From: Acidimicrobiales bacterium
GTDB taxonomy: Bacteria > Actinomycetota > Acidimicrobiia > Acidimicrobiales > Acidimicrobilacustridaceae
Reading direction: 5' to 3'
DNA: 64,000 nucleotides
NCBI GenBank assembly: GCA_025455885.1
Contig: JALOLR010000010.1
Span: 1-64,000, forward strand
Shown in pieces: positions 1-64,000 of the stretch. A model generated the notes under the pieces. The model ran no database searches. It worked only from the letters and a program-made list of their open reading frames with translations, and was not told where the DNA came from. Each line of letters begins with the position of its first letter. Position 1 is the first letter of the stretch. The translations under genes and the position numbers were made by a program.

Positions 1-1
1 A

Positions 2-88
2 GGACTCTCCAAGAAGGAGATCATCCGCTGCCTCAAGCGCTACATCGCCCGAGAGATCTACAACGACTTGCGCAACCTCAATCAATAG
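2..88 (+). CDS. C-terminal fragment of an IS110-like transposase
   Basis: Only the last 28 codons are in the window, open at the left edge and ending in TAG. The segment contains the string EIIRCLKRYIAREIY, which I recall from the C-termini of IS110/IS116/IS902-family transposases. The family assignment rests on that recall alone. By my count the fragment is about 53% GC, well below its neighbours, which fits imported DNA. IS110 elements lack long terminal inverted repeats, so no end can be marked. It may be an intact element cut by the window or a remnant. Confidence 0.5.
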   Translation, partial: GLSKKEIIRCLKRYIAREIYNDLRNLNQ

Positions 89-123
89 GAGCATCAGTCA
101 CCTGCGGGCGGGGTCGGCTGAGC

Positions 124-1518
124 TCAGACCGGTGCCCCGGGCGCGACGAGGGGCCAGGGCCGCTCCCGCTCCACGACCCCGGCCAGGTCGAGCAGCAGGT
201 CGTCGGCGTGGTGGCGGGCGATGAGCTGCATCCCCACCGGCAGCCCGTCGATCACCCCGATCGGGATCGACACCGCCGGGCATCCCGTGATGTTGGCCGG
301 GATCGTCAGCGCGCCGTTGTTCTCGGGCCCGACGCGTTGCTCGCCCACCCTGGTGTTCAGCGTGACCCCGGCCGGGTAGGCGACGTCGGGGTTCGTGGCG
401 CACAGCACCAGGTCGACCTGGTCGAACACCGCGGCCATGGCCTCGTTGGCCGCGGTGCGCCGCTCCAGGACCCGGGCCGCCATGGCCAGGTCGAAGTGCT
501 CCTCGGCCACCTGCACCCCGAAGGCCATCTCCTCGGTCAGGAGCGGACGGTCCTCGGGCCACCGGTCGCCGAGGTCGGACAGCACGCCGGCCAGGCCGCT
601 CATCGCCCACTCGAACCCGAGCCCCGGGACGTCGACGACCACGTCGTCCACCCGGCGCAGCCCGGCGGCCGCGACGAGCTGCTCGCCGGCGTCACGGACC
701 ATGGCCTCCACCGCAGGGTGCACCACGGCGGTGGCCAGGTGGGGCACGACGGCGATGCGCAGCCCGCGCAGGTCGTGGGTGCCGAGGCCGGCCTCCCAGC
801 CCCCCGGTGAGGGCAGGCTGTACGGGTCGCGGCTGTCGTAGCCGGCGCAGACGTCGAACCAGCGGGCGGCGTCGCGCACCGATCGGGCCAGGCAGCCGAC
901 GACGACCGTGAAGTTGCCGACCTGCGTGTACGGCCCCCGCGGGATGCGCCCGATCGTGCCCTTCAGCCCGAGCAGTCCGTTGAACCCGGCCGGGATGCGG
1001 ATCGAGCCGCCGCCGTCCCCGCCGGTGGCGATCGGGACCAGCCCACCGGCCACGGCGGCGGCACTGCCCCCCGACGAGCCGCCGGCGGTGCGGGTGGGGT
1101 CCCAGGCGTTGCCGGTGACGCCGTTGAGCTTCGTGACGCTCACGTTGAGCCCGCCGAACTCCGATGCCGTCGTCTGCCCGACCGCCACGGCACCGCCCTG
1201 CTCGACCGCCCGGCGGACCATGGTGGAGGTGTGCCCGGCGACCCGGTCGGCGAAGACCAGCGACGCCTCGGTGTGGGGCCACCCCTCCACGGGGGTGAGC
1301 TCCTTCACGCCGAGGGGGACGCCGCCGAAGGGCTCGTGGACGTCGGCGACGGCGGCCCTTTCGAGGGCACGGTCGCCGTCGACGAACGAGAACGCGTTGA
1401 GCGCGCTCGATTCCACCGCCCGGAGGGTGGCCTCGAGCTCCTCGACCGGTGAGCGTTCCCCGGCACGGAACGCCTCGACGAGAGAGACCGCGTCGCCTGT
1501 CCACGGTGCGTCGGCCAT
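124..1518 (-). CDS. Amidase signature family enzyme
   Basis: A 464-residue amidase-signature hydrolase, which would cleave a C-N amide bond of an unknown small substrate in the cytoplasm. The Ser-cisSer-Lys triad is readable: Lys72 in GVPLGVKEL, cis-Ser148 in GGSSGGS, and nucleophile Ser172 in GGDGGGSIRIP. The 24-residue spacing between the two serines matches the family. The usual DTGGS reads DGGGS here, so Thr is replaced by Gly beside the nucleophile. Length is normal. The ATG at 1518 has a TAGGGT hexamer 6 nt upstream. It is divergent from the thioesterase gene. It is too generic to assign as GatA or to name a substrate, and no gatB or gatC is nearby. Confidence 0.9.
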   Translation of the reverse strand: MADAPWTGDAVSLVEAFRAGERSPVEELEATLRAVESSALNAFSFVDGDRALERAAVADVHEPFGGVPLGVKELTPVEGWPHTEASLVFADRVAGHTSTMVRRAVEQGGAVAVGQTTASEFGGLNVSVTKLNGVTGNAWDPTRTAGGSSGGSAAAVAGGLVPIATGGDGGGSIRIPAGFNGLLGLKGTIGRIPRGPYTQVGNFTVVVGCLARSVRDAARWFDVCAGYDSRDPYSLPSPGGWEAGLGTHDLRGLRIAVVPHLATAVVHPAVEAMVRDAGEQLVAAAGLRRVDDVVVDVPGLGFEWAMSGLAGVLSDLGDRWPEDRPLLTEEMAFGVQVAEEHFDLAMAARVLERRTAANEAMAAVFDQVDLVLCATNPDVAYPAGVTLNTRVGEQRVGPENNGALTIPANITGCPAVSIPIGVIDGLPVGMQLIARHHADDLLLDLAGVVERERPWPLVAPGAPV

Positions 1519-1524
1519 CGGGCG

Positions 1525-1530
1525 ACCCTA
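1525..1530 (-). promoter_or_regulatory. Candidate -10 element of amidase gene
   Basis: TAGGGT on the minus strand ends 6 nt before the ATG at 1518. There is no Shine-Dalgarno match in between, so the transcript would begin at or next to the start codon. Confidence 0.45.
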
Positions 1531-1591
1531 GTGCCGGACGGGTCGGCGGCCTCGCCCCGGTGCGTCCCCTGAGGCGCCCGGCGCCCCCTTG

Positions 1592-1597
1592 TAGAGT
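1592..1597 (+). promoter_or_regulatory. Candidate -10 element of thioesterase operon
   Basis: TAGAGT, 7 nt before the GTG at 1605. The same hexamer and spacing occur before the acyl-CoA dehydrogenase gene at 26280. Confidence 0.5.
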
Positions 1598-1604
1598 CCC
1601 GCCC

Positions 1605-2393
1605 GTGAACGCACGTGAGTGGCTCGGTCTGGAGCCCACGCACAACCCGATGCGCTGGTACCTGCCCGTCACCCCGGGCATCTGCAGCGGTCTGGGCACG
1701 CTGTTCGGGGGCTGTGGGCTCGGTGCGGCCATCGAGGCCCTCGAGCGCACCACCGGGCGGCCGGTGGTGTGGGCGTGCGCCCAGTACCTGAACTACACCC
1801 GCCCCCCGTCGGTGGTCGACCTCGACGTCCACATCGGCGCCCACGGCCGGTCCACCACCCAGGCCCGCGTGCTCGGCCAGGTGGGCGACACCGAGATCTT
1901 CACGGTCAACGCCTCGCTCGGGAGGCGGGACTTCCACGAGGAGGGCCAGTGGGTCACCATGCCGGACTCGCCCGGGCCCGAGGAGTGCCCGCCCCGCGAG
2001 TACCGGTTCGATCCGGGCAACACCATCGCCAGCCGCCTCGAGTCCCGCATGGCCGTCGAGTCGCCGGGCACCGGTCGCACCGCGTTCTGGACCCGCATGC
2101 CCGGGCTCTCCATGAACTCCGCAGCGGCCCTCGCCATCCTCGGCGACTTCGTACCGATGGGCCTCGGCCAGACCCTCACCAGCGAGATCAGCTCCAACAG
2201 CCTCGACAACACGCTGCGGGTGCTGCACACCGCCGCCACCGAGTGGGTCCTCGTCGACGTGCGCATCGAGGCCGTCGCCCGGGGCTTCGGGCACGGCCAC
2301 ATCTACCTGTGGGCCGAGGACGGCACCCTCATGGGCACCGCCAGCCAATCGGCCATGATCCGCGCGTGGCGAGAGCCGCCGTCGAGCCGGTGA
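1605..2393 (+). CDS. Acyl-CoA thioesterase, TesB-like double hotdog
   Basis: A 262-residue protein predicted to hydrolyse acyl-CoA to free acid and CoA. The N-terminal hotdog carries LFGG at residues 33-36, where TesB proteins have their conserved FGG turn. The C-terminal half holds SLDNTL, then EWVLVDVR, GFGHGHIYLW and GTLMGTASQSAMIR, the usual order of the second TesB hotdog. GTG 1605 was chosen because the conserved N-terminus begins there and a -10-like hexamer sits 7 nt upstream. The open frame continues upstream into the amidase promoter region and is not coding there. Its stop overlaps the next start (GTGA), so it is probably translated together with the LLM oxidoreductase. The substrate chain length is unknown. 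Confidence 0.8.
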   Translation: MNAREWLGLEPTHNPMRWYLPVTPGICSGLGTLFGGCGLGAAIEALERTTGRPVVWACAQYLNYTRPPSVVDLDVHIGAHGRSTTQARVLGQVGDTEIFTVNASLGRRDFHEEGQWVTMPDSPGPEECPPREYRFDPGNTIASRLESRMAVESPGTGRTAFWTRMPGLSMNSAAALAILGDFVPMGLGQTLTSEISSNSLDNTLRVLHTAATEWVLVDVRIEAVARGFGHGHIYLWAEDGTLMGTASQSAMIRAWREPPSSR

Positions 2394-3364
2394 GCGCGCC
2401 GGTCCGTCACGGCATGACCATCCCCTTCGACGGGGTGGCGCTCGGCGAGCAGCGGGAGTGGATCGAGGAGCTCGCCTCGCTCGGCTACACCGATGTGTGG
2501 TCGGCCGAGGCCGACGGGGCCGACGGGTTCACCCCCCTGGCGCTGGCGTCGGTGTGGGCGCCACGCCTGCGGCTCGGCACGGCGATCATCCCCGCGTACA
2601 CCCGTGGCCCGGCGTTGCTCGCCCAGAGCGTCGGGGCGATGGCCCAGGCGGCGCCGGGGCGCTTCGTGCTGGGCCTCGGCACGTCATCGAACGTGATCGT
2701 CGAGCGCTGGAACGGCATCCCCTTCTCCGAGCCCTACGCCCGCATGCGCGACACCGTCCGGTTCCTTCGCCAGGCCCTCAGCGGCGAGAAGGTCACCGAG
2801 ACCTACGACACCTTCGCCGTCCAGGGCTTCCGGCTGAAGGTCCGCCCGCCCGAGCCGGTGCCGATCCTCGTCGCCGCCCTCCGGGAAGGCATGTTGAACC
2901 TGGCGGGCCGCCACGGCGACGGCGCCATCATCAACTGGCTCTCGGCCGACGACGTCACCCGCGTCGCGCCGATCGTCACCGCCCACGGCGCCGACAAGGA
3001 GATCGTGGCCCGGATCTTCGTCGCGCCGTCCGAGGACACCGAGACCGTGCGCGCCGCCGCCCGCTACGCCATCGCCGCCTACCTCAACGTGCCGGTCTAC
3101 CGCGCCTTCCACGAGTGGCTGGGCCGCACCGACGCGTTGGCCGACATGTGGGCGGCCTGGGAGGCGGGTGACCGCCCCGCGGCCCTCGCCGCCATCCCCG
3201 ACGAGGTGGTCGACGCGCTGGTGGTCCACGGCTCGCCGGCGCAGTGCCGCGCCCACGTGCAGCGCTACGTCGACAACGGCGTCACCACCCCTGTCCTCGC
3301 CGTCCTCCCGCTGGCACCCGACGTCGACGTGCGCCGGGCGTTGGCCGACCTCGCCCCCCGCTGA
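2390..3364 (+). CDS. LLM-class flavin-dependent oxidoreductase
   Basis: A 324-residue TIM-barrel oxidoreductase of the luciferase-like monooxygenase family. In actinobacteria these often use F420, although the cofactor cannot be read from sequence. Supporting segments are the start TIPFDG, WSAEADGADGFTPLALAS, RLGTAIIPAYTRGPALLAQS and FVLGLGTSSNVIVERWNG, the typical barrel strands. The start is the GTG at 2390, which overlaps the thioesterase TGA as GTGA. An internal ATG at 2414 is the alternative. It converges with the DUF4914 gene. The pairing with a thioesterase suggests a role in fatty or acyl-CoA catabolism (inference). Confidence 0.85.
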   Translation: MSAPVRHGMTIPFDGVALGEQREWIEELASLGYTDVWSAEADGADGFTPLALASVWAPRLRLGTAIIPAYTRGPALLAQSVGAMAQAAPGRFVLGLGTSSNVIVERWNGIPFSEPYARMRDTVRFLRQALSGEKVTETYDTFAVQGFRLKVRPPEPVPILVAALREGMLNLAGRHGDGAIINWLSADDVTRVAPIVTAHGADKEIVARIFVAPSEDTETVRAAARYAIAAYLNVPVYRAFHEWLGRTDALADMWAAWEAGDRPAALAAIPDEVVDALVVHGSPAQCRAHVQRYVDNGVTTPVLAVLPLAPDVDVRRALADLAPR

Positions 3365-3394
3365 GGCTCCGACCGGTCAGCCGCGCCCGAAGGG

Positions 3395-5269
3395 TCACGC
3401 CACGGGCAGCAGCCGGTCGAAGTCCCCGACCGACCCGCCGTCGTTCACGCAGGCGATGATCTCGTGCCCGAGCGGGTCGAGGTCGGGGAGGACGAACTTC
3501 TCGAGCTCGGCCACCGCGAAGTCCTGCAGCTGGCGGGCCCCCACGTCGTAGATCTCGGCGTGCAGCTCGCGTTGGAGCTCGACGTGGAAGAGCCAGCGGG
3601 GGATCTGCTGGCCCTCGACGGTGATCCCCATGGGCGCTCGTCCGAGCAGCGGCAGCCGGGCGTCGACGAGCGTCCCTGGTTCGAAGCGAGCCGAGCCGCG
3701 TCGGGCGAAGTACTCCCTCCCGATCCACTGCGGCATGAACCCCACCTTCCAGCACCCGATGTGCTGGTTGGGGAACAACAGGTAGTCCACGGCGGTGGTC
3801 GTCTGGATCTGGCGCAGCAGCAGGTTGGCCTGGTCGACGCGCCGACCCGTCGCGAAGGGCCAGTAGGAGCCGACGCCCTCGCTCGACATGCCCTCGGTGT
3901 CGACGATGCTCGGGTTGTCGTGCCCCCTCGGGGCGATGAGGCGCCACACCCAGGCCAGCGCGGGGGGCAGGCTGTGGAAGAGGCCGATGACCCCGTAGCT
4001 CGGGGTCTCCGCGGTGCACGGCGGCGTGCGGATGCCGAAGCTGCGGATGTCGACCTTCACGGTGCCGTCCACCACCCCGGGCACGATGTGACGGGGGATG
4101 ACCACCCGGGGGTTCGGGGTGGGGACGCCCGGGGCGTCCATGGTGTGCTCCCAGATGAGCGCCCGGCTGTCGGGGGCGGCGTCGATGTTGAGGAACAGCA
4201 ACGGCTCCGGCGGGTCGGCGGTGAGGCGTTCGAGGTTCGGGTCGGTGCCGTAGTGGGTGATGTGGTTCACGCGCACGAACCAGGCGTCCTCGGCGTCGCG
4301 CAGGTGCAGCTTGGCGTCGCCGGTCTGCAACGACGGGTGGCACATGGCCATGTCGTCGGTGACGGGACGCAGGTCGCAGGTCTGCGTGGGCAGGACGATC
4401 GTCCGCACGTCGTCGCGCAGGACGTTGCTCCCCAGGACGAGTGCACCGTCGGTCTGGCGGTGCGGGTACTCGAGCATCTCGCTCTTGCCCGACCCGCTGG
4501 CCCCCTCGTGCATGAAGGTGACGACGTTGTCGTAGGGCGTGACCACCTGGACCGTCGAGCAGTGGGCCACCACCCATCCCTCGTGCTCGCCGATGTTGAT
4601 GAGCACGCCGTAGACGCCCTTCTTGGCGCTGGGGCCGGGGTAGAGGTTGTAGCTGAAGAGCTCGTGGAGCGGCGGGTCGTCGCTGCGGTTGTGGACCACG
4701 ACCTGGCGCCCGTCGAAGTGCGTGTGACGGAAGGGCGGCGCCACGTACAGCACCGCTCTCGGCACGAACGGGTCGGGCAGGTCGTCGATGTCGACCAGGC
4801 CCTGGAGCAGGGCGAGGCCGAGTGCGAAGAAGCCGGCGTTGGCCGGTGCGACCACCACGGCCGGGACGCCGGTGTCGTGCTCGCCGGCGATGAACGGGAA
4901 CACCACCAGGTCCTGCTCGGCGAGCCAGTCGAGGGTCGCCTCGCGCACCGGCGCGAACTCCGCGCCGAAGCGGTCGCGGTAGTGGGTCTTGTCGGTCGGC
5001 AGGTCGTCGCCCACGACGAGGGCGTCGGCGTCACGGCGCCGCATGTACGGCTCCACGTAGTTGGCGCTCACGCCGTTGCGCACCGCGACGGCGACGGCCT
5101 CGACCACCCGTCCCCGACCCGGCACGTCGTAGGCCACTTCCGTGACCCCGTCGCCGACCGCGGCGGCGGCGAGCTCCTCCGTGGTCCGGGGGACCACGAC
5201 CGACGGGGCCCGCGAGAGGACCTCCACGGTGTCGGGGGGAAGGGTGAGTCGGCGCCACTGCTCGTCCAT
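3395..5269 (-). CDS. DUF4914-like protein with PEPCK-type P-loop
   Basis: A 624-residue protein that I recognise as resembling DUF4914, a family of about this length with no established reaction. The P-loop GASGSGKSE lies at residues 256-264 and a DD pair at 305-306. This arrangement resembles the kinase-1a and kinase-2 motifs of ATP-dependent phosphoenolpyruvate carboxykinase. Other striking strings are AYDVPGRG (47-54), EPYMRRRDAD (73-82), APANAGFFALGLA (141-153) and SEGVGSYWPFATGR (463-476). There is no signal peptide or membrane segment, so it is probably cytosolic. ATG 5269 follows TAGAGC at 6 nt. It is a single gene that converges with the LLM gene. A nucleotide-dependent kinase or carboxykinase activity is inference only. 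Confidence 0.7.
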   Translation of the reverse strand: MDEQWRRLTLPPDTVEVLSRAPSVVVPRTTEELAAAAVGDGVTEVAYDVPGRGRVVEAVAVAVRNGVSANYVEPYMRRRDADALVVGDDLPTDKTHYRDRFGAEFAPVREATLDWLAEQDLVVFPFIAGEHDTGVPAVVVAPANAGFFALGLALLQGLVDIDDLPDPFVPRAVLYVAPPFRHTHFDGRQVVVHNRSDDPPLHELFSYNLYPGPSAKKGVYGVLINIGEHEGWVVAHCSTVQVVTPYDNVVTFMHEGASGSGKSEMLEYPHRQTDGALVLGSNVLRDDVRTIVLPTQTCDLRPVTDDMAMCHPSLQTGDAKLHLRDAEDAWFVRVNHITHYGTDPNLERLTADPPEPLLFLNIDAAPDSRALIWEHTMDAPGVPTPNPRVVIPRHIVPGVVDGTVKVDIRSFGIRTPPCTAETPSYGVIGLFHSLPPALAWVWRLIAPRGHDNPSIVDTEGMSSEGVGSYWPFATGRRVDQANLLLRQIQTTTAVDYLLFPNQHIGCWKVGFMPQWIGREYFARRGSARFEPGTLVDARLPLLGRAPMGITVEGQQIPRWLFHVELQRELHAEIYDVGARQLQDFAVAELEKFVLPDLDPLGHEIIACVNDGGSVGDFDRLLPVA

Positions 5270-5275
5270 ACCGAT

Positions 5276-5281
5276 GCTCTA
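5276..5281 (-). promoter_or_regulatory. Candidate -10 element of DUF4914-like gene
   Basis: TAGAGC, 6 nt before the ATG at 5269. It differs from TANNNT in its last base. It lies just downstream of a hairpin that could end the preceding minus-strand transcript. Confidence 0.3.
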
Positions 5282-5295
5282 GTTGCTCGGCGGCG

Positions 5296-5313
5296 CGTCG
5301 CGAGGGCGCGACG
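5296..5313 (-). terminator. Hairpin after clamp-motif gene
   Basis: Perfect 7-bp stem CGTCGCG with loop AGGG, about 100 bp after the stop of the 105-codon gene. It has no T-tract, so it is only a candidate terminator. Confidence 0.35.
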
Positions 5314-5412
5314 GCGACCGTTCGATGAACTTCTCGTGACCTCAGGTTGACGGTGGTGTGCGTCGGGGCCCTCGGGGCAGGGTCCGGGTGGCTCCGCGGC
5401 CCTGCTCTGCGC

Positions 5413-5730
5413 TCAGAAGAGGTCCAGTTGCTCGGTCCGCGCCGCCCGCTCCGGCAGGGGCTCCCACGCCACGCCGCCTCGGGGTCCGACGGTGCGCACC
5501 TCCACCAGCTCGAGGGGGAGGGCTCGCAGCGAGCCCTTCGCGTCACGCACGCCGAGGCTGCCGTCGGCCTCCCGACGCGAGACGACGCCCTCCTTCCAGC
5601 GCTCGGTGGGCCGGCGGCGGAAGCGGACGACGGCACCGGTGCGAAGGCCCAGCGCGGTCAGCCCGTCGAGGCGCCCTCCCGGGTCGGGGTCGCCTCCGCC
5701 TCTCCGGGCACGGGGGGCCCGGGGGGTCAC
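5413..5730 (-). CDS. Small protein ending in a beta-clamp-binding motif (QLDLF)
   Basis: A 105-residue protein of unrecognised family. Its last five residues are QLDLF, which matches the bacterial sliding-clamp (DnaN) binding consensus QL[SD]LF found at the C-termini of polymerases and repair proteins. Before it, GAVVRFRRRPTERWKEGVV...GSLGVRD...RALPLELVEV looks like a small beta-barrel of SH3 or Tudor type. The first 20 residues are Arg/Pro/Gly-rich and probably disordered. GTG 5730 overlaps the TGA of the upstream LLM gene (GTGA), so translation is coupled. A role in replication or repair is inference from the terminal motif alone. The coupling to an oxidoreductase does not explain it. Confidence 0.7.
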   Translation of the reverse strand: MTPRAPRARRGGGDPDPGGRLDGLTALGLRTGAVVRFRRRPTERWKEGVVSRREADGSLGVRDAKGSLRALPLELVEVRTVGPRGGVAWEPLPERAARTEQLDLF

Positions 5731-6731
5731 GACCCGGGTGCCGCCGGGACGCCGGCTGCGGCGACCATGGTGGCGCGCACGGTGGCCATCCGGTCCGGCC
5801 CCCAGGGCAACGGCATCACGACGGGCACCTCGACGCCGGCGTCGACGTAGGACCGCACGGTGGCGTGGACGTGCTCGGCGTCGCCCATCACGTCGATGGC
5901 GTCGATCATCCGGTCCGACACCGCCGCCAGCGCTCCCTCCCGGTCGCGGGCGGCGTGATGCTCCCGGATGGCCGCCACCTCGTCGGCGAACCCGGCCCGT
6001 TCGAAGTTGCGGGCGTAGCTGTCGACGACGGCGTAGGAGAACAGGTCGCGGCGGGCGAGCTCCACGCCGTCGGCCCGGTCGCAGACGCCCACGTGCACGT
6101 AGGCGTAGACGGTGGCGTCGCCCCCGGCGCGCACCTGCTCGACCGACCACGGGACGTGGGAGGCCGGGAGGTAGTTCAACAGCACGCCGTCGGCCACCTC
6201 GCCGGCGAGGCGCAACATCGCCGGGTTGAGGGCGGCGACGACGATCTCGGGGCGTCGCTCCCCGAGGCGCACCCCCAGCCGGAACCGGCGCACCTGGTAG
6301 TGGTCGCCCTCGAAGGTCACCGGCTCCCCGGACAGGCACTCGCGGAGGAGCGCGACGTACTCGCGGACCTGGGCGAGGGGGCGCTCGCCGTACTCCGCGC
6401 CGTGCCACTGTGAGGCCACGACGGGCGACGAGATCCCGATGCCGAGCAGGATGCGCCGCTCGGGGTGGAGCGCCTGCAGCGTCGCCCCGGCCATGGCCAC
6501 CACGCCCGGGGTGCGCAGCTGGAGGGCGATCACCCCCGTGCCGAGGTCGAGGCCCGGGTTGGCGGCACCCGCGGCCGCGAGGGTGACGAAGGCCTCGGGC
6601 CCGGTGGTCTCGGCGGTCCAGAAGGACGAGTAGCCGAGCTCCGTCGCCCACCCGGCCGCCGTGGCGGCACGGTCGAGGCCGAGGTTCATGAATCCGGCGA
6701 AGGTGACGCCCAGGTCGGGTACCGCTGACAT
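5727..6731 (-). CDS. LLM-class flavin-dependent oxidoreductase
   Basis: A 334-residue member of the luciferase-like family. It opens with VTFAGFMNLGLDR and FWTAETTGPEAF, then has LDLGTGVIALQLRTP and RRILLGIGISSPVVASQWHGA, the usual TIM-barrel strands. EIVVAALNPAMLRLAGEVADGVLLNYLP is the conserved C-terminal barrel half. It is shorter than the sulfonate monooxygenases and closer to actinobacterial F420-type enzymes (family knowledge), and its substrate is unknown. ATG 6731 has TAGCGT 7 nt upstream. Its stop overlaps the clamp-motif gene. It is one of three LLM genes in the first 21 kb. Confidence 0.85.
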   Translation of the reverse strand: MSAVPDLGVTFAGFMNLGLDRAATAAGWATELGYSSFWTAETTGPEAFVTLAAAGAANPGLDLGTGVIALQLRTPGVVAMAGATLQALHPERRILLGIGISSPVVASQWHGAEYGERPLAQVREYVALLRECLSGEPVTFEGDHYQVRRFRLGVRLGERRPEIVVAALNPAMLRLAGEVADGVLLNYLPASHVPWSVEQVRAGGDATVYAYVHVGVCDRADGVELARRDLFSYAVVDSYARNFERAGFADEVAAIREHHAARDREGALAAVSDRMIDAIDVMGDAEHVHATVRSYVDAGVEVPVVMPLPWGPDRMATVRATMVAAAGVPAAPGS

Positions 6732-6738
6732 GGGCTCG

Positions 6739-6744
6739 ACGCTA
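6739..6744 (-). promoter_or_regulatory. Candidate -10 element of LLM/clamp-motif operon
   Basis: TAGCGT, 7 nt before the ATG at 6731, in the 37-bp gap after the kinase stop. The pair can therefore be transcribed separately from the kinase. Confidence 0.45.
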
Positions 6745-6768
6745 CCGAGCGCGCCGGCCGGGACGGGC

Positions 6769-8256
6769 CTACCAGCGCCCCGAGCGGGTGAGCAGGTACG
6801 CTTCGCCGGTCCGGGCCTCGCCCACCCAGCCGACGCGGGCCTCGAGGTCGCGGTTCGTGTTCCCGAAGCAGTCGGGCTGGTCGAGCGACACGGTGGCCGC
6901 CACCCCGTCGGTGCTCACGGCCGTCCCGAGCGTCTCACCCTCGCTGAGCACGTCGAGGCGCATGGTGGCGCCGGGCGGGGCGGTGAGCGTCACCCGTAGG
7001 ACGTTGTCGCAGAACAGGTTGAGCGAGTGGTCGACCCGGAACGGGTAGACGTCGACCGCGTCGGCGGGGACGAGGTTGGCCCGGATGCGGTCGACGAACT
7101 CCGCCCCGCCGACGTCGTCGGACGCGACCTCGCACCCGGTCGCCGGGTCGCCGTCGTAGTCGGCGCGCCCGGGCAGGCACGCGGTGCCGTCGGTGCCGAT
7201 CGCGGGCGGCTCCCCGCACGGCTGGTAGGGGAGGTCCTCGCACGGCGCGGGGTCGAACGGCACCAGACCGGTCGCGCTGAGGCCGTCGGCGTCGTCGAGA
7301 CGATCGGCGACGGCCACCGCGCCGAGCACCACGACCAGCGCCGCAGCGGTGCCGGCCGCCAGGCCGACCAGTCGTCCTCCTCGTCGCCGGGGTGCCGGAG
7401 CGGAGATCCGCGTGCCTTCGGGGCCGACGGCGTCCTCGGCCCCCGTCCGCCGCGAGGCTGCGGCCCGCCGGCCTCGTCCCGGGGCGCGGTCGACGGCGGC
7501 CACCGCGGCGCTCGGCCGGCGCTGTGGCGCCCGGGCCAGGGCCGGCGCCAGGCGCCGTCGCACCGAGCGGTCGAGGCCGGCCGGGAGGGGGGCGAGACGC
7601 CCACGGGCCGCCCTGGGGAGCAGGATCGCCGGGTCGCCCCGGCCGTAGGGCGGTTGGCCCGTCGCTCCGAACAGGAGCGTCGCCGCCAGGGAGAACACGT
7701 CGGCGGGCGGCCCGCTCTCCTCGCCCCGGGCCTGCTCGGGAGCCATGAACTCCGGGGTGCCGATCACCGCCCCCGTCACCGTCAGCCCCCCGGTCGAGTC
7801 GCGGATCGTGGCCACACCGAAGTCGGCGAGGAACGGCGTGCCCCGCTCGTCGAACAACACGTTGGCGGGCTTGATGTCGCGGTGGGTGATGCCCTGGCGG
7901 TGGGCGGCGGCCAGTGCCGCGAAGAGGGCATCGGCGAGCTCGTGGACCTGGCCCGGGCTGAGCGGGCCGTGGTGGTGGACCTGGTCGGCGAGCGTGCCAC
8001 CGGGGAGGTAGGGGAGCACGAGCACCACGTCGTCGCCGTCGTCGAGCACCTCGAGCAGCGGGACGATGTTGGGGTGGTCGAGCCGGGCGAGAGCGGCCGC
8101 CTCACGTCGGATCCGGGCCCGGGCACGGTGCATCTCGTGGGCGCTGCCGTGCAGGAGCAGCCGCTTGCAGGCCACCGGGCGGCCGGCGTCGTCGAGGGCG
8201 AGGTCGACCACGCCCATCCCGCCACGGCCGAGTCGGCGCTGCACCACGTAGCTCAC
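6769..8256 (-). CDS. Membrane Ser/Thr protein kinase (PknB-like)
   Basis: A 495-residue Hanks-type kinase. Visible motifs are the glycine loop GRGGMG (10-15), Lys31 in ACKRL, HRDIKPAN with catalytic Asp127, DFG at 145-147 and APE at 172-174. A low-complexity Arg/Ala/Pro linker (about 240-295) leads to one membrane helix at about 296-317. An outside domain of about 175 residues follows, with several cysteines (such as C339 and C347) and a weakly beta-like sequence. There are no PASTA repeats, so the sensor differs from PknB. GTG 8256 follows TAGGCT at 9 nt. It is divergent from a 56-residue protein that may share its regulation. Confidence 0.88.
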   Translation of the reverse strand: MSYVVQRRLGRGGMGVVDLALDDAGRPVACKRLLLHGSAHEMHRARARIRREAAALARLDHPNIVPLLEVLDDGDDVVLVLPYLPGGTLADQVHHHGPLSPGQVHELADALFAALAAAHRQGITHRDIKPANVLFDERGTPFLADFGVATIRDSTGGLTVTGAVIGTPEFMAPEQARGEESGPPADVFSLAATLLFGATGQPPYGRGDPAILLPRAARGRLAPLPAGLDRSVRRRLAPALARAPQRRPSAAVAAVDRAPGRGRRAAASRRTGAEDAVGPEGTRISAPAPRRRGGRLVGLAAGTAAALVVVLGAVAVADRLDDADGLSATGLVPFDPAPCEDLPYQPCGEPPAIGTDGTACLPGRADYDGDPATGCEVASDDVGGAEFVDRIRANLVPADAVDVYPFRVDHSLNLFCDNVLRVTLTAPPGATMRLDVLSEGETLGTAVSTDGVAATVSLDQPDCFGNTNRDLEARVGWVGEARTGEAYLLTRSGRW

Positions 8257-8265
8257 GAGGCGTCG

Positions 8266-8271
8266 AGCCTA
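8266..8271 (-). promoter_or_regulatory. Candidate -10 element of kinase gene
   Basis: TAGGCT, 9 nt before the GTG at 8256. The spacing is slightly long for a leaderless start. Confidence 0.35.
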
Positions 8272-8329
8272 CGGGGCCGTCGCCGCGGTTCGGGGTCACG
8301 GCGGGCCACGAAAATGATCTTCCCGAAAC

Positions 8330-8357
8330 CTGACTGTCACAGGTCTCCGCCTACGAT
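8330..8357 (+). promoter_or_regulatory. Candidate promoter of 56-residue protein
   Basis: CTGACT at 8330-8335 and TACGAT at 8352-8357 are separated by 16 bp and match -35 TTGACA and -10 TATAAT at four of six bases each. The short leader that follows carries AGGAG at 8381-8385, 5 nt before the ATG. Confidence 0.45.
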
Positions 8358-8390
8358 GGGGATATCCCGCCGGCCCTGACAGGAGCCACC

Positions 8391-8561
8391 ATGACCGAGA
8401 CCCACGAGCACGAGAGCATCAGCGAGGCGCTGTCGATCATCGACCGGGCCCTCGGTGAGATGCTCAACCGAGAGCTCGTGAGCACCGACGAGGTGTCCGA
8501 CCTGTTGCTCGACGTGCGCACGCTGCTCACCAACGAGGACTCGGCGCTCGCCCAGAACTAG
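8391..8561 (+). CDS. Small acidic helical protein, unknown
   Basis: A 56-residue protein with a good Shine-Dalgarno (AGGAG) and a plausible promoter. It starts MTETHEHES and continues with two amphipathic helices (SEALSIIDRALGEMLN and STDEVSDLLLDVRTLLTN). There are no cysteines, membrane segment or signal peptide. I do not recognise the family. It faces away from the kinase gene across a 134-bp gap and converges with the WS/DGAT gene. It has Thr and Ser residues at both ends, but nothing shows that it is a kinase substrate. Confidence 0.7.
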   Translation: MTETHEHESISEALSIIDRALGEMLNRELVSTDEVSDLLLDVRTLLTNEDSALAQN

Positions 8562-8599
8562 CGGGGCTCGGCCCTGGCCGTCCGCACCGTGGCGATCTC

Positions 8600-8625
8600 G
8601 AGGCGCGGCCCCAGGGCCGCGTCTC
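8600..8625. terminator. Bidirectional hairpin between convergent genes
   Basis: Arms of 12 bp (GAGGCGCGGCCC and its complement with one G-U/A-C mismatch) flank a CA loop. The inner 8 bp pair perfectly. It lies midway between the convergent stops at 8561 and 8639 and has no T-run. Confidence 0.55.
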
Positions 8626-8638
8626 GCCGCGTCCGGGC

Positions 8639-10012
8639 TCAGGCGGCGAACAGCTCCGAGAAGCTCTGGCCGAGGAGCACGGCCAGACGCTCGGGATCGG
8701 TGACGGCGCCCTGGTCGGAGTGCAGGCCGATGTTGCACGTGCCGTCGTAGGAGAGCAGCGAGACGTTGAGCGCGGCCGCGGTGAGCGGACCGATCGGGTA
8801 GTCGGCCAGCACCTCGGCTCCGGCCAGCCAGAGGGGGACGGGCGCGCCGCGGAGGTTCGACGCCGCGAAGTCGACGGCGCGGGCCTGATCGCGTAGGACC
8901 CGGGTGACGAGCGGTGTCGGCAGGAGGTTGGCCACGCTGGCCAGCTGCTCGATGACCCCGAACGCCGGCTCGTCGCGGGCCGGGGCGAGGAGGTCGTGGA
9001 TCGTGGTGAGCCGACGTCGGGGATCCCCGTCGGTGACGGGGACGACGATCCGGGCGGGTACGAAGGCGTTGCCGGCGCCGGATCCCCGGCGGCGCAGGCT
9101 GACCGGCATGGCCATCCTCAGCTGCTCGGCCGGACGGCCGGACTCACGGTGCAGCTCGCCGATGGCGGCGGTCAGCGCGGTGACGAACACGTCGTTCACC
9201 GTGGCGCCGAACGCCCGGGCGGTGGCCTGCATCGGGGCCAGTGGCACGTCGAGCGTGTCGAGGCGGCGGCGCAACGTGCGGTTCGTCCACAGCGGCGACA
9301 AGGCACGGTCGTGGACCTTCAGCTGGTCGATCACCGACCGGGCCGTCTCCACCCCGGTCGACACCGCCCCCGGCACCTGGCCCGGATGGGCGACCAGAGT
9401 GACCGCCTCGCCCACGACGGACTGCGCCGCCCGCCCGGCTCGTTGCACGGCCACGCCGGCGGTCTGGGCGACGAGCCCCAGCGCCCCCGGGCCCGAAGCG
9501 TCCTGCATCGCAGGGGTGTGCTCGTCGAGGGGGGCGAGGCCGGGTTCGAGGTCGAGGATGGCGGCGGCCGCCCGCAGGCCCCCTTCGCCGTCGGTGATGG
9601 TGTGGTGGATCCGTTGGACCACGCCGGTCCCGCCGTCGGCGAGACCGGCGATCACGACGAACTCCCACTGCGGCCGATCGTCGGCGAAGGGCTCCTGCAC
9701 GAGCCGGACCGCGAGGTCGAGGAGCTGGCGGCGTGACCCCGGTGGCGGGAGCGTGACCGTGCGGAGGTGGTTGTCGACGTCGAACCGGGGATCGTCGCAC
9801 CATGCCGGCGGGGTGAGGCGGCCGACCGGGGTGCTGACCCGCTGGCCGAAGCGGGGGGTGTTGGCCACGAGGCGCAGCAGCCGACTGCGCAGGTGGTCGA
9901 TGTCCGGAGCGGAGCCCAGGACGGTGAGGCTCCCGAACGTGGGGTCGAGGAAGGGGTCGTGGCCGACGTGCCACATGAGCGCCTCGGAATCGCTCATCCA
10001 CCCCGTCGTCAT
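8639..10012 (-). CDS. Wax ester synthase / diacylglycerol acyltransferase (WS/DGAT)
   Basis: A 457-residue acyltransferase that would move acyl groups from acyl-CoA to alcohols or diacylglycerol, forming storage lipid. The catalytic HHxxxDG motif is HHTITDG at residues 136-142. The N-terminal sequence MSDSEALMWHVGHDP and the C-terminal NLRGAPVPLWLAGAEV (family PLF/NVxGP region) support the family. ATG 10012 was chosen over upstream codons because the family N-terminus begins there and GAGGAA lies about 9 nt before it. The gene follows a DsbA-like gene by 44 bp on the same strand. Whether it makes wax or triacylglycerol cannot be read from sequence. Confidence 0.9.
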   Translation of the reverse strand: MTTGWMSDSEALMWHVGHDPFLDPTFGSLTVLGSAPDIDHLRSRLLRLVANTPRFGQRVSTPVGRLTPPAWCDDPRFDVDNHLRTVTLPPPGSRRQLLDLAVRLVQEPFADDRPQWEFVVIAGLADGGTGVVQRIHHTITDGEGGLRAAAAILDLEPGLAPLDEHTPAMQDASGPGALGLVAQTAGVAVQRAGRAAQSVVGEAVTLVAHPGQVPGAVSTGVETARSVIDQLKVHDRALSPLWTNRTLRRRLDTLDVPLAPMQATARAFGATVNDVFVTALTAAIGELHRESGRPAEQLRMAMPVSLRRRGSGAGNAFVPARIVVPVTDGDPRRRLTTIHDLLAPARDEPAFGVIEQLASVANLLPTPLVTRVLRDQARAVDFAASNLRGAPVPLWLAGAEVLADYPIGPLTAAALNVSLLSYDGTCNIGLHSDQGAVTDPERLAVLLGQSFSELFAA

Positions 10013-10056
10013 GGTGCCCGTTCCTCGCCCCGCGTGGTCCCGCCCCTGCGACGACG

Positions 10057-10656
10057 CTACCTCTCGAGGCTGGTGTGCTTGAACTCGTTGAGCGAGGGCC
10101 AGCCGGCGAGCATCTCGACGCACCGCTCGACGTTGCGGCGGGCGTCGGCCGCGTCGGCGGGCAGCTCCATCAGGCGGACGAACGCCGCCCTTCCTCCGGC
10201 CATGAAGGTCGGGACGCCCCAGACGTCGAGGTCGGTGGCGACCGCCTCGTGCTCGCGGCGCACCGTCTCGAGGGGTCGGCCGCTGGCGATCTCGTCGAAG
10301 ACGGCCTCGGGATCGGCGCCGCCGGTGACCAACAGCGCGCGCACGACACCGGGATCTCGCAGCTGGGCGCCGTCGACGTGGCGGGCTTCGAACAGGGCCC
10401 GGTGGACCGGGAGGAAGTGTGCGGGTTGCTCGTCACGCACCACCACCGCCGCCTGGAGGGCGAGGATGCCCGTGTCGTCCTGCGGGCGCTCCCAGATCGG
10501 GGGTTCGCCGGGCTCGACGTGCACCTGGCCGAGGCTGAACGGCACGAAGGTCACGTCCCAGTCGGCCCCGTCGAGCAACCCGTCGATCACGTGGCGGTGC
10601 GCGATGCGGGCGAAGGGGCAGCGGTAGTCCCAGGTGATGGCGAAGGTGAGGGTCAC
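10057..10656 (-). CDS. DsbA-family thioredoxin-fold protein with a single active-site Cys
   Basis: A 199-residue thioredoxin-fold protein of the DsbA/2-hydroxychromene-2-carboxylate isomerase superfamily. The active-site segment is WDYRCPFA, so the first Cys is present but the second position of CxxC is Ala. VWGVPTF supplies the cis-Pro loop. There is no signal peptide, so it is cytosolic and more like FrnE or mycothiol-linked transferases than periplasmic DsbA. The GTG at 10656 (VTLTFAITWDYR) matches the family start. A GTG at 10683 would add nine basic residues. The reaction and thiol partner are unknown. Confidence 0.75.
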   Translation of the reverse strand: MTLTFAITWDYRCPFARIAHRHVIDGLLDGADWDVTFVPFSLGQVHVEPGEPPIWERPQDDTGILALQAAVVVRDEQPAHFLPVHRALFEARHVDGAQLRDPGVVRALLVTGGADPEAVFDEIASGRPLETVRREHEAVATDLDVWGVPTFMAGGRAAFVRLMELPADAADARRNVERCVEMLAGWPSLNEFKHTSLER

Positions 10657-10723
10657 GCGGGTTCGGAACCGGCGGGGGAGCACGGGTATTCCGCCGTCCG
10701 GGCGGCGCCGGTCCGGCGGATGC

Positions 10724-11419
10724 TCAGGATCGGCGGCGCAGCGGCCAGACCTTGCGGGCGATCAGCCCCAGGGTGGTGCCCACCACCACGCCGCCCACGA
10801 CGTCGGAGGCGTGGTGGATGCGCACGTGCACCCGGCTCGCGGCGATCAGGCCGGCCAGGACGAAGTACAGCGGTTTGGCCTTCGTCCGGGGGTCGGCGGT
10901 CATGAGCAGCGAGGCGACCATTGCCGTGCTGGCGTGACCGCTCGGGAACGAGGTGGTGAGGGGGATGCGGATGCGGTACGGGCGGGTTTCCTGGACGACA
11001 GGGCGCTCGCGCTTGAACTGGCTCTTGACCACCCCGTTCAGCAGCGTCGACTCGGCGCCGAGCGCCACGGCCAGGCGGAACGCGGCGTCCGCGTCGGCGT
11101 CGGACCGCAGGCCCTTGGTGAACCCGATGAGCATCCAGATGAGCCCGAAGTCGCCGAGCTCGGTGAGCGCGTAGAGGACCCGGTCGGCCGGTTCGGTGCC
11201 TCTGATCCGGTCGAAGGCCCGGTCGACGGCATCGTCGAAGCGGTGGACCGCCGAGCGTCGGTGGGGCGGTTCGAAGCTGTGGTGCGGCAGCGGCAGCTCG
11301 GGGTGGGCCTCCGTGAGGCGCTCCAGCTCGGCGTCGAGGAGGTTCCGAGGTGGGAGGGGCTCGTCGGGGGCGGCGTCGTCGGCCGCAACGGCGTCGAGTC
11401 CGAGGTCTGGTGCGGTCAC
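10724..11419 (-). CDS. PAP2-family membrane phosphatase
   Basis: A 231-residue PAP2 phosphatase with all three signature motifs: KSQFKRERP (K-x6-RP), SFPSGHAS (PSGH) and SRVHVRIHHASD (SR-x5-H-x3-D). These enzymes remove phosphate from lipid phosphates such as undecaprenyl diphosphate or phosphatidate. Hydrophobic stretches around ALTELGDFGLIWMLIGF and PLYFVLAGLIAAS support membrane insertion. GTG 11419 overlaps the TGA of the upstream nuclease gene (GTGA). The N-terminal 70 residues are acidic and proline-rich and not part of the core. The lipid substrate is not determined. Confidence 0.85.
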   Translation of the reverse strand: MTAPDLGLDAVAADDAAPDEPLPPRNLLDAELERLTEAHPELPLPHHSFEPPHRRSAVHRFDDAVDRAFDRIRGTEPADRVLYALTELGDFGLIWMLIGFTKGLRSDADADAAFRLAVALGAESTLLNGVVKSQFKRERPVVQETRPYRIRIPLTTSFPSGHASTAMVASLLMTADPRTKAKPLYFVLAGLIAASRVHVRIHHASDVVGGVVVGTTLGLIARKVWPLRRRS

Positions 11420-12294
11420 CGGGCTGATGCTATGGGCACGGCCGTGCCGGCTCCGCCCGTGGCCGTCCCGGTCGCCTCGGCGGCGGCCCGCCGCAGCTCG
11501 ACGGCGACGCGTCGACCCTCCTCGGGGTCGCCGCCGAAGGCCGGGCAGTACGGCCGGTAGGCGCAGTAGTCGCACAGGCGCGAGGTGCGGGGTCGGAAGT
11601 CGTCGCGCTCGCAGGCTCGCTCGATGGCGGACCAGATGGCCTTGACCTTGCGCTCGAGCGCCCGCACCGACTGCTCGCTCGGCACGGTGGTGATCGCCAC
11701 GGGGTCGGCGAGGTAGAGGAGCTGGACCCGGGCCGGTCGCCGTCCGAGGACGCGTTCGCAGAGGAACGCGTAGAAGTGGACGCCGCTGAGGCGGGACTGC
11801 TCGAAGTTGGCGCCCGGCGCCCGACCCGTCTTGTAGTCGGTGACCACCAGTTCGCCGTCGCCGTCGACCTCGAGGCGGTCGATGATCCCGCGGAGGCGGA
11901 GGCCGTCGAGCTCGACGTCGAGCTTCAGCTCGAGGCCGATCGGGGTGACGGCGGTGGGGTCCTCGATGTGGAAGTAGCGCTGCACCAGCGCCGCCGCCTC
12001 GTCGGTGAGCGTCGCCCGCTCGTCGTCGTCGAGGTCGAGCGCCAGCAGCTCCGGGTCGTCGGCCATCGCGGCGGCGGCTTCGACGAGGCAGGTGGCCGCG
12101 GCGTCGGGGGTCCGGTCGTGGGGGGCGCGGAGCATGAGCAGCTCGAGCGCGGCGTGGACCAGCGTGCCTCTGACCGTGGCGACGGTGGGCGGATCGGGGA
12201 GGCGGTCGATGGCCGAGAACCGGAAGGCGAGCGCACACTCGCTGAACGACGACACCTTCGACGGCGACAGCGAGGTGGGCAGCTCGAGCGGCAT
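11416..12294 (-). CDS. Cas4/RecB-like PD-(D/E)XK nuclease with Fe-S cysteines
   Basis: A 292-residue nuclease of the RecB/Cas4-like PD-(D/E)XK group. Visible residues are His47 (RGTLVHAALE), Asp139 (RGIIDRLEV), and Asp153 and Lys155 in VVTDYKTG. Cys20 and a C-terminal trio Cys241, Cys244 and Cys250 (CDYCAYRPYC) are arranged as in 4Fe-4S nucleases such as Cas4 and AddB. No cas genes or CRISPR repeats are nearby, so a housekeeping DNA-repair role is more likely than adaptation. ATG 12294 is the family start, with TACCCT 6 nt upstream and GGAG close by. It is coupled to the PAP2 gene by a 4-base overlap, with no obvious functional reason. Confidence 0.85.
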   Translation of the reverse strand: MPLELPTSLSPSKVSSFSECALAFRFSAIDRLPDPPTVATVRGTLVHAALELLMLRAPHDRTPDAAATCLVEAAAAMADDPELLALDLDDDERATLTDEAAALVQRYFHIEDPTAVTPIGLELKLDVELDGLRLRGIIDRLEVDGDGELVVTDYKTGRAPGANFEQSRLSGVHFYAFLCERVLGRRPARVQLLYLADPVAITTVPSEQSVRALERKVKAIWSAIERACERDDFRPRTSRLCDYCAYRPYCPAFGGDPEEGRRVAVELRRAAAEATGTATGGAGTAVPIASAR

Positions 12295-12300
12295 GGCTCC

Positions 12301-12306
12301 AGGGTA
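12301..12306 (-). promoter_or_regulatory. Candidate -10 element of nuclease/PAP2 operon
   Basis: TACCCT, 6 nt before the ATG at 12294. A GGAG in the spacer is an alternative explanation (Shine-Dalgarno on a longer transcript). Confidence 0.3.
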
Positions 12307-12342
12307 GGCAGCCCCGGCGACAGTGCCCGGGACAGCCACTGC

Positions 12343-13176
12343 TCAGAGCCCGGCGAACGCCTGTCGGATCCCGAGGGCGACGGCGGCGGGGTCCTCGAGG
12401 GGGGCGAAGTGGCCGGCGTCGGGGAACGCCTGCAGATGCCCCTGGGGGAGCGCCGCGGCGATGTCGGCGGCGAAGGCCGCCGGCCCGGGACCCGAGGTGT
12501 CGCCGACGGCGACGGTGACCGGGCACGCCACCTCGTGGAGGTGCAGGAAGGCGTCGCTCACCGAGCCGCGGGCGAAGATCTCGGCTTCGTGCTCGGGTGC
12601 GCACTTGAGTCGCACCGACCCCTCGCCGTCGTCGGCGAACCCGTGGGCGACGTAGGCCTCGAGGGCGCGGGGGTCCAAGGCGTCGAAGGGCGGCTTCGAC
12701 GCGTAGTTCGCCACCGCCGCGGCGAACGACGGGAACCGGTCACGACGCCGCCGGGCGCCGGCCGACATCGGGTTGTCCGCGATCGGCTCGTCGGTGATGA
12801 GCGCCGCGGGCATGATCACCGGCTCGAAGCACCACAGGGCCCGGAAGGTGCCCGGCCGGCGCAGCTCGGCCATGACGAGCGCTGCGCCGCCGAGGCTGTG
12901 ACCGATCCCGAACGGCCGTTCCAGGCCCAGCCCGTCGACGACGGCCAGGACGTCGTCGACGAACCCCGACCAGCCGAGCTCGACCCCCACCGGCAGCGGC
13001 GAGTCGCCGTGGGCCCGCAGGTCGACGCTCCAGCAGTGCCGGTCGGGGATCCGCTCGGCCACGACCGGCCAGACCAGACCGTGGAGCCCGTTGGCGTGCA
13101 CCATCAGCGCGGCGGGCCCGTCGCCCCCGAGGTCGTGGACGGCGAGGTCGACACCGGAGGTGGAGGGGAGGCGCAT
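12343..13176 (-). CDS. Alpha/beta hydrolase
   Basis: A 277-residue alpha/beta-hydrolase-fold protein. The nucleophile elbow is GHSLGG (Ser94 with the ATG at 13176), the oxyanion region is MVHANG, the acid is probably in VAVGDTSGPG, and the catalytic His is in DAGHFAPLED. A TTG three codons upstream (13185) is less likely. The substrate is unknown. It is divergent from the NTF2-like gene over only 41 bp, which contain a 12-bp palindrome. It runs in the same direction as the nuclease gene (48-bp gap), which has its own possible -10. Confidence 0.88.
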   Translation of the reverse strand: MRLPSTSGVDLAVHDLGGDGPAALMVHANGLHGLVWPVVAERIPDRHCWSVDLRAHGDSPLPVGVELGWSGFVDDVLAVVDGLGLERPFGIGHSLGGAALVMAELRRPGTFRALWCFEPVIMPAALITDEPIADNPMSAGARRRRDRFPSFAAAVANYASKPPFDALDPRALEAYVAHGFADDGEGSVRLKCAPEHEAEIFARGSVSDAFLHLHEVACPVTVAVGDTSGPGPAAFAADIAAALPQGHLQAFPDAGHFAPLEDPAAVALGIRQAFAGL

Positions 13177-13188
13177 GCGGGCCAATCC

Positions 13189-13200
13189 TGGCCCGGGCCA
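13189..13200. promoter_or_regulatory. 12-bp palindrome between divergent starts
   Basis: TGGCCCGGGCCA is a perfect palindrome centred almost midway between the divergent starts at 13176 and 13218. It could be an operator for either gene. In DNA this rich in G and C a chance occurrence is also possible. Confidence 0.3.
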
Positions 13201-13204
13201 CCGC

Positions 13205-13210
13205 TACGGT
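13205..13210 (+). promoter_or_regulatory. Candidate -10 element of NTF2-like gene
   Basis: TACGGT, 7 nt before the GTG at 13218, directly next to the TGGCCCGGGCCA palindrome. Confidence 0.45.
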
Positions 13211-13217
13211 GCACGCC

Positions 13218-13664
13218 GTGCCCGGCCCCCTCGATCCGTCCGTCCCCGCCGACGCCGCGGCGCTCGAGGCGGTGCAGGCCGCCAACGACGCCTTCTACGC
13301 GGCGTTCGAGGCCCGTGACCTCGACGCGATGTCCGACCTGTGGGCTCACGACGACCGGGTGAGCTGCGTGCACCCGGGGTGGGTCACCCTGCGGGGGTGG
13401 GGGGCGGTGGCGTCGAGCTGGGCGGCGCTCTTCGGCGGACCCCAGCGCCTCCAGTTCATCGTCACCGACGTGAGCGTGGTGGTCGCCGGCGACGTGGCCT
13501 GGGTGACCTGCGACGAGAACCTCCTCGGCGGCGACGGGGGCGCCACCGTCGCGGTGGTCAACCTCTTCGCCCGCGACCCCGATGGGCACTGGCGGATGAT
13601 GGCCCACCACGGCTCGCCCGTGATGGGCCGCTCCAGCGGTGCCGACGCCGCCGACGGCCACTGA
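13218..13664 (+). CDS. NTF2-like / SnoaL-like domain protein
   Basis: A 148-residue single-domain protein of the nuclear-transport-factor-2 fold. AANDAFYAAFEARDLDAMSDLWAHDDRVSCVHPGW forms the N-terminal helices and the HPGW strand found in nuclear transport factor 2 family proteins. The C-terminal NLFARDPDGHWRMMAHHGSPV is the usual closing beta-hairpin. GTG 13218 is preferred over GTG 13209 because TACGGT lies 7 nt before it. Members range from enzymes to ligand-binding proteins, and no function can be chosen here. Confidence 0.85.
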   Translation: MPGPLDPSVPADAAALEAVQAANDAFYAAFEARDLDAMSDLWAHDDRVSCVHPGWVTLRGWGAVASSWAALFGGPQRLQFIVTDVSVVVAGDVAWVTCDENLLGGDGGATVAVVNLFARDPDGHWRMMAHHGSPVMGRSSGADAADGH

Positions 13665-13711
13665 GGCGCCCACCGCGAGCCCACCGGGGCGCGTGGCGAC
13701 CCAGCCTCGTC

Positions 13712-15547
13712 TCAGGCGAGCACGATCAACGTGTCACCGGCTGCGAAGGTGCTGCGCCGGGGTGCGAGGTCGAGGTGCCCCGCCCGTGTGACGAGGCACA
13801 GCAGCGCGGCGTCGCCGATCGCGGCGTCGGCGGCCCCGTCGTCGTCGGGCCCGATGGCCAGCGTTCGCACCGTGGCGCCTCGCTCGAAGGCCCGCTGCAG
13901 ATCCTGCTGGGTGACCCCGCGTCCGAACGGCCGGCGGGTCCAGGTGGTCGCAGGCGCCACCTCGACCAGTTCCTCGTCGCCGCCGTCGGGCTTGCGGGTC
14001 CGCCCGCCGCCGCCGATCACCAGGTCGCGGAGCCGTCCGATCCGGGAGTCGGCGGTGACGGCTTCGGTGCGCCCGTGGGCGGGCAGCACGAAGACCTCCT
14101 TGCGGGACAGGTCGTCGAGACAGCGGGTGAGGGCGACGGCGTTGTGCTCGTCGTCGGGCGAGGCGATGACCGCCGAGCGGATGCCCTGGAACGCCACGTC
14201 GAGCCGGTCCGAGAGGATCGGGGCGGTGAGGAGCCGCCACGGGTGGGTCCGTCCCACGAGGTCGTAGCGGCCGCTGGCCGCGACGGTGACGTCGACGCCC
14301 TGCTCGGTGAGTCGGTCGGCCAGCGCCAGGAGCCATGGCTCTCCCCCGACGAGGAGGACGCCACTCGGGTCCGGTGACGTGACGCCGAGGCGCCGGGCCA
14401 CGGGTCGGGCGCTGAGGCCGTAGACGAGGCAGGTGCCGACGATCACGAGGAAGACGACCGCGGCGACCTTGTCGCCGTCCTGGCCGGCATCGGTGAGCTT
14501 CAACCCGAAGAGGGCCGACGTGGCCGCGGCCACGATGCCCCGGGGCCCCATCCAGCCGATGAAGGCCCGGTCGGCGGGCTTCATCCCGGATCCGGCGGTG
14601 CACACCCACGCCACGAGGGGTCGCACCACGAGCACGGCGAACCCGACGAGCACCAGCGAGGGCACGAGGACCTCGGCGAGCTGGTCCACCTCGGTCCGTG
14701 CCGACAAGAGGATGAACAGGCCCCCGAGGACGATGATGCCGATGTCCTGGTTGAAGGCGGTGATGCGCCGCACCTGGATGAACCGTTGGTTGGCGAGGGC
14801 CACGCCCAGGGCGGTGGTGGCGAAGAGCCCGGCCTCCGACTGGAGGGCCTCGGCGGCCGCGTAGGCGCCGACGACGATCATGAAGGTGACGGCGAGCTCG
14901 AGGTCGTCGGGGACGAGGAACCGACGCAGGGCGGCGACGATCAGCGCCGCACCGACGAGTCCGAAGGCGATCCCCACCCCGGCGGTGCCGAGGAGGCCTC
15001 GGCCGGGCGATCCGTCGTCGAGCACCACCTGCAGCACGACGAGGGCGAGGGTCGCCCCGATCGGGTCGATCATGATGCCCTCCCACCGCAGGACCGTCGA
15101 CGCCGGGGGGCGGGGGCGGGCCAGCTTCAGCAGCGGTCCGACCACGGTGGGTCCGCTGACCACGAGGAGGGCGCCGAGGACGGCGGCCTCGCCGGTCTCG
15201 AGGCCGAAGAGCGGCACCGACACGACGGCCAGCAGGCTGCCGGTGATGAGCACACCGATCGTGATGAGGCGCACCACCGGCTTGGCCCCGTGGGTGCGCA
15301 GCTCGGCGAGGTCGAGTCCGAGCCCGCCCTCGAAGAGCAACAGGCCGACGGCGAGCGAGACGACCGGGAACAGGGAGTCGCCGAAGATCTCGTCGGAGTC
15401 GACGAGGTCGAGCCACGGCCCGACGACCAGTCCCGCGGCGATGAGCAACAGGATGGCCGGGAGCCGGACCCGTCGGGCCAGCCACTGCATGCCGACCCCG
15501 AGCACCACGATCGTGCCCAGGCCGACGATCACGGAGTTGTCGTCCAT
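13712..15547 (-). CDS. Cation/proton antiporter with C-terminal TrkA-like domains
   Basis: A 611-residue protein. Residues 1 to about 390 form a monovalent cation:proton antiporter (CPA superfamily) with roughly twelve hydrophobic helices. These include LLFEGGLGLDL, SGPTVVGPLLKL, the ion-site segment EGIMIDPIGATLAL and WMGPRGIVAAATSALFG. The remainder is soluble: PSGVLLVGGEPWLLALADRLTEQGVDVTV resembles a TrkA-N (RCK) nucleotide-binding fold, and HLDLAPRRSTFAAGDTLIVLA closes a TrkA-C-like domain. ATG 15547 has GGGAG about 11 nt upstream. The open frame continues upstream in a repeat-rich leader and was not used. It is probably an Na+ or K+/H+ antiporter gated by a cytosolic ligand. Confidence 0.88.
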   Translation of the reverse strand: MDDNSVIVGLGTIVVLGVGMQWLARRVRLPAILLLIAAGLVVGPWLDLVDSDEIFGDSLFPVVSLAVGLLLFEGGLGLDLAELRTHGAKPVVRLITIGVLITGSLLAVVSVPLFGLETGEAAVLGALLVVSGPTVVGPLLKLARPRPPASTVLRWEGIMIDPIGATLALVVLQVVLDDGSPGRGLLGTAGVGIAFGLVGAALIVAALRRFLVPDDLELAVTFMIVVGAYAAAEALQSEAGLFATTALGVALANQRFIQVRRITAFNQDIGIIVLGGLFILLSARTEVDQLAEVLVPSLVLVGFAVLVVRPLVAWVCTAGSGMKPADRAFIGWMGPRGIVAAATSALFGLKLTDAGQDGDKVAAVVFLVIVGTCLVYGLSARPVARRLGVTSPDPSGVLLVGGEPWLLALADRLTEQGVDVTVAASGRYDLVGRTHPWRLLTAPILSDRLDVAFQGIRSAVIASPDDEHNAVALTRCLDDLSRKEVFVLPAHGRTEAVTADSRIGRLRDLVIGGGGRTRKPDGGDEELVEVAPATTWTRRPFGRGVTQQDLQRAFERGATVRTLAIGPDDDGAADAAIGDAALLCLVTRAGHLDLAPRRSTFAAGDTLIVLA

Positions 15548-15579
15548 GGGGGCGAGGTCTCCCGGTTCGGGCGAGGTGC

Positions 15580-15611
15580 GGTCGGTCGGGTGGTCGGGTG
15601 GTCGGCGGTCG
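15580..15611. repeat. Short GGTCG repeat cluster in antiporter leader
   Basis: Five copies of GGTCG lie in 32 bp, two of them as tandem GGTCGGGT units, between the antiporter start and its likely -10. They may be low-complexity sequence or a protein-binding array. Confidence 0.35.
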
Positions 15612-15615
15612 GGGG

Positions 15616-15621
15616 ATCCTA
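15616..15621 (-). promoter_or_regulatory. Candidate -10 element of antiporter gene
   Basis: TAGGAT on the minus strand would give a leader of about 60 nt that contains the GGTCG repeats and a GGGAG Shine-Dalgarno. Confidence 0.35.
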
Positions 15622-15678
15622 GGACGGGGCACGACCCGGTCCCCGTCCCGGCGCGGATGGTGCGAGACTCTGACACCG

Positions 15679-15694
15679 CGGACCGGCCGGTCCG
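15679..15694. promoter_or_regulatory. 16-bp perfect palindrome upstream of FtsX-type permease
   Basis: CGGACCGGCCGGTCCG is a perfect inverted repeat with no spacer, 27 bp before the GTG at 15722 and inside the divergent promoter region. Its form and position suit an operator for a dimeric regulator. No regulator gene lies beside it. Confidence 0.4.
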
Positions 15695-15721
15695 ACCCGT
15701 TCGAGCGGACAGGGGTCAGCG

Positions 15722-18268
15722 GTGCTGCGTGTCACCTTGCGGGGGCTCATCGCCCACAAGCTGCGGCTGGCCACGACGGCGCTGGCCATCCTCCTCGGGG
15801 TGGCGTTCATGTCCGGCACGCTCGTGCTCACCGCCACCATCGGGGCCACCTTCGACGGGCTCTACGCCGACATCAACGCCGGCACCGACGTCCAGGTGCG
15901 CTCCGCCGAGGTGGTCGACACCGAGTTCGGTGAGCAGCGCGGCACGCTCGACGAGGGGATCGTCGCCGAGGTGGCGGCCGTCGACGGCGTCCGGACCGCC
16001 TCACCGGACGTCACCGGCTACGCCCAGTTCGTCGACAAGGACGGCCGAGCCATCGGGAACCCGAACCAGGGCGCGCCGACCCTCGGCTTCAACTGGATCG
16101 AGGATCCCGAGCTGAGCCCGCTGAACCTCGCCGCCGGCCGACCCCCGGAGGGGGACGGCGAGGTCGTGATGGACAAGGGCACGGCCGACGCCAACGGCTT
16201 CGAGGTCGGCGACGAGGTCACGGTCCTCTCGGCCTCGGGATCCGAGGCGTTCACCGTGGTCGGCACCACCCGCTTCGGGAAGGTCGACAGCCCCCTCGGG
16301 GCCACGCTCGCCGTGTTCGACCTCCCGACGGCACAACGGGTCGTCGGGCTCCCCGGGAGGCTCTCGGCGGTCTCGGTGATCGCCGAGGAGGGGGTCGGCC
16401 CCGACGACCTCGCCGCCCGGCTCGACGCGGCCCTCCCCGAGACGGCGCAGGCCATCACCGGCGCCGAGCTCACCGAGGAGCAACAGACCCAGACCCGTCA
16501 GGCTCTCGGGTTCTTCAACACGTTCCTGCTGGTGTTCGCGCTCATCGCCCTGTTCGTCGGCTCGTTCATCATCTACAACACCTTCTCGATCATCGTCGCG
16601 CAGCGCACCCGCGAGATGGCCCTGCTGCGGGCCATCGGGGCGGGTCGCCGCCAGGTGCTCGGATCGGTCATGGTCGAGGCCCTCGTCACGGGCGTGCTCG
16701 CCTCGGCGCTCGGCGTGGTCGCCGGTCTCGGGGTCGCCGTCGTGCTGCGCAACCTGTTCGCCCTGCTCGGCATCGACATCCCCGCCACCGGGCTCACCAT
16801 CGAGCCGAGCGCGGTCGTGATCCCCCTGGTCGTCGGCGTGGTGATCACCCTCGCGTCGGCCTACTTCCCGGCCCGCAAGGCGTCCCGGGTGCCGCCCATC
16901 GCCGCCATGCGTGACGTGGCGATCGACGAGTCGGGCCGGTCCCTCACCCGGATGCTGGCCGGTGTGGCGATCCTCACGCTCGGGATCGTCATGGTGGCCG
17001 GCGGTCTGTGGGCCGACATCGACAACGCCGTCGCGCTCGTCGGGCTCGGAGCGGCCGTCACCTTCCTCGGCGTCGCCGTCCTCGGCCCCGTGCTCGCCCG
17101 TCCGCTGGCCGGGGCGCTCGCCTCCCCCCTGCCCCGCCTGAGGGGCATCGCCGGTCGGCTGGCCCGTGAGAACGCCATGCGCAACCCCAAGCGCACCTCG
17201 GCCACCGCCGCCGCGCTGATGATCGGGGTCGGGCTCGTCGGCTTCATCACCATCGTGGCGGCGTCGGCGTCGACCTCGATCCGGGGGACGGTCGACGAGG
17301 GCTTCCTCGGCGACCTCGTCGTGCAGAGCAACGCCGGGATCGGCGGCGGGCTCCCCCCGACGGTGGCCTCCGGGATCGCCGCCCTCCCCGAGGTGGCGGT
17401 CGTCTCGTCCGAGCGCATCGGCCCGGCGCTCGTCGACGGCTCGGGTACCCTGCTCTACGCCGTCGACGCGTCCACGTTCGTCCAGATCGGCGACCTGCAG
17501 GTCTCCGCGGGCGACCTCACGGCCCTCGACGAGCCGGGCACCATCGCCGTCTACCAGGGCACGGCCGACGAAAAGGGCCTGGCCCTGGGCGACACCGTCC
17601 CGGTCGTCTATCCGGCCACCGGGGCCCAGGAGCTCGAGGTCGTGGCGTTCTTCGACGAGCAGCAGATCCTCGGCGAGTACGCCACCGGGCTCGCCACGTT
17701 CGAGGCCAACAACGACGTCCAGCTCGACACCTTCGTGTACCTACAGCTGGCGCCGGGCGTGTCGCTCGACGAGGGCCGGGCGGCGGTGGCCGCCGTCACC
17801 GATCCCTTCCCGAACGCCGACCTCCAGGACAAGACCGAGTTCGCGGACTCGATCGTCGGACAGATCAACCAGCTCCTGAACCTCGTCTACGTGCTGTTGC
17901 TCCTGGCGGTGGTCATCGCGCTCATCGGGATCGCCAACACCCTCGCCCTGTCCATCTTCGAGCGCACCCGGGAGCTCGGCCTGCTGCGGGCGGTGGGGAT
18001 GACCCGCAGGCAGCTCCGGTCGGCGGTGCGCTGGGAGTCGGTGATCATCGCCGTGATGGGCACCGTGCTCGGCCTCGTGATCGGAGCCTTCTTCGGGTGG
18101 GCCCTCGTCACGTCGTTGCGCAGCGAGGGCTTCACCGACCTCACCTTCCCGGTCGTCCAGCTCGTCGTCGTGGTGGTGATGGCCGCCGCCGCCGGGGTGC
18201 TGGCGGCCGTGCCCCCAGCGCGTCGGGCGGCCCGCCTCGACGTGCTGCGGGCCATCTCCACGGAGTGA
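15722..18268 (+). CDS. FtsX/MacB-type ABC transporter permease, double domain
   Basis: An 848-residue membrane protein with two FtsX-like permease halves. The N-terminal membrane anchor RLATTALAILLGVAFMSGTLVLTATIGATF is followed by a large outside domain. A three-helix FtsX block spans about residues 265-395 (TREMALLRAIGAGRRQVL). A second anchor and outside domain follow, then a C-terminal FtsX block ending in TRELGLLRAVGMTRRQLRSAVRWE. Both TRE-LLRA(V/I)G coupling helices expected to touch an ATPase are present. No ATP-binding gene lies beside it, which is unusual for this class. The export substrate (lipoprotein, peptide or lipid) is unknown. GTG 15722 starts at the conserved RVTLRGLIAHKLR. 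Confidence 0.85.
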   Translation: MLRVTLRGLIAHKLRLATTALAILLGVAFMSGTLVLTATIGATFDGLYADINAGTDVQVRSAEVVDTEFGEQRGTLDEGIVAEVAAVDGVRTASPDVTGYAQFVDKDGRAIGNPNQGAPTLGFNWIEDPELSPLNLAAGRPPEGDGEVVMDKGTADANGFEVGDEVTVLSASGSEAFTVVGTTRFGKVDSPLGATLAVFDLPTAQRVVGLPGRLSAVSVIAEEGVGPDDLAARLDAALPETAQAITGAELTEEQQTQTRQALGFFNTFLLVFALIALFVGSFIIYNTFSIIVAQRTREMALLRAIGAGRRQVLGSVMVEALVTGVLASALGVVAGLGVAVVLRNLFALLGIDIPATGLTIEPSAVVIPLVVGVVITLASAYFPARKASRVPPIAAMRDVAIDESGRSLTRMLAGVAILTLGIVMVAGGLWADIDNAVALVGLGAAVTFLGVAVLGPVLARPLAGALASPLPRLRGIAGRLARENAMRNPKRTSATAAALMIGVGLVGFITIVAASASTSIRGTVDEGFLGDLVVQSNAGIGGGLPPTVASGIAALPEVAVVSSERIGPALVDGSGTLLYAVDASTFVQIGDLQVSAGDLTALDEPGTIAVYQGTADEKGLALGDTVPVVYPATGAQELEVVAFFDEQQILGEYATGLATFEANNDVQLDTFVYLQLAPGVSLDEGRAAVAAVTDPFPNADLQDKTEFADSIVGQINQLLNLVYVLLLLAVVIALIGIANTLALSIFERTRELGLLRAVGMTRRQLRSAVRWESVIIAVMGTVLGLVIGAFFGWALVTSLRSEGFTDLTFPVVQLVVVVVMAAAAGVLAAVPPARRAARLDVLRAISTE

Positions 18269-18293
18269 CGGGCGGCCGGCGACCGGTGGGGGG

Positions 18294-19196
18294 TCAGCCC
18301 CTGCCCAGGACCGTGTCGACGATCTTCGAGATCTCGCCGCTCGAGTCCTCGGGGACGATGTAGCCGGTCTCGTCGCGGATCTCGTCCCAGTGCTCGGCGA
18401 TGTCCTCGGCCGTGAGCTGCGGGTTGTAGTACCCCGGGGTCAGCCCGACGAAGAACCGGCTGATGATGCCGCCCGCCGCGGAGTAGACCTCGCCGCTCAC
18501 CTCGCAGGCTTCCGATGCGAGGTACGCGACCAGCGGGCTCACCAGCCTGGGGTCGAGCGCCTCGCCGGCCGCACCGAACATCTCCTCGGTCATCCGGGTC
18601 TTGGCGACCGGGGCGATGGCGTTGACCTTGATGTTCGCCTTGCGCCCCTCGATGGCCAGCACCCGCGTGAAGCCGACGAGGCCCATCTTCGCCGCCCCGT
18701 AGTTGGCCTGGCCGAAGTTGCCGAGGATCCCCGAGTTCGACGACGTCGACACCACCCGCCCGTAGCCCTTCTCGCGCATGATCAGCCAGGCGGGCTGGGT
18801 GACGTGGAAGGCGCCCAGCAGGTGCACCTGGATCACGGGCTCGAGCAGTTCGGGGGTGAGGTTGTGGAAGGACTTGTCGCGCAGGATCCCCGCGTTGTTG
18901 ACCACGATGTCGACCGTGCCGAACGCGTCGAGGGCGGTCTGCACGACGGCCTTGCCCCCGTCGGCGGTGGCCACGGAGTTGGTGTCGGCGACGGCTTCGC
19001 CGCCGAGGGCGACGATCTCCTCGACCACCTTCTGGGCGGGGCCGACGTCGCCGCCCTCGCCGGACACCGAGCCGCCGAGGTCGTTCACCACGATGCGGGC
19101 GCCGCGGCGGGCCAGCTCGAGGGCGTGCTCGCGCCCGAGGCCGCCGCCCGCCCCGGTGATGATGGCGACCCTTCCGTCGAAGCCGATGTCGGCCAT
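18294..19196 (-). CDS. SDR-family 3-hydroxyacyl-CoA dehydrogenase-like protein
   Basis: A 300-residue short-chain dehydrogenase resembling the dehydrogenase part of the peroxisomal multifunctional enzyme 2 / 17beta-HSD4 group (RREHALELARRGA-type start, VVNDLGGSVSGEG). The cofactor motif TGAGGGLG is at 14-21, NNAG at 100-103, and catalytic Ser153, Tyr166 and Lys170 in YGAAK. The extended C-terminus (SGEVYSAAGGIISRFFVGLTPGYYN) also fits that group. The role is probably beta-oxidation or steroid side-chain oxidation with NAD(P). ATG 19196 has AGGAGG 9 nt upstream and a promoter beyond. It converges with the permease gene. Confidence 0.85.
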   Translation of the reverse strand: MADIGFDGRVAIITGAGGGLGREHALELARRGARIVVNDLGGSVSGEGGDVGPAQKVVEEIVALGGEAVADTNSVATADGGKAVVQTALDAFGTVDIVVNNAGILRDKSFHNLTPELLEPVIQVHLLGAFHVTQPAWLIMREKGYGRVVSTSSNSGILGNFGQANYGAAKMGLVGFTRVLAIEGRKANIKVNAIAPVAKTRMTEEMFGAAGEALDPRLVSPLVAYLASEACEVSGEVYSAAGGIISRFFVGLTPGYYNPQLTAEDIAEHWDEIRDETGYIVPEDSSGEISKIVDTVLGRG

Positions 19197-19248
19197 GTGT
19201 GGTGTCCTCCTGGGCGCCCGTGCGGGCCCGTGGTCGTTCGAGGCCACG

Positions 19249-19278
19249 ACAGTACCGAGGTCCCGTGGCCCCGCCCAA
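19249..19278 (-). promoter_or_regulatory. Candidate promoter of SDR gene
   Basis: -10 TACTGT (19249-19254) and -35 TTGGGC (19273-19278) are separated by 18 bp on the minus strand. The leader carries AGGAGG at 19206-19211, so this gene, unlike many neighbours, looks leadered. Confidence 0.4.
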
Positions 19279-19324
19279 CGGACAGGGGGCTCCCGTCGTC
19301 TTCGTCGGAGGCCTCCCCGACCGG

Positions 19325-19330
19325 TAACGT
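19325..19330 (+). promoter_or_regulatory. Candidate -10 element of 107-residue protein gene
   Basis: TAACGT would start a transcript near 19337. The leader then holds GGAG, 7 nt before the ATG at 19380. An in-frame GTG at 19335 is the alternative start. Confidence 0.35.
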
Positions 19331-19379
19331 CGCCGTGTCCCCCGTCCCGCCCGGACGGGGCCCCACCCCGGAGCGCCCC

Positions 19380-19703
19380 ATGGTCCCGTCGATCAGCACC
19401 GAACAGGTCTTCCGCCGCCACCAGAAGGTGGTCGCCGTCGCCGACCTGCCGGGCGTCCCGGCCGGCACGCCCGGGAGGGTGTACTACGTCGCCGGCGTCA
19501 CGTGGATCCGCTACCACGTCCTCTTCGAGAACGGCATGGAGCTGTCGAGCCTCGATGCCGCCCAGCTCGCCGACCTGAAGGACTGGAAGGCCGACGCCGC
19601 GGCACGCGCCCGTGAGGCCCAGCAGGCCGAGTGGGAGGCCCAGCGCCGCGAGCGTCGCGAGGCCGCGCTGGCCGACCTCGCCGACGGCCCGGCGGGGCAC
19701 TGA
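19380..19703 (+). CDS. Conserved hypothetical protein, small beta-rich domain plus basic/acidic helix
   Basis: A 107-residue protein with no family I can name. Residues about 8-60 (RHQKVVAVADLPGVPAGTPGRVYYVAGVTWIRYHVLFENG) read as a small beta-barrel. The remainder (AAQLADLKDWKADAAARAREAQQAEWEAQ) is a charged helix, probably coiled coil. There is no signal peptide or membrane segment. ATG 19380 has GGAG at good spacing. It precedes the LLM gene by 65 bp on the same strand and may be co-transcribed with it. Confidence 0.7.
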   Translation: MVPSISTEQVFRRHQKVVAVADLPGVPAGTPGRVYYVAGVTWIRYHVLFENGMELSSLDAAQLADLKDWKADAAARAREAQQAEWEAQRRERREAALADLADGPAGH

Positions 19704-19768
19704 CCGCACCGACTCGACGTCGCGACCGCCACCGGCCCACGGCCGGGGTCGCAGGACAGGGGGACACC

Positions 19769-20800
19769 GTGAAGCTGGGCATGCAGATCGACTACGCCGG
19801 AGGGTTCAAGGCCTCCGCCGAGCGGGTGTCGACCTACGAGAAGGCGGGTCTCGACATCGCCTGGGTGGCCGAGGCCTACGGCTTCGACGGACCGAGCTTC
19901 ATGGGGTACCTCGCGGCGACCACCGACACCATCACCATCGGCGCCGGCATCCTGCCGATCTACACGCGCACCCCGACGTTGATGGCCATGACCGCCGCAG
20001 GCATCGACGCCTTGTCCGACGGTCGCTTCATCCTCGGGCTGGGCGCCTCCGGACCGCAGGTGATCGAGGGGTTCCACGGCGTGAAGTACGACGCGCCCCT
20101 GGGGCGCACCCGGGAGATGATCGACATCTGCCGGTCGGTCTGGCGGCGTGACCGGGTCACCTACGAGGGACGCCACTATCGGCTCCCGCTCCCGCCCGGG
20201 GAGGGGACCGGGCTCGGCAAGCCCCTCAAGATCATCGCCCACCCCGTCCGCGAGCGGATCCCGATCTGGGTGGCGTCGCTCGGCCCCCGCAACGTGGCCA
20301 TGACCGCCGAGAAGGCCGACGGCTGGCTGCCCATCTTCTTCGTCCCCGAGCGGGCCCGGGAGGTGTGGGGCGACGACCTCGACGCCGGCGCCGCCCGTCG
20401 CGAACCGGACCTCGGTCCGCTCGAGATCGCCGCCGGGGGCGTGGTGGCGATCGGGGAGGACGCCGGCCCCACCGTCGAGATGACCCGACCCATGGTGGCG
20501 CTCTACGTCGGCGGCATGGGCGCCAGGGGCCGCAACTTCTACAACGACCTCATGTGCCGGTACGGCTACGAGGCGGAGGCCGCCGAGATCCAGGACCTCT
20601 ACCTCGACGGTCGGAAGGACGAGGCCGCCGCGAAGGTCCCCGCCGACTTCCTCGAGCTCACCAACCTCTGCGGGCCCGAGGGCTTCGTCAAGGAGCGCCT
20701 GGCCGCCTACGCCGAGGCCGGGGTGACCGTCCTCAACATCGTCCCCGTCGGCCCCGACCCCCTCGCGATCATCGAGAAGATCAGGGAGTGGACGGCCTGA
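19769..20800 (+). CDS. LLM-class (probably F420-dependent) oxidoreductase
   Basis: A 343-residue luciferase-like TIM-barrel enzyme. VKLGMQIDYAGGFKASAERV, WVAEAYGFDGPSFMGYLAA, TIGAGILPIYTRTPTLMAMTAAGID and RFILGLGASGPQVIEGFHG match F420-type LLM enzymes of actinobacteria, of the style annotated Rv3520c-like (tentative). GTG 19769 has AGGGGG at 6-10 nt. It converges with the nitronate monooxygenase-like gene 18 bp away. The substrate is unknown. It differs clearly from the two LLM genes at 2390 and 6731, so they are not recent duplicates. Confidence 0.87.
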   Translation: MKLGMQIDYAGGFKASAERVSTYEKAGLDIAWVAEAYGFDGPSFMGYLAATTDTITIGAGILPIYTRTPTLMAMTAAGIDALSDGRFILGLGASGPQVIEGFHGVKYDAPLGRTREMIDICRSVWRRDRVTYEGRHYRLPLPPGEGTGLGKPLKIIAHPVRERIPIWVASLGPRNVAMTAEKADGWLPIFFVPERAREVWGDDLDAGAARREPDLGPLEIAAGGVVAIGEDAGPTVEMTRPMVALYVGGMGARGRNFYNDLMCRYGYEAEAAEIQDLYLDGRKDEAAAKVPADFLELTNLCGPEGFVKERLAAYAEAGVTVLNIVPVGPDPLAIIEKIREWTA

Positions 20801-20818
20801 CCCCGGGCTGAGTCCCGT

Positions 20819-21781
20819 TCAGCGCAGCGAGGCGACCCGGTCGAGGACGGCTTCGGCCTCGGCGACGAACCTGCGCACGACGTCGCCGGCCGGCTCGATC
20901 CCGTCGATGCCGCCGACGGCCTGGCCGGCGGGCCAGAACTCGATGTCGGGATCGACCTCGGTGTCGGGACCGAGGCCGAGGTGGTTGGCGCCGTCGCCCA
21001 TGGACTTCACGAACTGCGCCGGGAACGGGTCGGCCCGTCCGCCGGCGTCCTCGAAGGCCTGGGTGTAGGCGTTGCGGTTCACCCGGCAGGTCTTGCCGGT
21101 GTAGGCGCGTGTGACGACCGTGTCGTCCTCGGCCATGGCCACGAGGCGCTCCTTGTACCCGGGGGTGCCCCACGCCTCGGGCGTGGCGATGAACCGGGTC
21201 CCCACCCACACCCCGGCCGCACCGAGGGTGAGGGCAGCGGCGAGCCCCCGCCCGTCGAAGAGACCGCCTGCGGCGACCACCGGCACCCGACCCTCGACGG
21301 CGTCGACGACCTGGGGGACCAACGCCATGGTGGCCACCGTCCCGGTGTGGCCGCCCGCCTCCGTGCCCTGGGCGATCACCAGGTCGCAGCCCGCGGCGAC
21401 GGCGGCCACGGCGTGGCGGACCTTCCCGCACATCGACGCGATGAGGATGTTGTTGTCGTGGCACAGCCGGACGACGTCGCGGGGCACGCCCAGCCCGGCC
21501 ACGAAGACCCGTCCGCCGTGGTCGATGATGGCCTGCACCTGGGCGGGCATGTCGCCGGGCATGGCCGTCAGGAGGTCGACGCCGAACGGCTTGGCGGTGA
21601 GCCCTCGCACCAGCTCCATCTCGGCGATCATCCGTTCGGTGCTCATCGTCGAGGCACCCATGCACCCGAAGCCCCCGGCCTCGCTCACCGCCGCCACCAG
21701 CGCGTGGTAGCTGACCCCGCCCATGCCGGCGAGCATCACCGGGTGCTCGATCTCGAGGACGTCGGTCAGTGCGGTGTGCAT
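20819..21781 (-). CDS. Nitronate monooxygenase / NPD-like flavoprotein
   Basis: A 320-residue FMN protein of the 2-nitropropane dioxygenase-like TIM-barrel family. HPVMLAGMGGVSYHALVAAVSEAGGFGCMGAS is the conserved N-terminal segment. IAQGTEAGGHTG contains the GxEAGGH flavin-site motif with its conserved His, and VPVVAAGGLFDGRGLAAALTLGAAGVWVGTRF is the phosphate-binding part. Family members oxidise nitronates or act as enoyl reductases. The ATG at 21781 is preferred over the start five codons upstream. The real substrate is not evident. Confidence 0.85.
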   Translation of the reverse strand: MHTALTDVLEIEHPVMLAGMGGVSYHALVAAVSEAGGFGCMGASTMSTERMIAEMELVRGLTAKPFGVDLLTAMPGDMPAQVQAIIDHGGRVFVAGLGVPRDVVRLCHDNNILIASMCGKVRHAVAAVAAGCDLVIAQGTEAGGHTGTVATMALVPQVVDAVEGRVPVVAAGGLFDGRGLAAALTLGAAGVWVGTRFIATPEAWGTPGYKERLVAMAEDDTVVTRAYTGKTCRVNRNAYTQAFEDAGGRADPFPAQFVKSMGDGANHLGLGPDTEVDPDIEFWPAGQAVGGIDGIEPAGDVVRRFVAEAEAVLDRVASLR

Positions 21782-21835
21782 GGCGGTAGCCCACACCCTC
21801 GGGTCCGGTCGGTCAAGCAGCCGCGCCGCGACGGG

Positions 21836-21851
21836 CGCCCCTGTGGGGGCG
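21836..21851 (-). terminator. Hairpin after acidic membrane protein gene
   Basis: Perfect 6-bp stem CGCCCC/GGGGCG with loop TGTG, 36 nt past the stop at 21887 in the direction of transcription. It has no T-tract. Confidence 0.4.
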
Positions 21852-21886
21852 GGCGAGCTCCGGATGCCCGCCGCCCGCCGACCGGA

Positions 21887-22768
21887 TCACTCGTAGTCGC
21901 GGAGGCGGGCCTCGACCTTGGCCAGCAGGCGGGCCAGCTCGGAGCCGGCGGCCGGGGCGGGGCGGTCGTCGACGGTGGGCAGCGCAGTCGCCGCGCTGGC
22001 CTCGAGGATGTCGTCCGCGGTGTGGATGTGCTCCTCCACCGGGTGCACCGGACCGGACCAGTCGATCAGTCCGTTGCCGTTGCGGGACACGCCGGCCGTC
22101 GCGAAGCTGAGCGTCTCGGCGTGGGTGCTCTCGTGGATCTCGACCGGCGCCGCCACTGGCCCTTCGGCGACGCCGCCCAGGGAGCCGTCGTGGCCGGGCG
22201 CGTCGTCCGGCGTCGCCCAGTCGTCACCGACGACCGCCGGGCCCGACTCGGGGGGCTCGTCGTGACGGGCGGCCTCGTCGGCCCGGTCCCCGTCGTCGCC
22301 GAAGGTCAGCTCCACGACCTCGCCGGGCGTGCCCTCGTCCACGGTGGACTCGTCGGGCAGAGGGCCCTGACCCCACTCGGCGGGGACGGACCAGTCGATC
22401 GGCGCATCCCCGGCGTCGGCCAGGGCGCTGTCGGTGAGCCCCTCGAAGCCGTCGGCGGCGTCGGCCACGGCAGGGCTGGCGAAGACCGAGGGATCGATGA
22501 CGAGGCGCCCCGACCGGGCCGGGGTGGGCACCCACCCGCCGAGGTCCTCGTCCGTGACGGCGGCCTCGCCCAGCGTCTCGACCCAGTCGGCGCTCGCAGC
22601 CTTCTCCTGACGGGCGGCCTGGAAGCGCAGGACGACCAGCGCGACCACCACGAGGACCAGCAACACCACTGCACCTGCGAGCAGACCCGCCGCGGCGGCT
22701 GCGACGGTGGCGACGGCCACGGCCACGACCACCGCTGCCGCAATCAGGTACTTGGTGAGCTTCGCCAC
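21887..22768 (-). CDS. Acidic membrane-anchored protein with repeated IDWS motif, unknown
   Basis: A 293-residue protein of no recognised family. Residues 7-48 are almost entirely Ala/Val/Leu and form one long or two short membrane helices. Residues 50-290 are acidic and low in order-promoting residues. Two similar strings stand out: PIDWSVPAEW (IDWS at 124-127) and LIDWSGPVHP (IDWS at 235-238), possible binding motifs. The C-terminus SELARLLAKVEARLRDYE (276-293) is a likely short coiled coil. GTG 22768 has GGGAGGT about 9 nt upstream. The gene follows the DUF983 gene by 51 bp on the same strand. Confidence 0.75.
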   Translation of the reverse strand: MAKLTKYLIAAAVVVAVAVATVAAAAAGLLAGAVVLLVLVVVALVVLRFQAARQEKAASADWVETLGEAAVTDEDLGGWVPTPARSGRLVIDPSVFASPAVADAADGFEGLTDSALADAGDAPIDWSVPAEWGQGPLPDESTVDEGTPGEVVELTFGDDGDRADEAARHDEPPESGPAVVGDDWATPDDAPGHDGSLGGVAEGPVAAPVEIHESTHAETLSFATAGVSRNGNGLIDWSGPVHPVEEHIHTADDILEASAATALPTVDDRPAPAAGSELARLLAKVEARLRDYE

Positions 22769-22819
22769 GATGGCCCGACCTCCCGGAACGCGTGTCCGGC
22801 CTCGCCAGACTCCTGGCAG

Positions 22820-23287
22820 TTATCGGCGCGATCGCGGCGGAGGTGGAGTGGATTCTGTGGAAACGCCCCCGAAGCCCTCGCGGACCTCGCCGGGCTCGAG
22901 CGGGCGGAGCATGAGGTCGATGGCGAGCCAGATGGTCTTCGAGAACGGGAGGAAGGCCAGCGGCACGATCGCCGCAGTGGCCACGCCGGCCAGCACGAGG
23001 CCGAGCCCGGGGGGGTCCGGCCAGGTCACGAAGAACCCACCGAGGAGCACCAGGAGCAGCGCACCGAAGCTGACGATCGTGTTGATCCCGATGTCGCCGG
23101 TCCAGTGGCCCTCGATCCGGTTGAACCGCAGACCGCATCGGGGGCAGCGGTCGAGCATCCGGAACCACCGGCGGAACAGCCGGCCGCGTCCGCACACCCC
23201 GCAGCGCTTCGTGCACCCTCTCAGGAAGGTGCGGGCGAGGTGCTCGGTCGGGTCCCCGGCACCGCCCCGTGCGGCTGTGCGGCTCAC
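22820..23287 (-). CDS. DUF983 membrane protein (copy 1)
   Basis: A 155-residue DUF983 protein of unknown function. A four-Cys zinc-ribbon-like segment (C29, C32, C48, C51) includes CPRCGLRFNR and is followed by GHW. Two membrane helices lie at about 69-89 and 95-115, followed by FLPFSKTIWLAIDLMLRPL. GTG 23287 lies 7 bp after the Nudix stop, so it is the last gene of the DUF2332-Nudix-DUF983 operon. A paralogue lies 1.7 kb away on the opposite strand (25033-25512). Confidence 0.85.
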   Translation of the reverse strand: MSRTAARGGAGDPTEHLARTFLRGCTKRCGVCGRGRLFRRWFRMLDRCPRCGLRFNRIEGHWTGDIGINTIVSFGALLLVLLGGFFVTWPDPPGLGLVLAGVATAAIVPLAFLPFSKTIWLAIDLMLRPLEPGEVREGFGGVSTESTPPPPRSRR

Positions 23288-23294
23288 CTGCGGA

Positions 23295-23819
23295 TCACGA
23301 TCGGTCGAACGGTCCGGGGCCGGAGTGCGTGATGTCGAGCGGCTCGTGCGGGAGGCGGCCGGCCACGAGGTCCGGCAGGAACTCCCGAAGGCGCACGGGC
23401 AGCACGGTGTCGTCGCTGGCCAGGAGCTCGTCGAGCTCCCACCACCGTGGCCCGGAGAAGGCCATGGCCTCGAACGCCTCGAGGCCTCCGGGGCGCAGCC
23501 GGGTCAGGTCGACCCCGTCGCACCAGCCGACGTGGACGTGTTCGTGCTGGTCGAAGCGCCAGCCGGCGAAGGTGAAGCGCGCATGCTGGGTCCACACGCA
23601 CGGCCCGATCTCGACGTCGCTGATCCCGGTCTCCTCGAACAGCTCACGACGGGCGGCGTCGGCGGAGTCCTCGGCGCCGTCGATGCCCCCGCCGGGGATC
23701 TCCCACCACGACCCCTTGCCGGCGTCGGCGGGATCGCGGGCGGACAGCAGCAGCACCCGCGCTGCTTCGTCGAGCAGCACGACCCGCGCCGCTCGCCGAC
23801 GGAGGACGAAATCGCTCAT
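23295..23819 (-). CDS. Nudix hydrolase
   Basis: A 174-residue Nudix protein. The Nudix box is complete in GGGIDGAEDSADAARRELFEETGI, following the G-x5-E-x7-REUxEExGU pattern, so metal binding and hydrolysis of a nucleoside diphosphate derivative are expected. The substrate cannot be told. ATG 23819 overlaps the TGA of the DUF2332 gene (ATGA). The DUF983 gene follows after 7 bp. The C-terminal tail (LPHEPLDITHSGPGPFDRS) is outside the fold. Confidence 0.9.
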   Translation of the reverse strand: MSDFVLRRRAARVVLLDEAARVLLLSARDPADAGKGSWWEIPGGGIDGAEDSADAARRELFEETGISDVEIGPCVWTQHARFTFAGWRFDQHEHVHVGWCDGVDLTRLRPGGLEAFEAMAFSGPRWWELDELLASDDTVLPVRLREFLPDLVAGRLPHEPLDITHSGPGPFDRS

Positions 23820-24964
23820 CGTCGTTCACCCCAGTCCAGCCAGCGTCCGTGGGGGTGCATCCACCCGAGCGCCGTGGTCTCGACCTCGCCGCCCCGCCAC
23901 TGGCGCAGGCCGAGCAGGGTCGCCGTCCCGTCGCCGTCCGTCGTCGTCCGCTCGTGCTCGGTGTCGTCCACCCATGGGGTGACGTGGGGGCTCTCGGCGG
24001 TCACGAGGGCGACGTCGCGGTCTCGTCCGAGCGCGTCGACGGTTGCGCACACGTCCCGGCGGCCCTGACCGTCCAGGTAGGCGAGCGCCCACGTGGCGAT
24101 CACGATCGGCACCGTCGCGTCGGGGACCGCGGCCAGCAGCGGGGCGAGGTCGGTACGGGCGTCGCCTCGGTGGAGCACCGGCGGGTCACGCCGCGCCACG
24201 GTGATCGCCGCCTCGAGGCGGTCGGCCCGATCGGGGACGCCCGGCCAGATGCAGGCCGACAGCCATCGGCAGGCGACGGGGTCCGTGACGTCGATCGGGT
24301 TCGGATCGATGCCTTCCCGGCGAACGATGTCGAGGGGTGAGGTCGGCAGCGGGGGGAGCGCCGAGCGGACCTCGCAGGTGAGGCGCACCGGTGATTCCGT
24401 GGGGCCGGCCCGGACGAGGGGCGTGGCGTCGGCCCCGAGGTAGGTCACCGAGAACCGGTCGAAGAAGAGGTTGAGCCCGGCGCTCGGCCCGATCTCGACC
24501 AGCGCCACCGGTCTGTCGCCGTCGACGCGCGCCACGGCCTCGGTGACCGCCGGGAGCAGTGCGGCGGAGCGGCCCACCTCGTTGGTCTGCACGGTGCGCG
24601 CCGCCATCGCGGCGCGCACCTCGGCGGTCCGCTCGAGGAGCAGGGAGCGGAACGTCGGCCAGGGGTCGTCGCGGTCGGCGCCCCGGTAGAGCCGGGCGAG
24701 GCGACCGGCCGGTTCGGCCAGCGCCATGTCGTGGGTCACCGCGAGGAGCAGCACCGGCGCCTTGCCCGGGGACACCACGCCGGCCACCGCGGCCAGGGCC
24801 TCGGGGTCCCCGGCCAGTGCGGTGGCGAGTCGGTCGTAGACGGGGGAGTAGTCGCGGAGGTCGCTCTCGGCGAGCGCCAGCAGCTTCTCGGCCAGGGCAC
24901 CGACCTCGTCCTCGCGCCCCTCGGCCTCGGGTCGCGGTTGCGCTCGTCCCGCCCCTTCGTCCAT
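23816..24964 (-). CDS. DUF2332 family protein
   Basis: A 382-residue protein of the actinobacterial DUF2332 family, uncharacterised. ALVEIGPSAGLNLFFDRF resembles the glycine-rich nucleotide-binding start of a Rossmann methyltransferase, and VIATWALAYL and VALVTAESPHVTPW could be later strands. A methyltransferase-like fold is therefore plausible but inferred. No membrane segment is visible. ATG 24964 follows TAGCCT at 6 nt. It is the first gene of the operon with Nudix and DUF983 and is divergent from the second DUF983 gene. Confidence 0.8.
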   Translation of the reverse strand: MDEGAGRAQPRPEAEGREDEVGALAEKLLALAESDLRDYSPVYDRLATALAGDPEALAAVAGVVSPGKAPVLLLAVTHDMALAEPAGRLARLYRGADRDDPWPTFRSLLLERTAEVRAAMAARTVQTNEVGRSAALLPAVTEAVARVDGDRPVALVEIGPSAGLNLFFDRFSVTYLGADATPLVRAGPTESPVRLTCEVRSALPPLPTSPLDIVRREGIDPNPIDVTDPVACRWLSACIWPGVPDRADRLEAAITVARRDPPVLHRGDARTDLAPLLAAVPDATVPIVIATWALAYLDGQGRRDVCATVDALGRDRDVALVTAESPHVTPWVDDTEHERTTTDGDGTATLLGLRQWRGGEVETTALGWMHPHGRWLDWGERR

Positions 24965-24970
24965 CCGGCG

Positions 24971-24976
24971 AGGCTA
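24971..24976 (-). promoter_or_regulatory. Candidate -10 element of DUF2332 operon
   Basis: TAGCCT, 6 nt before the ATG at 24964. On the other strand CACACT (25021-25026) lies 6 nt before the GTG of the second DUF983 gene, a weaker match. Confidence 0.45.
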
Positions 24977-25032
24977 CCCAGCGTGTCGCCCCGGGCTCGG
25001 CAGTGGCGCGCCCTGTCGGGCACACTGGGACG

Positions 25033-25512
25033 GTGTCGACGCCCACGTCCACGATCCTGCGCCGGGGCTTCACACGGCGTTGCGCGGTGTGCGGCGAGGG
25101 CCACCTGTTCCGGCAATGGCTGCGGATGGTGCCGTCGTGCCCCCGGTGCGGACTGCGGTTCAACCGCCTCCCCGGTCACTGGCTGGGGTCCTGGTTCCTC
25201 AACGTCGTGCTCGTCCAGGTCGTCGTGGTCGCCATCCTCATCGTGGGCATGGCGAGCACCTACCCCGAGACCCCGATGGCGGCGATCGGCCTGATCGACC
25301 TGGCGGCGGCAGTCGCCGTGCCGCTCCTCTTCTTCCCGTTCTCACGCACCATCTGGCTGGCCATCGACGTCGTCATGCGCCCCCTCGCCCTCGAGGAGGA
25401 CGTGCCGCCGGGCTATCTGCTCGAGGACGACATCCGCCGGCTGCGCGACGAGCGGGAGCCGTCGGAGGGCGGAGAGGGCGCGGGGGGTCGGGAGGGCCGC
25501 GACGCCGCCTGA
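25033..25512 (+). CDS. DUF983 membrane protein (copy 2)
   Basis: A 159-residue paralogue of the DUF983 protein at 22820-23287. It has the same Cys pairs (C17, C20, C36, C39) with CPRCGLRFNR and GHW, two membrane helices, and FFPFSRTIWLAIDVVMRPL. The C-terminus differs, being longer and charged (GYLLEDDIRRLRDE). GTG 25033 fits the family start. It is divergent from the DUF2332 gene, so the two DUF983 genes flank Nudix-DUF2332 in opposite orientation. Confidence 0.85.
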   Translation: MSTPTSTILRRGFTRRCAVCGEGHLFRQWLRMVPSCPRCGLRFNRLPGHWLGSWFLNVVLVQVVVVAILIVGMASTYPETPMAAIGLIDLAAAVAVPLLFFPFSRTIWLAIDVVMRPLALEEDVPPGYLLEDDIRRLRDEREPSEGGEGAGGREGRDAA

Positions 25513-25540
25513 CGGTGACGTCACCGCAGCAGTGCTGCGG
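25513..25540. terminator. Two overlapping inverted repeats between convergent genes
   Basis: CGGTGACGTCACCG (25513-25526) is a perfect 14-bp palindrome. CCGCAGCAGTGCTGCGG (25524-25540) is a perfect stem with a minimal loop and shares CCG with the first. They fill the whole gap between the stops at 25512 and 25541 and probably terminate both genes. The two hairpins cannot both form fully. Confidence 0.55.
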
Positions 25541-26197
25541 TCAGGCCGGGACCGGCACCTCCATGACGAAGGTGACGGTGGTGGTCGAGTCGTCGGCGAC
25601 GGCGCCCACCCGGAGGTAGCGGAGGGTGACCGCGGTCGATCCCGGCGCCCGGGCGACGTAGGACAGGACCTGGGCGGCACGGGTGGGCACCGTGGTGGTC
25701 GGCGCCTCGGTCGGCGGGGGCGGGGCGGTCTCCGCAGGCGGCGGCACGGGCACATCGGTCCCCACCGCGGGCGCGTCGACGGGCGCGCCGGGATCGGGGG
25801 GTGGGGGCGGCGGGGTGGTCGTGGTGGTCGTGGTGGTCGGCACGCTCTCGCGGGGCACGAACTGCAGGCCGAGGGACACCACCACGTCGGGGTTCGGGCC
25901 CTCGACGACCTCCCAGCGGAACCCCTCGGTCGGCTCGGCGGGCAGCACGATGGCGAAGCGCTCACCGACCTGGGCGACGATCAGCGTCGTCGGATCGGTG
26001 TAGGTGGCGAAGGCCAGCGGGTCGTCGACGGGCACGGCCTCCGGGGCGAGGGTGGTGGAGGTGGTCCCGCCCCCGGCGTCGGTACCGTCGTCGGTGCACG
26101 CGGTGAGCCCGGCGGCGGCGACGGCGAGGCCGACGACGCCTGTCGCGAGCACGCGCCGGGCCCCCGCGAAGGTGCGAGCGGCACGGGTTCGGAGCAT
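25541..26197 (-). CDS. Chagasin-like (I42) protease-inhibitor lipoprotein
   Basis: A 218-residue secreted lipoprotein. An Arg-rich N-terminus and hydrophobic helix end in the lipobox LTAC with Cys34. The sequence VGERFAIVLPAEPTEGFRWEV (about 78-97) matches the first chagasin/inhibitor I42 strand and its active loop (family consensus NPTTGYxW, here EPTEGFRW). The C-terminal VLSYVARAPGSTAVTLRYLR resembles the closing strands. Between them a Thr/Pro-rich insert (about 116-172) would project outward. Known I42 proteins inhibit papain-type cysteine proteases, and activity here is inferred. ATG 26197 was chosen for the signal peptide, with TAGGGT 8 nt upstream. Confidence 0.72.
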   Translation of the reverse strand: MLRTRAARTFAGARRVLATGVVGLAVAAAGLTACTDDGTDAGGGTTSTTLAPEAVPVDDPLAFATYTDPTTLIVAQVGERFAIVLPAEPTEGFRWEVVEGPNPDVVVSLGLQFVPRESVPTTTTTTTTPPPPPPDPGAPVDAPAVGTDVPVPPPAETAPPPPTEAPTTTVPTRAAQVLSYVARAPGSTAVTLRYLRVGAVADDSTTTVTFVMEVPVPA

Positions 26198-26205
26198 GGC
26201 GTCCC

Positions 26206-26211
26206 ACCCTA
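26206..26211 (-). promoter_or_regulatory. Candidate -10 element of chagasin-like lipoprotein gene
   Basis: TAGGGT, 8 nt before the ATG at 26197, in the 82-bp divergent gap with the acyl-CoA dehydrogenase gene. Confidence 0.4.
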
Positions 26212-26266
26212 CGGCGGGCCCCGGGGCGACCGGCGACGGGGTTGGGGGGCCGGGGACGGGCGGCTC

Positions 26267-26272
26267 TAGAGT
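26267..26272 (+). promoter_or_regulatory. Candidate -10 element of acyl-CoA dehydrogenase gene
   Basis: TAGAGT, 7 nt before the GTG at 26280, with no Shine-Dalgarno between them. Confidence 0.5.
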
Positions 26273-26279
26273 CGGCGGC

Positions 26280-27512
26280 GTGAACTTCGACGAGTCCCCC
26301 GAGGAAGCTGCGCTCCGGGCCGAGATCCGGGCGTTCCTGCAGGCCCACGCCACCCCGAAGACCGGCACGGACGCCGACTGGTCGCGCGGTCCGGTGGACG
26401 AGAGCGAGGAGGCCGCCGAGGCCTACATGGAGCGCACCCGAGAGTGGCAGCGCACGCTCTACGACAACGGTTGGGCGGGCATCACCTGGCCGAAGGAGTT
26501 CGGCGGCCGGGGCGGGTCGCCGGCCGAGGCCATCATCTTCGGCCAGGAGGCGGCCGCCTTCGACGTGACGGCCGGCTTCCTCGGAGCGGCGCTCTCCCTC
26601 GTGGGCCCGCCGATCATGCGTCACGGCAACGCCGAGCAGCAGGACCGGTACCTTCAGCCGCTGTTGCGTGGCGACGAGATGTGGTGCCAGCTCTTCAGCG
26701 AGCCCGGCGCAGGGTCCGACCTCGCCGCCCTCGGCACCCGGGCGGTGCGTGACGGCGACGAGTTCGTGGTGAACGGCCAGAAGGTCTGGAACACCCAGGC
26801 GCAGTTCGCCGACTACGGCATCCTCATCGCCCGCACCGATCCCGACGTGCCCAAGCACAAGGGCGTCACGTTCTTCATCGTGGACATGCACTCCCCGGGA
26901 GTCGAGGTGCGCCCGCTGCGCCAGGCCACCGGCCAGGCGCACTTCAACGAGGTGTTCTTCAACGACGTCCGCATCCCGGTGGAGAACGTCGTGGGCGAGG
27001 TCAACGGCGGCTGGCCGGTCACCCGGACCGTGCTCACCAGCGAGGCCGGCATGATCGGGTCCGGGGGCGGGGGCGCGTCGAGCTACGCGTCGCTGCTGTC
27101 GGCGGCCAGGGCCCACGGCCGCACCGACGACCCGGTGGTCCGCCAGGGGCTCGCCGACGTGTATTCGCGGGAGAAGATGCTGCAGTGGTTGGGTCTGCGC
27201 ATGCAGACGTTCATCATGCACGGCAACGGCTCGCCGCCCGACCCGTCGGTGATGAAGAACTTCCTCACCCAGTCGACGGAGATCAAGGTGAACCTCGGCC
27301 TCGCCGTCGAGGGGGCCGGCGGCCTGCTCTCCGCCGGCGACGCCTTCGAGAACGGGTTCTGGCAGACGGCCGTGCTCAGCCAGTTCGCCTCGCGGATCGG
27401 TGGGGGGACCAACGAGGTGCACCGCAACATGATCGCCGAGCGCGCCCTCGGCCTGCCCAGGGACGCCAGCCCCGACAAGGACCTGCCGTGGCGCGACATC
27501 CTGAAGGCGTGA
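26280..27512 (+). CDS. Acyl-CoA dehydrogenase
   Basis: A 410-residue FAD enzyme catalysing alpha,beta-dehydrogenation of an acyl-CoA, or a related substrate. Family segments are WAGITWPKEFGGRGGSPAEAIIFGQE, CQLFSEPGAGSDLAALGTRAVRDGDEFVVNGQKVWNTQAQFADYGILIARTDP and the C-terminal RIGGGTNEVHRNMIAERALGLPRD. GTG 26280 begins VNFDESPEEAALRAEIRAFL, the usual N-terminal helix. It stands alone with no electron-transfer flavoprotein genes nearby. The long conserved middle resembles actinobacterial ACADs used for cholesterol or branched acyl chains, but the substrate is not determined. Confidence 0.92.
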   Translation: MNFDESPEEAALRAEIRAFLQAHATPKTGTDADWSRGPVDESEEAAEAYMERTREWQRTLYDNGWAGITWPKEFGGRGGSPAEAIIFGQEAAAFDVTAGFLGAALSLVGPPIMRHGNAEQQDRYLQPLLRGDEMWCQLFSEPGAGSDLAALGTRAVRDGDEFVVNGQKVWNTQAQFADYGILIARTDPDVPKHKGVTFFIVDMHSPGVEVRPLRQATGQAHFNEVFFNDVRIPVENVVGEVNGGWPVTRTVLTSEAGMIGSGGGGASSYASLLSAARAHGRTDDPVVRQGLADVYSREKMLQWLGLRMQTFIMHGNGSPPDPSVMKNFLTQSTEIKVNLGLAVEGAGGLLSAGDAFENGFWQTAVLSQFASRIGGGTNEVHRNMIAERALGLPRDASPDKDLPWRDILKA

Positions 27513-27582
27513 GCGGCCACGGCGACGGTCCACCGGGGCCGTGTGCGTCGTCGTTGTCGCCCGGACGGGCCAGACTGGACCC

Positions 27583-27990
27583 GTGAGAGGCATCGGCTTC
27601 CGTCTGCACATGCGGCCCGTGGCCCGCGTGGTGCGCACGGTCGTGCTGGTCGTGTGCATGCTGCTGGCCGGATCATGGGCGTGGTTCGCGGGGCCCGAGC
27701 TCTGGTTCCGGGTGGCCAGTGCCGTCGTGGCGCTGGCGTGCGTCGCCGGACTGCGCATCCTGTGGGGTCCCGTCGTCGTGGTGCGTCCCGAAGGGCTGCG
27801 CATCCAGCGCAACTGGCCCCTGCGCCGTGACATCCCCTGGTACCGGATCCTGGCGATCGACGTCATCCCCGGCTTCTGGAACCTCGAGATCGAGCTCAAC
27901 TCGGGCCAGCGACTGGCGCTGCCCGCCGTCGACGACCTCGACCGGCTGTACCGGCTGATGGAGCAGCACCGCCAGGCCCTCGACGCCTGA
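27583..27990 (+). CDS. Membrane protein with PH-like domain
   Basis: A 135-residue protein. Two hydrophobic helices (TVVLVVCMLLAGSWAWFAGP and VASAVVALACVAGLRILWG) are followed by VVVVRPEGLRIQRNWPLRRDIPWYRILAIDVIPGFWNLEIELNSGQRLALPAV, the pattern of a bacterial PH (bPH) domain. Function is unknown. GTG 27583 follows CAGACT at 6 nt. It lies 70 bp after the ACAD gene and converges with the amidohydrolase gene. Confidence 0.75.
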   Translation: MRGIGFRLHMRPVARVVRTVVLVVCMLLAGSWAWFAGPELWFRVASAVVALACVAGLRILWGPVVVVRPEGLRIQRNWPLRRDIPWYRILAIDVIPGFWNLEIELNSGQRLALPAVDDLDRLYRLMEQHRQALDA

Positions 27991-28013
27991 GACCCGACCG
28001 CAGCGCGCGACGC

Positions 28014-28027
28014 GCCCCGGCCGGGGC
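28014..28027. terminator. Palindrome between convergent genes
   Basis: GCCCCGGCCGGGGC is a perfect palindrome in the 48-bp gap between convergent stops at 27990 and 28039. As RNA it would give a 5-bp GC stem. Confidence 0.35.
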
Positions 28028-28038
28028 TCCGGCGGAGG

Positions 28039-28899
28039 TCAGCCCAGCTTGAGCACCCTCAGGGCGTTCTCACGGAGGAACTTCGGCCACACGTCGTCCT
28101 TGAGGCCCACGTTCTCCATGTCCCCGAAGATCCGCTCGTAGCTGAGCCCGGCGGGGAAGTACCCGGCGTACATGACCTTGTCGGCGCCGCGCGTGTTGGC
28201 GTAGTCGAGGATCGCCTTCGGGTAGTGCTTCGGGGCGAACGCCGACGTCGAGTAGTAGAGGTTGGGCCACTTGAGCATGAGCTTCATGGCCAGCTCGGTC
28301 CAGGGTTCGGCGCCGTGGCGCATCACGAAGGTCAGGTCGGGGAAGTCGTACATGACCTCGTCGATCAGCTCCACGTGCTGGGGTGCGAAGGGGATGCGGG
28401 GCCCTGGGATGCCCACGCAGACGAAGATCGGGAGGTCGAGCTCCACGCACGTGGCGTAGACGGGGTACATCTTCTTGTCGTTCAGGGGGACCCGGTAGCC
28501 GGCCGGGAAGGTGCTCACGGCGCGCACCGGGAACCGTTCGACGGACTCGCGGATCTTCGCGATCGCCGGCATCGTGTCGTTGGGGTCGATCTCCACGCAG
28601 GTGACGAACCGGTCCGGGTGCTCCTCGACGGCCCGGGCGCAGTCCGGGTTGTCGGTGAGCCCCAGCATCGCCGTCTCGATGTTGTAGCGGTCGAGGTTGT
28701 CGACGAGGAGGGCGACGGGGTCGACGCTCTCCTCGATGTCGCTGGGGACGTCCTTGAACATGTACTGCGCAGGGAAGCGCATGTCCTTGCTCGAGTCGTC
28801 GCGGAGGTGGGGGGCGAGGAACTTGTAGACCTCGCGACGGTTGCGGCTCGGCATCCCGACGAAGGTCTCGATGATCCGGATGTCCTTGGGGTACCCCAC
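28039..28899 (-). CDS. Amidohydrolase_2-like protein
   Basis: A 286-residue protein of the amidohydrolase-2 type. RFVTCVEIDPNDTMPAIAKI, LDLPIFVCVGIPGPRIPF, VMYDFPDLTFVMRHGAEPWTELAMKLML and YSTSAFAPKHYPKAILDYANTRGADKVMYAGYFP follow the usual barrel order. The N-terminal metal-binding HxH of the superfamily is absent. Where it should be, the protein reads IIETFVGMPSRNRR. His in MRHGAEPW is retained. This suggests altered metal use or a non-hydrolytic role (inference). GTG 28899 has GAGGAG about 7 nt upstream, so this gene is leadered. Confidence 0.8.
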   Translation of the reverse strand: MGYPKDIRIIETFVGMPSRNRREVYKFLAPHLRDDSSKDMRFPAQYMFKDVPSDIEESVDPVALLVDNLDRYNIETAMLGLTDNPDCARAVEEHPDRFVTCVEIDPNDTMPAIAKIRESVERFPVRAVSTFPAGYRVPLNDKKMYPVYATCVELDLPIFVCVGIPGPRIPFAPQHVELIDEVMYDFPDLTFVMRHGAEPWTELAMKLMLKWPNLYYSTSAFAPKHYPKAILDYANTRGADKVMYAGYFPAGLSYERIFGDMENVGLKDDVWPKFLRENALRVLKLG

Positions 28900-28965
28900 G
28901 TGTGCTCCTCGTGTCGTCGTCGCGCCCGGCCGGCGCCCCGGGGATCGTAGGCGGCGCCGGACGCG

Positions 28966-28997
28966 GCGATGCCCGCCCCGGGGAGGGCGGGCATCGC
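28966..28997 (-). terminator. Strong hairpin after 70-residue protein gene
   Basis: A perfect 13-bp stem, GCGATGCCCGCCC and its complement, with loop CGGGGA. It lies 67 nt past the stop at 29064 and before the next start at 28899. There is no T-tract, as is common in high-GC actinobacteria. Confidence 0.65.
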
Positions 28998-29063
28998 ATG
29001 CGCTCGTGGAGGGGGACCACGGCGCGGACGGGGCGGGTGGGGGGACCCGCTCCCGTCGGGGGA

Positions 29064-29276
29064 TCAGGCCGCGGAGTGCACCTCGGGGGCCTCGACGCCG
29101 GCCTGGGCGTCGAGGAGGAAGGCCTCGAGCTCGAGCTCGCTGGCCCGGCGGCGGTAGGTGAGCGAGAGGACCTCGTCGAGGGACCCCGCCTGCTCACGCA
29201 GGCTGGTGGCGCGGGCCCGCAGGGTGGCGGCCCCGTCGAGGTGTCGGGCGGACGTGGTGGTGGTGGACTCGGCCAT
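29064..29276 (-). CDS. Small coiled-coil protein, unknown
   Basis: A 70-residue protein. After a Thr/Ser-rich start (MAESTTTTSARHLDG) it is a single long helix, ATLRARATSLREQAG...LTYRRRASELELEAFLLDAQAG, with heptad-like Leu/Ala spacing. There are no cysteines, membrane segment or signal. ATG 29276 has AAGGGGAG at 7 nt. The gene is isolated: a 13-bp hairpin follows it, and a TGACGTGCGTCA palindrome lies 73 bp before it. This suggests it is regulated on its own. I do not recognise the family. Confidence 0.7.
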   Translation of the reverse strand: MAESTTTTSARHLDGAATLRARATSLREQAGSLDEVLSLTYRRRASELELEAFLLDAQAGVEAPEVHSAA

Positions 29277-29349
29277 CTCGTGGCTCCCCTTCGGAACGGA
29301 CTGACCTCTGCAACGGCGGAGGCCCCGGATTCCTTCCCGGATCGTCGCG

Positions 29350-29361
29350 TGACGTGCGTCA
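29350..29361. promoter_or_regulatory. Palindrome TGACGTGCGTCA upstream of small coiled-coil gene
   Basis: Arms TGACG and CGTCA with a TG centre form a complete inverted repeat 73 bp before the ATG at 29276, in a 145-bp gap with no gene. It is a candidate operator, and no regulator is identified. Confidence 0.35.
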
Positions 29362-29421
29362 TCGGCCCCGGAGTGATCGGCGGGGAGGGGCGTGACCTGT
29401 AGTGAGGCGGGTCCGGTCAAC

Positions 29422-30549
29422 TCAGGTGGTGAGGGGGACCGCGGCGCTCCCGTAGCGGTGCCGGAAGGCGAAGTGGGCCACGAGTCCCGCCGGCAGCGGC
29501 AGCCAGTACGAGACGACCCGGTAGGCCAGCGTGGCCAACAGGGCCTGGTCGGAGGGGACGCCGGCCAGTACCAGCATCGCCGTGAGGCCCGCCTCGACGA
29601 ACCCCAGCCCACCGGGGGTGATGGGGATCATGGCCAGCACCGCGGCGGCACCGTAGGCCAGTAGCACGAGGCTGAACCGGGGGCGGACCCCGACCGCCAT
29701 CAGCGCGCAGACCAGCGCGAAGTAGTCGAGGAGCCAGTTGCCGATCGCGGCCACGAGAGCCGTGCGCCACCGCGCCCCCAGGCCCTCGACCATGAGGTTG
29801 CGTTGGGCCACCAGCCCCTCCGCGGTGGGACCGCCCTCCCGGTGGAGGCGGCGCAGGACGGGTTCGGACGCCCGCTCGACGAGACGGCCGAGCACCTGGA
29901 GGGGACGGTCGAACCGGACGAGCACGAAGCCCACCACCAACATGAGCACGAAGAGAGCGGCCCCTCCCCAGGCCACGCGGTCCAGCCCGTTCGGCACCGG
30001 TGCGCCCACGATCGAGAGCAGCAGCGCCACCAGCGGGAGCATGAACAGCACGCCGTTGGAGATGATCGCCGTCGCGGTGAGCGCTGCGCCCGCCGTCCCC
30101 TTGTTGATCCCCGAGACGGACAGCATGCGGAAGCCCGCGGCAGCCCCCATCGCACCTCCGCCGGGCACGGTCTTGGCCACGGCGTTCGAGACGAGTTGGG
30201 AGGTGGTGGCGACGAACCAGGAGACCTGCGGCAGCGCGATGCGGGTCAGCCACCACACGCACGCGTAGCTCCCCGCCATGAGCACGAACATGACGGCGAA
30301 CCAGAGGAAGGGCAGCCCGAGCAGGCGCGGCACCGTCTCCCACATGTCGAGCAGCTGCGGGGCCAGGCCGTAGAGCGCGACGGCGGCGATGCCGAGTACG
30401 AGGATGCGCCCGATGATCCGCAGGACCGACGGCGTGCGCGGAACCTGGGTGTTCATGACACCCGCTCCGGCCGGCATGTGCCCGGCGTCGGCCTTCGGCA
30501 CCCGGCCGAGCGACGCCGACGGATCGGCGAGTGGTCGGTCCTCGGGCAC
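29422..30549 (-). CDS. UPF0104 / LPG-synthase-like membrane protein
   Basis: A 375-residue integral membrane protein with about eight helices, of the family that includes the flippase part of lysylphosphatidylglycerol synthase. Diagnostic strings are NAVAKTVPGGGAMGAAAGFRML and MIPITPGGLGFVEAGLTAMLVL, the two PGG motifs of this family. No C-terminal lysyl-transferase domain is present, so it is the membrane part only, probably a lipid or polyprenol-linked flippase (inference). GTG 30549 follows TAACGT at 6 nt. An internal GTG/ATG after the soluble 31-residue N-terminus (MNTQVPRT) could be used instead. Confidence 0.82.
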   Translation of the reverse strand: MPEDRPLADPSASLGRVPKADAGHMPAGAGVMNTQVPRTPSVLRIIGRILVLGIAAVALYGLAPQLLDMWETVPRLLGLPFLWFAVMFVLMAGSYACVWWLTRIALPQVSWFVATTSQLVSNAVAKTVPGGGAMGAAAGFRMLSVSGINKGTAGAALTATAIISNGVLFMLPLVALLLSIVGAPVPNGLDRVAWGGAALFVLMLVVGFVLVRFDRPLQVLGRLVERASEPVLRRLHREGGPTAEGLVAQRNLMVEGLGARWRTALVAAIGNWLLDYFALVCALMAVGVRPRFSLVLLAYGAAAVLAMIPITPGGLGFVEAGLTAMLVLAGVPSDQALLATLAYRVVSYWLPLPAGLVAHFAFRHRYGSAAVPLTT

Positions 30550-30555
30550 GCTCCG

Positions 30556-30561
30556 ACGTTA
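30556..30561 (-). promoter_or_regulatory. Candidate -10 element of UPF0104 gene
   Basis: TAACGT, 6 nt before the GTG at 30549. It supports this longer start over the internal one. Confidence 0.4.
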
Positions 30562-30617
30562 GCGGCGTGGCTCGCGACGCCGCCGGGGCGGGGAGCCGCT
30601 CGCGATCAGCGGCGGGC

Positions 30618-31847
30618 CTACGTGACCGCGCCGGACGCCCGGAGGGCGGCGATGCGGTCGGCGTCGTAGCCGAGCAGCTCGCTCAGGACCTCGTCGGTGT
30701 GCTGGCCGGTGGTCGGGGCCATCCCCGGGTCGGGGAGCTCGGCGCCGACGAGCTTGACGGGGCTCGGGAGCATGTCGGCCCCGTGGGTCTCCTTCGGGAG
30801 CCACGGCATGCGGGCCTTGAAGTGCGGGTCGTCGGCGAGGGTCCGGGGCGTGTTGACCGGAGCCAGGAGGGCGTCGTTCTCGGCTGCCCACGCCATCCAC
30901 TCGTCGGAGGTCTTGGTGAGGAAGATGTCGCGCAGCTCGGCCTGCAGCTCCCGGTTGCCGCGGGCGTGGTCGGCGTACTTCGAGCCGGGGTAGCGCTCGA
31001 ACAGGTCGGGCCGCCCGATGTTCTCGCAGAAGCTCTTCCAGAAGGACTGCTCCGACGACATGAACAGGATGTGCCCGTCGGCGCTGTCGTACATCTGGTA
31101 CCGGACGCCCTCCTTCATGCCGCCGGTGCCCGGGGCACGGCGCTCGTAGCCGTCGGCCTTGTTGCCGGTGACCTCGGACTCGGGCCGCTCGTAGGCCCGG
31201 TAGGTCTCGCTGCGCAGCCAGTCCATGGCCGCCGCGGCGTCGGCCTGGGCGATCTCCATCTGGCACCCCTCGCCGGTGGCCTGGGCCTTCACGATCCCGG
31301 CGAGGATCCCCATGGCCCCCATCACCGGGGCGGCGTTGATGCCCACCGAGAGGTGCTCGGGGATGTAGCAGAAGCCTTCTTCGTCGTAGGCGGGCGACAC
31401 GATGCCGGCCCACGTGTCGTAGGCGATCCCGTGCGACGGCAGGTCCTTGTAGGGGCCGGTCATGCCGTAGCCGGAGATGGTCATGAAGACGATCTTCGGG
31501 TTGACGGCCTTCAGGTCGTCGTAGCCGAGGCCCCGGCGGGCCAGGGCGCCGGGGCGCATGGCCTCGACGACCGCGTCGGCGGTGCGGGCCAGCTCGCGGA
31601 AGACCTCCACGCCCTCGGGCGTGCGCAGGTCGATGGCGATGCTGCGCTTGCCGCGGTTGGCGTGCAGGAAGAGCAGCGAGGTGCCCTCGACGATCGGCCA
31701 GGTCATCTCGCGCCCGTAGTCCCCGGCCGGCGGCTCGACCTTGATGACCTCGGCGCCGAGGTCGACGAGGGGCTGGGTGATGGCGGCGGGTCCGAGCATC
31801 GAGGCCTCGAGGATGCGGACGCCGGCGAGCGGGGCGGTTGAGGTCAT
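30618..31847 (-). CDS. CaiB/BaiF family CoA transferase
   Basis: A 409-residue family III CoA transferase, moving CoA between a carboxylic acid and an acyl-CoA. PLAGVRILEASMLGPAAITQPLVDLGAEVIKVEPPAGDYGR is the family N-terminus. LHANRGKRSIAIDLRTPEG, ADAVVEAMRPGALARRGLGYDDLKAVNPKIVFMTISGYGMTGPY and the C-terminal PSPVKLVGAELPDPGMAPTTGQHTDEVLSELLGY also match. ATG 31847 was chosen at the conserved start, with CAGATT 6 nt upstream. The substrate is unknown. With the ACAD, SDR and crotonase genes it points to acyl-CoA catabolism. Confidence 0.9.
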   Translation of the reverse strand: MTSTAPLAGVRILEASMLGPAAITQPLVDLGAEVIKVEPPAGDYGREMTWPIVEGTSLLFLHANRGKRSIAIDLRTPEGVEVFRELARTADAVVEAMRPGALARRGLGYDDLKAVNPKIVFMTISGYGMTGPYKDLPSHGIAYDTWAGIVSPAYDEEGFCYIPEHLSVGINAAPVMGAMGILAGIVKAQATGEGCQMEIAQADAAAAMDWLRSETYRAYERPESEVTGNKADGYERRAPGTGGMKEGVRYQMYDSADGHILFMSSEQSFWKSFCENIGRPDLFERYPGSKYADHARGNRELQAELRDIFLTKTSDEWMAWAAENDALLAPVNTPRTLADDPHFKARMPWLPKETHGADMLPSPVKLVGAELPDPGMAPTTGQHTDEVLSELLGYDADRIAALRASGAVT

Positions 31848-31853
31848 CCCGAC

Positions 31854-31859
31854 AATCTG
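31854..31859 (-). promoter_or_regulatory. Weak -10-like element of CoA transferase gene
   Basis: CAGATT, 6 nt before the ATG at 31847, at the right position but with C in place of the first T. Confidence 0.25.
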
Positions 31860-31990
31860 ACACACCCTCAGATCGGCGGCACACCCCATCGGCCGGTGCC
31901 GCTGCGAGCCGGGCTCCGGTGCGCCGGCCTTCCCGGGATGGGGCATGATGGGCGGGCCGTCAGACGAGCCGGACCAACGAGGGGATCATC

Positions 31991-32185
31991 ATGCGAGTCG
32001 TCGTCGATTTCGACCTGTGCGAGAGCAACGCAATCTGCATGGGCATCGCGCCCGAGGTGTTCGAGGTGCGTGATGACGACTTCCTCTACGTGCTCGACGA
32101 GACGCCCCCGGAATCGATGAGGGCCAAGCTCGAGGAAGCGGTGCAGCGCTGCCCGAAGCAGGCGATCTCGATCGCGGAGGACTGA
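31991..32185 (+). CDS. 3Fe-4S-type ferredoxin
   Basis: A 64-residue ferredoxin. Cys10 and Cys16 (CESNAIC) with Cys54 (RCPKQA) supply three ligands. The middle position of the usual CxxCxxC is Asn13, as in the 3Fe-4S ferredoxins that feed cytochromes P450. MGIAPEVFEVRDD is the typical connecting segment. ATG 31991 has AGGGG about 6 nt before it. The reductase gene follows at 40 bp, so the pair is an electron-transfer unit. No P450 gene is in the window, so the acceptor must be encoded elsewhere. Confidence 0.88.
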   Translation: MRVVVDFDLCESNAICMGIAPEVFEVRDDDFLYVLDETPPESMRAKLEEAVQRCPKQAISIAED

Positions 32186-32225
32186 GCGGTCACGATCCCC
32201 ACCCACGAGGCGGGGCCCGTGACCC

Positions 32226-33458
32226 ATGGATGACTCGATCGCCGTCGTCGGCGCGTCGCTGGCCGGCCTGCACGCGGCGCGGACCCTCCGCCACGAGGGG
32301 TTCGGCGGGCGGTTGACCGTCGTCGACGCCGACCCCCACACGCCCTACGACCGCCCTCCGCTCTCGAAGCAGGTCCTCACCGGGGACTGGGGGATCGACC
32401 GCATCGTCCTGCCCGCCGCCACCGAGGACCTCGATCTCGAGTGGCAACTCGGTTGCCGGGCGGTGGCGCTCGACGCCGCCACCCGTCGCCTGAGCCTCGA
32501 CGGCCCGGGCGCGACGACGACGGAGGAGTTCGGACAGGTCGTCGTCGCCACCGGCGCCGCGGCCCGTCGCCTCCCGGGCACCGAGGGCATCGCCGGCATC
32601 CACGTGCTGCGTGATCTCGACGACGCGGTGGCCGTCCGTGAGGCCCTCGACGGCGGAGCGGCCCGGGTGGTCGTGATCGGTGCCGGCTTCATCGGCGCCG
32701 AGGTGGCGGCGAGCTGTCGGCACCGCGACCTCGCGGTCACGGTCGTGGAGGCCCTGCCCGTCCCGCTCGAGCGGGCCCTGGGCGCCGAGATGGGCGCGGT
32801 GTGCGCCCGCCTCCACGAGCACCACGGCGTCGACCTGCGGCTCGGTACCGGGGTCCAGGGGTTCGAGACCGACACGGCGCCCGACGGCGCCGAGCGGGTC
32901 CGGGCGGTGGTCCTCGCCGACGGCTCGACCGTCGACGCCGACCTGGTCGTCGTCGGCATCGGCGTCGCGGTGAACACCGGCTGGCTCGAGGGATCCGGGC
33001 TCCGCCTCGACGACGGCGTCGTCACCGACGAGACGCTCCTGGCCGCCCCGGGGGTCGTCGCCGCCGGCGACGTGGCCCGGTACCCCAGCGCCCGGTTCGG
33101 CCAGCCCCTGCGCGTCGAGCACTGGGAGCACGCCATCAGTGGTGGGGAGGCCGCCGCCCACCGGCTGCTGGCCGAGCGCGCCGGCACGGCACCGGCGGTG
33201 TTCGACCCCGTGCCCTGGTTCTGGAGCGACCAGTACGACCGCAAGATCCAGCTCGCCGGCCGTCCCGGTCCGGGCGACGAGGTGGCCGTCGTGCACGGCA
33301 GCACCGACGAGTTCCGGTTCGTGGCGCTCTACCGCCGGGGAGACCGCCTCGTCGGCGTCCTCGGCATGAACCGACCGCGCCACGTGATGCAACTGCGGGC
33401 GCTGCTCGAGGAGGACGCCGACTGGGACGCAGCCCTCGAACGGGCGGCGGCGCTGTGA
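32226..33458 (+). CDS. FAD/NAD-dependent ferredoxin reductase
   Basis: A 410-residue reductase of the rhodocoxin/putidaredoxin reductase type, passing electrons from NAD(P)H to ferredoxin. The FAD dinucleotide motif is in AVVGASLAGLHAARTLR near the N-terminus, TPYDRPPLSK is the conserved FAD-contact segment, the NAD motif is VVVIGAGFIGAEVA (about 152-165), and APGVVAAGDVARYP is the third family motif. The C-terminal 90 residues form the reductase-C domain (FWSDQYDRKIQLAG). It is paired with the ferredoxin gene upstream, and its stop overlaps the Nudix start (GTGA). Confidence 0.92.
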   Translation: MDDSIAVVGASLAGLHAARTLRHEGFGGRLTVVDADPHTPYDRPPLSKQVLTGDWGIDRIVLPAATEDLDLEWQLGCRAVALDAATRRLSLDGPGATTTEEFGQVVVATGAAARRLPGTEGIAGIHVLRDLDDAVAVREALDGGAARVVVIGAGFIGAEVAASCRHRDLAVTVVEALPVPLERALGAEMGAVCARLHEHHGVDLRLGTGVQGFETDTAPDGAERVRAVVLADGSTVDADLVVVGIGVAVNTGWLEGSGLRLDDGVVTDETLLAAPGVVAAGDVARYPSARFGQPLRVEHWEHAISGGEAAAHRLLAERAGTAPAVFDPVPWFWSDQYDRKIQLAGRPGPGDEVAVVHGSTDEFRFVALYRRGDRLVGVLGMNRPRHVMQLRALLEEDADWDAALERAAAL

Positions 33459-33961
33459 GCGACGCCGACCCCGACGAGGAGATGGTCGAGATGCTCGACG
33501 ACCTCGGCCAGGTGGTCTCGCTCGTCACGCGCCGGGAGATGCGCGAGCGCAACCTGTTGCACCGGGCGGTCTTCGTCGCGGTGGTCAACGGGTCCGACGA
33601 GATCCTCGTGCACCGGCGAGCCCCCTGGAAGGACATCTGGCCGGACGCCTGGGACATCGCCGTGGGCGGCATCGTCACCCCCGGGGAGGCCTGGGAGGCC
33701 GCCGCGGCGCGCGAGCTGGTCGAGGAGACGGGGGTCACCGTCGAACTCGGCTACCTCGGTGAGGGGGAGTACTCCGACGGCGAGGTGCGGGAGCTCGCCC
33801 GCGTGTACCACGCCCGCTCGGAAGGGCCCTTCACCTTCGTCGACGGCGAGATCGTCGAGGCGGCGTGGGTCCCGATCGCGCAGCTGCGGGAGTGGCTCGT
33901 TGGCCGGGCGGTCTGTCCTGACAGCATCGCCCTGGTCCTGCCCCGCCTCGACGCACCGTGA
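33455..33961 (+). CDS. Nudix hydrolase, IPP-isomerase-like subgroup
   Basis: A 168-residue Nudix protein. GGIVTPGEAWEAAAARELVEETGV is a full Nudix box. The preceding NLLHRAVFVAVVN...ILVHRRAPWKDIWPDAWDIAVGG resembles YfcD and isopentenyl diphosphate isomerase-like Nudix proteins. GTG 33455 overlaps the reductase TGA. It is unrelated in sequence outside the box to the Nudix gene at 23295. The substrate is not determined. Confidence 0.9.
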   Translation: MSDADPDEEMVEMLDDLGQVVSLVTRREMRERNLLHRAVFVAVVNGSDEILVHRRAPWKDIWPDAWDIAVGGIVTPGEAWEAAAARELVEETGVTVELGYLGEGEYSDGEVRELARVYHARSEGPFTFVDGEIVEAAWVPIAQLREWLVGRAVCPDSIALVLPRLDAP

Positions 33962-33971
33962 GGGGAGCGCC

Positions 33972-34613
33972 GTGAACGCCACGGCGTTCCTCCTGCTCTC
34001 GATCACCGTCGTCGTGGTGGCCCTCGACTGGCTCGCCGTGGCGACAGGCCGGCGGCCGGCGGAGCTGGTGCTCAAGCCGTTGGCCATGGTCGGGCTGCTC
34101 GGCGTCGCCCTGGCGATCGACGCGTCCGATCCGGCGGCGCGATGGGCCGTCGTGGTCGCCGTGGTGTTGTCGCTGGTGGGCGACGTGTGCCTCATGGTGC
34201 GACGCGACCTCTTCGTGCCCGGCCTGGCCGCGTTCCTCCTCGCCCACCTCGCCTACATCGTCGCCTTCGTCGTGGTCGGTGCCTGGGGATCGGGGCTCCT
34301 GGTCGGGGCGGCCGTCGTCGCGGTGGCGGTGGTGGTGGTCGGGCCCCGGATCCTTCGGGGCGCGGCGGCCGAGTCGCCGGCGCTGCGGGTGCCGGTCACG
34401 GCGTACCTCGTCGCGATCTCCGCCATGGTCGTGCTGGCCTTCGGGACGGGCTCGGTCACGGTCGTCGCCGGCGCCGTGCTCTTCTACCTGAGCGACGCCC
34501 TCATCGGCTGGACGCGGTTCGTCCGCGACCTGGAACGGGGCCGGCTCGCGGTGATGGTCACCTACCACCTCGGTCAGATCCTCCTCGTCCTCGGGATCCT
34601 CCTCGCGGCGTGA
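33972..34613 (+). CDS. YhhN-family membrane protein (lysoplasmalogenase-like)
   Basis: A 213-residue polytopic membrane protein with about eight helices. SLVGDVCLM and FYLSDALIGWTRFV...YHLGQILLVLG match conserved polar segments of the YhhN/TMEM86 family, whose animal members hydrolyse lysoplasmalogens. Bacterial function is mostly unknown. GTG 33972 has AGGGGAG about 5 nt upstream and follows the Nudix stop by 10 bp, so it is probably the last gene of the ferredoxin operon. Confidence 0.82.
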   Translation: MNATAFLLLSITVVVVALDWLAVATGRRPAELVLKPLAMVGLLGVALAIDASDPAARWAVVVAVVLSLVGDVCLMVRRDLFVPGLAAFLLAHLAYIVAFVVVGAWGSGLLVGAAVVAVAVVVVGPRILRGAAAESPALRVPVTAYLVAISAMVVLAFGTGSVTVVAGAVLFYLSDALIGWTRFVRDLERGRLAVMVTYHLGQILLVLGILLAA

Positions 34614-34621
34614 GCGCTCCG

Positions 34622-34627
34622 TAGGCT
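34622..34627 (+). promoter_or_regulatory. Candidate -10 element of glutamate-synthase-like gene
   Basis: TAGGCT, 7 nt before the ATG at 34635, lying only 8 bp after the YhhN stop. It could allow separate expression. Confidence 0.45.
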
Positions 34628-34634
34628 CCTGATC

Positions 34635-36212
34635 ATGTGGTGGCTCGTCGCGCTCGCGGTCGTCGTGGTCCTCCTCGTCGCGGTCGCCGTCTACGACCTC
34701 GTCCAGCGTCGCCACGCCATCCTGCGCAACTTCCCGGTCATCGGGCACCTCCGCTTCATCCTGGAGTCGATCGGCCCCGAGGTCCGCCAGTACATCGTCA
34801 CCGACAACGACCAGGAGCGTCCCTTCAGCCGCGACCAGCGGCGGTGGGTGTACACGTCGTCCAAGGCGGGGAACACCTACTTCGGCTTCGGCACCGACAA
34901 CAACCTCGACATCGCCGAGAACTACCTCGTCATCAAGCACGCCGCGTTCCCGCTCCCGGCGCCGCCCGGCGAGCCCGTCCACCCCGACCCCGACGTGCCG
35001 CTCCCGTGCGCCAAGGTCCTCGGTCGGGCCCGCGGTCGTCGGCACGCCTTCCGACCCGACTCGGTCGCCAACATCTCGGCCATGAGCTTCGGCTCGCTCA
35101 GCGCCCGCGCCGTCGAGGCGTTGAACCGCGGCGCGGCGATGGCGCACGCGTTGCAGACCACCGGCGAGGGGGGCATCTCCGAACACCATCGCCACGGGGG
35201 CGAGCTCATCTGGCAGATCGGCACCGGCTACTTCGGGTGCCGCGACGAACGTGGCGACTTCGACCTTGCCCGCCTCGTCGACGCGGCGGCGGGAGCGCCG
35301 GTGCGGGCCATCGAGATCAAGTTGAGCCAGGGTGCCAAGCCGGGCCTCGGCGGGATGTTGCCCGGCGCCAAGGTGACGCCCGAGATCGCCGCCATCCGCG
35401 GCGTCCCGGTGGGCAAGGACTGCCTGAGCCCTGCGGCGCACCGGGCCTTCTCCGACGTCGACGGGCTCCTGGAGCTCCTCGAACGGATCGCCGACGCGAC
35501 CGGACTGCCCGTCGGGATCAAGTCCGCCGTCGGTGAGGGCGCGTTCTGGGAGGACCTCGCCCTGCGCATGGTGCGCACCGGGACGGGCCCCGACTTCGTG
35601 GTGATCGACGGTGGGGAGGGCGGCACCGGCGCGGCGCCGCTCACGTTCTCCGACCACGTGTCGCTGCCGTTCCGGTGGGGCTTCTCGCGCGTGTACCGGA
35701 CGTTCCGGGAGCAGGGCCTCACCGACGACCTGGTCCTCGTCGGTTCGGGGAAGCTGGGGTTGCCGGAGAACGCCCTGTCGGCGATGGCGATGGGCGCCGA
35801 CATGGTGAACGTCGGTCGCACCGCCATGTTCTCGATCGGGTGCATCCAGGCCCAGCGCTGTCACACCGATCGCTGCCCCGTCGGGGTCGCCACCCAGTCC
35901 CCCCGCCTCCAACGCGGGCTCGACCCCGACCTCAAGTCGGTCCGGTGCGCCAACTACCTGGCGTCGTTGCGCTTCGAGCTCGTCCGCCTCGCCCGGGCCT
36001 GCGGCGTGTGCCACCCGGCCCTCGTCCCCGCCGAGCGTCTCGAGCTCCTCCAGGACCGTTGGCAGTCGGTGCCGCTCCCCGACGTCGTCGGCTACGCGCA
36101 GGGCTGGGGGTTGCCGCCGGCGTCGGACCGCGCCGAGATCACCCGGGTCATGGCCGATCTGGCCCGACGGCGCCCGGCGACGACCTCCGACGGGCCGGCC
36201 GGGCGGTCGTGA
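34635..36212 (+). CDS. Membrane-anchored glutamate-synthase-like FMN protein
   Basis: A 525-residue protein. An N-terminal membrane helix (WWLVALAVVVVLLVAVAVYDLV) precedes the FMN-binding domain of glutamate synthase. Matching segments are SFGSLSARAVEALNRGAAMA, EIKLSQGAKPGLGGMLPGAKV and VVIDGGEGGTGAAPLTFSDHVSLP. The 3Fe-4S cluster motif is intact: CIQAQRCHTDRCPVGVATQ gives C-x5-C-x4-C. There is no glutaminase domain, so it is not a complete GOGAT. The reaction of these stand-alone proteins is not settled. Confidence 0.88.
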   Translation: MWWLVALAVVVVLLVAVAVYDLVQRRHAILRNFPVIGHLRFILESIGPEVRQYIVTDNDQERPFSRDQRRWVYTSSKAGNTYFGFGTDNNLDIAENYLVIKHAAFPLPAPPGEPVHPDPDVPLPCAKVLGRARGRRHAFRPDSVANISAMSFGSLSARAVEALNRGAAMAHALQTTGEGGISEHHRHGGELIWQIGTGYFGCRDERGDFDLARLVDAAAGAPVRAIEIKLSQGAKPGLGGMLPGAKVTPEIAAIRGVPVGKDCLSPAAHRAFSDVDGLLELLERIADATGLPVGIKSAVGEGAFWEDLALRMVRTGTGPDFVVIDGGEGGTGAAPLTFSDHVSLPFRWGFSRVYRTFREQGLTDDLVLVGSGKLGLPENALSAMAMGADMVNVGRTAMFSIGCIQAQRCHTDRCPVGVATQSPRLQRGLDPDLKSVRCANYLASLRFELVRLARACGVCHPALVPAERLELLQDRWQSVPLPDVVGYAQGWGLPPASDRAEITRVMADLARRRPATTSDGPAGRS

Positions 36213-36250
36213 CCGTTCCCGCCCCGGTCTCGGCGGACGGGGTGACCGAC

Positions 36251-36256
36251 TAGAAA
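36251..36256 (+). promoter_or_regulatory. Candidate -10 element of glgE operon
   Basis: TAGAAA, 6 nt before the ATG at 36263. The last base differs from TANNNT. It is the only promoter-like signal found before the four-gene glucan operon. Confidence 0.35.
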
Positions 36257-36262
36257 GTCCCC

Positions 36263-38305
36263 ATGAGCCCCGGCGCTCCCCCCCGTGTCGTCGTCGCCGA
36301 GGTCTCCCCCCGGATCGACGGCGGGCGTCATCCCGTCAAGCGCGTCGAGGGCGAGCCCGTCGTCGTCGGGGCCACGGTGTTCGCCGACGGCCACGACGTC
36401 CTCCACGTGGTCCTCAGCCACCGTCCGCCCGGTTCGAGCCGGTGGGTCGATGTCCCCATGATCCCGGTGAACCCGGGACTCGACCGATGGGAGGCGACGT
36501 TCGTCCCCGTGGACCAGGGCACACACCCCTACAAGGTGCTCGGCTGGATCGACGGCTTCGCGACCTGGGCCCACGGGACGTCCCGCAAGCTCGAGGCCGG
36601 CCAGGCCGTCGACTCCGAGCTCCTCGCCGGTGCCGCCCTGCTCGAGGCCGACGCCGAGGGAGCACCGCGACGCGACGCCGCGCTCCTGAAGGAGGCGGCC
36701 GCCCGGTTGCGTTCCGGCGACCTGAGCGACCTCACCGACCCCGGCAGCGACGACCGGCCCTCCGCCGCCACGCTGCACCGCCGTCGGTTGCGGCGGGCCG
36801 ACGCAGGGTCGGGTCCCGTCGTCGAGGTGGTCGTCGAGCGCGAGCGGGCGCTGTTCAGCACGTGGTACGAGCTGTTCCCCCGTTCGACGTTCGTCACCGG
36901 GCCCACTGCGGCCGACGAGTCCGCACCGCTGCGCCACGGCACGCTGCGCGGCGTCGCGGAGCAGCTCGACCGGATCGCCGAGATGGGGTTCGACGTCTTG
37001 TACCTGCCGCCCGTGCACCCCATCGGCACCTCCTTCCGCAAGGGGCCGGAGAACGCCGAGACAGCCGGACGCGGCGATCCGGGGAGCCCGTGGGCGATCG
37101 GCTCCTCCGCCGGGGGCCACACCTCCGTGCACCCCGAGCTCGGCACCCTCGAGGACCTCCACCACCTCGTCGAGGCGGCTGCGGCGACGGGCGTCGAGAT
37201 CGCCCTCGACCTGGCGTTCCAGTGCTCTCCCGACCATCCCTGGGTCACCGAGCACCCCGAGTGGTTCGCCCACCGCCCCGACGGCACGATCCAGTACGCC
37301 GAGAACCCGCCCAAGCGCTACCAGGACATCTATCCGCTCGACTTCTCCGGGTCGGCGTGGCGCGAGCTCTGGGAAGCGCTGCTCGAGGTCGCCGAGTTCT
37401 GGATGGACCGGGGGATCCGGATCTTCCGGGTCGACAACCCCCACACCAAGCCCTTCGCCTTCTGGGAGTGGTTCATCGCCCAGCTGCGCCGACGCGACCC
37501 GGAGGTGGTGCTGCTGTCGGAGGCCTTCAGCCGTCCCGCGATCATGGCCGAGCTGGCGAAGGTCGGGTTCACCCAGAGCTACACGTACTTCACGTGGCGC
37601 ACGACCAAGGCCGAGCTCACCGACTACGCCCGGGAGGTCACCACCGGGCCGGGAGCCGACGCGTCCCGGCCGAACTTCTGGCCGAACACCCCGGACATCC
37701 TGGCTTGGCACCTCCAGGGTGCCAGCCGGGCGATGTTCGCGCTCCGCCACCTCCTCGCCGCCACCCTGAGTGCCAGCTACGGCGTCTACGGCCCGGCCTT
37801 CGAGCTGTGCGAGAACGTCCCGGCGGGCAACGGCAAAGAGGAGTACGGGCGGTCCGAGAAGTACGAGCTGCGCCGTTGGGAGCTCGACGCCGACCCGAGT
37901 CTCCGTGACCAGCTGACCAGGGTGAACCGGGTCCGCCACGAGTGCCTCGCGCTGCACACGAACCGCACCCTGCGGTTCCACCACGCCCCCAACGACCAGG
38001 TGCTGGCGTACTCGAAGACCACCCACGACGGCCCCGACCCCGATCCGGCCCGGCCGGCGCGCAATCCCGTGCTCGTGGTGGTCAACCTCGACGACCGCGA
38101 GGTCCAGCGGGCCACGCTCGAGCTCGACCTCGCGTCCCTCGGCATCGACCCCTCCCGACCGTTCCACGCCCTCGACCTGCTGACCGGACGCCGCTTCGCG
38201 TGGGAGGGTGCACATCCCTTCGTCGAACTGGACCCGGAACGCCAGCCCGGCCACCTCCTGCGGATCAGCCAGCCCCCCGCCGACGGGACCGACCCCCGCC
38301 CCTGA
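36263..38305 (+). CDS. glgE: Alpha-1,4-glucan:maltose-1-phosphate maltosyltransferase GlgE
   Basis: A 680-residue GH13 enzyme that adds maltosyl units from maltose 1-phosphate to the non-reducing end of alpha-1,4-glucan. The N-terminal domain (about 1-190) starts [20 protein letters not shown], typical of GlgE. The catalytic domain has the nucleophile Asp391 in [10 protein letters not shown] and acid/base Glu420 in LLSEAFSRP. The 29-residue spacing equals that of Streptomyces Glg[15 protein letters not shown] and SYTYFTWR are further signatures. ATG 36263 matches the family start. It is the first gene of the operon with the TreS-maltokinase fusion that makes its substrate, 53 bp downstream. 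Confidence 0.95.
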
Positions 38306-38358
38306 ACCACCCCGCCACATCCCACCTTCCGCCCCCCCAACGCCCCCGGGATCACGCG

Positions 38359-41726
<3,368 letters not shown>

Positions 41727-41730
<4 letters not shown>

Positions 41731-43850
41731 CCGAGGACGGCCTCGGCGAGCTGGGTCGGCTGGCCGAGGCGGCCGGCGTCCAGACGTCCTACTGGGACAC
41801 CCGGGGAGGGCGCCACGTCGCCACGCCCGACGCAGTGGTGGCGGTGCTGTCCTCGTTGGGGGCGCCGATCGACCGACCCGACCGGCTCGACGACCTCCGC
41901 GCCGCCGTCGAGCTCGAGGGCGTCGACCTCCTCGAGCCCGTCGTCGTGCACTGGGTCGACGGGCAGGCCGTCGACGTCGACGTCTGCCGACCCCGTGGCG
42001 CCGCGGCCACCCCGGTGCGCTGGGTCGTCACCGTCGAGGACGGGGGGATCGTCGAGGGGGTGGTGGCCCCCGATGCCCGGCCCCCCGTCGCCGCGCGGGA
42101 GGCCGGCGGCCGCCCCCACGACGTGCACCGGATCGCCCTGGAAGGCACGGACCGCCTCCCGGCCGGGTACCACCGGCTGTTCGTCGAGGCCGACGGCCGC
42201 GGCCACGTCGCCACGCTCGTGGTCGCTCCCCGCCTCGTGGCCCAGCCGGCGCCGGCGGAGCGCACCTGGGGCGTGGTGGCACCGCTGTCGGCGCTGGCCG
42301 CCCCCCGTCCCACCGGTCCCGCGGTCGCCGACCTCGACGGGGTCGGCCGGTGGATCCACTCCCACGGCGGACGGATCGTGGCGACGCTGCCGATCCTGGC
42401 CGCCTACCTCGACGAGCCCTGCGACTTCAGCCCCTACACGCCGGTGAGTCGCCGATTCTGGAACGAGCTGTACCTCGACATCGAGGCCACACCCGAGCTC
42501 GCAGCCAGCCCCGAGGCCCGCGCCCTGGTCGACGCGCTCGTCCCGTCGAGCGACGCGGTGCGGTTCGACCACCGCGCCCACCATCTCCGGCTCCGCCCCG
42601 TCCTCGAGGCGCTCGCCCGGACGTTCTTCGCCGCACCGGCCTCCACCCGGGCACCGTTCGAGGAGTGGATGGCCGCCGATCCGACGGTGGGTGCCTACGC
42701 AGCCTTCCGCGCCGCCGGGGATCAGACGCGGACCGGCTGGCACGCCTGGGGGGTCGGCGCGGGACGACTGCCCGCCGGCGTCGAGGTCGACGGTGAGCTG
42801 GCGCGCTACCACCTCTACGTCCAGTGGACGATGCGCAACCAGCTCGCCGCCGTGGCCGGGCGGCTGGCCTCCCGCGACCAGCGGCTGTACCTCGACCTCC
42901 CGGTCGGCACCCACGGCGACGGCTTCGACACGTGGGCCGAGTCCCACCTCTACGGATGGGGGTGCGCGGTGGGGGCACCCCCCGACGACTTCTTCGGAGA
43001 GGGCCAGAACTGGGGGTTCCCCCCCACCAACCCGCGTGCCGCTCGGGCCGACGGGCACCGACAGCTCGTCGCCGCGCTGCGCCACCACATGCACGTCGCC
43101 GGGGTGTTGCGCCTCGACCACGTGATGGGCCTCGAGCGGCTCTACTGGGTGCCCGACGGGGCCCACGCCCGCGAGGGCGTGTACGTGCGCTACCCCCGTG
43201 AGGAACTGTTCGCCGTGCTCTGCGTCGAGTCGATGCGTCGCGACTGCCGGATCGTCGGCGAGGACCTCGGGACGGTGACCGACGAGATCCGCGAGGCGAT
43301 GACCCGGCACGGGCTGCTCGGGATGTACGTCAGCCAGTTCCGGCTGCCCGGCCACGACGCCACCGTGCCCGTCCCCGGTGATCGTCAGGTGGCAGCCATC
43401 GACACGCACGACACGCCCACGTTCGCCGGGTGGATGCAGGGTCTCGACATCGGGATCCGGAGGGCCACGGGCCAGATCGAGCCGGCGGAGGAGCACGATC
43501 GGTACGAGGAGCGACGCATCGACGTCGCCCGCCTCGTCGCGGCCCTGCGTCGCACCGGGAGGTTGGGCGCGGGTGACGAGGACGCCGACGCGGGGGTCGT
43601 CCTCGCCGCCCTGCTCGAGGAGCTCGCCGCCTCGCCGGCCGCCGCGCTGCTGGTGGGCATCGACGACCTGGTTCTCGACACCGAGGCCCAGAACGTGCCC
43701 GGCACGCCGCTCGACCGCCCGAACTGGGTACACATCCTCGACAGCTCCCTCGCCGACCTCGCCACCGATGACGAGGTGACCGCCCTGCTCCGACGGGTGC
43801 AGGGCGCTCGTCTGTCGGCTCATCAGCACGCTCTGGAGGACCCATCGTGA
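41727..43850 (+). CDS. malQ: 4-alpha-glucanotransferase (amylomaltase) MalQ
   Basis: A 707-residue GH77 enzyme that transfers alpha-1,4-glucan segments between chains. [20 protein letters not shown] holds the nucleophile Asp, [18 protein letters not shown] the acid/base Glu, and [16 protein letters not shown] the third acid. The N-terminal 300 residues ([31 protein letters not shown]) are the extended actinobacterial type. GTG 41727 overlaps the TreS-Mak TGA. Its own stop overlaps the glgB start the same way, so the three are translated as a coupled set. It may recycle short maltodextrins released in glucan synthesis. Confidence 0.93.
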
Positions 43851-45772
43851 CGCCGCTCACCGACGACGATCTCTGGCTCTTCAACGAGGGGGTGCACACC
43901 CGCCTCTACGAGCGCCTGGGCGCCCACCTCGGTGTGGGCCCCGAGGGGGAACCCGGCTGCACCTTCGGGGTCTGGGCGCCGAACGCCCGGCAGGTCTCGG
44001 TCGTGACCGACGCCAACGGTTGGCGACCCGGGGCCCATCCGCTGGCCCCGCAGGCGAGCTCGGGGATCTGGAGCGGCTTCGTCGCGGGCATGGGCCTCGG
44101 CGACCGGTACAAGTTCCACGTCGAGTCCCGCGCCGGGGGCCATCGCGGCGACAAGGCCGATCCGGTGGCGTTCCAGGCCGAGATGCCGCCCCGGACGGCG
44201 TCGGTGGTGGCCGACCTCGACGCCCACGGGTGGGGCGACGCCGACTGGATGCGGGAACGTCGGCGACACAACGCCCTCGACGCCCCGATGGCCATCTACG
44301 AGCTCCACCTGGGCTCGTGGCGCCACGCCCCCGACGAGCTCCGCTCGCTCAACTACCGCGAGGTGGCCCCGGTCCTCGCCGACTACGTGACGGCGCAGGG
44401 CTTCACCCACGTCGAGCTGCTCCCGGTGATGGAGCACCCGTTCTACGGCTCGTGGGGGTACCAGACCACCGGGTACTTCGCCCCGACGTCACGGTTCGGC
44501 ACGCCGGCCGACTTCATGTTCCTCGTCGACACGCTGCACCAGGCCGGGATCGGGGTCATCCTCGACTGGGTGCCTTCGCACTTCCCGACCGACGCCCACG
44601 GTCTGGCGGTCTTCGACGGCACCCACCTCTACGAGCACGCCGACCCGCGCAAGGGTCACCACCCCGACTGGAAGAGCGCGATCTTCAACTACGACCGCCA
44701 CGAGGTGCGCAGCTTCCTGTTGTCGAGCGCCCACTTCTGGCTCGACCGCTACCACGTCGATGGCATCAGGGTGGACGCGGTGGCTTCGATGCTCTACCTC
44801 GACTACTCACGCGAGGCGGGGGAGTGGATCCCCAACGAGCACGGCGGCAACGAGAACCTCGGGGCGTTGCGCTTCCTGAAGAAGCTCAACGAGACCGTCT
44901 ACCGCGACTTCGGCGACGTGCAGGTGTTCGCCGAGGAGTCCACCGCCTGGCCGATGGTCTCCCGTCCGATCGAGTTCGGCGGTCTCGGGTTCGGGCTGAA
45001 GTGGGACATGGGCTGGATGCACGACACCCTGCGCTACTTCGAACGCGAGGCCGTCTACCGCCGTTATCACCAGGACGAGCTGACCTTCCGCATGGTGTAC
45101 GCGTTCACCGAGAACTTCTGCCTCCCCCTCAGCCACGACGAGGTCGTCCACGGCAAGGGCTCGCTGCTGTCGAAGATGACCGGTGACCGGTGGCAGCGAC
45201 TCGCCAACCTCCGGTCGTTGTACGGCTACCAGTACGGCCAGCCCGGCAAGAAGCTGTTGTTCATGGGGGCCGAGCTCGCCCAGGAGACCGAATGGGACCA
45301 CGACGGATCGTTGTCGTGGTGGCTGCTCGACGACCCCGACCACGCCGGGATCCAGGCCTGGGTGCGCGACCTGAACCGCCTCCATCGCCTCGAGCCCGCC
45401 CTCCACCAGGTCGACTTCGAGCCGGCCGGGTTCCAGTGGGTCGACGCCTCGGACAGCGCGGCCAGCGTCCTCGCGTTCCTGCGCCACCCCCGGCCCGGCG
45501 CCGAGGGCGTCCCCGACGCCCACGCAGGGCGCGAGGTGCTCGTCGTGTGCAACTTCACCCCGGTGCGACGCGACGGCTATGCGATCGGCGTGCCCCGTCC
45601 GGGACGCTGGGTCGAGCTCGCCAACTCCGACGCCGCGGAGTACGGGGGGTCCGGCGCGGGGAACGGCGGGGCCGTCGACGCCACGGACGAGGGGCGCCAC
45701 GGGTTCGCATGGTCGCTGCCCCTCACCCTGCCGCCGTCGGCGGTGCTCTTCCTCGCTCCCGACGGCCCATGA
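43847..45772 (+). CDS. glgB: 1,4-alpha-glucan branching enzyme GlgB
   Basis: A 641-residue GH13 branching enzyme that creates alpha-1,6 branches in the glucan built by GlgE. The CBM48-like N-terminal domain (FGVWAPNARQVSVVTDANGW) is at about 39-60. YELHLGSWR is at 151-159, nucleophile Asp310 in GIRVDAVASMLY, acid/base Glu363 in FAEESTAWP, and LSHDEVVHGKGSLLSKM follows. It is shorter than E. coli GlgB because the extra N-terminal domain is absent. GTG 43847 overlaps malQ (GTGA). It is the last gene of the operon, and tandem hairpins follow. Confidence 0.95.
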   Translation: MTPLTDDDLWLFNEGVHTRLYERLGAHLGVGPEGEPGCTFGVWAPNARQVSVVTDANGWRPGAHPLAPQASSGIWSGFVAGMGLGDRYKFHVESRAGGHRGDKADPVAFQAEMPPRTASVVADLDAHGWGDADWMRERRRHNALDAPMAIYELHLGSWRHAPDELRSLNYREVAPVLADYVTAQGFTHVELLPVMEHPFYGSWGYQTTGYFAPTSRFGTPADFMFLVDTLHQAGIGVILDWVPSHFPTDAHGLAVFDGTHLYEHADPRKGHHPDWKSAIFNYDRHEVRSFLLSSAHFWLDRYHVDGIRVDAVASMLYLDYSREAGEWIPNEHGGNENLGALRFLKKLNETVYRDFGDVQVFAEESTAWPMVSRPIEFGGLGFGLKWDMGWMHDTLRYFEREAVYRRYHQDELTFRMVYAFTENFCLPLSHDEVVHGKGSLLSKMTGDRWQRLANLRSLYGYQYGQPGKKLLFMGAELAQETEWDHDGSLSWWLLDDPDHAGIQAWVRDLNRLHRLEPALHQVDFEPAGFQWVDASDSAASVLAFLRHPRPGAEGVPDAHAGREVLVVCNFTPVRRDGYAIGVPRPGRWVELANSDAAEYGGSGAGNGGAVDATDEGRHGFAWSLPLTLPPSAVLFLAPDGP

Positions 45773-45804
45773 CACCCGTCACATGGTGCGCTGACGAGGG
45801 GAAA

Positions 45805-45835
45805 GAGGCCTCCGGCCTCCGTGGCCGGGGCCACG
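45805..45835 (+). terminator. Tandem hairpins after glgB
   Basis: GAGGCC-TCC-GGCCTC (45805-45819) is followed directly by CGTGGC-CGGG-GCCACG (45820-45835), both perfect 6-bp stems, 33 bp after the operon's last stop. Confidence 0.55.
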
Positions 45836-45843
45836 TCGGCCAG

Positions 45844-45849
45844 TAGTCT
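45844..45849 (+). promoter_or_regulatory. Candidate -10 element of mptB-like gene
   Basis: TAGTCT, 6 nt before the GTG at 45856, immediately after the tandem hairpins. Confidence 0.4.
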
Positions 45850-45855
45850 CTCCTG

Positions 45856-47505
45856 GTGCCCACCACGATCGAACGCGCCCGGGCGGCCGTCGCCCGGACC
45901 CCCGAACTGCAGCGGTGGGCCGACTGGAGCAGGGACCTCCTCTACGGCACGCCCGGCGACGGCGGGATCCGCCGCTCCGAGATCTCGCCGTGGCGTCCGC
46001 CCCAGTCCGGGCCGAGCCGTCGCTGGGTCACCGTCCTCGCCGCGCTCGGCGGGTTCCTCGGGGCGTTGCTGTTGTCGACGTCGGCGCCGGTGTGGCGTCT
46101 CGCCCTGCCGTCGTGGCGCCTGACCCTGCCGTTCATCCCCCATCCCGGCACCACCATGCAGTCGGCGGCGCTCTTCGTCTCGGGGCTGATCCTGCTCGGG
46201 CTCTCGTGGTTCGCCCTCATCCACCGTGCCGGCCGGCGGGGTGACGGCCGACGGCGGATGGCGATGGTGGCGGCTGTCATCGCCCTGTGGTGCCTCCCGT
46301 TCCTGCTGGGGCCGCCCCTGCTCTCCAACGACGTCTACAGCTACGTCGCCCAGGGCGAGATGGCCAGCCAGGGTCTCGACCCCACGGCCACGGGGCCCAT
46401 CGCCCTCGGCCGGGGCGACTGGCTCCGCCAGGTCGACCCGGTGTGGCGGGCGGCGCCCGCCCCCTACGGCCCGGTGGCCATCGGGGTGGGTGAGCTCGTG
46501 GTCGAGGCGAGCGGGCACGACCCGGCCGGCGCGGTGTGGATCTTCCGGGGCGTGATGGTCCTCGGCGTCGTCATGGGTGCCGTGGGGGTGGCGCTCGTGG
46601 CGCGCCGCGCCGGCGTCAACCCGGCCGTCGCCGTCGCGATCGGGATCGGCAACCCTCTCGTGACGCTCTACCTCATCGGCGGGATCCACAACGACGCGCT
46701 GATGTTCGGCTTCCTCATGCTCGGTCTGGCCGCCGCTCAACGCGACCGCAAGGGCCTCGCCGTCGCGTTGATCACCGCCGCCACCGCCGTGAAGCTCCCC
46801 GCGGCGGTCGGGCTCGTCTACCTCGGCTGGACCTGGTCGGGGCCGCTGGCCGGCTTCGGCCGCCGGGTCCTCGACACCGTCAGGGTCGTCGCCCTCGCCG
46901 CGGCGGGCATCGCCGTCGCCTGCGTCGTGGCGGGGATCGGCATCGGATGGATCACCGCGCTCGAGTCGACCGGCAAGGTCACCACCACGTTCTCGCCGAC
47001 CACCAAGATCGGCTACAGCATCGGCGAGGTGCTCACCTGGGTCGGGCTCCCCGTCGACCCCTCGACGGTCGCCGCCGGCTGGCGGCTGTTCGGCCTCGCC
47101 GTCACCGCCGCGCTCGGCCTCTTCCTGATGCTGCGCAGTCCCCGCATCGGCCTGATCCGGGCCACCGGCTTCATGCTGGTCGCCTACGTGCTGCTCGGCC
47201 CGGTGCTGTGGCCCTGGTACCTGCCGGCGGGCTTCGCGGTGCTCGCCTCGGTCGGCCTCGGCCGCTATCGCCCCTCGTATCTCGTGGTGTGCGTCGCCAT
47301 CAGCTGGTTCGTGTGGCCGACCTCGGTGATCGCCGTCGACTACCTCACCGAGTACCAGCACCTCCTGGGGCTGCTCGTGGTGGCGCTCGTGAGTGGGCTG
47401 GCCTTCGGGGCGCAGCGCTTCTCGTCCCGGTGGGAGCGGCGCATGCAGCGGGCCCTCGGGGAGCCCGATCGGACCGACGATCAGGCGCCCGTCGCCGTCG
47501 GCTGA
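45856..47505 (+). CDS. mptB: MptB-like alpha-1,6-mannosyltransferase
   Basis: A 549-residue polytopic GT-C glycosyltransferase resembling MptB, which elongates lipomannan with alpha-1,6-mannose from polyprenyl-phosphomannose on the outer face of the membrane. PPLLSNDVYSYVAQGEMASQGLDPT is the hallmark loop with the catalytic-site Asp in NDVYSY. NPLVTLYLIGGIHNDALMFGF and WPWYLPAGFAVLA are further conserved segments. There are about twelve helices after a soluble N-terminus of 55 residues. GTG 45856 follows TAGTCT. Its 3' end overlaps the convergent GT87-like gene by 25 bp. Confidence 0.82.
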   Translation: MPTTIERARAAVARTPELQRWADWSRDLLYGTPGDGGIRRSEISPWRPPQSGPSRRWVTVLAALGGFLGALLLSTSAPVWRLALPSWRLTLPFIPHPGTTMQSAALFVSGLILLGLSWFALIHRAGRRGDGRRRMAMVAAVIALWCLPFLLGPPLLSNDVYSYVAQGEMASQGLDPTATGPIALGRGDWLRQVDPVWRAAPAPYGPVAIGVGELVVEASGHDPAGAVWIFRGVMVLGVVMGAVGVALVARRAGVNPAVAVAIGIGNPLVTLYLIGGIHNDALMFGFLMLGLAAAQRDRKGLAVALITAATAVKLPAAVGLVYLGWTWSGPLAGFGRRVLDTVRVVALAAAGIAVACVVAGIGIGWITALESTGKVTTTFSPTTKIGYSIGEVLTWVGLPVDPSTVAAGWRLFGLAVTAALGLFLMLRSPRIGLIRATGFMLVAYVLLGPVLWPWYLPAGFAVLASVGLGRYRPSYLVVCVAISWFVWPTSVIAVDYLTEYQHLLGLLVVALVSGLAFGAQRFSSRWERRMQRALGEPDRTDDQAPVAVG

Positions 47506-48743
47506 TCCGCGGACACCGCCCGGTCGGTCCCGACGGGTCCGCAGGGCCGGGCTCCGAGCCGGACGAGGCGCACGAGCGCGACGGCCAGCAGTGCCACGAG
47601 CGTCACGTTGCGGACCGCGACCGTCGCCACCGCGAGCCCGTCGCCGGCGATCAGCTCCTCGATCCACAACAGGCCCAGCGTGCTCGACAGGCCCGCCGCC
47701 AGCGTGAGTGCCGCCACCGTCCGGTCACCCCGGACGGTGACGATCGCCGCGAACGGCAGGAACCACAGCACGTACTGCGGCGAGATGATGCTCGACAGCA
47801 CGAGCACGGCGGTGACCGCGGCCAGGGGGGCGTAGCCCTCGACCGCGGCGTCGCCGGGCTCCATCTCCCGCCCGCCGGGCGTGGCGAGGTGGTGCGCGGG
47901 GGTCGGCACGCGGTGGGCCAGCCACCACGCGACCGCCACGACGGTGAGGGCCGCCAGGCTCAGCGCGGCGCGCACGGCGTCCGGTGCGGTCGTGGCCGTG
48001 CGCCACGCCCCCTGTTGCACGGTGGAGCCAGCCGGGTCGAGGCCGTGTAGCACGATCCCCGGGATGCTCTCGATCTGCCAGCCGGTCGCGCCGCGGAAGG
48101 TGAGGATCTGGCGGATCCCGTCGGGGCCGGCCCACGCGACCCACGCCCCGAGCGCGACGGCCCCGGTGATCGCCCAGGCCACCAGTCCCTGCCCGCGGCG
48201 TCGCACGACCATCGACGGGGCCAGGACGAGCGGCCACACCTTGGCGAACACCGACAACGCCAGCGCGGCGCCGCCGCGGCGATCGAGCCCTCGGCGCAGG
48301 AGGCCCAGTCCCAGCACGGCCAGGAAGACCGAGAGCAGGTCCGTTCGCAGGTAGGCGAACGGGTAGACGAGCATCGGGCTGGCCAGGACCAGGTAGGCGA
48401 CGGCGGCCCGGCGCGACCAGGCCCACGCGAGGACGACGGCGGTGGCCAGCTCGAGGAGCAGCTGGCTGACGGCCAGCACGGTGAGCGTGCCGAGGGTGGT
48501 GGGCCGGTCGACGAGGTGGACGAGACCGAGGGTCAGCGGGGGGTACTCGACGTCGAAGTCGCGGTACGGGCGCCCCGGTTCGTCGACGATGGCTTCGTAG
48601 CGGCGGGCGTCGCCGCCCAGGATCGAGAACTCCTCCTCCTGCCCGCTGCGCAGGACGGCGACGACGGCGACCACCCGGACGGCGACCAGGACCACGACGA
48701 GCAGGGCCACGGCCCAGCGCCCTCGGCGCCTCGTGCCCGTCAC
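47481..48743 (-). CDS. GT87/DUF2029-like membrane glycosyltransferase
   Basis: A 420-residue polytopic membrane protein. ILGGDARRYEAIVDEPGRPYRDFDVEYPPLTLGLVHLVD contains the DxxxY...YPPL loop of polyprenyl-phosphomannose-dependent GT87 mannosyltransferases. SPQYVLWFLPFAAI is the second conserved segment. There are about eleven helices. GTG 48743 is 68 bp downstream of glgX on the same strand. It converges on and overlaps the mptB-like gene, so two probable polyprenyl-sugar transferases share their 3' ends. The glycan made is unknown. Confidence 0.75.
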   Translation of the reverse strand: MTGTRRRGRWAVALLVVVLVAVRVVAVVAVLRSGQEEEFSILGGDARRYEAIVDEPGRPYRDFDVEYPPLTLGLVHLVDRPTTLGTLTVLAVSQLLLELATAVVLAWAWSRRAAVAYLVLASPMLVYPFAYLRTDLLSVFLAVLGLGLLRRGLDRRGGAALALSVFAKVWPLVLAPSMVVRRRGQGLVAWAITGAVALGAWVAWAGPDGIRQILTFRGATGWQIESIPGIVLHGLDPAGSTVQQGAWRTATTAPDAVRAALSLAALTVVAVAWWLAHRVPTPAHHLATPGGREMEPGDAAVEGYAPLAAVTAVLVLSSIISPQYVLWFLPFAAIVTVRGDRTVAALTLAAGLSSTLGLLWIEELIAGDGLAVATVAVRNVTLVALLAVALVRLVRLGARPCGPVGTDRAVSADQPTATGA

Positions 48744-48811
48744 CGTTCGTGGGCTGAAGCGCCGACGGTCGGCAGGAGGCCGACGGGCGGCCGACGACGA
48801 AGGCGCATCGG

Positions 48812-50995
<2,184 letters not shown>

Positions 50996-51002
50996 CCGGT
51001 CC

Positions 51003-51008
51003 AGCGTA
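51003..51008 (-). promoter_or_regulatory. Candidate -10 element of glgX
   Basis: TACGCT, 7 nt before the ATG at 50995, inside the 35-bp gap after the aminopeptidase stop. glgX can therefore be transcribed on its own. Confidence 0.5.
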
Positions 51009-51030
51009 CGCGGCGGGCGCGACCGTCCGA

Positions 51031-53670
51031 TCAGGCGAGTGCCTCGTTGAGCGCGCGGCCGTCGCGGGCCAGGAGGGCGACGTTCACCTCGAGGCGTTCG
51101 AGGTGCTGGGCGAGGATCTTGTCGCCCTGGGGCACCTCGTGGGTCTCGAAGAAGGCGAACACCGACGACGCGACCTCGGGGCTCGACAGCGAGCGCACGC
51201 CCTCCAGGAGGCGGGCGATCGAGTTCGACGGGAACCGGTCGTTGATCGTGTCCCACTCGTCGGCCACGAAGTACCAGGCGAGGGGGCCCTGGGTGCGGTT
51301 GGTGAGCGCCCGGCGCAGCAGCAACGGGGCGTTCTGGGTGCGGATCTCCGTCGTGGAGAGCGTCAGGAGCCGGCGCATGAGGTCGGGGTCGTCGAAGTCG
51401 GCCAGCGCCGAGAGGTAACGCAGCTCCTCCTGAGGTGTGGAGGCGTCGCGGAACCGGCGGAGGAAGAGCTCGAACTCGGCCTCGCCGCCGGTGGCGGCGA
51501 CGACGTTGACGGCCGCGGCGACCATCGCCGGATCGGCGGTCGCGGGGTGGGCCACGATGGTCCGGGCGGCGGCGGCCACCGCCGTGCTACCCGCCAGCAC
51601 CCCTCTGGCCTCGAACAGGACGCCGCGGAGCGCCCGCTGCCGGTCGCTCTCGTCCGAGCCGGGCTCGGGGCCGAGGCGGTCGGCGGCCGGGCCCAGCAGC
51701 GCGCCGACGCGACGCCGGAAGCCCGGGCGGACGTCGTCGTCGACGAGGCGGTGCAGCGCCGTCAGGCACCCCACGATGCGCTGCCAGACCGACAGGTCGG
51801 ACTCCCCGGCGAAGGCGGGGAGCATGTCGAGGAACGTGAGGCTCGTGGTGTCGCCGGCCAGCACGGAGGCCCAGGTGTCGTCGACCACGGCGTAGCGTTC
51901 GACCGGGGAGAGGTCGGCCTGAGCGTGGGTCACCAGGGCGGCCAGGAGGTCGGGGGCGTAGCGCGCCCGGTAGAAGCCGGTGCTCTCGGTGTTGGCGAGG
52001 ACCCACTCGACCGCCTCGATGAGGGTGACGTCGAGGGTGTCGTCCTCGAGGAGGACCCGTTCGAAGGTGACGAGGTCGTCGTGGGTCGTCTTCTGGCTGA
52101 GGATGACGGGGATCGACCAGCGGCTCGCGTGGTCGAGCGCCGGCGCGGGCGTGTCGTCTCCCTCGCCGAGGTCACCGGCGTAGCCGAAGCGGTGCTGGCC
52201 GAGGCGCAGGGTGGCCCCGTCGTCGACCAGGTCGACGGTGACCTCGGGGAACCCGCCCTGGAGGATCCAGGAGTCCATGATCCGGCGGACCGGCTCGCCC
52301 GTGGCCGCCTCGAGGGCGTCCCAGAGCTCGGTGGTCTCGGTGTTGCCGTAGGCGTAGGTGCGCAGGTAGTGGCGGATCCCGTCCCGGAACGCCTCGGCTC
52401 CGAGGTACTGCTCGAGCATCCGCACCACCGCCGCGCCCTTCTCGTAGGTGAGGATGTCGAACATCCCCTCCGCGTCGCTGGGTGACACCACCGGGTACTC
52501 GATCGGGCGGGTGCTGGCCAGGGCGTCGGTGTCGAACGCCGCGCTGCGGGCCAGGCCGAAGGTCGCCCAGCGGTCCCACGCCGGGCGGAAGGCGTCGGTG
52601 GCGTGCATCTCCATGAAGGTGGCGAAGGCCTCGTTCAGCCAGATGCCGTTCCACCACTTCATCGTGACGAGGTCGCCGAACCACATGTGGGCCAGCTCGT
52701 GGTTGATGACGTCGGTGACGTTCAACAGCTCGGCCTGGGTGACCTCGGCGGGGTCGACGAGGAGCAGGACCTCCCGGAACGTGACACACCCGAGGTTCTC
52801 CATGGCCCCGAAGGCGAAGTCGGGGACGGCGACGAGGTCGAGCTTGTCGCCCGGGTAGGGGATGTCGTAGTACTCGGCGAAGTGACGGAGGCAGAACTCG
52901 GCGACCTCGAGGGCGTAGGCGGTGAGGTGGCCCTTGCCCCTCGGGAAGACCACCCGCACGGGTGTCCCGTCGACGTCGACCGGGTCGGTCGCCTCGAGCG
53001 GGCCGACGACGAAGGCGACGAGGTAGGTGGACATCACCATGGTGTCGGCGAAGCGCACGACGTGGCGCGACGGGTCGTCGGGGTGGGCGCCGCGGGCCAC
53101 CTCGGCGGCGTTGGACACGGCGAACAGGTCGGCGTCGACGACGAGGGTGACGCCGAACACCGCCTTGTGGGCCGGCTCGTCCCAGCACGGGAACGCCCGC
53201 CGGGCGTCGGTGGCCTCGAACTGGGTGGTGGCGATGGTCTGCTCGACCCCGTCGGTGTCGGTGAACGTGGATCGGTAGAAGCCCCGGAGCTTGTCGTTGA
53301 GGATGCCCCGGAAGCGGACGTGGAGGGTGATCGTCCCGATGTGCACCGGCTCCGCGAGTCGGAAGGTGACCCGTTCCGTCTCGGCGTCGAGGTCGACGCC
53401 GAGGGTCTCGATGCGCTCGCCGGCGTCGGTGACCACCCAGGCCTCGTCGACCTCGAGCTCCACTGCGTTCGCGACGATCCGGGTGCTCGGCTCCTCGACG
53501 GCGAGGACCACGGCCACGGTGCCGTCGAAGGTCGCCGCGGCGAGGTCCGGCTCGAGGCACAGGTCGTAGCGGACCGGCCGCACCCCGGAGGGCAGGCGGA
53601 ACGGATCGAACCCCGGGTCGTCGGGGGAGGTCGAGGCGGGGGAGGGCTCGGCGGGTTCGCGTTCGGTCAC
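51031..53670 (-). CDS. pepN: M1-family metalloaminopeptidase (PepN-like)
   Basis: An 879-residue zinc aminopeptidase that removes N-terminal residues from peptides. GAMEN is at 288-292, the zinc motif HELAH at 324-328, and the third ligand Glu347 is in NEAFATF. The C-terminal half (about 560-870) is the ERAP1-like helical domain (NTESTGFYRARYAPDLL). There is no signal peptide, so it is cytosolic. GTG 53670 follows TACGCT at 6 nt. That hexamer overlaps the opposite-facing -10 of the PfkB gene. The closest kinds are mammalian puromycin-sensitive and actinobacterial PepN enzymes (family knowledge). Confidence 0.93.
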   Translation of the reverse strand: MTEREPAEPSPASTSPDDPGFDPFRLPSGVRPVRYDLCLEPDLAAATFDGTVAVVLAVEEPSTRIVANAVELEVDEAWVVTDAGERIETLGVDLDAETERVTFRLAEPVHIGTITLHVRFRGILNDKLRGFYRSTFTDTDGVEQTIATTQFEATDARRAFPCWDEPAHKAVFGVTLVVDADLFAVSNAAEVARGAHPDDPSRHVVRFADTMVMSTYLVAFVVGPLEATDPVDVDGTPVRVVFPRGKGHLTAYALEVAEFCLRHFAEYYDIPYPGDKLDLVAVPDFAFGAMENLGCVTFREVLLLVDPAEVTQAELLNVTDVINHELAHMWFGDLVTMKWWNGIWLNEAFATFMEMHATDAFRPAWDRWATFGLARSAAFDTDALASTRPIEYPVVSPSDAEGMFDILTYEKGAAVVRMLEQYLGAEAFRDGIRHYLRTYAYGNTETTELWDALEAATGEPVRRIMDSWILQGGFPEVTVDLVDDGATLRLGQHRFGYAGDLGEGDDTPAPALDHASRWSIPVILSQKTTHDDLVTFERVLLEDDTLDVTLIEAVEWVLANTESTGFYRARYAPDLLAALVTHAQADLSPVERYAVVDDTWASVLAGDTTSLTFLDMLPAFAGESDLSVWQRIVGCLTALHRLVDDDVRPGFRRRVGALLGPAADRLGPEPGSDESDRQRALRGVLFEARGVLAGSTAVAAAARTIVAHPATADPAMVAAAVNVVAATGGEAEFELFLRRFRDASTPQEELRYLSALADFDDPDLMRRLLTLSTTEIRTQNAPLLLRRALTNRTQGPLAWYFVADEWDTINDRFPSNSIARLLEGVRSLSSPEVASSVFAFFETHEVPQGDKILAQHLERLEVNVALLARDGRALNEALA

Positions 53671-53676
53671 CGCGGC

Positions 53677-53686
53677 AGCGTAGGGT
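53677..53686. promoter_or_regulatory. Shared, overlapping divergent -10 elements
   Basis: AGCGTAGGGT reads TACGCT on the minus strand (53677-53682, 6 nt before GTG 53670) and TAGGGT on the plus strand (53681-53686, 8 nt before GTG 53695). Both use the same TA step at 53681-53682. Confidence 0.55.
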
Positions 53687-53694
53687 CGCCGGCC

Positions 53695-54705
53695 GTGACC
53701 GTGCTCAAGCCCCCGCCCGATCGCGACCTCGACGTGGTGTGCGTCGGCAACGCCATCGTCGACGTGCTCGCCCCGGCCGACGAGGACTTCCTCGCCCGTC
53801 ACGGCATGGTCAAGGGCGCCATGCAGCTCATCGACGCCGAGGTGGCCCACCGTCTCTACGCCGCCATGCCCCCGGCCGTCGAGGCCTCAGGCGGTTCGGC
53901 GGCCAACACCGCCGCCGGGGTCGCGGCGCTCGGCGGGTCCGCCCGGTTCGTCGGCCGCGTCGCCGACGACCAGCTCGGCGAGGTCTTCGCCCACGACATC
54001 CGCAACGCCGGTGTGGTCTTCGACGCCGCGCCGGCACGGGGCCACGCCGCCCAGGCGGGCACCGCCCGCTGCCTCATCCTCGTGACCGACGACGCGCAGC
54101 GCACCATGAACACCTATCTCGGGGTGTCGGCCCACATCGGGCCGGACGACGTGGGCGGCGTCGACCTCGTCACGGCGAAGGTCCTGTACTGCGAGGGCTA
54201 CCTGTGGGACGAGCCGACGGCCAAGGCCGCGCTGCGCCACGCCATGGACCACGCCCGGCAGGTGAGCACGCCGGTGGCGTTCACCCTCTCCGATGCGTTC
54301 TGCGTCGACCGGCACCGCGTCGAGTTCCTCGACCTCGTCGCCGACCACGTCGACATCCTCTTCGCCAACGAGTCCGAGATCTGCTCGCTGTACGAGGTCG
54401 ACGACCTCGACGAGGCCGCCGAGCGGGTGGCGGGGCACGTGGGCATCGCCTGTCTCACCCGCAGCGAGAGGGGCTCGGTGATCCTCGCCTCCGACGGCAG
54501 CCGGGTCGAGGTCGCGGCGGCGGCCACCGACGTGGTCGACACGACCGGCGCCGGCGACCTCTACGCCGCGGGGTTCCTCTCGCGCTGGGCCGTCGGCGCG
54601 GATCTCGCCGAGTGCGGTCGGGTGGCGTCGCTCGTGGCGGGTGAGGTGATCTCCCACATGGGTGCCCGTCCCGAGACCGACCTGCGTCGCCTCGCCGGAC
54701 TCTGA
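53695..54705 (+). CDS. PfkB-family kinase, adenosine-kinase-like
   Basis: A 336-residue ribokinase/PfkB sugar kinase. DVVCVGNAIVDVLAPADEDFLARHGMVKGAMQLID resembles adenosine kinase N-termini. SGGSAANTAAGVAALGG is the first PfkB signature. VDTTGAGDLYAAGFL is the second, with the catalytic Asp of GAGD. It probably phosphorylates adenosine or a related nucleoside or sugar with ATP. GTG 53695 lies only 24 bp from the divergent aminopeptidase start. Confidence 0.88.
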   Translation: MTVLKPPPDRDLDVVCVGNAIVDVLAPADEDFLARHGMVKGAMQLIDAEVAHRLYAAMPPAVEASGGSAANTAAGVAALGGSARFVGRVADDQLGEVFAHDIRNAGVVFDAAPARGHAAQAGTARCLILVTDDAQRTMNTYLGVSAHIGPDDVGGVDLVTAKVLYCEGYLWDEPTAKAALRHAMDHARQVSTPVAFTLSDAFCVDRHRVEFLDLVADHVDILFANESEICSLYEVDDLDEAAERVAGHVGIACLTRSERGSVILASDGSRVEVAAAATDVVDTTGAGDLYAAGFLSRWAVGADLAECGRVASLVAGEVISHMGARPETDLRRLAGL

Positions 54706-54735
54706 CGCCGGCTCGTCGGCGACCCGCCCGGCGGG
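54706..54735 (+). terminator. Two short hairpins after PfkB kinase gene
   Basis: CGCCG-6nt-CGGCG (54706-54721) and CCCGC-CCG-GCGGG (54723-54735) follow the TGA directly. The stems are only 5 bp, so the support is modest. Confidence 0.3.
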
Positions 54736-54740
54736 ATCGG

Positions 54741-54746
54741 TACGCT
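54741..54746 (+). promoter_or_regulatory. Candidate -10 element of crotonase gene
   Basis: TACGCT, 6 nt before the ATG at 54753. Confidence 0.45.
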
Positions 54747-54752
54747 CCCGCC

Positions 54753-55589
54753 ATGGGGTATCGCTGCTTCGAGGTGGAGGTCGCCGACAAGGTGGCCCAC
54801 GTGGTCATGTCCAGGCCCGACGAGTACAACTCGATGGTCCGCGAGTTCTGGACCGAGCTGCCCGCCATCGCCCGCGAGCTCGACGCCCGAGGCGACGTGC
54901 GGGCCATGGTGCTGTCCTCCACGGGCAAGCACTTCACCGCCGGCATGGACCTCGCCGTCTTCGCCGGTGACGCCCTCGGCGGGGGCGACGCCGAGATCGG
55001 CCGGGTGCGGGCCCGTCTCCGCCAGACCGCGCTCATGTTGCAGGACACGTTCACGGCGCTCGAGACGACCCGCTTCCCGGTGCTCGTCGCCGTGCAGGGC
55101 GGCTGCATCGGCGGAGGGGTCGACCTCGTGTGCGCCGCCGACATGCGCTACGCCAGCGCCGACGCCTGGTTCGTCGTCCAGGAGATCAACATCGGAATGA
55201 CCGCCGACGTCGGCACCCTCCAGCGCCTGCCCCGGCTGATCCCCGAAGGGGTGGCCCGGGAGTTGGCCTATACGGGCCGGCGCATGCCCGCCGCCCGGGC
55301 GGCCGAGGTGGGGCTCGTCAACGAGGTATTCGCCGACCACGACGAGCTGGTGGCCGGGGTGCTCGCCATCGCCGCGGAGATCGCCACCAAGAGTCCGCTG
55401 GCGATCTGGGGGACCAAGCAGTCCCTCGTCTACGCCCGGGACCACCGCATCTCGGACGGGCTGGAGTACATCGCCACCTGGCAGACCGGCATGTTCCAAC
55501 CCGACGACATGGCCGAGTCCTTCGCCGCCCGGGCCGAGAAGCGCGACCCGGTGTACCCCGACCTGCTGCCCTCGCCCGACACCTTCTGA
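54753..55589 (+). CDS. Crotonase, dienoyl-CoA-isomerase-like
   Basis: A 278-residue enoyl-CoA hydratase/isomerase family protein. STGKHFTAGMDLAVF and VAVQGGCIGGGVDLVCAADMRYASADAWF are the CoA and oxyanion segments. EINIGMTADVGTLQRLPRLIPEGVARELAYTGRRM carries the acidic residues arranged as in mammalian delta3,5-delta2,4-dienoyl-CoA isomerase (ADVGTLQRLP). That makes an isomerase more likely than a hydratase, although annotation as enoyl-CoA hydratase would also be reasonable. It fits the beta-oxidation genes elsewhere in the window. Confidence 0.87.
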   Translation: MGYRCFEVEVADKVAHVVMSRPDEYNSMVREFWTELPAIARELDARGDVRAMVLSSTGKHFTAGMDLAVFAGDALGGGDAEIGRVRARLRQTALMLQDTFTALETTRFPVLVAVQGGCIGGGVDLVCAADMRYASADAWFVVQEINIGMTADVGTLQRLPRLIPEGVARELAYTGRRMPAARAAEVGLVNEVFADHDELVAGVLAIAAEIATKSPLAIWGTKQSLVYARDHRISDGLEYIATWQTGMFQPDDMAESFAARAEKRDPVYPDLLPSPDTF

Positions 55590-55631
55590 GCGGTAGCGGG
55601 CGCGGCCGCCGGGCCGGCCCGCCTGCCCCTG

Positions 55632-56237
55632 TCAGTCCCCGTCGTCGTCGAGCGGCGGCAGGTGGTCCCAGCGCACGTCGCCGACCTTCACGAGGATCGA
55701 CGAGATCCACCCGCCCATCGCCGACAGGTGCGTGTCGAGCACCGCGCCGTCGGCCAGCGTGGCCTCGTCGACCTCGTACACGCCCTCGTAGCTGACCTCG
55801 ATGGCGTACTCCGGCTCGGCCAGGTCGCCCGGGTAGGCCGTCTCGACGGTCGGGCCGGAGCGCTCGAGGCGGTCGTGGCCGATCTCCGGGCTCATCTCGG
55901 GGAGCACGTCGAGCAGCGCCCGGGGCTCGGGGGCCGACGCGAGGCGTTGCACCCGCAGCACGATCTCGATGTCGATCCTCGGCGGCTCGTCGAGCGGCTC
56001 GCCGAGGTACCACGACCGGTAGGCGGTCTGGGCCCAGGTGGGCCATTCCAGGGTGATGTCGGCCTGCACCCTCGGGGGGAGACCTTCGCCGGGGAGGCCG
56101 TAGCTGGTCTCCCACGTCATGTCGCCGAGCAGGACGTCGACGTGGAACCGCTCCTCGAAGGCCTGACGTTCGAGGAGCGCGCCCTCGAAGGCGTCGCGGA
56201 GCGCCCCGATGGCGTCGGTGAAGACGTGGTCGAGCAT
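55632..56237 (-). CDS. Hypothetical protein, unrecognised
   Basis: A 201-residue soluble protein with no family I recognise. It starts with a helix (MLDHVFTDAIGALRDAFEGALLERQAFEERF), then reads as mostly beta (HVDVLLGDMTWETSYGLPGEG, VQADITLEWPTWAQTAYRSWYLG, IDIEIVLRVQRL). It ends VKVGDVRWDHLPPLDDDGD. It is acidic with many Trp and Tyr. There is no signal or membrane segment. ATG 56237 follows TAGGGT at 9 nt. It converges with the crotonase gene and is divergent from the ferric-reductase-like gene. Confidence 0.7.
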   Translation of the reverse strand: MLDHVFTDAIGALRDAFEGALLERQAFEERFHVDVLLGDMTWETSYGLPGEGLPPRVQADITLEWPTWAQTAYRSWYLGEPLDEPPRIDIEIVLRVQRLASAPEPRALLDVLPEMSPEIGHDRLERSGPTVETAYPGDLAEPEYAIEVSYEGVYEVDEATLADGAVLDTHLSAMGGWISSILVKVGDVRWDHLPPLDDDGD

Positions 56238-56246
56238 GGCGCGCTG

Positions 56247-56252
56247 ACCCTA
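56247..56252 (-). promoter_or_regulatory. Candidate -10 element of hypothetical gene
   Basis: TAGGGT, 9 nt before the ATG at 56237. Confidence 0.35.
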
Positions 56253-56326
56253 CCGGTCGGCCGGCCCGCCGCCCGCCGTTCCGACTCGACGGGGCAGGGC
56301 GAGGCCCGCGCCCCGGCGGGGTTCGC

Positions 56327-56332
56327 TAGGTT
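56327..56332 (+). promoter_or_regulatory. Candidate -10 element of ferric-reductase-like gene
   Basis: TAGGTT would place the start of transcription near 56339, leaving a short leader that holds GAGGAGGA before the GTG at 56366. Confidence 0.4.
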
Positions 56333-56365
56333 CCACCCGCAGGGTGCCGCGAGCGAGGAGGACGG

Positions 56366-57676
56366 GTGCGCGTCCTGGTCCAGGGCTTCGTCTACATCGC
56401 GGTGTTCGTGGGCGTCGCGCTCGCACCGCTGGTCTTCGCGGCCATCGGAGTGGCGGAGTCCGAACGCGGCGTCCTCACCGAGCTGAGCGCGGCGTTCGGT
56501 TTCGTCGGTCTGGCGCTGATGGGCCTCGAGTTCGCGCTGATCGCCCGGTTCAAGCAGGTCGCCGCCCCGTTCGGCACCGACGCCCTGCTCCAGTTCCACC
56601 GCCAGATGGGATTGGTCGGCCTGGCCCTCATCCTCGGTCACGTCGCCATCTCGGCCGACTGGGGCATGGTCGCCACCTTCTGGACGGCCGACACCCCGTG
56701 GCGGGTGCGCTTCGGGCTGCTGGCCGTGGTGGCACTCCTCGCCCTCGTCGCGATCTCCGTCTGGCGCACGGAGCTGCGCATCCGTTACGAGATCTGGCAC
56801 GTCGCCCACGGGGTCCTCGCCGTGGTGGCGGTCACCGCCGCCGTCGTCCACGTCGTGCTGGTCGACTTCTACCTCGACGTCGCGTGGAAGCGCGCCCTCT
56901 GGTTCGTCATGGCCGCCACCTTCCTGGGGCTCCTCGGCTGGGTGCGCCTGGTCAAGCCCCTCGTCCTGCGCCACCGTCCATGGGTCGTCACCGACGTGCG
57001 CCACGAGCGCGGGCGCACCGCCACCTTGACGATGCGCCCCGACGGCCACGCCGGGTTCGGCTTCGAGCCGGGGCAGTTCGCGTGGATCGTGGTCGGAGGC
57101 TCACCGTTCTCGGTGACCCAGCACCCGTTCTCGTTCAGCTCGAGCGCCGAGGACCCAGGGCAGGTGAGCGTCAGCATCAAGGCCCTCGGCGACTTCACCT
57201 CGACGGTCGGCGACACCGCGGTGGGCACCAGGGTCTACGTCGACGGCCCCCACGGCGTCTTCAGCCTCGACCGCTACGAGGGGGCCGGGTTCGCCTTCGT
57301 GGCCGGCGGCGTGGGCATCACCCCCACGATGAGCATGCTGCGCACCCTCGCCGACCGCGGCGACGTGCGCCCGGTGGTGGTGTTCGTCGGCGGCGGACGG
57401 TGGGACGACCTCACCTTCCGGGAGGAGATCGAGGAGCTCGAGCAGCGCCTGGACCTCACCGTGGTCTGGGTGCTGACCGACCCGCCCGAGGGCTGGGCGG
57501 GGGAGTCGGGGTTCATCACCGCCGAGGTCCTGGACCGTCACCTGCCCCGGGCCCGGGCCCGCTTCCAGTACTTCGTGTGCGGGCCGAACCCCATGATGGA
57601 CGCCATGGAGGACGCGCTGCTGGCCCTCTCCATCGCCCCCGAGCGGATCCACACCGAGCGGTTCGGGTGGGTCTGA
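56366..57676 (+). CDS. Ferric-reductase-like transmembrane oxidoreductase
   Basis: A 436-residue protein. Residues 1 to about 215 are a six-helix ferric-reductase-like membrane domain with paired histidines (QFHRQMGLVGLALILGHVAIS and IWHVAHGVLAVVAVTAAVVHVVLVDF) that could hold two hemes. Then comes an FAD domain (FEPGQFAWIVV, HPFSFSSSAED) and an NAD domain (AFVAGGVGITPTMSMLRTL, YFVCGPNPMMDAME). It moves electrons from NAD(P)H across the membrane, and the acceptor is unknown. GTG 56366 has a strong Shine-Dalgarno. A 29-codon membrane peptide follows at 19 bp. Confidence 0.88.
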   Translation: MRVLVQGFVYIAVFVGVALAPLVFAAIGVAESERGVLTELSAAFGFVGLALMGLEFALIARFKQVAAPFGTDALLQFHRQMGLVGLALILGHVAISADWGMVATFWTADTPWRVRFGLLAVVALLALVAISVWRTELRIRYEIWHVAHGVLAVVAVTAAVVHVVLVDFYLDVAWKRALWFVMAATFLGLLGWVRLVKPLVLRHRPWVVTDVRHERGRTATLTMRPDGHAGFGFEPGQFAWIVVGGSPFSVTQHPFSFSSSAEDPGQVSVSIKALGDFTSTVGDTAVGTRVYVDGPHGVFSLDRYEGAGFAFVAGGVGITPTMSMLRTLADRGDVRPVVVFVGGGRWDDLTFREEIEELEQRLDLTVVWVLTDPPEGWAGESGFITAEVLDRHLPRARARFQYFVCGPNPMMDAMEDALLALSIAPERIHTERFGWV

Positions 57677-57695
57677 TGCGCCGAGAGGAGGGACC

Positions 57696-57785
57696 GTGCG
57701 CCACGTCCAGGTGAACCGCCTCGCGGTGATCGTGACCGTGGTGCTCCTGCTGGGCTGTCTGGCCTTCGCCGCCGCGCAGGGGTGA
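57696..57785 (+). CDS. 29-residue single-helix membrane peptide
   Basis: GTG to TGA encodes 29 residues: a basic start (VRHVQVNR) and one hydrophobic helix (LAVIVTVVLLLGCLAFAAA). AGGAGGG lies 5-6 nt before the GTG, a better Shine-Dalgarno than most genes here have. It follows the ferric-reductase-like stop by 19 bp on the same strand and ends 12 bp before the convergent queF stop, so it fills the gap exactly. It may be a small subunit or stabiliser of the reductase (inference). It is too short for composition to prove coding. Confidence 0.55.
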   Translation: MRHVQVNRLAVIVTVVLLLGCLAFAAAQG

Positions 57786-57797
57786 GGCCCCTGCGAC

Positions 57798-58151
57798 TCA
57801 GGCGGGGTGCGACGCCGTGACCACGGTGGTGATCCCGCCGCGGGGCTTCCAGGTGGTCACGACGGTCATGCGCCGGGGCAGCGTGGCCCGCACCAGGTCG
57901 TCGAGGACGGTGTTCGTGACGGCCTCGTGGAACGCCCCTTCGTCGCGGTAGCTCCACAGGTACATCTTCAGGCTCTTCAGCTCGACGAGCAGGTCGTCGG
58001 GCACGTAGGTGACGTGCACGGTGGCGAAGTCGGGCTGACCGGTCACCGGGCAGAGGCAGGTGAACTCGTCGGTCTCGCAGACGATCTCGTAGTCCCTCCC
58101 CGGCTCCGGGTTCGGGACGGTGACCAACTCCTTGGACGGTTCGCTCGGCAC
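57798..58151 (-). CDS. queF: NADPH-dependent 7-cyano-7-deazaguanine reductase QueF
   Basis: A 117-residue unimodular QueF that reduces preQ0 to preQ1 in queuosine synthesis. The nucleophile Cys34 is in [12 protein letters not shown], with Asp41 seven residues later as in Bacillus Que[21 protein letters not shown] (from 58) is the family motif. GTG 58151 fits the family, and TAGCGT lies 7 nt upstream. No queC, queD, queE or tgt is in the window. It is the last gene of the PHP-bL37-oligopeptidase operon. Confidence 0.92.
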
Positions 58152-58158
58152 GGCGACG

Positions 58159-58164
58159 ACGCTA
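58159..58164 (-). promoter_or_regulatory. Candidate -10 element of queF overlapping a stop codon
   Basis: TAGCGT, 7 nt before GTG 58151. Its TAG is the stop codon of the upstream prolyl oligopeptidase gene. Confidence 0.35.
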
Positions 58165-60267
58165 CCCGGGTCGTGCCGCCGACCCCGCGGCCTCGCCCTC
58201 GGCCACGGCGACGCCCAGCCGGTCGTAGAGGAACCCGAGGACGTCGGTGAGCTCGTCGGCCTGCGCGGCCACCGGCTTGCCCTGCCCGTGCCCGGCGTCG
58301 GCCTCCTCGCGCAGCAGGATCGGCCGGTCGGTGCCGCACGAGGTGGCCGCCTGGAGCCGAGCCGCCATCTTGCGGGCGTGGGCGGGGTGCACGCGGCTGT
58401 CGCCGGCCGCGCTGGTGATCAGCGTCGCCGGGTAGCAGGTCCCGTCCACCACCCGGTGATACGGCGAGTACGACCACAGCCACGCGAACTCGTCGCCCCG
58501 GTCGGGGTCGCCGTACTCGGGCACCCACAGCCGACCGATCAGGAACTCCGGATAGCGCACCATGTCCATCAGGGGCACGGCGGCGTGGACCGCGGCGCAC
58601 AGGTCGGGACGGCGGGTGAGCATCGCCCCCATGAGCAACCCCCCATTCGAGCCTCCCCGGACGGCCAACCGGTCGCGCCCCGTCAGGCCCTTCTCGACCA
58701 GCCAGTCGGCCGCCGCCGCGAAGTCGTCGAAGCTCTGGACCTTGTCGGCCCCCATCCCGGCGCGGTGCCAGGCCTCGCCCTCCTCGGCACCGCCGCGGAT
58801 CCCGGCGACGGCGTACAGCCCGCCCCGGTCGCAGACGTCGACCACCGCCGCGGAGTAGGCGGGCCCGAGCGTGACCGAGAACCCGCCGTACCCGGTGAGC
58901 ACGCACGGGGTGTTGGGGCCCGGCTCCGTGGCGGTCGCCCGTACGAGGAACATCGTGACCTCGGTGCCGTCGGTCGACGGGTACCGGCGCGTCTCGGCCA
59001 CGTAGCGGCCCTGGGGCCCGTCCGGGTCGTGCTCGCCGTGCAGCCGGCTCCAGTCGACGAGGTCGTCGGTCTCCGCCGACCAGCGGTACGTGGTGGGCGG
59101 GGTGGTGAAGGAGGTGAGGGCCAGGAACGCCTCGTCCCGGTCGGGGCTGGCGGTGAGGGCCGACGCCGAGCCGACCTCGGGCAGCGCCACCGGCACCGTC
59201 CCGGTGCCGTCGTGGGCGTGACGGTGCAGGAGCGAGACCGCCGAGCGCGTGGAGAGGACCAGGAGGGAGGACGGGGTGACGGCGAGCGCCTCGATCACCG
59301 CGTCGGACTCGGGGACGACGGTGCACCAGTGGTCGTGCCACGCCGAGGTGAGCGGCGCGGCGACGATGCGCCCCCGGTCCGCATCCAGCGTGGTCACGCC
59401 GATCACCTGGTCGTCCACGACCTGCAACGCGCTGCGGGCCTCCACGCCCTCGATCAGGACGGTGCGGGCGGTGCTGCGGCGGTCGACGAGGTGCACGTCG
59501 GTGCGCTGCCACCCGACCGACACGTGGAACAGCAGCCATCGCCCGTCACGTGACAGGTCGACGGTGGTCCAGGCGGCCGGATCGGGGAGGTCGTCCCAGA
59601 CGACCGGGTCGAGGGGGGTGGGCGACCCGAGCCGGTGGTAGCGCACGTGGCGTCCGTACTCCGCCTCGCCGGGTCCGACCGCGTCCGGGTCCGGGTACCG
59701 GGTGTAGAAGAAGCCGGCGCCGTCGGGCTCCCAGGCCATCGAGGCGGCCCGGGTGTGGGGGATGCGGTCGGGGAGGTGATGGCCCGACGCCACGTCGAGC
59801 ACGGCCAGCGTCGAGCGCTCGTCACCGCCCGTCGACAGCCCGTACGCCACCCGCGAACCGTCGGGGGAGGGGTGGTACCAGTCGATGGCTGCGGTCGGAT
59901 CGTCGCTGAGCCGGGCCGGGTCGATCAGGGTCCGGGCGCGACCGGCGCTCGACGCGGGGCGCACCACGAGCACCGTCTGGTCGTGGTGACCCCAGCGCTC
60001 GAGGGTGAAGAGGCGGTTGCCGGCGACGTGGGGCGCGACCGATGATCCGACCCGGAGCAGGCGGGCGAGGTCGTCGTGGAGCGCCTCTCTGCCCGGAAGG
60101 GCGTCGAGGACGGCCCGGGTGTGGCCGTTCTGTGCGGCCACCCACGACGTCACCTCGGCGTCGGCGGCCTCGAGCCAGCGGTACGGGTCGGGTACGGCCA
60201 CCCCGTGGCGGTCGTCGACGGTGTCGACGCGCCGGGAGGGCGGCGGCAGGGGGGCGGTGGTGCTCAG
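58162..60267 (-). CDS. Prolyl oligopeptidase family serine peptidase, probable CTG start
   Basis: An S9A prolyl oligopeptidase of 701 residues from a CTG at 60267. The catalytic triad is Ser540 (RGGSNGGLL), Asp623 (AGDSRVHP) and His660 (GHGQGKP). The N-terminal two thirds is the beta-propeller. The first ordinary start, GTG 60201, lies inside the conserved N-terminus and would lose [11 protein letters not shown], which family members carry just before VPDPYRWLE. That sequence is in frame upstream, with no ATG, GTG or TTG. The CTG overlaps the bL37 stop as CTGA, like the GTGA overlaps elsewhere here. It cleaves short proline-containing peptides in the cytosol. Confidence 0.88.
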
Positions 60268-60350
60268 CCCCGCCCTGCGTTGGGCTTGGTGCCGTGGTTG
60301 GCCGGCTTCTTGCGGGCGTTGTTCTTGCGCTTCGCGGTCTTCTTCGACAT
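60264..60350 (-). CDS. Actinobacterial ribosomal protein bL37
   Basis: A 28-residue, very basic protein (12 Lys/Arg). The sequence starts MSKKTAKRKNNARKK and contains PANHGTKPN, matching the KANHGKRPN end of the small 50S protein bL37 known from mycobacterial ribosome structures. ATG 60350 has GGAGG 4 nt upstream. It would bind 23S rRNA. It lies between the PHP gene (13 bp) and the oligopeptidase gene (4-base overlap). It is easily missed because of its length, and the assignment rests on the recalled motif. Confidence 0.75.
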   Translation of the reverse strand: MSKKTAKRKNNARKKPANHGTKPNAGRG

Positions 60351-60363
60351 AAGGCCTCCGAGG

Positions 60364-61455
60364 CTACCCGGAGCGGTGCGCGCCGGCCCATTCGACGAGC
60401 TCGTCGGCGGGCCAGGTGTTCACGATCCGGTCGATCGCCACGTCGTGGCGGGCGACCTTCTCGCAGCCCGAGTCCTGCCAGTGGAGCTGGCCGGTGGCGT
60501 GGGCGTCGGTGTCGACGGCGAGGAGGCACTCCCACTCGAGGGCGACGTCGAGCAGCTCGTCGGGCGGGTCCTGGCGCTCGGGCCGGCAGTTGATCTCGAC
60601 AGCGGTGTCGAAGCGGGCACAGGCCGCGAACACGATCTCGGCGTCGAACTCCGACGGCGGCCGCGCCGTGCCGTCCTCGCCCCGGCCCCCGGAGTGGCGC
60701 GGCTTGAGGTTGCGGCCGGTGCAGTGGCCGAGGACGTCGACATGGGGGCTGGCCACGGCGGTGACGAGGCGCCGGGTCATGTGGTCGCGTTCCATGCGCA
60801 GCTTCGAGTGGGCGCTGGCCACCACGATGTCGAGGCGGGCGAGCAGGTCCTCGTCCTGGTCGAGGCTGCCGTTCTCGAGGATGTCGACCTCGATGCCGGT
60901 GAGGACCCGGAACGGCGCCAGCTCGTCGTTCAGCCGGTCGATCTCGTCGAGTTGCTCGAGAAGCCGGGTGCGGTTGAGTCCGTGGGCGACGGTCAGCCGG
61001 GGGGAGTGGTCGCTCATCACCAGGTACTCGTGGCCGATGCCCATGGCGGTGCGGGCCATGGCCTCGATGGAGGCGCCCCCGTCGCTCCACGTCGAATGGC
61101 TGTGGCAGTCACCGCGCAGCGCGGCCCTGACCACGGCCGCGGGGCCCTCGGGCCCTCGGGGGGCCGCGTGCTCGAGGGCGGCCAGCCGCTCGGGGACCCG
61201 CCCCTCGAGCGCCTGGGCGATGACCGCCGCGGTGGAGGGCCCGATGCCGGCGAGGTCCTGGAGGCGCCCCCGGGCCGCCCGCTTCGCGATCTCCTCGGGA
61301 CCGGCGGCCACCACGACCTCGGCGGCGTGGCGGAAGGCACGGACCTTGCTCGACGGGGCGAGTTCCCGGTCCATGAGGTGGACGATGCGGGCCAGGGCGG
61401 CCTCGGGGGGCATCGGGGCGCTCAGGGGAGCCATGCCCAGCAGGTCGATGTCCAC
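60364..61455 (-). CDS. PHP-domain phosphoesterase with helix-hairpin-helix (PolX-C-terminal-like)
   Basis: A 363-residue protein. The N-terminal part has a helix-hairpin-helix (LQDLAGIGPSTAAVIAQALEG) like the DNA-binding part of PolX. Residues about 115-355 are a PHP domain: GDCHSHSTWSDG, EYLVMSDHSPRL, GIEVDIL, VVASAHSKL, DVLGHCTGR, VEINCRP and AVDTDAHATGQL, with all metal-binding His and Asp positions in order. The polymerase domain of PolX is absent. It is probably a DNA-related phosphoesterase or 3'-5' exonuclease (inference). GTG 61455 follows TACACA at 6 nt. Confidence 0.87.
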   Translation of the reverse strand: MDIDLLGMAPLSAPMPPEAALARIVHLMDRELAPSSKVRAFRHAAEVVVAAGPEEIAKRAARGRLQDLAGIGPSTAAVIAQALEGRVPERLAALEHAAPRGPEGPAAVVRAALRGDCHSHSTWSDGGASIEAMARTAMGIGHEYLVMSDHSPRLTVAHGLNRTRLLEQLDEIDRLNDELAPFRVLTGIEVDILENGSLDQDEDLLARLDIVVASAHSKLRMERDHMTRRLVTAVASPHVDVLGHCTGRNLKPRHSGGRGEDGTARPPSEFDAEIVFAACARFDTAVEINCRPERQDPPDELLDVALEWECLLAVDTDAHATGQLHWQDSGCEKVARHDVAIDRIVNTWPADELVEWAGAHRSG

Positions 61456-61461
61456 GCCCCC

Positions 61462-61467
61462 TGTGTA
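61462..61467 (-). promoter_or_regulatory. Candidate -10 element of PHP-bL37-oligopeptidase operon
   Basis: TACACA, 6 nt before GTG 61455, with A instead of T at the last base. Confidence 0.35.
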
Positions 61468-61516
61468 CCCCCTTTTCGGGCCCGGGCGGACCGACGGGAG
61501 GCGCGAGCCCGACCGG

Positions 61517-61522
61517 TAGGGT
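61517..61522 (+). promoter_or_regulatory. Candidate -10 element of ychF
   Basis: TAGGGT, 6 nt before GTG 61529, facing away from the PHP operon promoter in a 73-bp gap. Confidence 0.45.
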
Positions 61523-61528
61523 GCGCCG

Positions 61529-62605
61529 GTGGAGAAGTTCGGGTTCGTCGGCCTCCCCAACGCCGGCAAGTCGTCGCTGTACAACGCGCTCTCCGGGGGG
61601 AGCGCGTTGGCCGCGCCGTACGCCTTCGCGACCAAGGACCCCAACGTCGGGATGGCCAAGGTGCCGGACTCGCGCCTCGACCGCCTGGCCGAGATGAGCA
61701 ACTCCAGGAACGTGGTGCCGGCCAGCGTGCAGTTCGTCGACATCGGCGGTCTGGTCGAGGGGGCCAGCACCGGGGAGGGCCTGGGCAACAAGTTCCTCGC
61801 CAACATCCGCGAGTCCGACGCCATCGTGTTCGTGCTGCGGGCCTTCGCCGACGACGACGTGCCCGGGCCCTCCGATCCGCTCGAGCACCTGCGCATCGTG
61901 GAGACCGAGATCGCGTTGGCCGACCTCGAGACGGTCGAGAACCAGAAGGAGAAGCGCCGCAAGGCGGCCAAGTTCGACAAGGACGTGGCCGACGAGGTCG
62001 CCGCCCTCGACCGTGCCTACCAGGTGCTCGCCGAGGGCACCCCGCTGTACCGCAGCGACCTCGACGACGAGGACCGCGAACTGCTGCGCTCCTATTTCCT
62101 TCTGACCAACAAGCCGGTGTTGGCCATCGTCAACGTGGGAGAGGACGACCTCGAGGTGATCGACGAGAAGGTGGCGCCGGTGCTCGCGGAGTTCGGCGGC
62201 CACGGCGAGGTGATCGGCATGTGCGTCCAGCTCGAGGCCGAGGCCGCCCAGCTCGACGCCGACGAGCGCGCCGAGATGCTCGAAGGCCTCGGCCTCGGTG
62301 AAGGGGCGTTGCCCCGGTTCCTCCACACCGCCTATCGCATGCTCGGTCTGCGCACCTTCTTCACCACCGGCGAGAAGGAGAGCCGGGCGTGGACGTTCCG
62401 CGCCGGGTCGAAGGCGCCCCAGTGCGCGGGGGTCATCCACACCGACTTCGAGCGGGGCTTCATCCGCGCCGAGGTGATCCACTGGGACGAGCTGCTCGAG
62501 CTGGGGAGCTGGTCGAAGGCCCGCGACGTGGGCAAGCTGCGCGTGGAGGGCAAGGAGTACGTGGCCGAGGACGGCGACGTCATGGAGTTCCGATTCAACG
62601 TGTAG
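61529..62605 (+). CDS. ychF: Redox-regulated ATPase YchF
   Basis: A 358-residue Obg-family P-loop protein that binds ATP in preference to GTP and associates with ribosomes. G1 is GLPNAGKSS at 8-16 (usually GLPNVGKST). FVDIGGLVEGASTGEGLGNKFLANIRESDAIVFVLRAF is the switch region typical of YchF. A coiled-coil insert follows, then the C-terminal TGS domain ending RVEGKEYVAEDGDVMEFRFNV. Length and order are normal. The neighbours bL37 and RsmI also concern the ribosome. Confidence 0.95.
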   Translation: MEKFGFVGLPNAGKSSLYNALSGGSALAAPYAFATKDPNVGMAKVPDSRLDRLAEMSNSRNVVPASVQFVDIGGLVEGASTGEGLGNKFLANIRESDAIVFVLRAFADDDVPGPSDPLEHLRIVETEIALADLETVENQKEKRRKAAKFDKDVADEVAALDRAYQVLAEGTPLYRSDLDDEDRELLRSYFLLTNKPVLAIVNVGEDDLEVIDEKVAPVLAEFGGHGEVIGMCVQLEAEAAQLDADERAEMLEGLGLGEGALPRFLHTAYRMLGLRTFFTTGEKESRAWTFRAGSKAPQCAGVIHTDFERGFIRAEVIHWDELLELGSWSKARDVGKLRVEGKEYVAEDGDVMEFRFNV

Positions 62606-62660
62606 CCACGGGGCCGGCGGTTCGCCGTCGCACCACGGCTTCGCTCCCGCGTCGTCCGCG

Positions 62661-62666
62661 TACGAT
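62661..62666 (+). promoter_or_regulatory. Candidate -10 element of DUF192/rsmI operon
   Basis: TACGAT, 7 nt before the ATG at 62674. Confidence 0.5.
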
Positions 62667-62673
62667 CCCCGCC

Positions 62674-63030
62674 ATGGCGACACGCGGTGGTGAGCCGGTC
62701 ACGGGCGCGTGGCTCGTGCACGACGACCGCGTGCTGGCCACGCTCGAGATCGCGGAGACCCACCGTGACCGGGCCCGGGGGCTGCTCGGCCGTGACGGGA
62801 TCGACGGCGCCCTCCTCTTGCGCCCCGCCCGCTCCGTGCACACCTTCCGCATGCGTTTCCCCATCGACGTGGTCCACCTCGACAAGGGTCTGAGGGTCCT
62901 GCGGATCACCACGATGCGGCCCAACCGGCTCGGCGCGGTGGTGTGGCGGGCGCGCGCCGTGCTCGAGTGCGAGGCCGGTCTCGTGCAGCACTGGGGCCTG
63001 AAGGTCGGCGACACCCTGGAGGTGCGGTGA
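62674..63030 (+). CDS. DUF192 family protein
   Basis: A 118-residue DUF192 protein of unknown function. LEIAETHRDRARGLLGRDGIDGALLLRPARSVHTFRMRFPIDVVHLDKGLRVLRI follows the family order (GLM-type helix, HTFxMxFPIDV strand), and VLECEAGLVQHWGLKVGDTLEV closes it. There is no signal peptide, so this copy is cytosolic. Its stop overlaps rsmI (GTGA). Confidence 0.85.
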   Translation: MATRGGEPVTGAWLVHDDRVLATLEIAETHRDRARGLLGRDGIDGALLLRPARSVHTFRMRFPIDVVHLDKGLRVLRITTMRPNRLGAVVWRARAVLECEAGLVQHWGLKVGDTLEVR

Positions 63031-63854
63031 CCGGCACGCTGGTGCTCGTCGCCACCCCCATCGGCAACCTCGCCGACCTGAGCCCGAGGGCCGTCGAGGA
63101 GCTCGGGCGCGCCGACGTCGTGGCCTGCGAGGACACCCGGCGCACCGGGCGTCTGCTCGCCCACATCGGGGTGCGGGCTCCGAGACTGCTCGTCGTCAAC
63201 GACCACACGGAACCCACCGCGGTCCGCGAGGTGCTGGCCGCCCTCGACGCAGGCCGCCGGGTGGCGGTGGTCAGCGACGCCGGGACGCCGGGGATCTCCG
63301 ATCCCGGCGAGCGGCTCGTCGCCGCGGCGGGCGACGCCGGGCACCGCGTCGAGGTGGTCCCGGGCCCCTCGGCGGCGCTGGCCGCGCTGGTGGTCAGCGG
63401 ACTGGCGACGGGGCGGTTCGTGTTCGAGGGGTTCCTGCCCCGCAAGGGCTCCGGGCGCACCGAGCGTCTCGCCGTCGTGGCGGCCGAGTCGCGCACCGCG
63501 GTGCTCTACGAGGCCCCGCACCGCCTCGCCCGGACGCTCGCCGACCTCGCCGACGCGTGCGGGCCCACCCGTCGGGTGGTGCTGGCCCGCGAGCTGACCA
63601 AGCTCCACGAGGAGGTCTGGCGGGGATCGCTGGCGGGAGCGGTGGAGCGCTGCGCGCAGGTCGAACCCCGCGGCGAGTACGTGGTGGTGCTCGCCGGGGC
63701 GCCCTCGCCCCCGGCGGCCACCGACGAGGACCTCCGCGCCGCGGTGGCCGCCGCCCGGGCCCGGGGGGCGAGCACCCGCGACGCGGTCAGCGAGGTCGCC
63801 GACGCGATGGGCGTGTCGAAGCGACGCGTCTACGCGGTGGCCCTGGCGACCTGA
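63027..63854 (+). CDS. rsmI: 16S rRNA (cytidine-1402-2'-O)-methyltransferase RsmI
   Basis: A 275-residue SAM-dependent methyltransferase of the tetrapyrrole-methylase fold that modifies C1402 of 16S rRNA. LVATPIGNLADLSPRAVEEL, VVACEDTRRTGRLL, VVSDAGTPGISDPGERLV, VPGPSAALAALVVSGL and FVFEGFLPRKG are the successive family motifs. GTG 63027 is coupled to the DUF192 gene by a 4-base overlap. It converges with the partial gene at the right edge. Confidence 0.95.
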   Translation: MTGTLVLVATPIGNLADLSPRAVEELGRADVVACEDTRRTGRLLAHIGVRAPRLLVVNDHTEPTAVREVLAALDAGRRVAVVSDAGTPGISDPGERLVAAAGDAGHRVEVVPGPSAALAALVVSGLATGRFVFEGFLPRKGSGRTERLAVVAAESRTAVLYEAPHRLARTLADLADACGPTRRVVLARELTKLHEEVWRGSLAGAVERCAQVEPRGEYVVVLAGAPSPPAATDEDLRAAVAAARARGASTRDAVSEVADAMGVSKRRVYAVALAT

Positions 63855-63867
63855 CCGGCGGAGCCGC

Positions 63868-64000
63868 TCAGCCGGCGGGCGGGGTGGCCGGCTGCGGGGA
63901 GAGCGCCGAGAGCGTCACGAAGCCGTTGTTGAATCCCTGCACGTCGTCGATCGGAGCGGTGAGGGTGGACAGGCAGTCCTGGGCGGTGATGCTCAGGTCG
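63868..64000 (-). CDS. C-terminus of an unidentified protein, cut by window edge
   Basis: The last 43 codons before TGA at 63868 read DLSITAQDCLSTLTAPIDDVQGFNNGFVTLSALS and end in a Pro/Ala/Gly tail. The frame is open to the right edge. The composition (Thr, Gln and Asn with few Arg) suggests a secreted or surface protein, but no family can be named from this piece. Confidence 0.5.
   Translation of the reverse strand, partial: DLSITAQDCLSTLTAPIDDVQGFNNGFVTLSALSPQPATPPAG

Follow-up and report, generated by a model that had tools for sequence, protein, structure and literature searches.

A family of small barrel proteins in Acidimicrobiales with a conserved C-terminal motif of the sliding-clamp-binding type

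Introduction

The known interactome of the bacterial sliding clamp DnaN is still growing and consists mostly of polymerases, nucleases and mismatch-repair factors. The motifs by which these proteins dock adopt an extended conformation when bound to the clamp, and Trp at the fifth position of the motif is reported to weaken the binding. According to a review of the beta clamp, the natural motif is Q-phi-x-[L/M]-[F/L], with a tolerant position 3 and with F, L or I accepted at position 5; QLDLF is reported there as the strongest-binding pentapeptide (PMC11139829). Tail motifs of this type are carried by the polymerases Pol IV (QLVLGL) and Pol V (QLNLF), as well as by a non-polymerase ligand, Hda, whose QLSLPL motif is part of a disordered terminus (PMC11139829). 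In Actinobacteria, the NucS endonuclease has a C-terminal [E/K]-[L/Y]-[T/R]-L-F sequence, and Corynebacterium NucS requires its C-terminus to bind the clamp (PMC8228993).

Here, we describe a gene encoding a small protein with such a tail, found in a 64,000-nucleotide stretch of DNA from an Acidimicrobiales bacterium (hereafter the window). We propose, with a probability of roughly 0.7, that its product is a small accessory protein docked on the clamp, which would probably recruit or orient a partner there, perhaps a base-repair enzyme. As the protein matches no named family, we refer to it as the orphan protein.

Results

A single-copy gene under purifying selection

Translation of positions 5413-5730 on the minus strand yields a protein of 105 amino acids, the C-terminal end of which is ERAARTEQLDLF followed by the stop codon. 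Its last five residues are thus exactly the consensus pentapeptide QLDLF, as a first, sequence-only reading of this DNA had stated. The gene was also predicted by a codon-usage gene caller and is single-copy in the window genome (3.29 Mb, 33 contigs). Pairwise dN/dS values of about 0.02-0.43 were obtained with 17 pairs of homologues, showing that purifying selection acts on this frame. The whole protein is strongly basic, with a net charge of +7 and a pI of about 11.4. The coordinates of the gene, of its segments and of its neighbours are collected in Table 1.

Table 1. Features of the orphan gene and of its surroundings in the window
Feature	Position	Strand	Remarks
DUF4914 gene (PF16260)	3395..5269	-	downstream; 624 aa, E 2.2e-288; occupies the Mug position of relatives
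Orphan gene	5413..5730	-	105 aa barrel protein with C-terminal motif of the clamp-binding type; GTG start
QLDLF motif, residues 101-105	5416..5430	-	C-terminal clamp-binding motif (definition: PMC11139829)
Helix/linker, residues 92-100	5431..5457	-	precedes the motif; glycine stretch instead in one genus
Tudor/KOW/SH3-like small barrel, residues 23-91	5458..5664	-	AlphaFold2 and fold comparison
Basic N-terminus, residues 1-21	5668..5730	-	predicted disordered; length differs among homologues
LLM-class F420-dependent oxidoreductase gene (TIGR03841)	5727..6731	-	upstream block neighbour, 4-nt overlap
Serine/threonine protein kinase-like gene	6769..8256	-	syntenic block; named by sequence reading
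Wax-ester synthase/DGAT-like gene	8639..10012	-	syntenic block; named by sequence reading
Stand-alone PD-(D/E)XK nuclease-like gene (PF12705)	11416..12294	-	syntenic block

The family is found only in Acidimicrobiales

The window protein had no family match in Pfam, NCBIfam or PHROG. Among family members, the best weak match in Pfam/NCBIfam was BPL_C (E 0.0047), and profile searches against solved structures returned weak Tudor-like or unrelated matches only (E 0.066 or worse). The earlier description of the protein as an orphan therefore holds for these databases. It does not hold for genomes, where the protein belongs to a family of the order Acidimicrobiales. Homologues were present in 43 of 61 relatives and in 64 of the 297 Acidimicrobiales genomes with a completeness of at least 85%; the named homologue loci are from Microthrixaceae, Acidimicrobiales and Acidimicrobiia. 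When 396 genomes of the phylum were searched with a broad 38-row profile, strong matches (E 1.7e-27 or better) occurred only in Acidimicrobiales, and the matches outside this order were partial, with E above 0.001. Overall, the gene stands for an undescribed family whose members were all found in Acidimicrobiales. Two Anaerolineales matches were discarded as a short chance likeness in a protein reading as RbfA-like. No phage or plasmid record matched the orphan protein and a phage or plasmid origin was rejected on this ground.

The protein is predicted to fold as a small barrel

An AlphaFold2 model was obtained from 16 alignment rows, with a mean pLDDT of 79. Strands are drawn at residues 34-37, 46-53, 59-63, 68-71, 76-81 and 87-91, pLDDT being about 90 for the 34-91 region. 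Residues 92-104, which include most of the motif, are drawn as one helix with fair confidence, and N-terminal residues 6-21 have pLDDT values below 50. The five or six strands of a small barrel are thus present in the model, and chains of the Tudor, KOW and SH3-like types fill the list of fold matches. Indeed, VIA-align ranked a KOW domain of Spt5 at the top (Z 8.2, rmsd 2.6, 71 residues), followed by the Tudor domains of PHF1 (Z 7.0) and 53BP1 (Z about 7), and Foldseek added the C-terminal domains of biotin protein ligases. Z values of at most 8.2 may reflect the common barrel arrangement alone and imply no function. Across homologues, the invariant residues of the barrel are R36, D56-G57-S58, D63, G66 and W89. 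Both structural predictions made from the sequence, a small beta-barrel of SH3 or Tudor type and a basic disordered N-terminus, are supported by the model and the fold comparison.

The C-terminal motif is conserved behind a variable linker

Conservation of the motif was examined in 83 unique homologues, with 940 other proteins from the same loci serving as background. The sequence Qxx[LIMF][FLIWM] is found at or near the C-terminus in 80 of the 83 homologues, which come from many Acidimicrobiales families. With the stricter definition QΦx[LM][FLI] within the last 35 residues, 71/83 homologues are positive as compared to 4/940 background proteins, and Q[LMIVA]x[LM][FLI] forms the exact C-terminal end in 57/83 as compared to 0/940. 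These two contrasts show that the motif is not due to chance; the homologues are related to each other and the counts are not independent events. In the 80 sequences, positional entropies are 0.00 bits for the Q, 0.67 for position 2 (L/M), 2.83 for position 3, 0.56 for position 4 (L) and 1.47 for position 5 (L/F/W/I). Synonymous codons vary at most conserved motif positions. The free third position and the F, L or I at the last one agree with the published definition of the clamp motif. Trp is found at position 5 in five sequences. K or R at position 3 together with L at position 5 is seen in many homologues; such tails are probably weaker than QLDLF.

Conservation of a C-terminal QLxLF together with variation of the linker had been set as a test beforehand. 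This is the pattern observed, since 80/83 homologues keep the motif while the residues preceding it vary. In genus g291 (L127-L133), a glycine-rich stretch stands in place of ERAARTE, and GGG[LF]QLG[LM]F is kept. In family f7, VAVTWE or VAITWE precedes QLELF, QLTLF or QLQLW, and VATTWE precedes QLPLF. L042 has an entirely different linker and still keeps QLDLFD. The motif is C-terminal in the window protein; in L069, L138, L158 and L160 disordered-looking tails follow QLDLF or QLGLF. Such extensions favour an accessible position of the motif, whereas the helix drawn by AlphaFold2 does not. A long tail after QLELF was also seen in a homologue from a single-contig genome of 4,830,181 bases (L041:1423-1764, L080:7899-8240), and the HPTLFD sequence that ends it is perhaps a second, imperfect motif.

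Two homologues, L092 (QLQLE) and L135 (QLAFRLPD), depart from the motif. In L134, the C-terminal motif is lost and DQPNLFD, containing QPNLF, is found near the N-terminus (L134:5088-5357). A frame error is unlikely there because the stop overlaps the next gene. This N-terminal QPNLF is possibly a relocated clamp motif; it is seen in one sequence and may be due to chance.

On the side of the clamp, alignment with solved clamps showed that TDSYRL, PNYR and MP, the segments of the peptide pocket, are preserved in the DnaN of the window genome. Other clamp binders encoded in the same genomes as the family use similar motifs, DinB-type polymerases carrying QLDLF (L162) or QLSLL (L163, L172). In Acidimicrobiales genomes having the orphan family, NucS ends with ELRLF, suggesting that in this group an arginine in the third position does not stand in the way of clamp binding. 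NucS was also considered as a client devoid of its own clamp motif, and rejected because it carries ELRLF and because its co-occurrence with the orphan gene was not significant (p = 0.09). Overall, the conservation of the motif supports the earlier idea of an undescribed clamp-associated factor, the binding to the clamp being predicted from sequence.

Coupling to the LLM oxidoreductase gene reflects a syntenic block

The window gene belongs to a conserved block. Its first part comprises genes for an alpha/beta hydrolase, a PD-(D/E)XK nuclease, a PAP2 protein, a DsbA-like protein and a wax-ester-synthase-like protein, and a small antisense ORF; then come a kinase, the LLM oxidoreductase, an SDR, the orphan protein, Mug and DUF7064, some of these names being drawn from sequence only. 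In many relatives the SDR gene lies between the LLM and orphan genes, and elsewhere neither is adjacent to the orphan gene. As in the window, an LLM gene is directly upstream in several more genomes from the same family. Because relatives carry the SDR gene in between, the coupling seen in the window is a remnant of the block. It is ordinary block synteny and not a functional clue. Thus, the translational overlap pointed out by the earlier reading is real (4 nt, GTG start over TGA stop), but it does not stay unexplained.

Two side observations concern this block. In L077:8170-9528, the SDR and orphan genes form one open frame of 452 codons, corresponding to a fusion or a read-through linker. 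Besides, a 56-residue ORF of the window at 8391-8561 (+) (MTETHEHESISEALSIIDRALGEMLNRELVSTDEVSDLLLDVRTLLTNED...) is a conserved orphan microprotein with no Pfam match; in the first neighbourhood set, 25 loci carry a relative of it at the corresponding place.

The orphan gene often adjoins base-repair genes

By hand count over distinct genomes, a gene for a Mug-type DNA glycosylase directly follows the orphan gene in 24 genomes and comes one gene further on in 2. This adjacency spans at least six families, and the two genes often overlap by 4 nt or are less than 25 nt apart. Identification as Mug rests on PF03167 above cut-off, NF007570 and TIGR00584 being below theirs. The Mug neighbour belongs to the wider syntenic block. 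Outside the block, where the orphan gene lies in seven loci, it overlaps an AlkA-like glycosylase gene in L134 (NF007641 below cut-off, nothing in Pfam, and matches to AlkA structures at E about 1e-5) and is convergent with an endonuclease IV gene in L137 (NF002198 equivalog, E 1.5e-122). Finding two repair genes in 14 neighbour slots outside the block has a probability of 0.0004-0.008, from a post hoc count that assumes a repair-gene rate of 0.002-0.01 per slot. When each family was represented by one genome, 9/9 genomes with the orphan gene had Mug as compared to 6/15 of those without it (p = 0.007). Since the orphan gene often adjoins base-repair genes, its product may be an undescribed DNA-repair helper.

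The association is nevertheless not strict. The window genome has no Mug-like match, its only UDG-superfamily match being elsewhere on C2, and some relatives also have the orphan gene without any Mug-like match. Conversely, Mug occurs in the same block without the orphan gene in L226, L230 and L231, and in family f7 the orphan gene is apart from its more distant Mug. As each gene occurs without the other, the family as a whole cannot be an obligate subunit of Mug. Because Mug is missing from the window genome, the link to repair is something that we infer. The Mug proteins themselves showed no clamp motif at their termini. The idea that the motif has moved into Mug where the orphan gene is missing was rejected, those Mug proteins having no terminal motif either. 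The closeness to an imuB-dnaE2 cassette (about 15-90 kb, several genomes) was too loose to count. In L063:8249-9409, L069:6848-7978 and L070:4917-6062, Mug is fused at its N-terminus to a methyltransferase-like domain, which is shortened or missing in relatives.

Discussion

From its motif, we consider docking of the orphan protein on the clamp as quite probable. The C-terminal QLDLF would insert in the peptide-binding pocket of DnaN, a site also used by polymerases and NucS. Because bound motifs are extended and the predicted helix 92-104 reaches into the pentapeptide, the tail would have to unfold for docking. Once docked, the protein would hold its basic Tudor/KOW-like barrel close to nascent DNA. 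Having no catalytic domain, the barrel would most likely serve to recruit or orient a partner there. Foremost among the candidate partners are the products of the genes adjoining in relatives, namely a Mug-type or AlkA-type glycosylase, or endonuclease IV. In the window genome, devoid of Mug, the client would be another protein. A role in base repair, to which the gene neighbourhood points, is put forward tentatively. More doubtful is the idea of a clamp adaptor dedicated to base-excision repair in bacteria, in which a stand-alone Tudor-like barrel, anchored to DnaN through its tail, would deliver glycosylases and an AP endonuclease to DNA that has just been replicated.

Other explanations share part of the same evidence. 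The protein could be a subunit dedicated to the Mug-type mismatch/uracil glycosylase; Mug has no clamp motif of its own and would obtain one in trans. The position of the orphan gene immediately before Mug, the short distances and the family-level co-occurrence speak for it, whereas the organisms having the orphan gene without a Mug-like match, the Mug genes standing alone in the block and the separation of the two genes in family f7 make it unlikely. Alternatively, the protein could regulate clamp occupancy by binding DnaN via QLDLF, either competing with or displacing polymerases, or regulating initiation like Hda. The lack of a catalytic domain, a motif of the high-affinity type, the persistence of the gene in the Mug-less window genome and the fact that Hda, which regulates initiation, is itself listed among clamp binders (PMC11139829) would all suit a regulator. 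However, the protein has no AAA+ or other regulatory domain, its neighbours indicate repair rather than initiation, and the many tails of the QLRLL/QLKLL type, probably weaker, would be a poor choice for a competitor. Such a regulator is thus improbable in our opinion.

The conserved tail itself could form a helix with a structural role, or serve to dock some protein different from DnaN, in which case the resemblance to a clamp motif would be convergent. The single helix of the AlphaFold2 model agrees with this, as does the upstream conservation of W89, A96, R98 and E100 in most members. In contrast, the helix is dispensable in L127-L133 while the pentapeptide is kept, the free third position and F/L/I end follow the clamp rule, disordered extensions come after the motif in several members, and Q-x-x-L-F appears at the other end of the protein in L134. 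We therefore give this explanation little weight. Finally, a functional coupling to the LLM gene would place the protein in F420-dependent metabolism. The GTG/TGA overlap, and the LLM gene directly upstream in genomes of the same family, could be read in this sense, but the intervening or non-adjacent genes of relatives, the orphan genes found wholly outside the block and the absence of any metabolic hint in fold or motif render it extremely improbable.

Docking of an accessory protein on DnaN thus remains the preferred reading. What is new here is a previously unnamed family of small barrel proteins, whereas the predicted docking on DnaN by a short motif is of a known kind. A literature search for a bacterial Tudor-type clamp ligand returned none, and we know of no such clamp-adaptor architecture described in bacteria. 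If the proposal is true, a tiny non-enzymatic ligand, conserved order-wide and encoded beside several base-repair genes, would make the coupling of base excision to the clamp through an adaptor directly testable. In addition, about 80 natural tails form a data set for checking the clamp-motif rule, including loss of the helix and possible relocation of the motif.

The orphan protein can be compared with several known systems. It has the barrel arrangement of Spt5 KOW, PHF1, 53BP1 and the biotin protein ligase C-terminal domain, but it differs from the named Tudor, KOW and SH3 sequence families, having no curated profile match. Mug-type DNA glycosylases (UDG family 2) are its direct gene neighbours and a possible working partner; they are separate, non-homologous proteins and are missing from the window genome. 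Actinobacterial NucS/EndoMS has a C-terminal motif of the same shape, needed for its activation by the clamp (PMC8228993), but is a mismatch endonuclease of another fold, in which no relation to the orphan protein was seen. Hda is, like the predicted ligand, not a polymerase; it is a DnaA-like AAA+ regulator of initiation, whereas the orphan protein is a Tudor-like barrel only. With Pol IV and Pol V, the window motif has the pentapeptide rule in common (PMC11139829). These two are polymerases, whereas the predicted ligand described here is a barrel of 105 residues devoid of an enzymatic domain.
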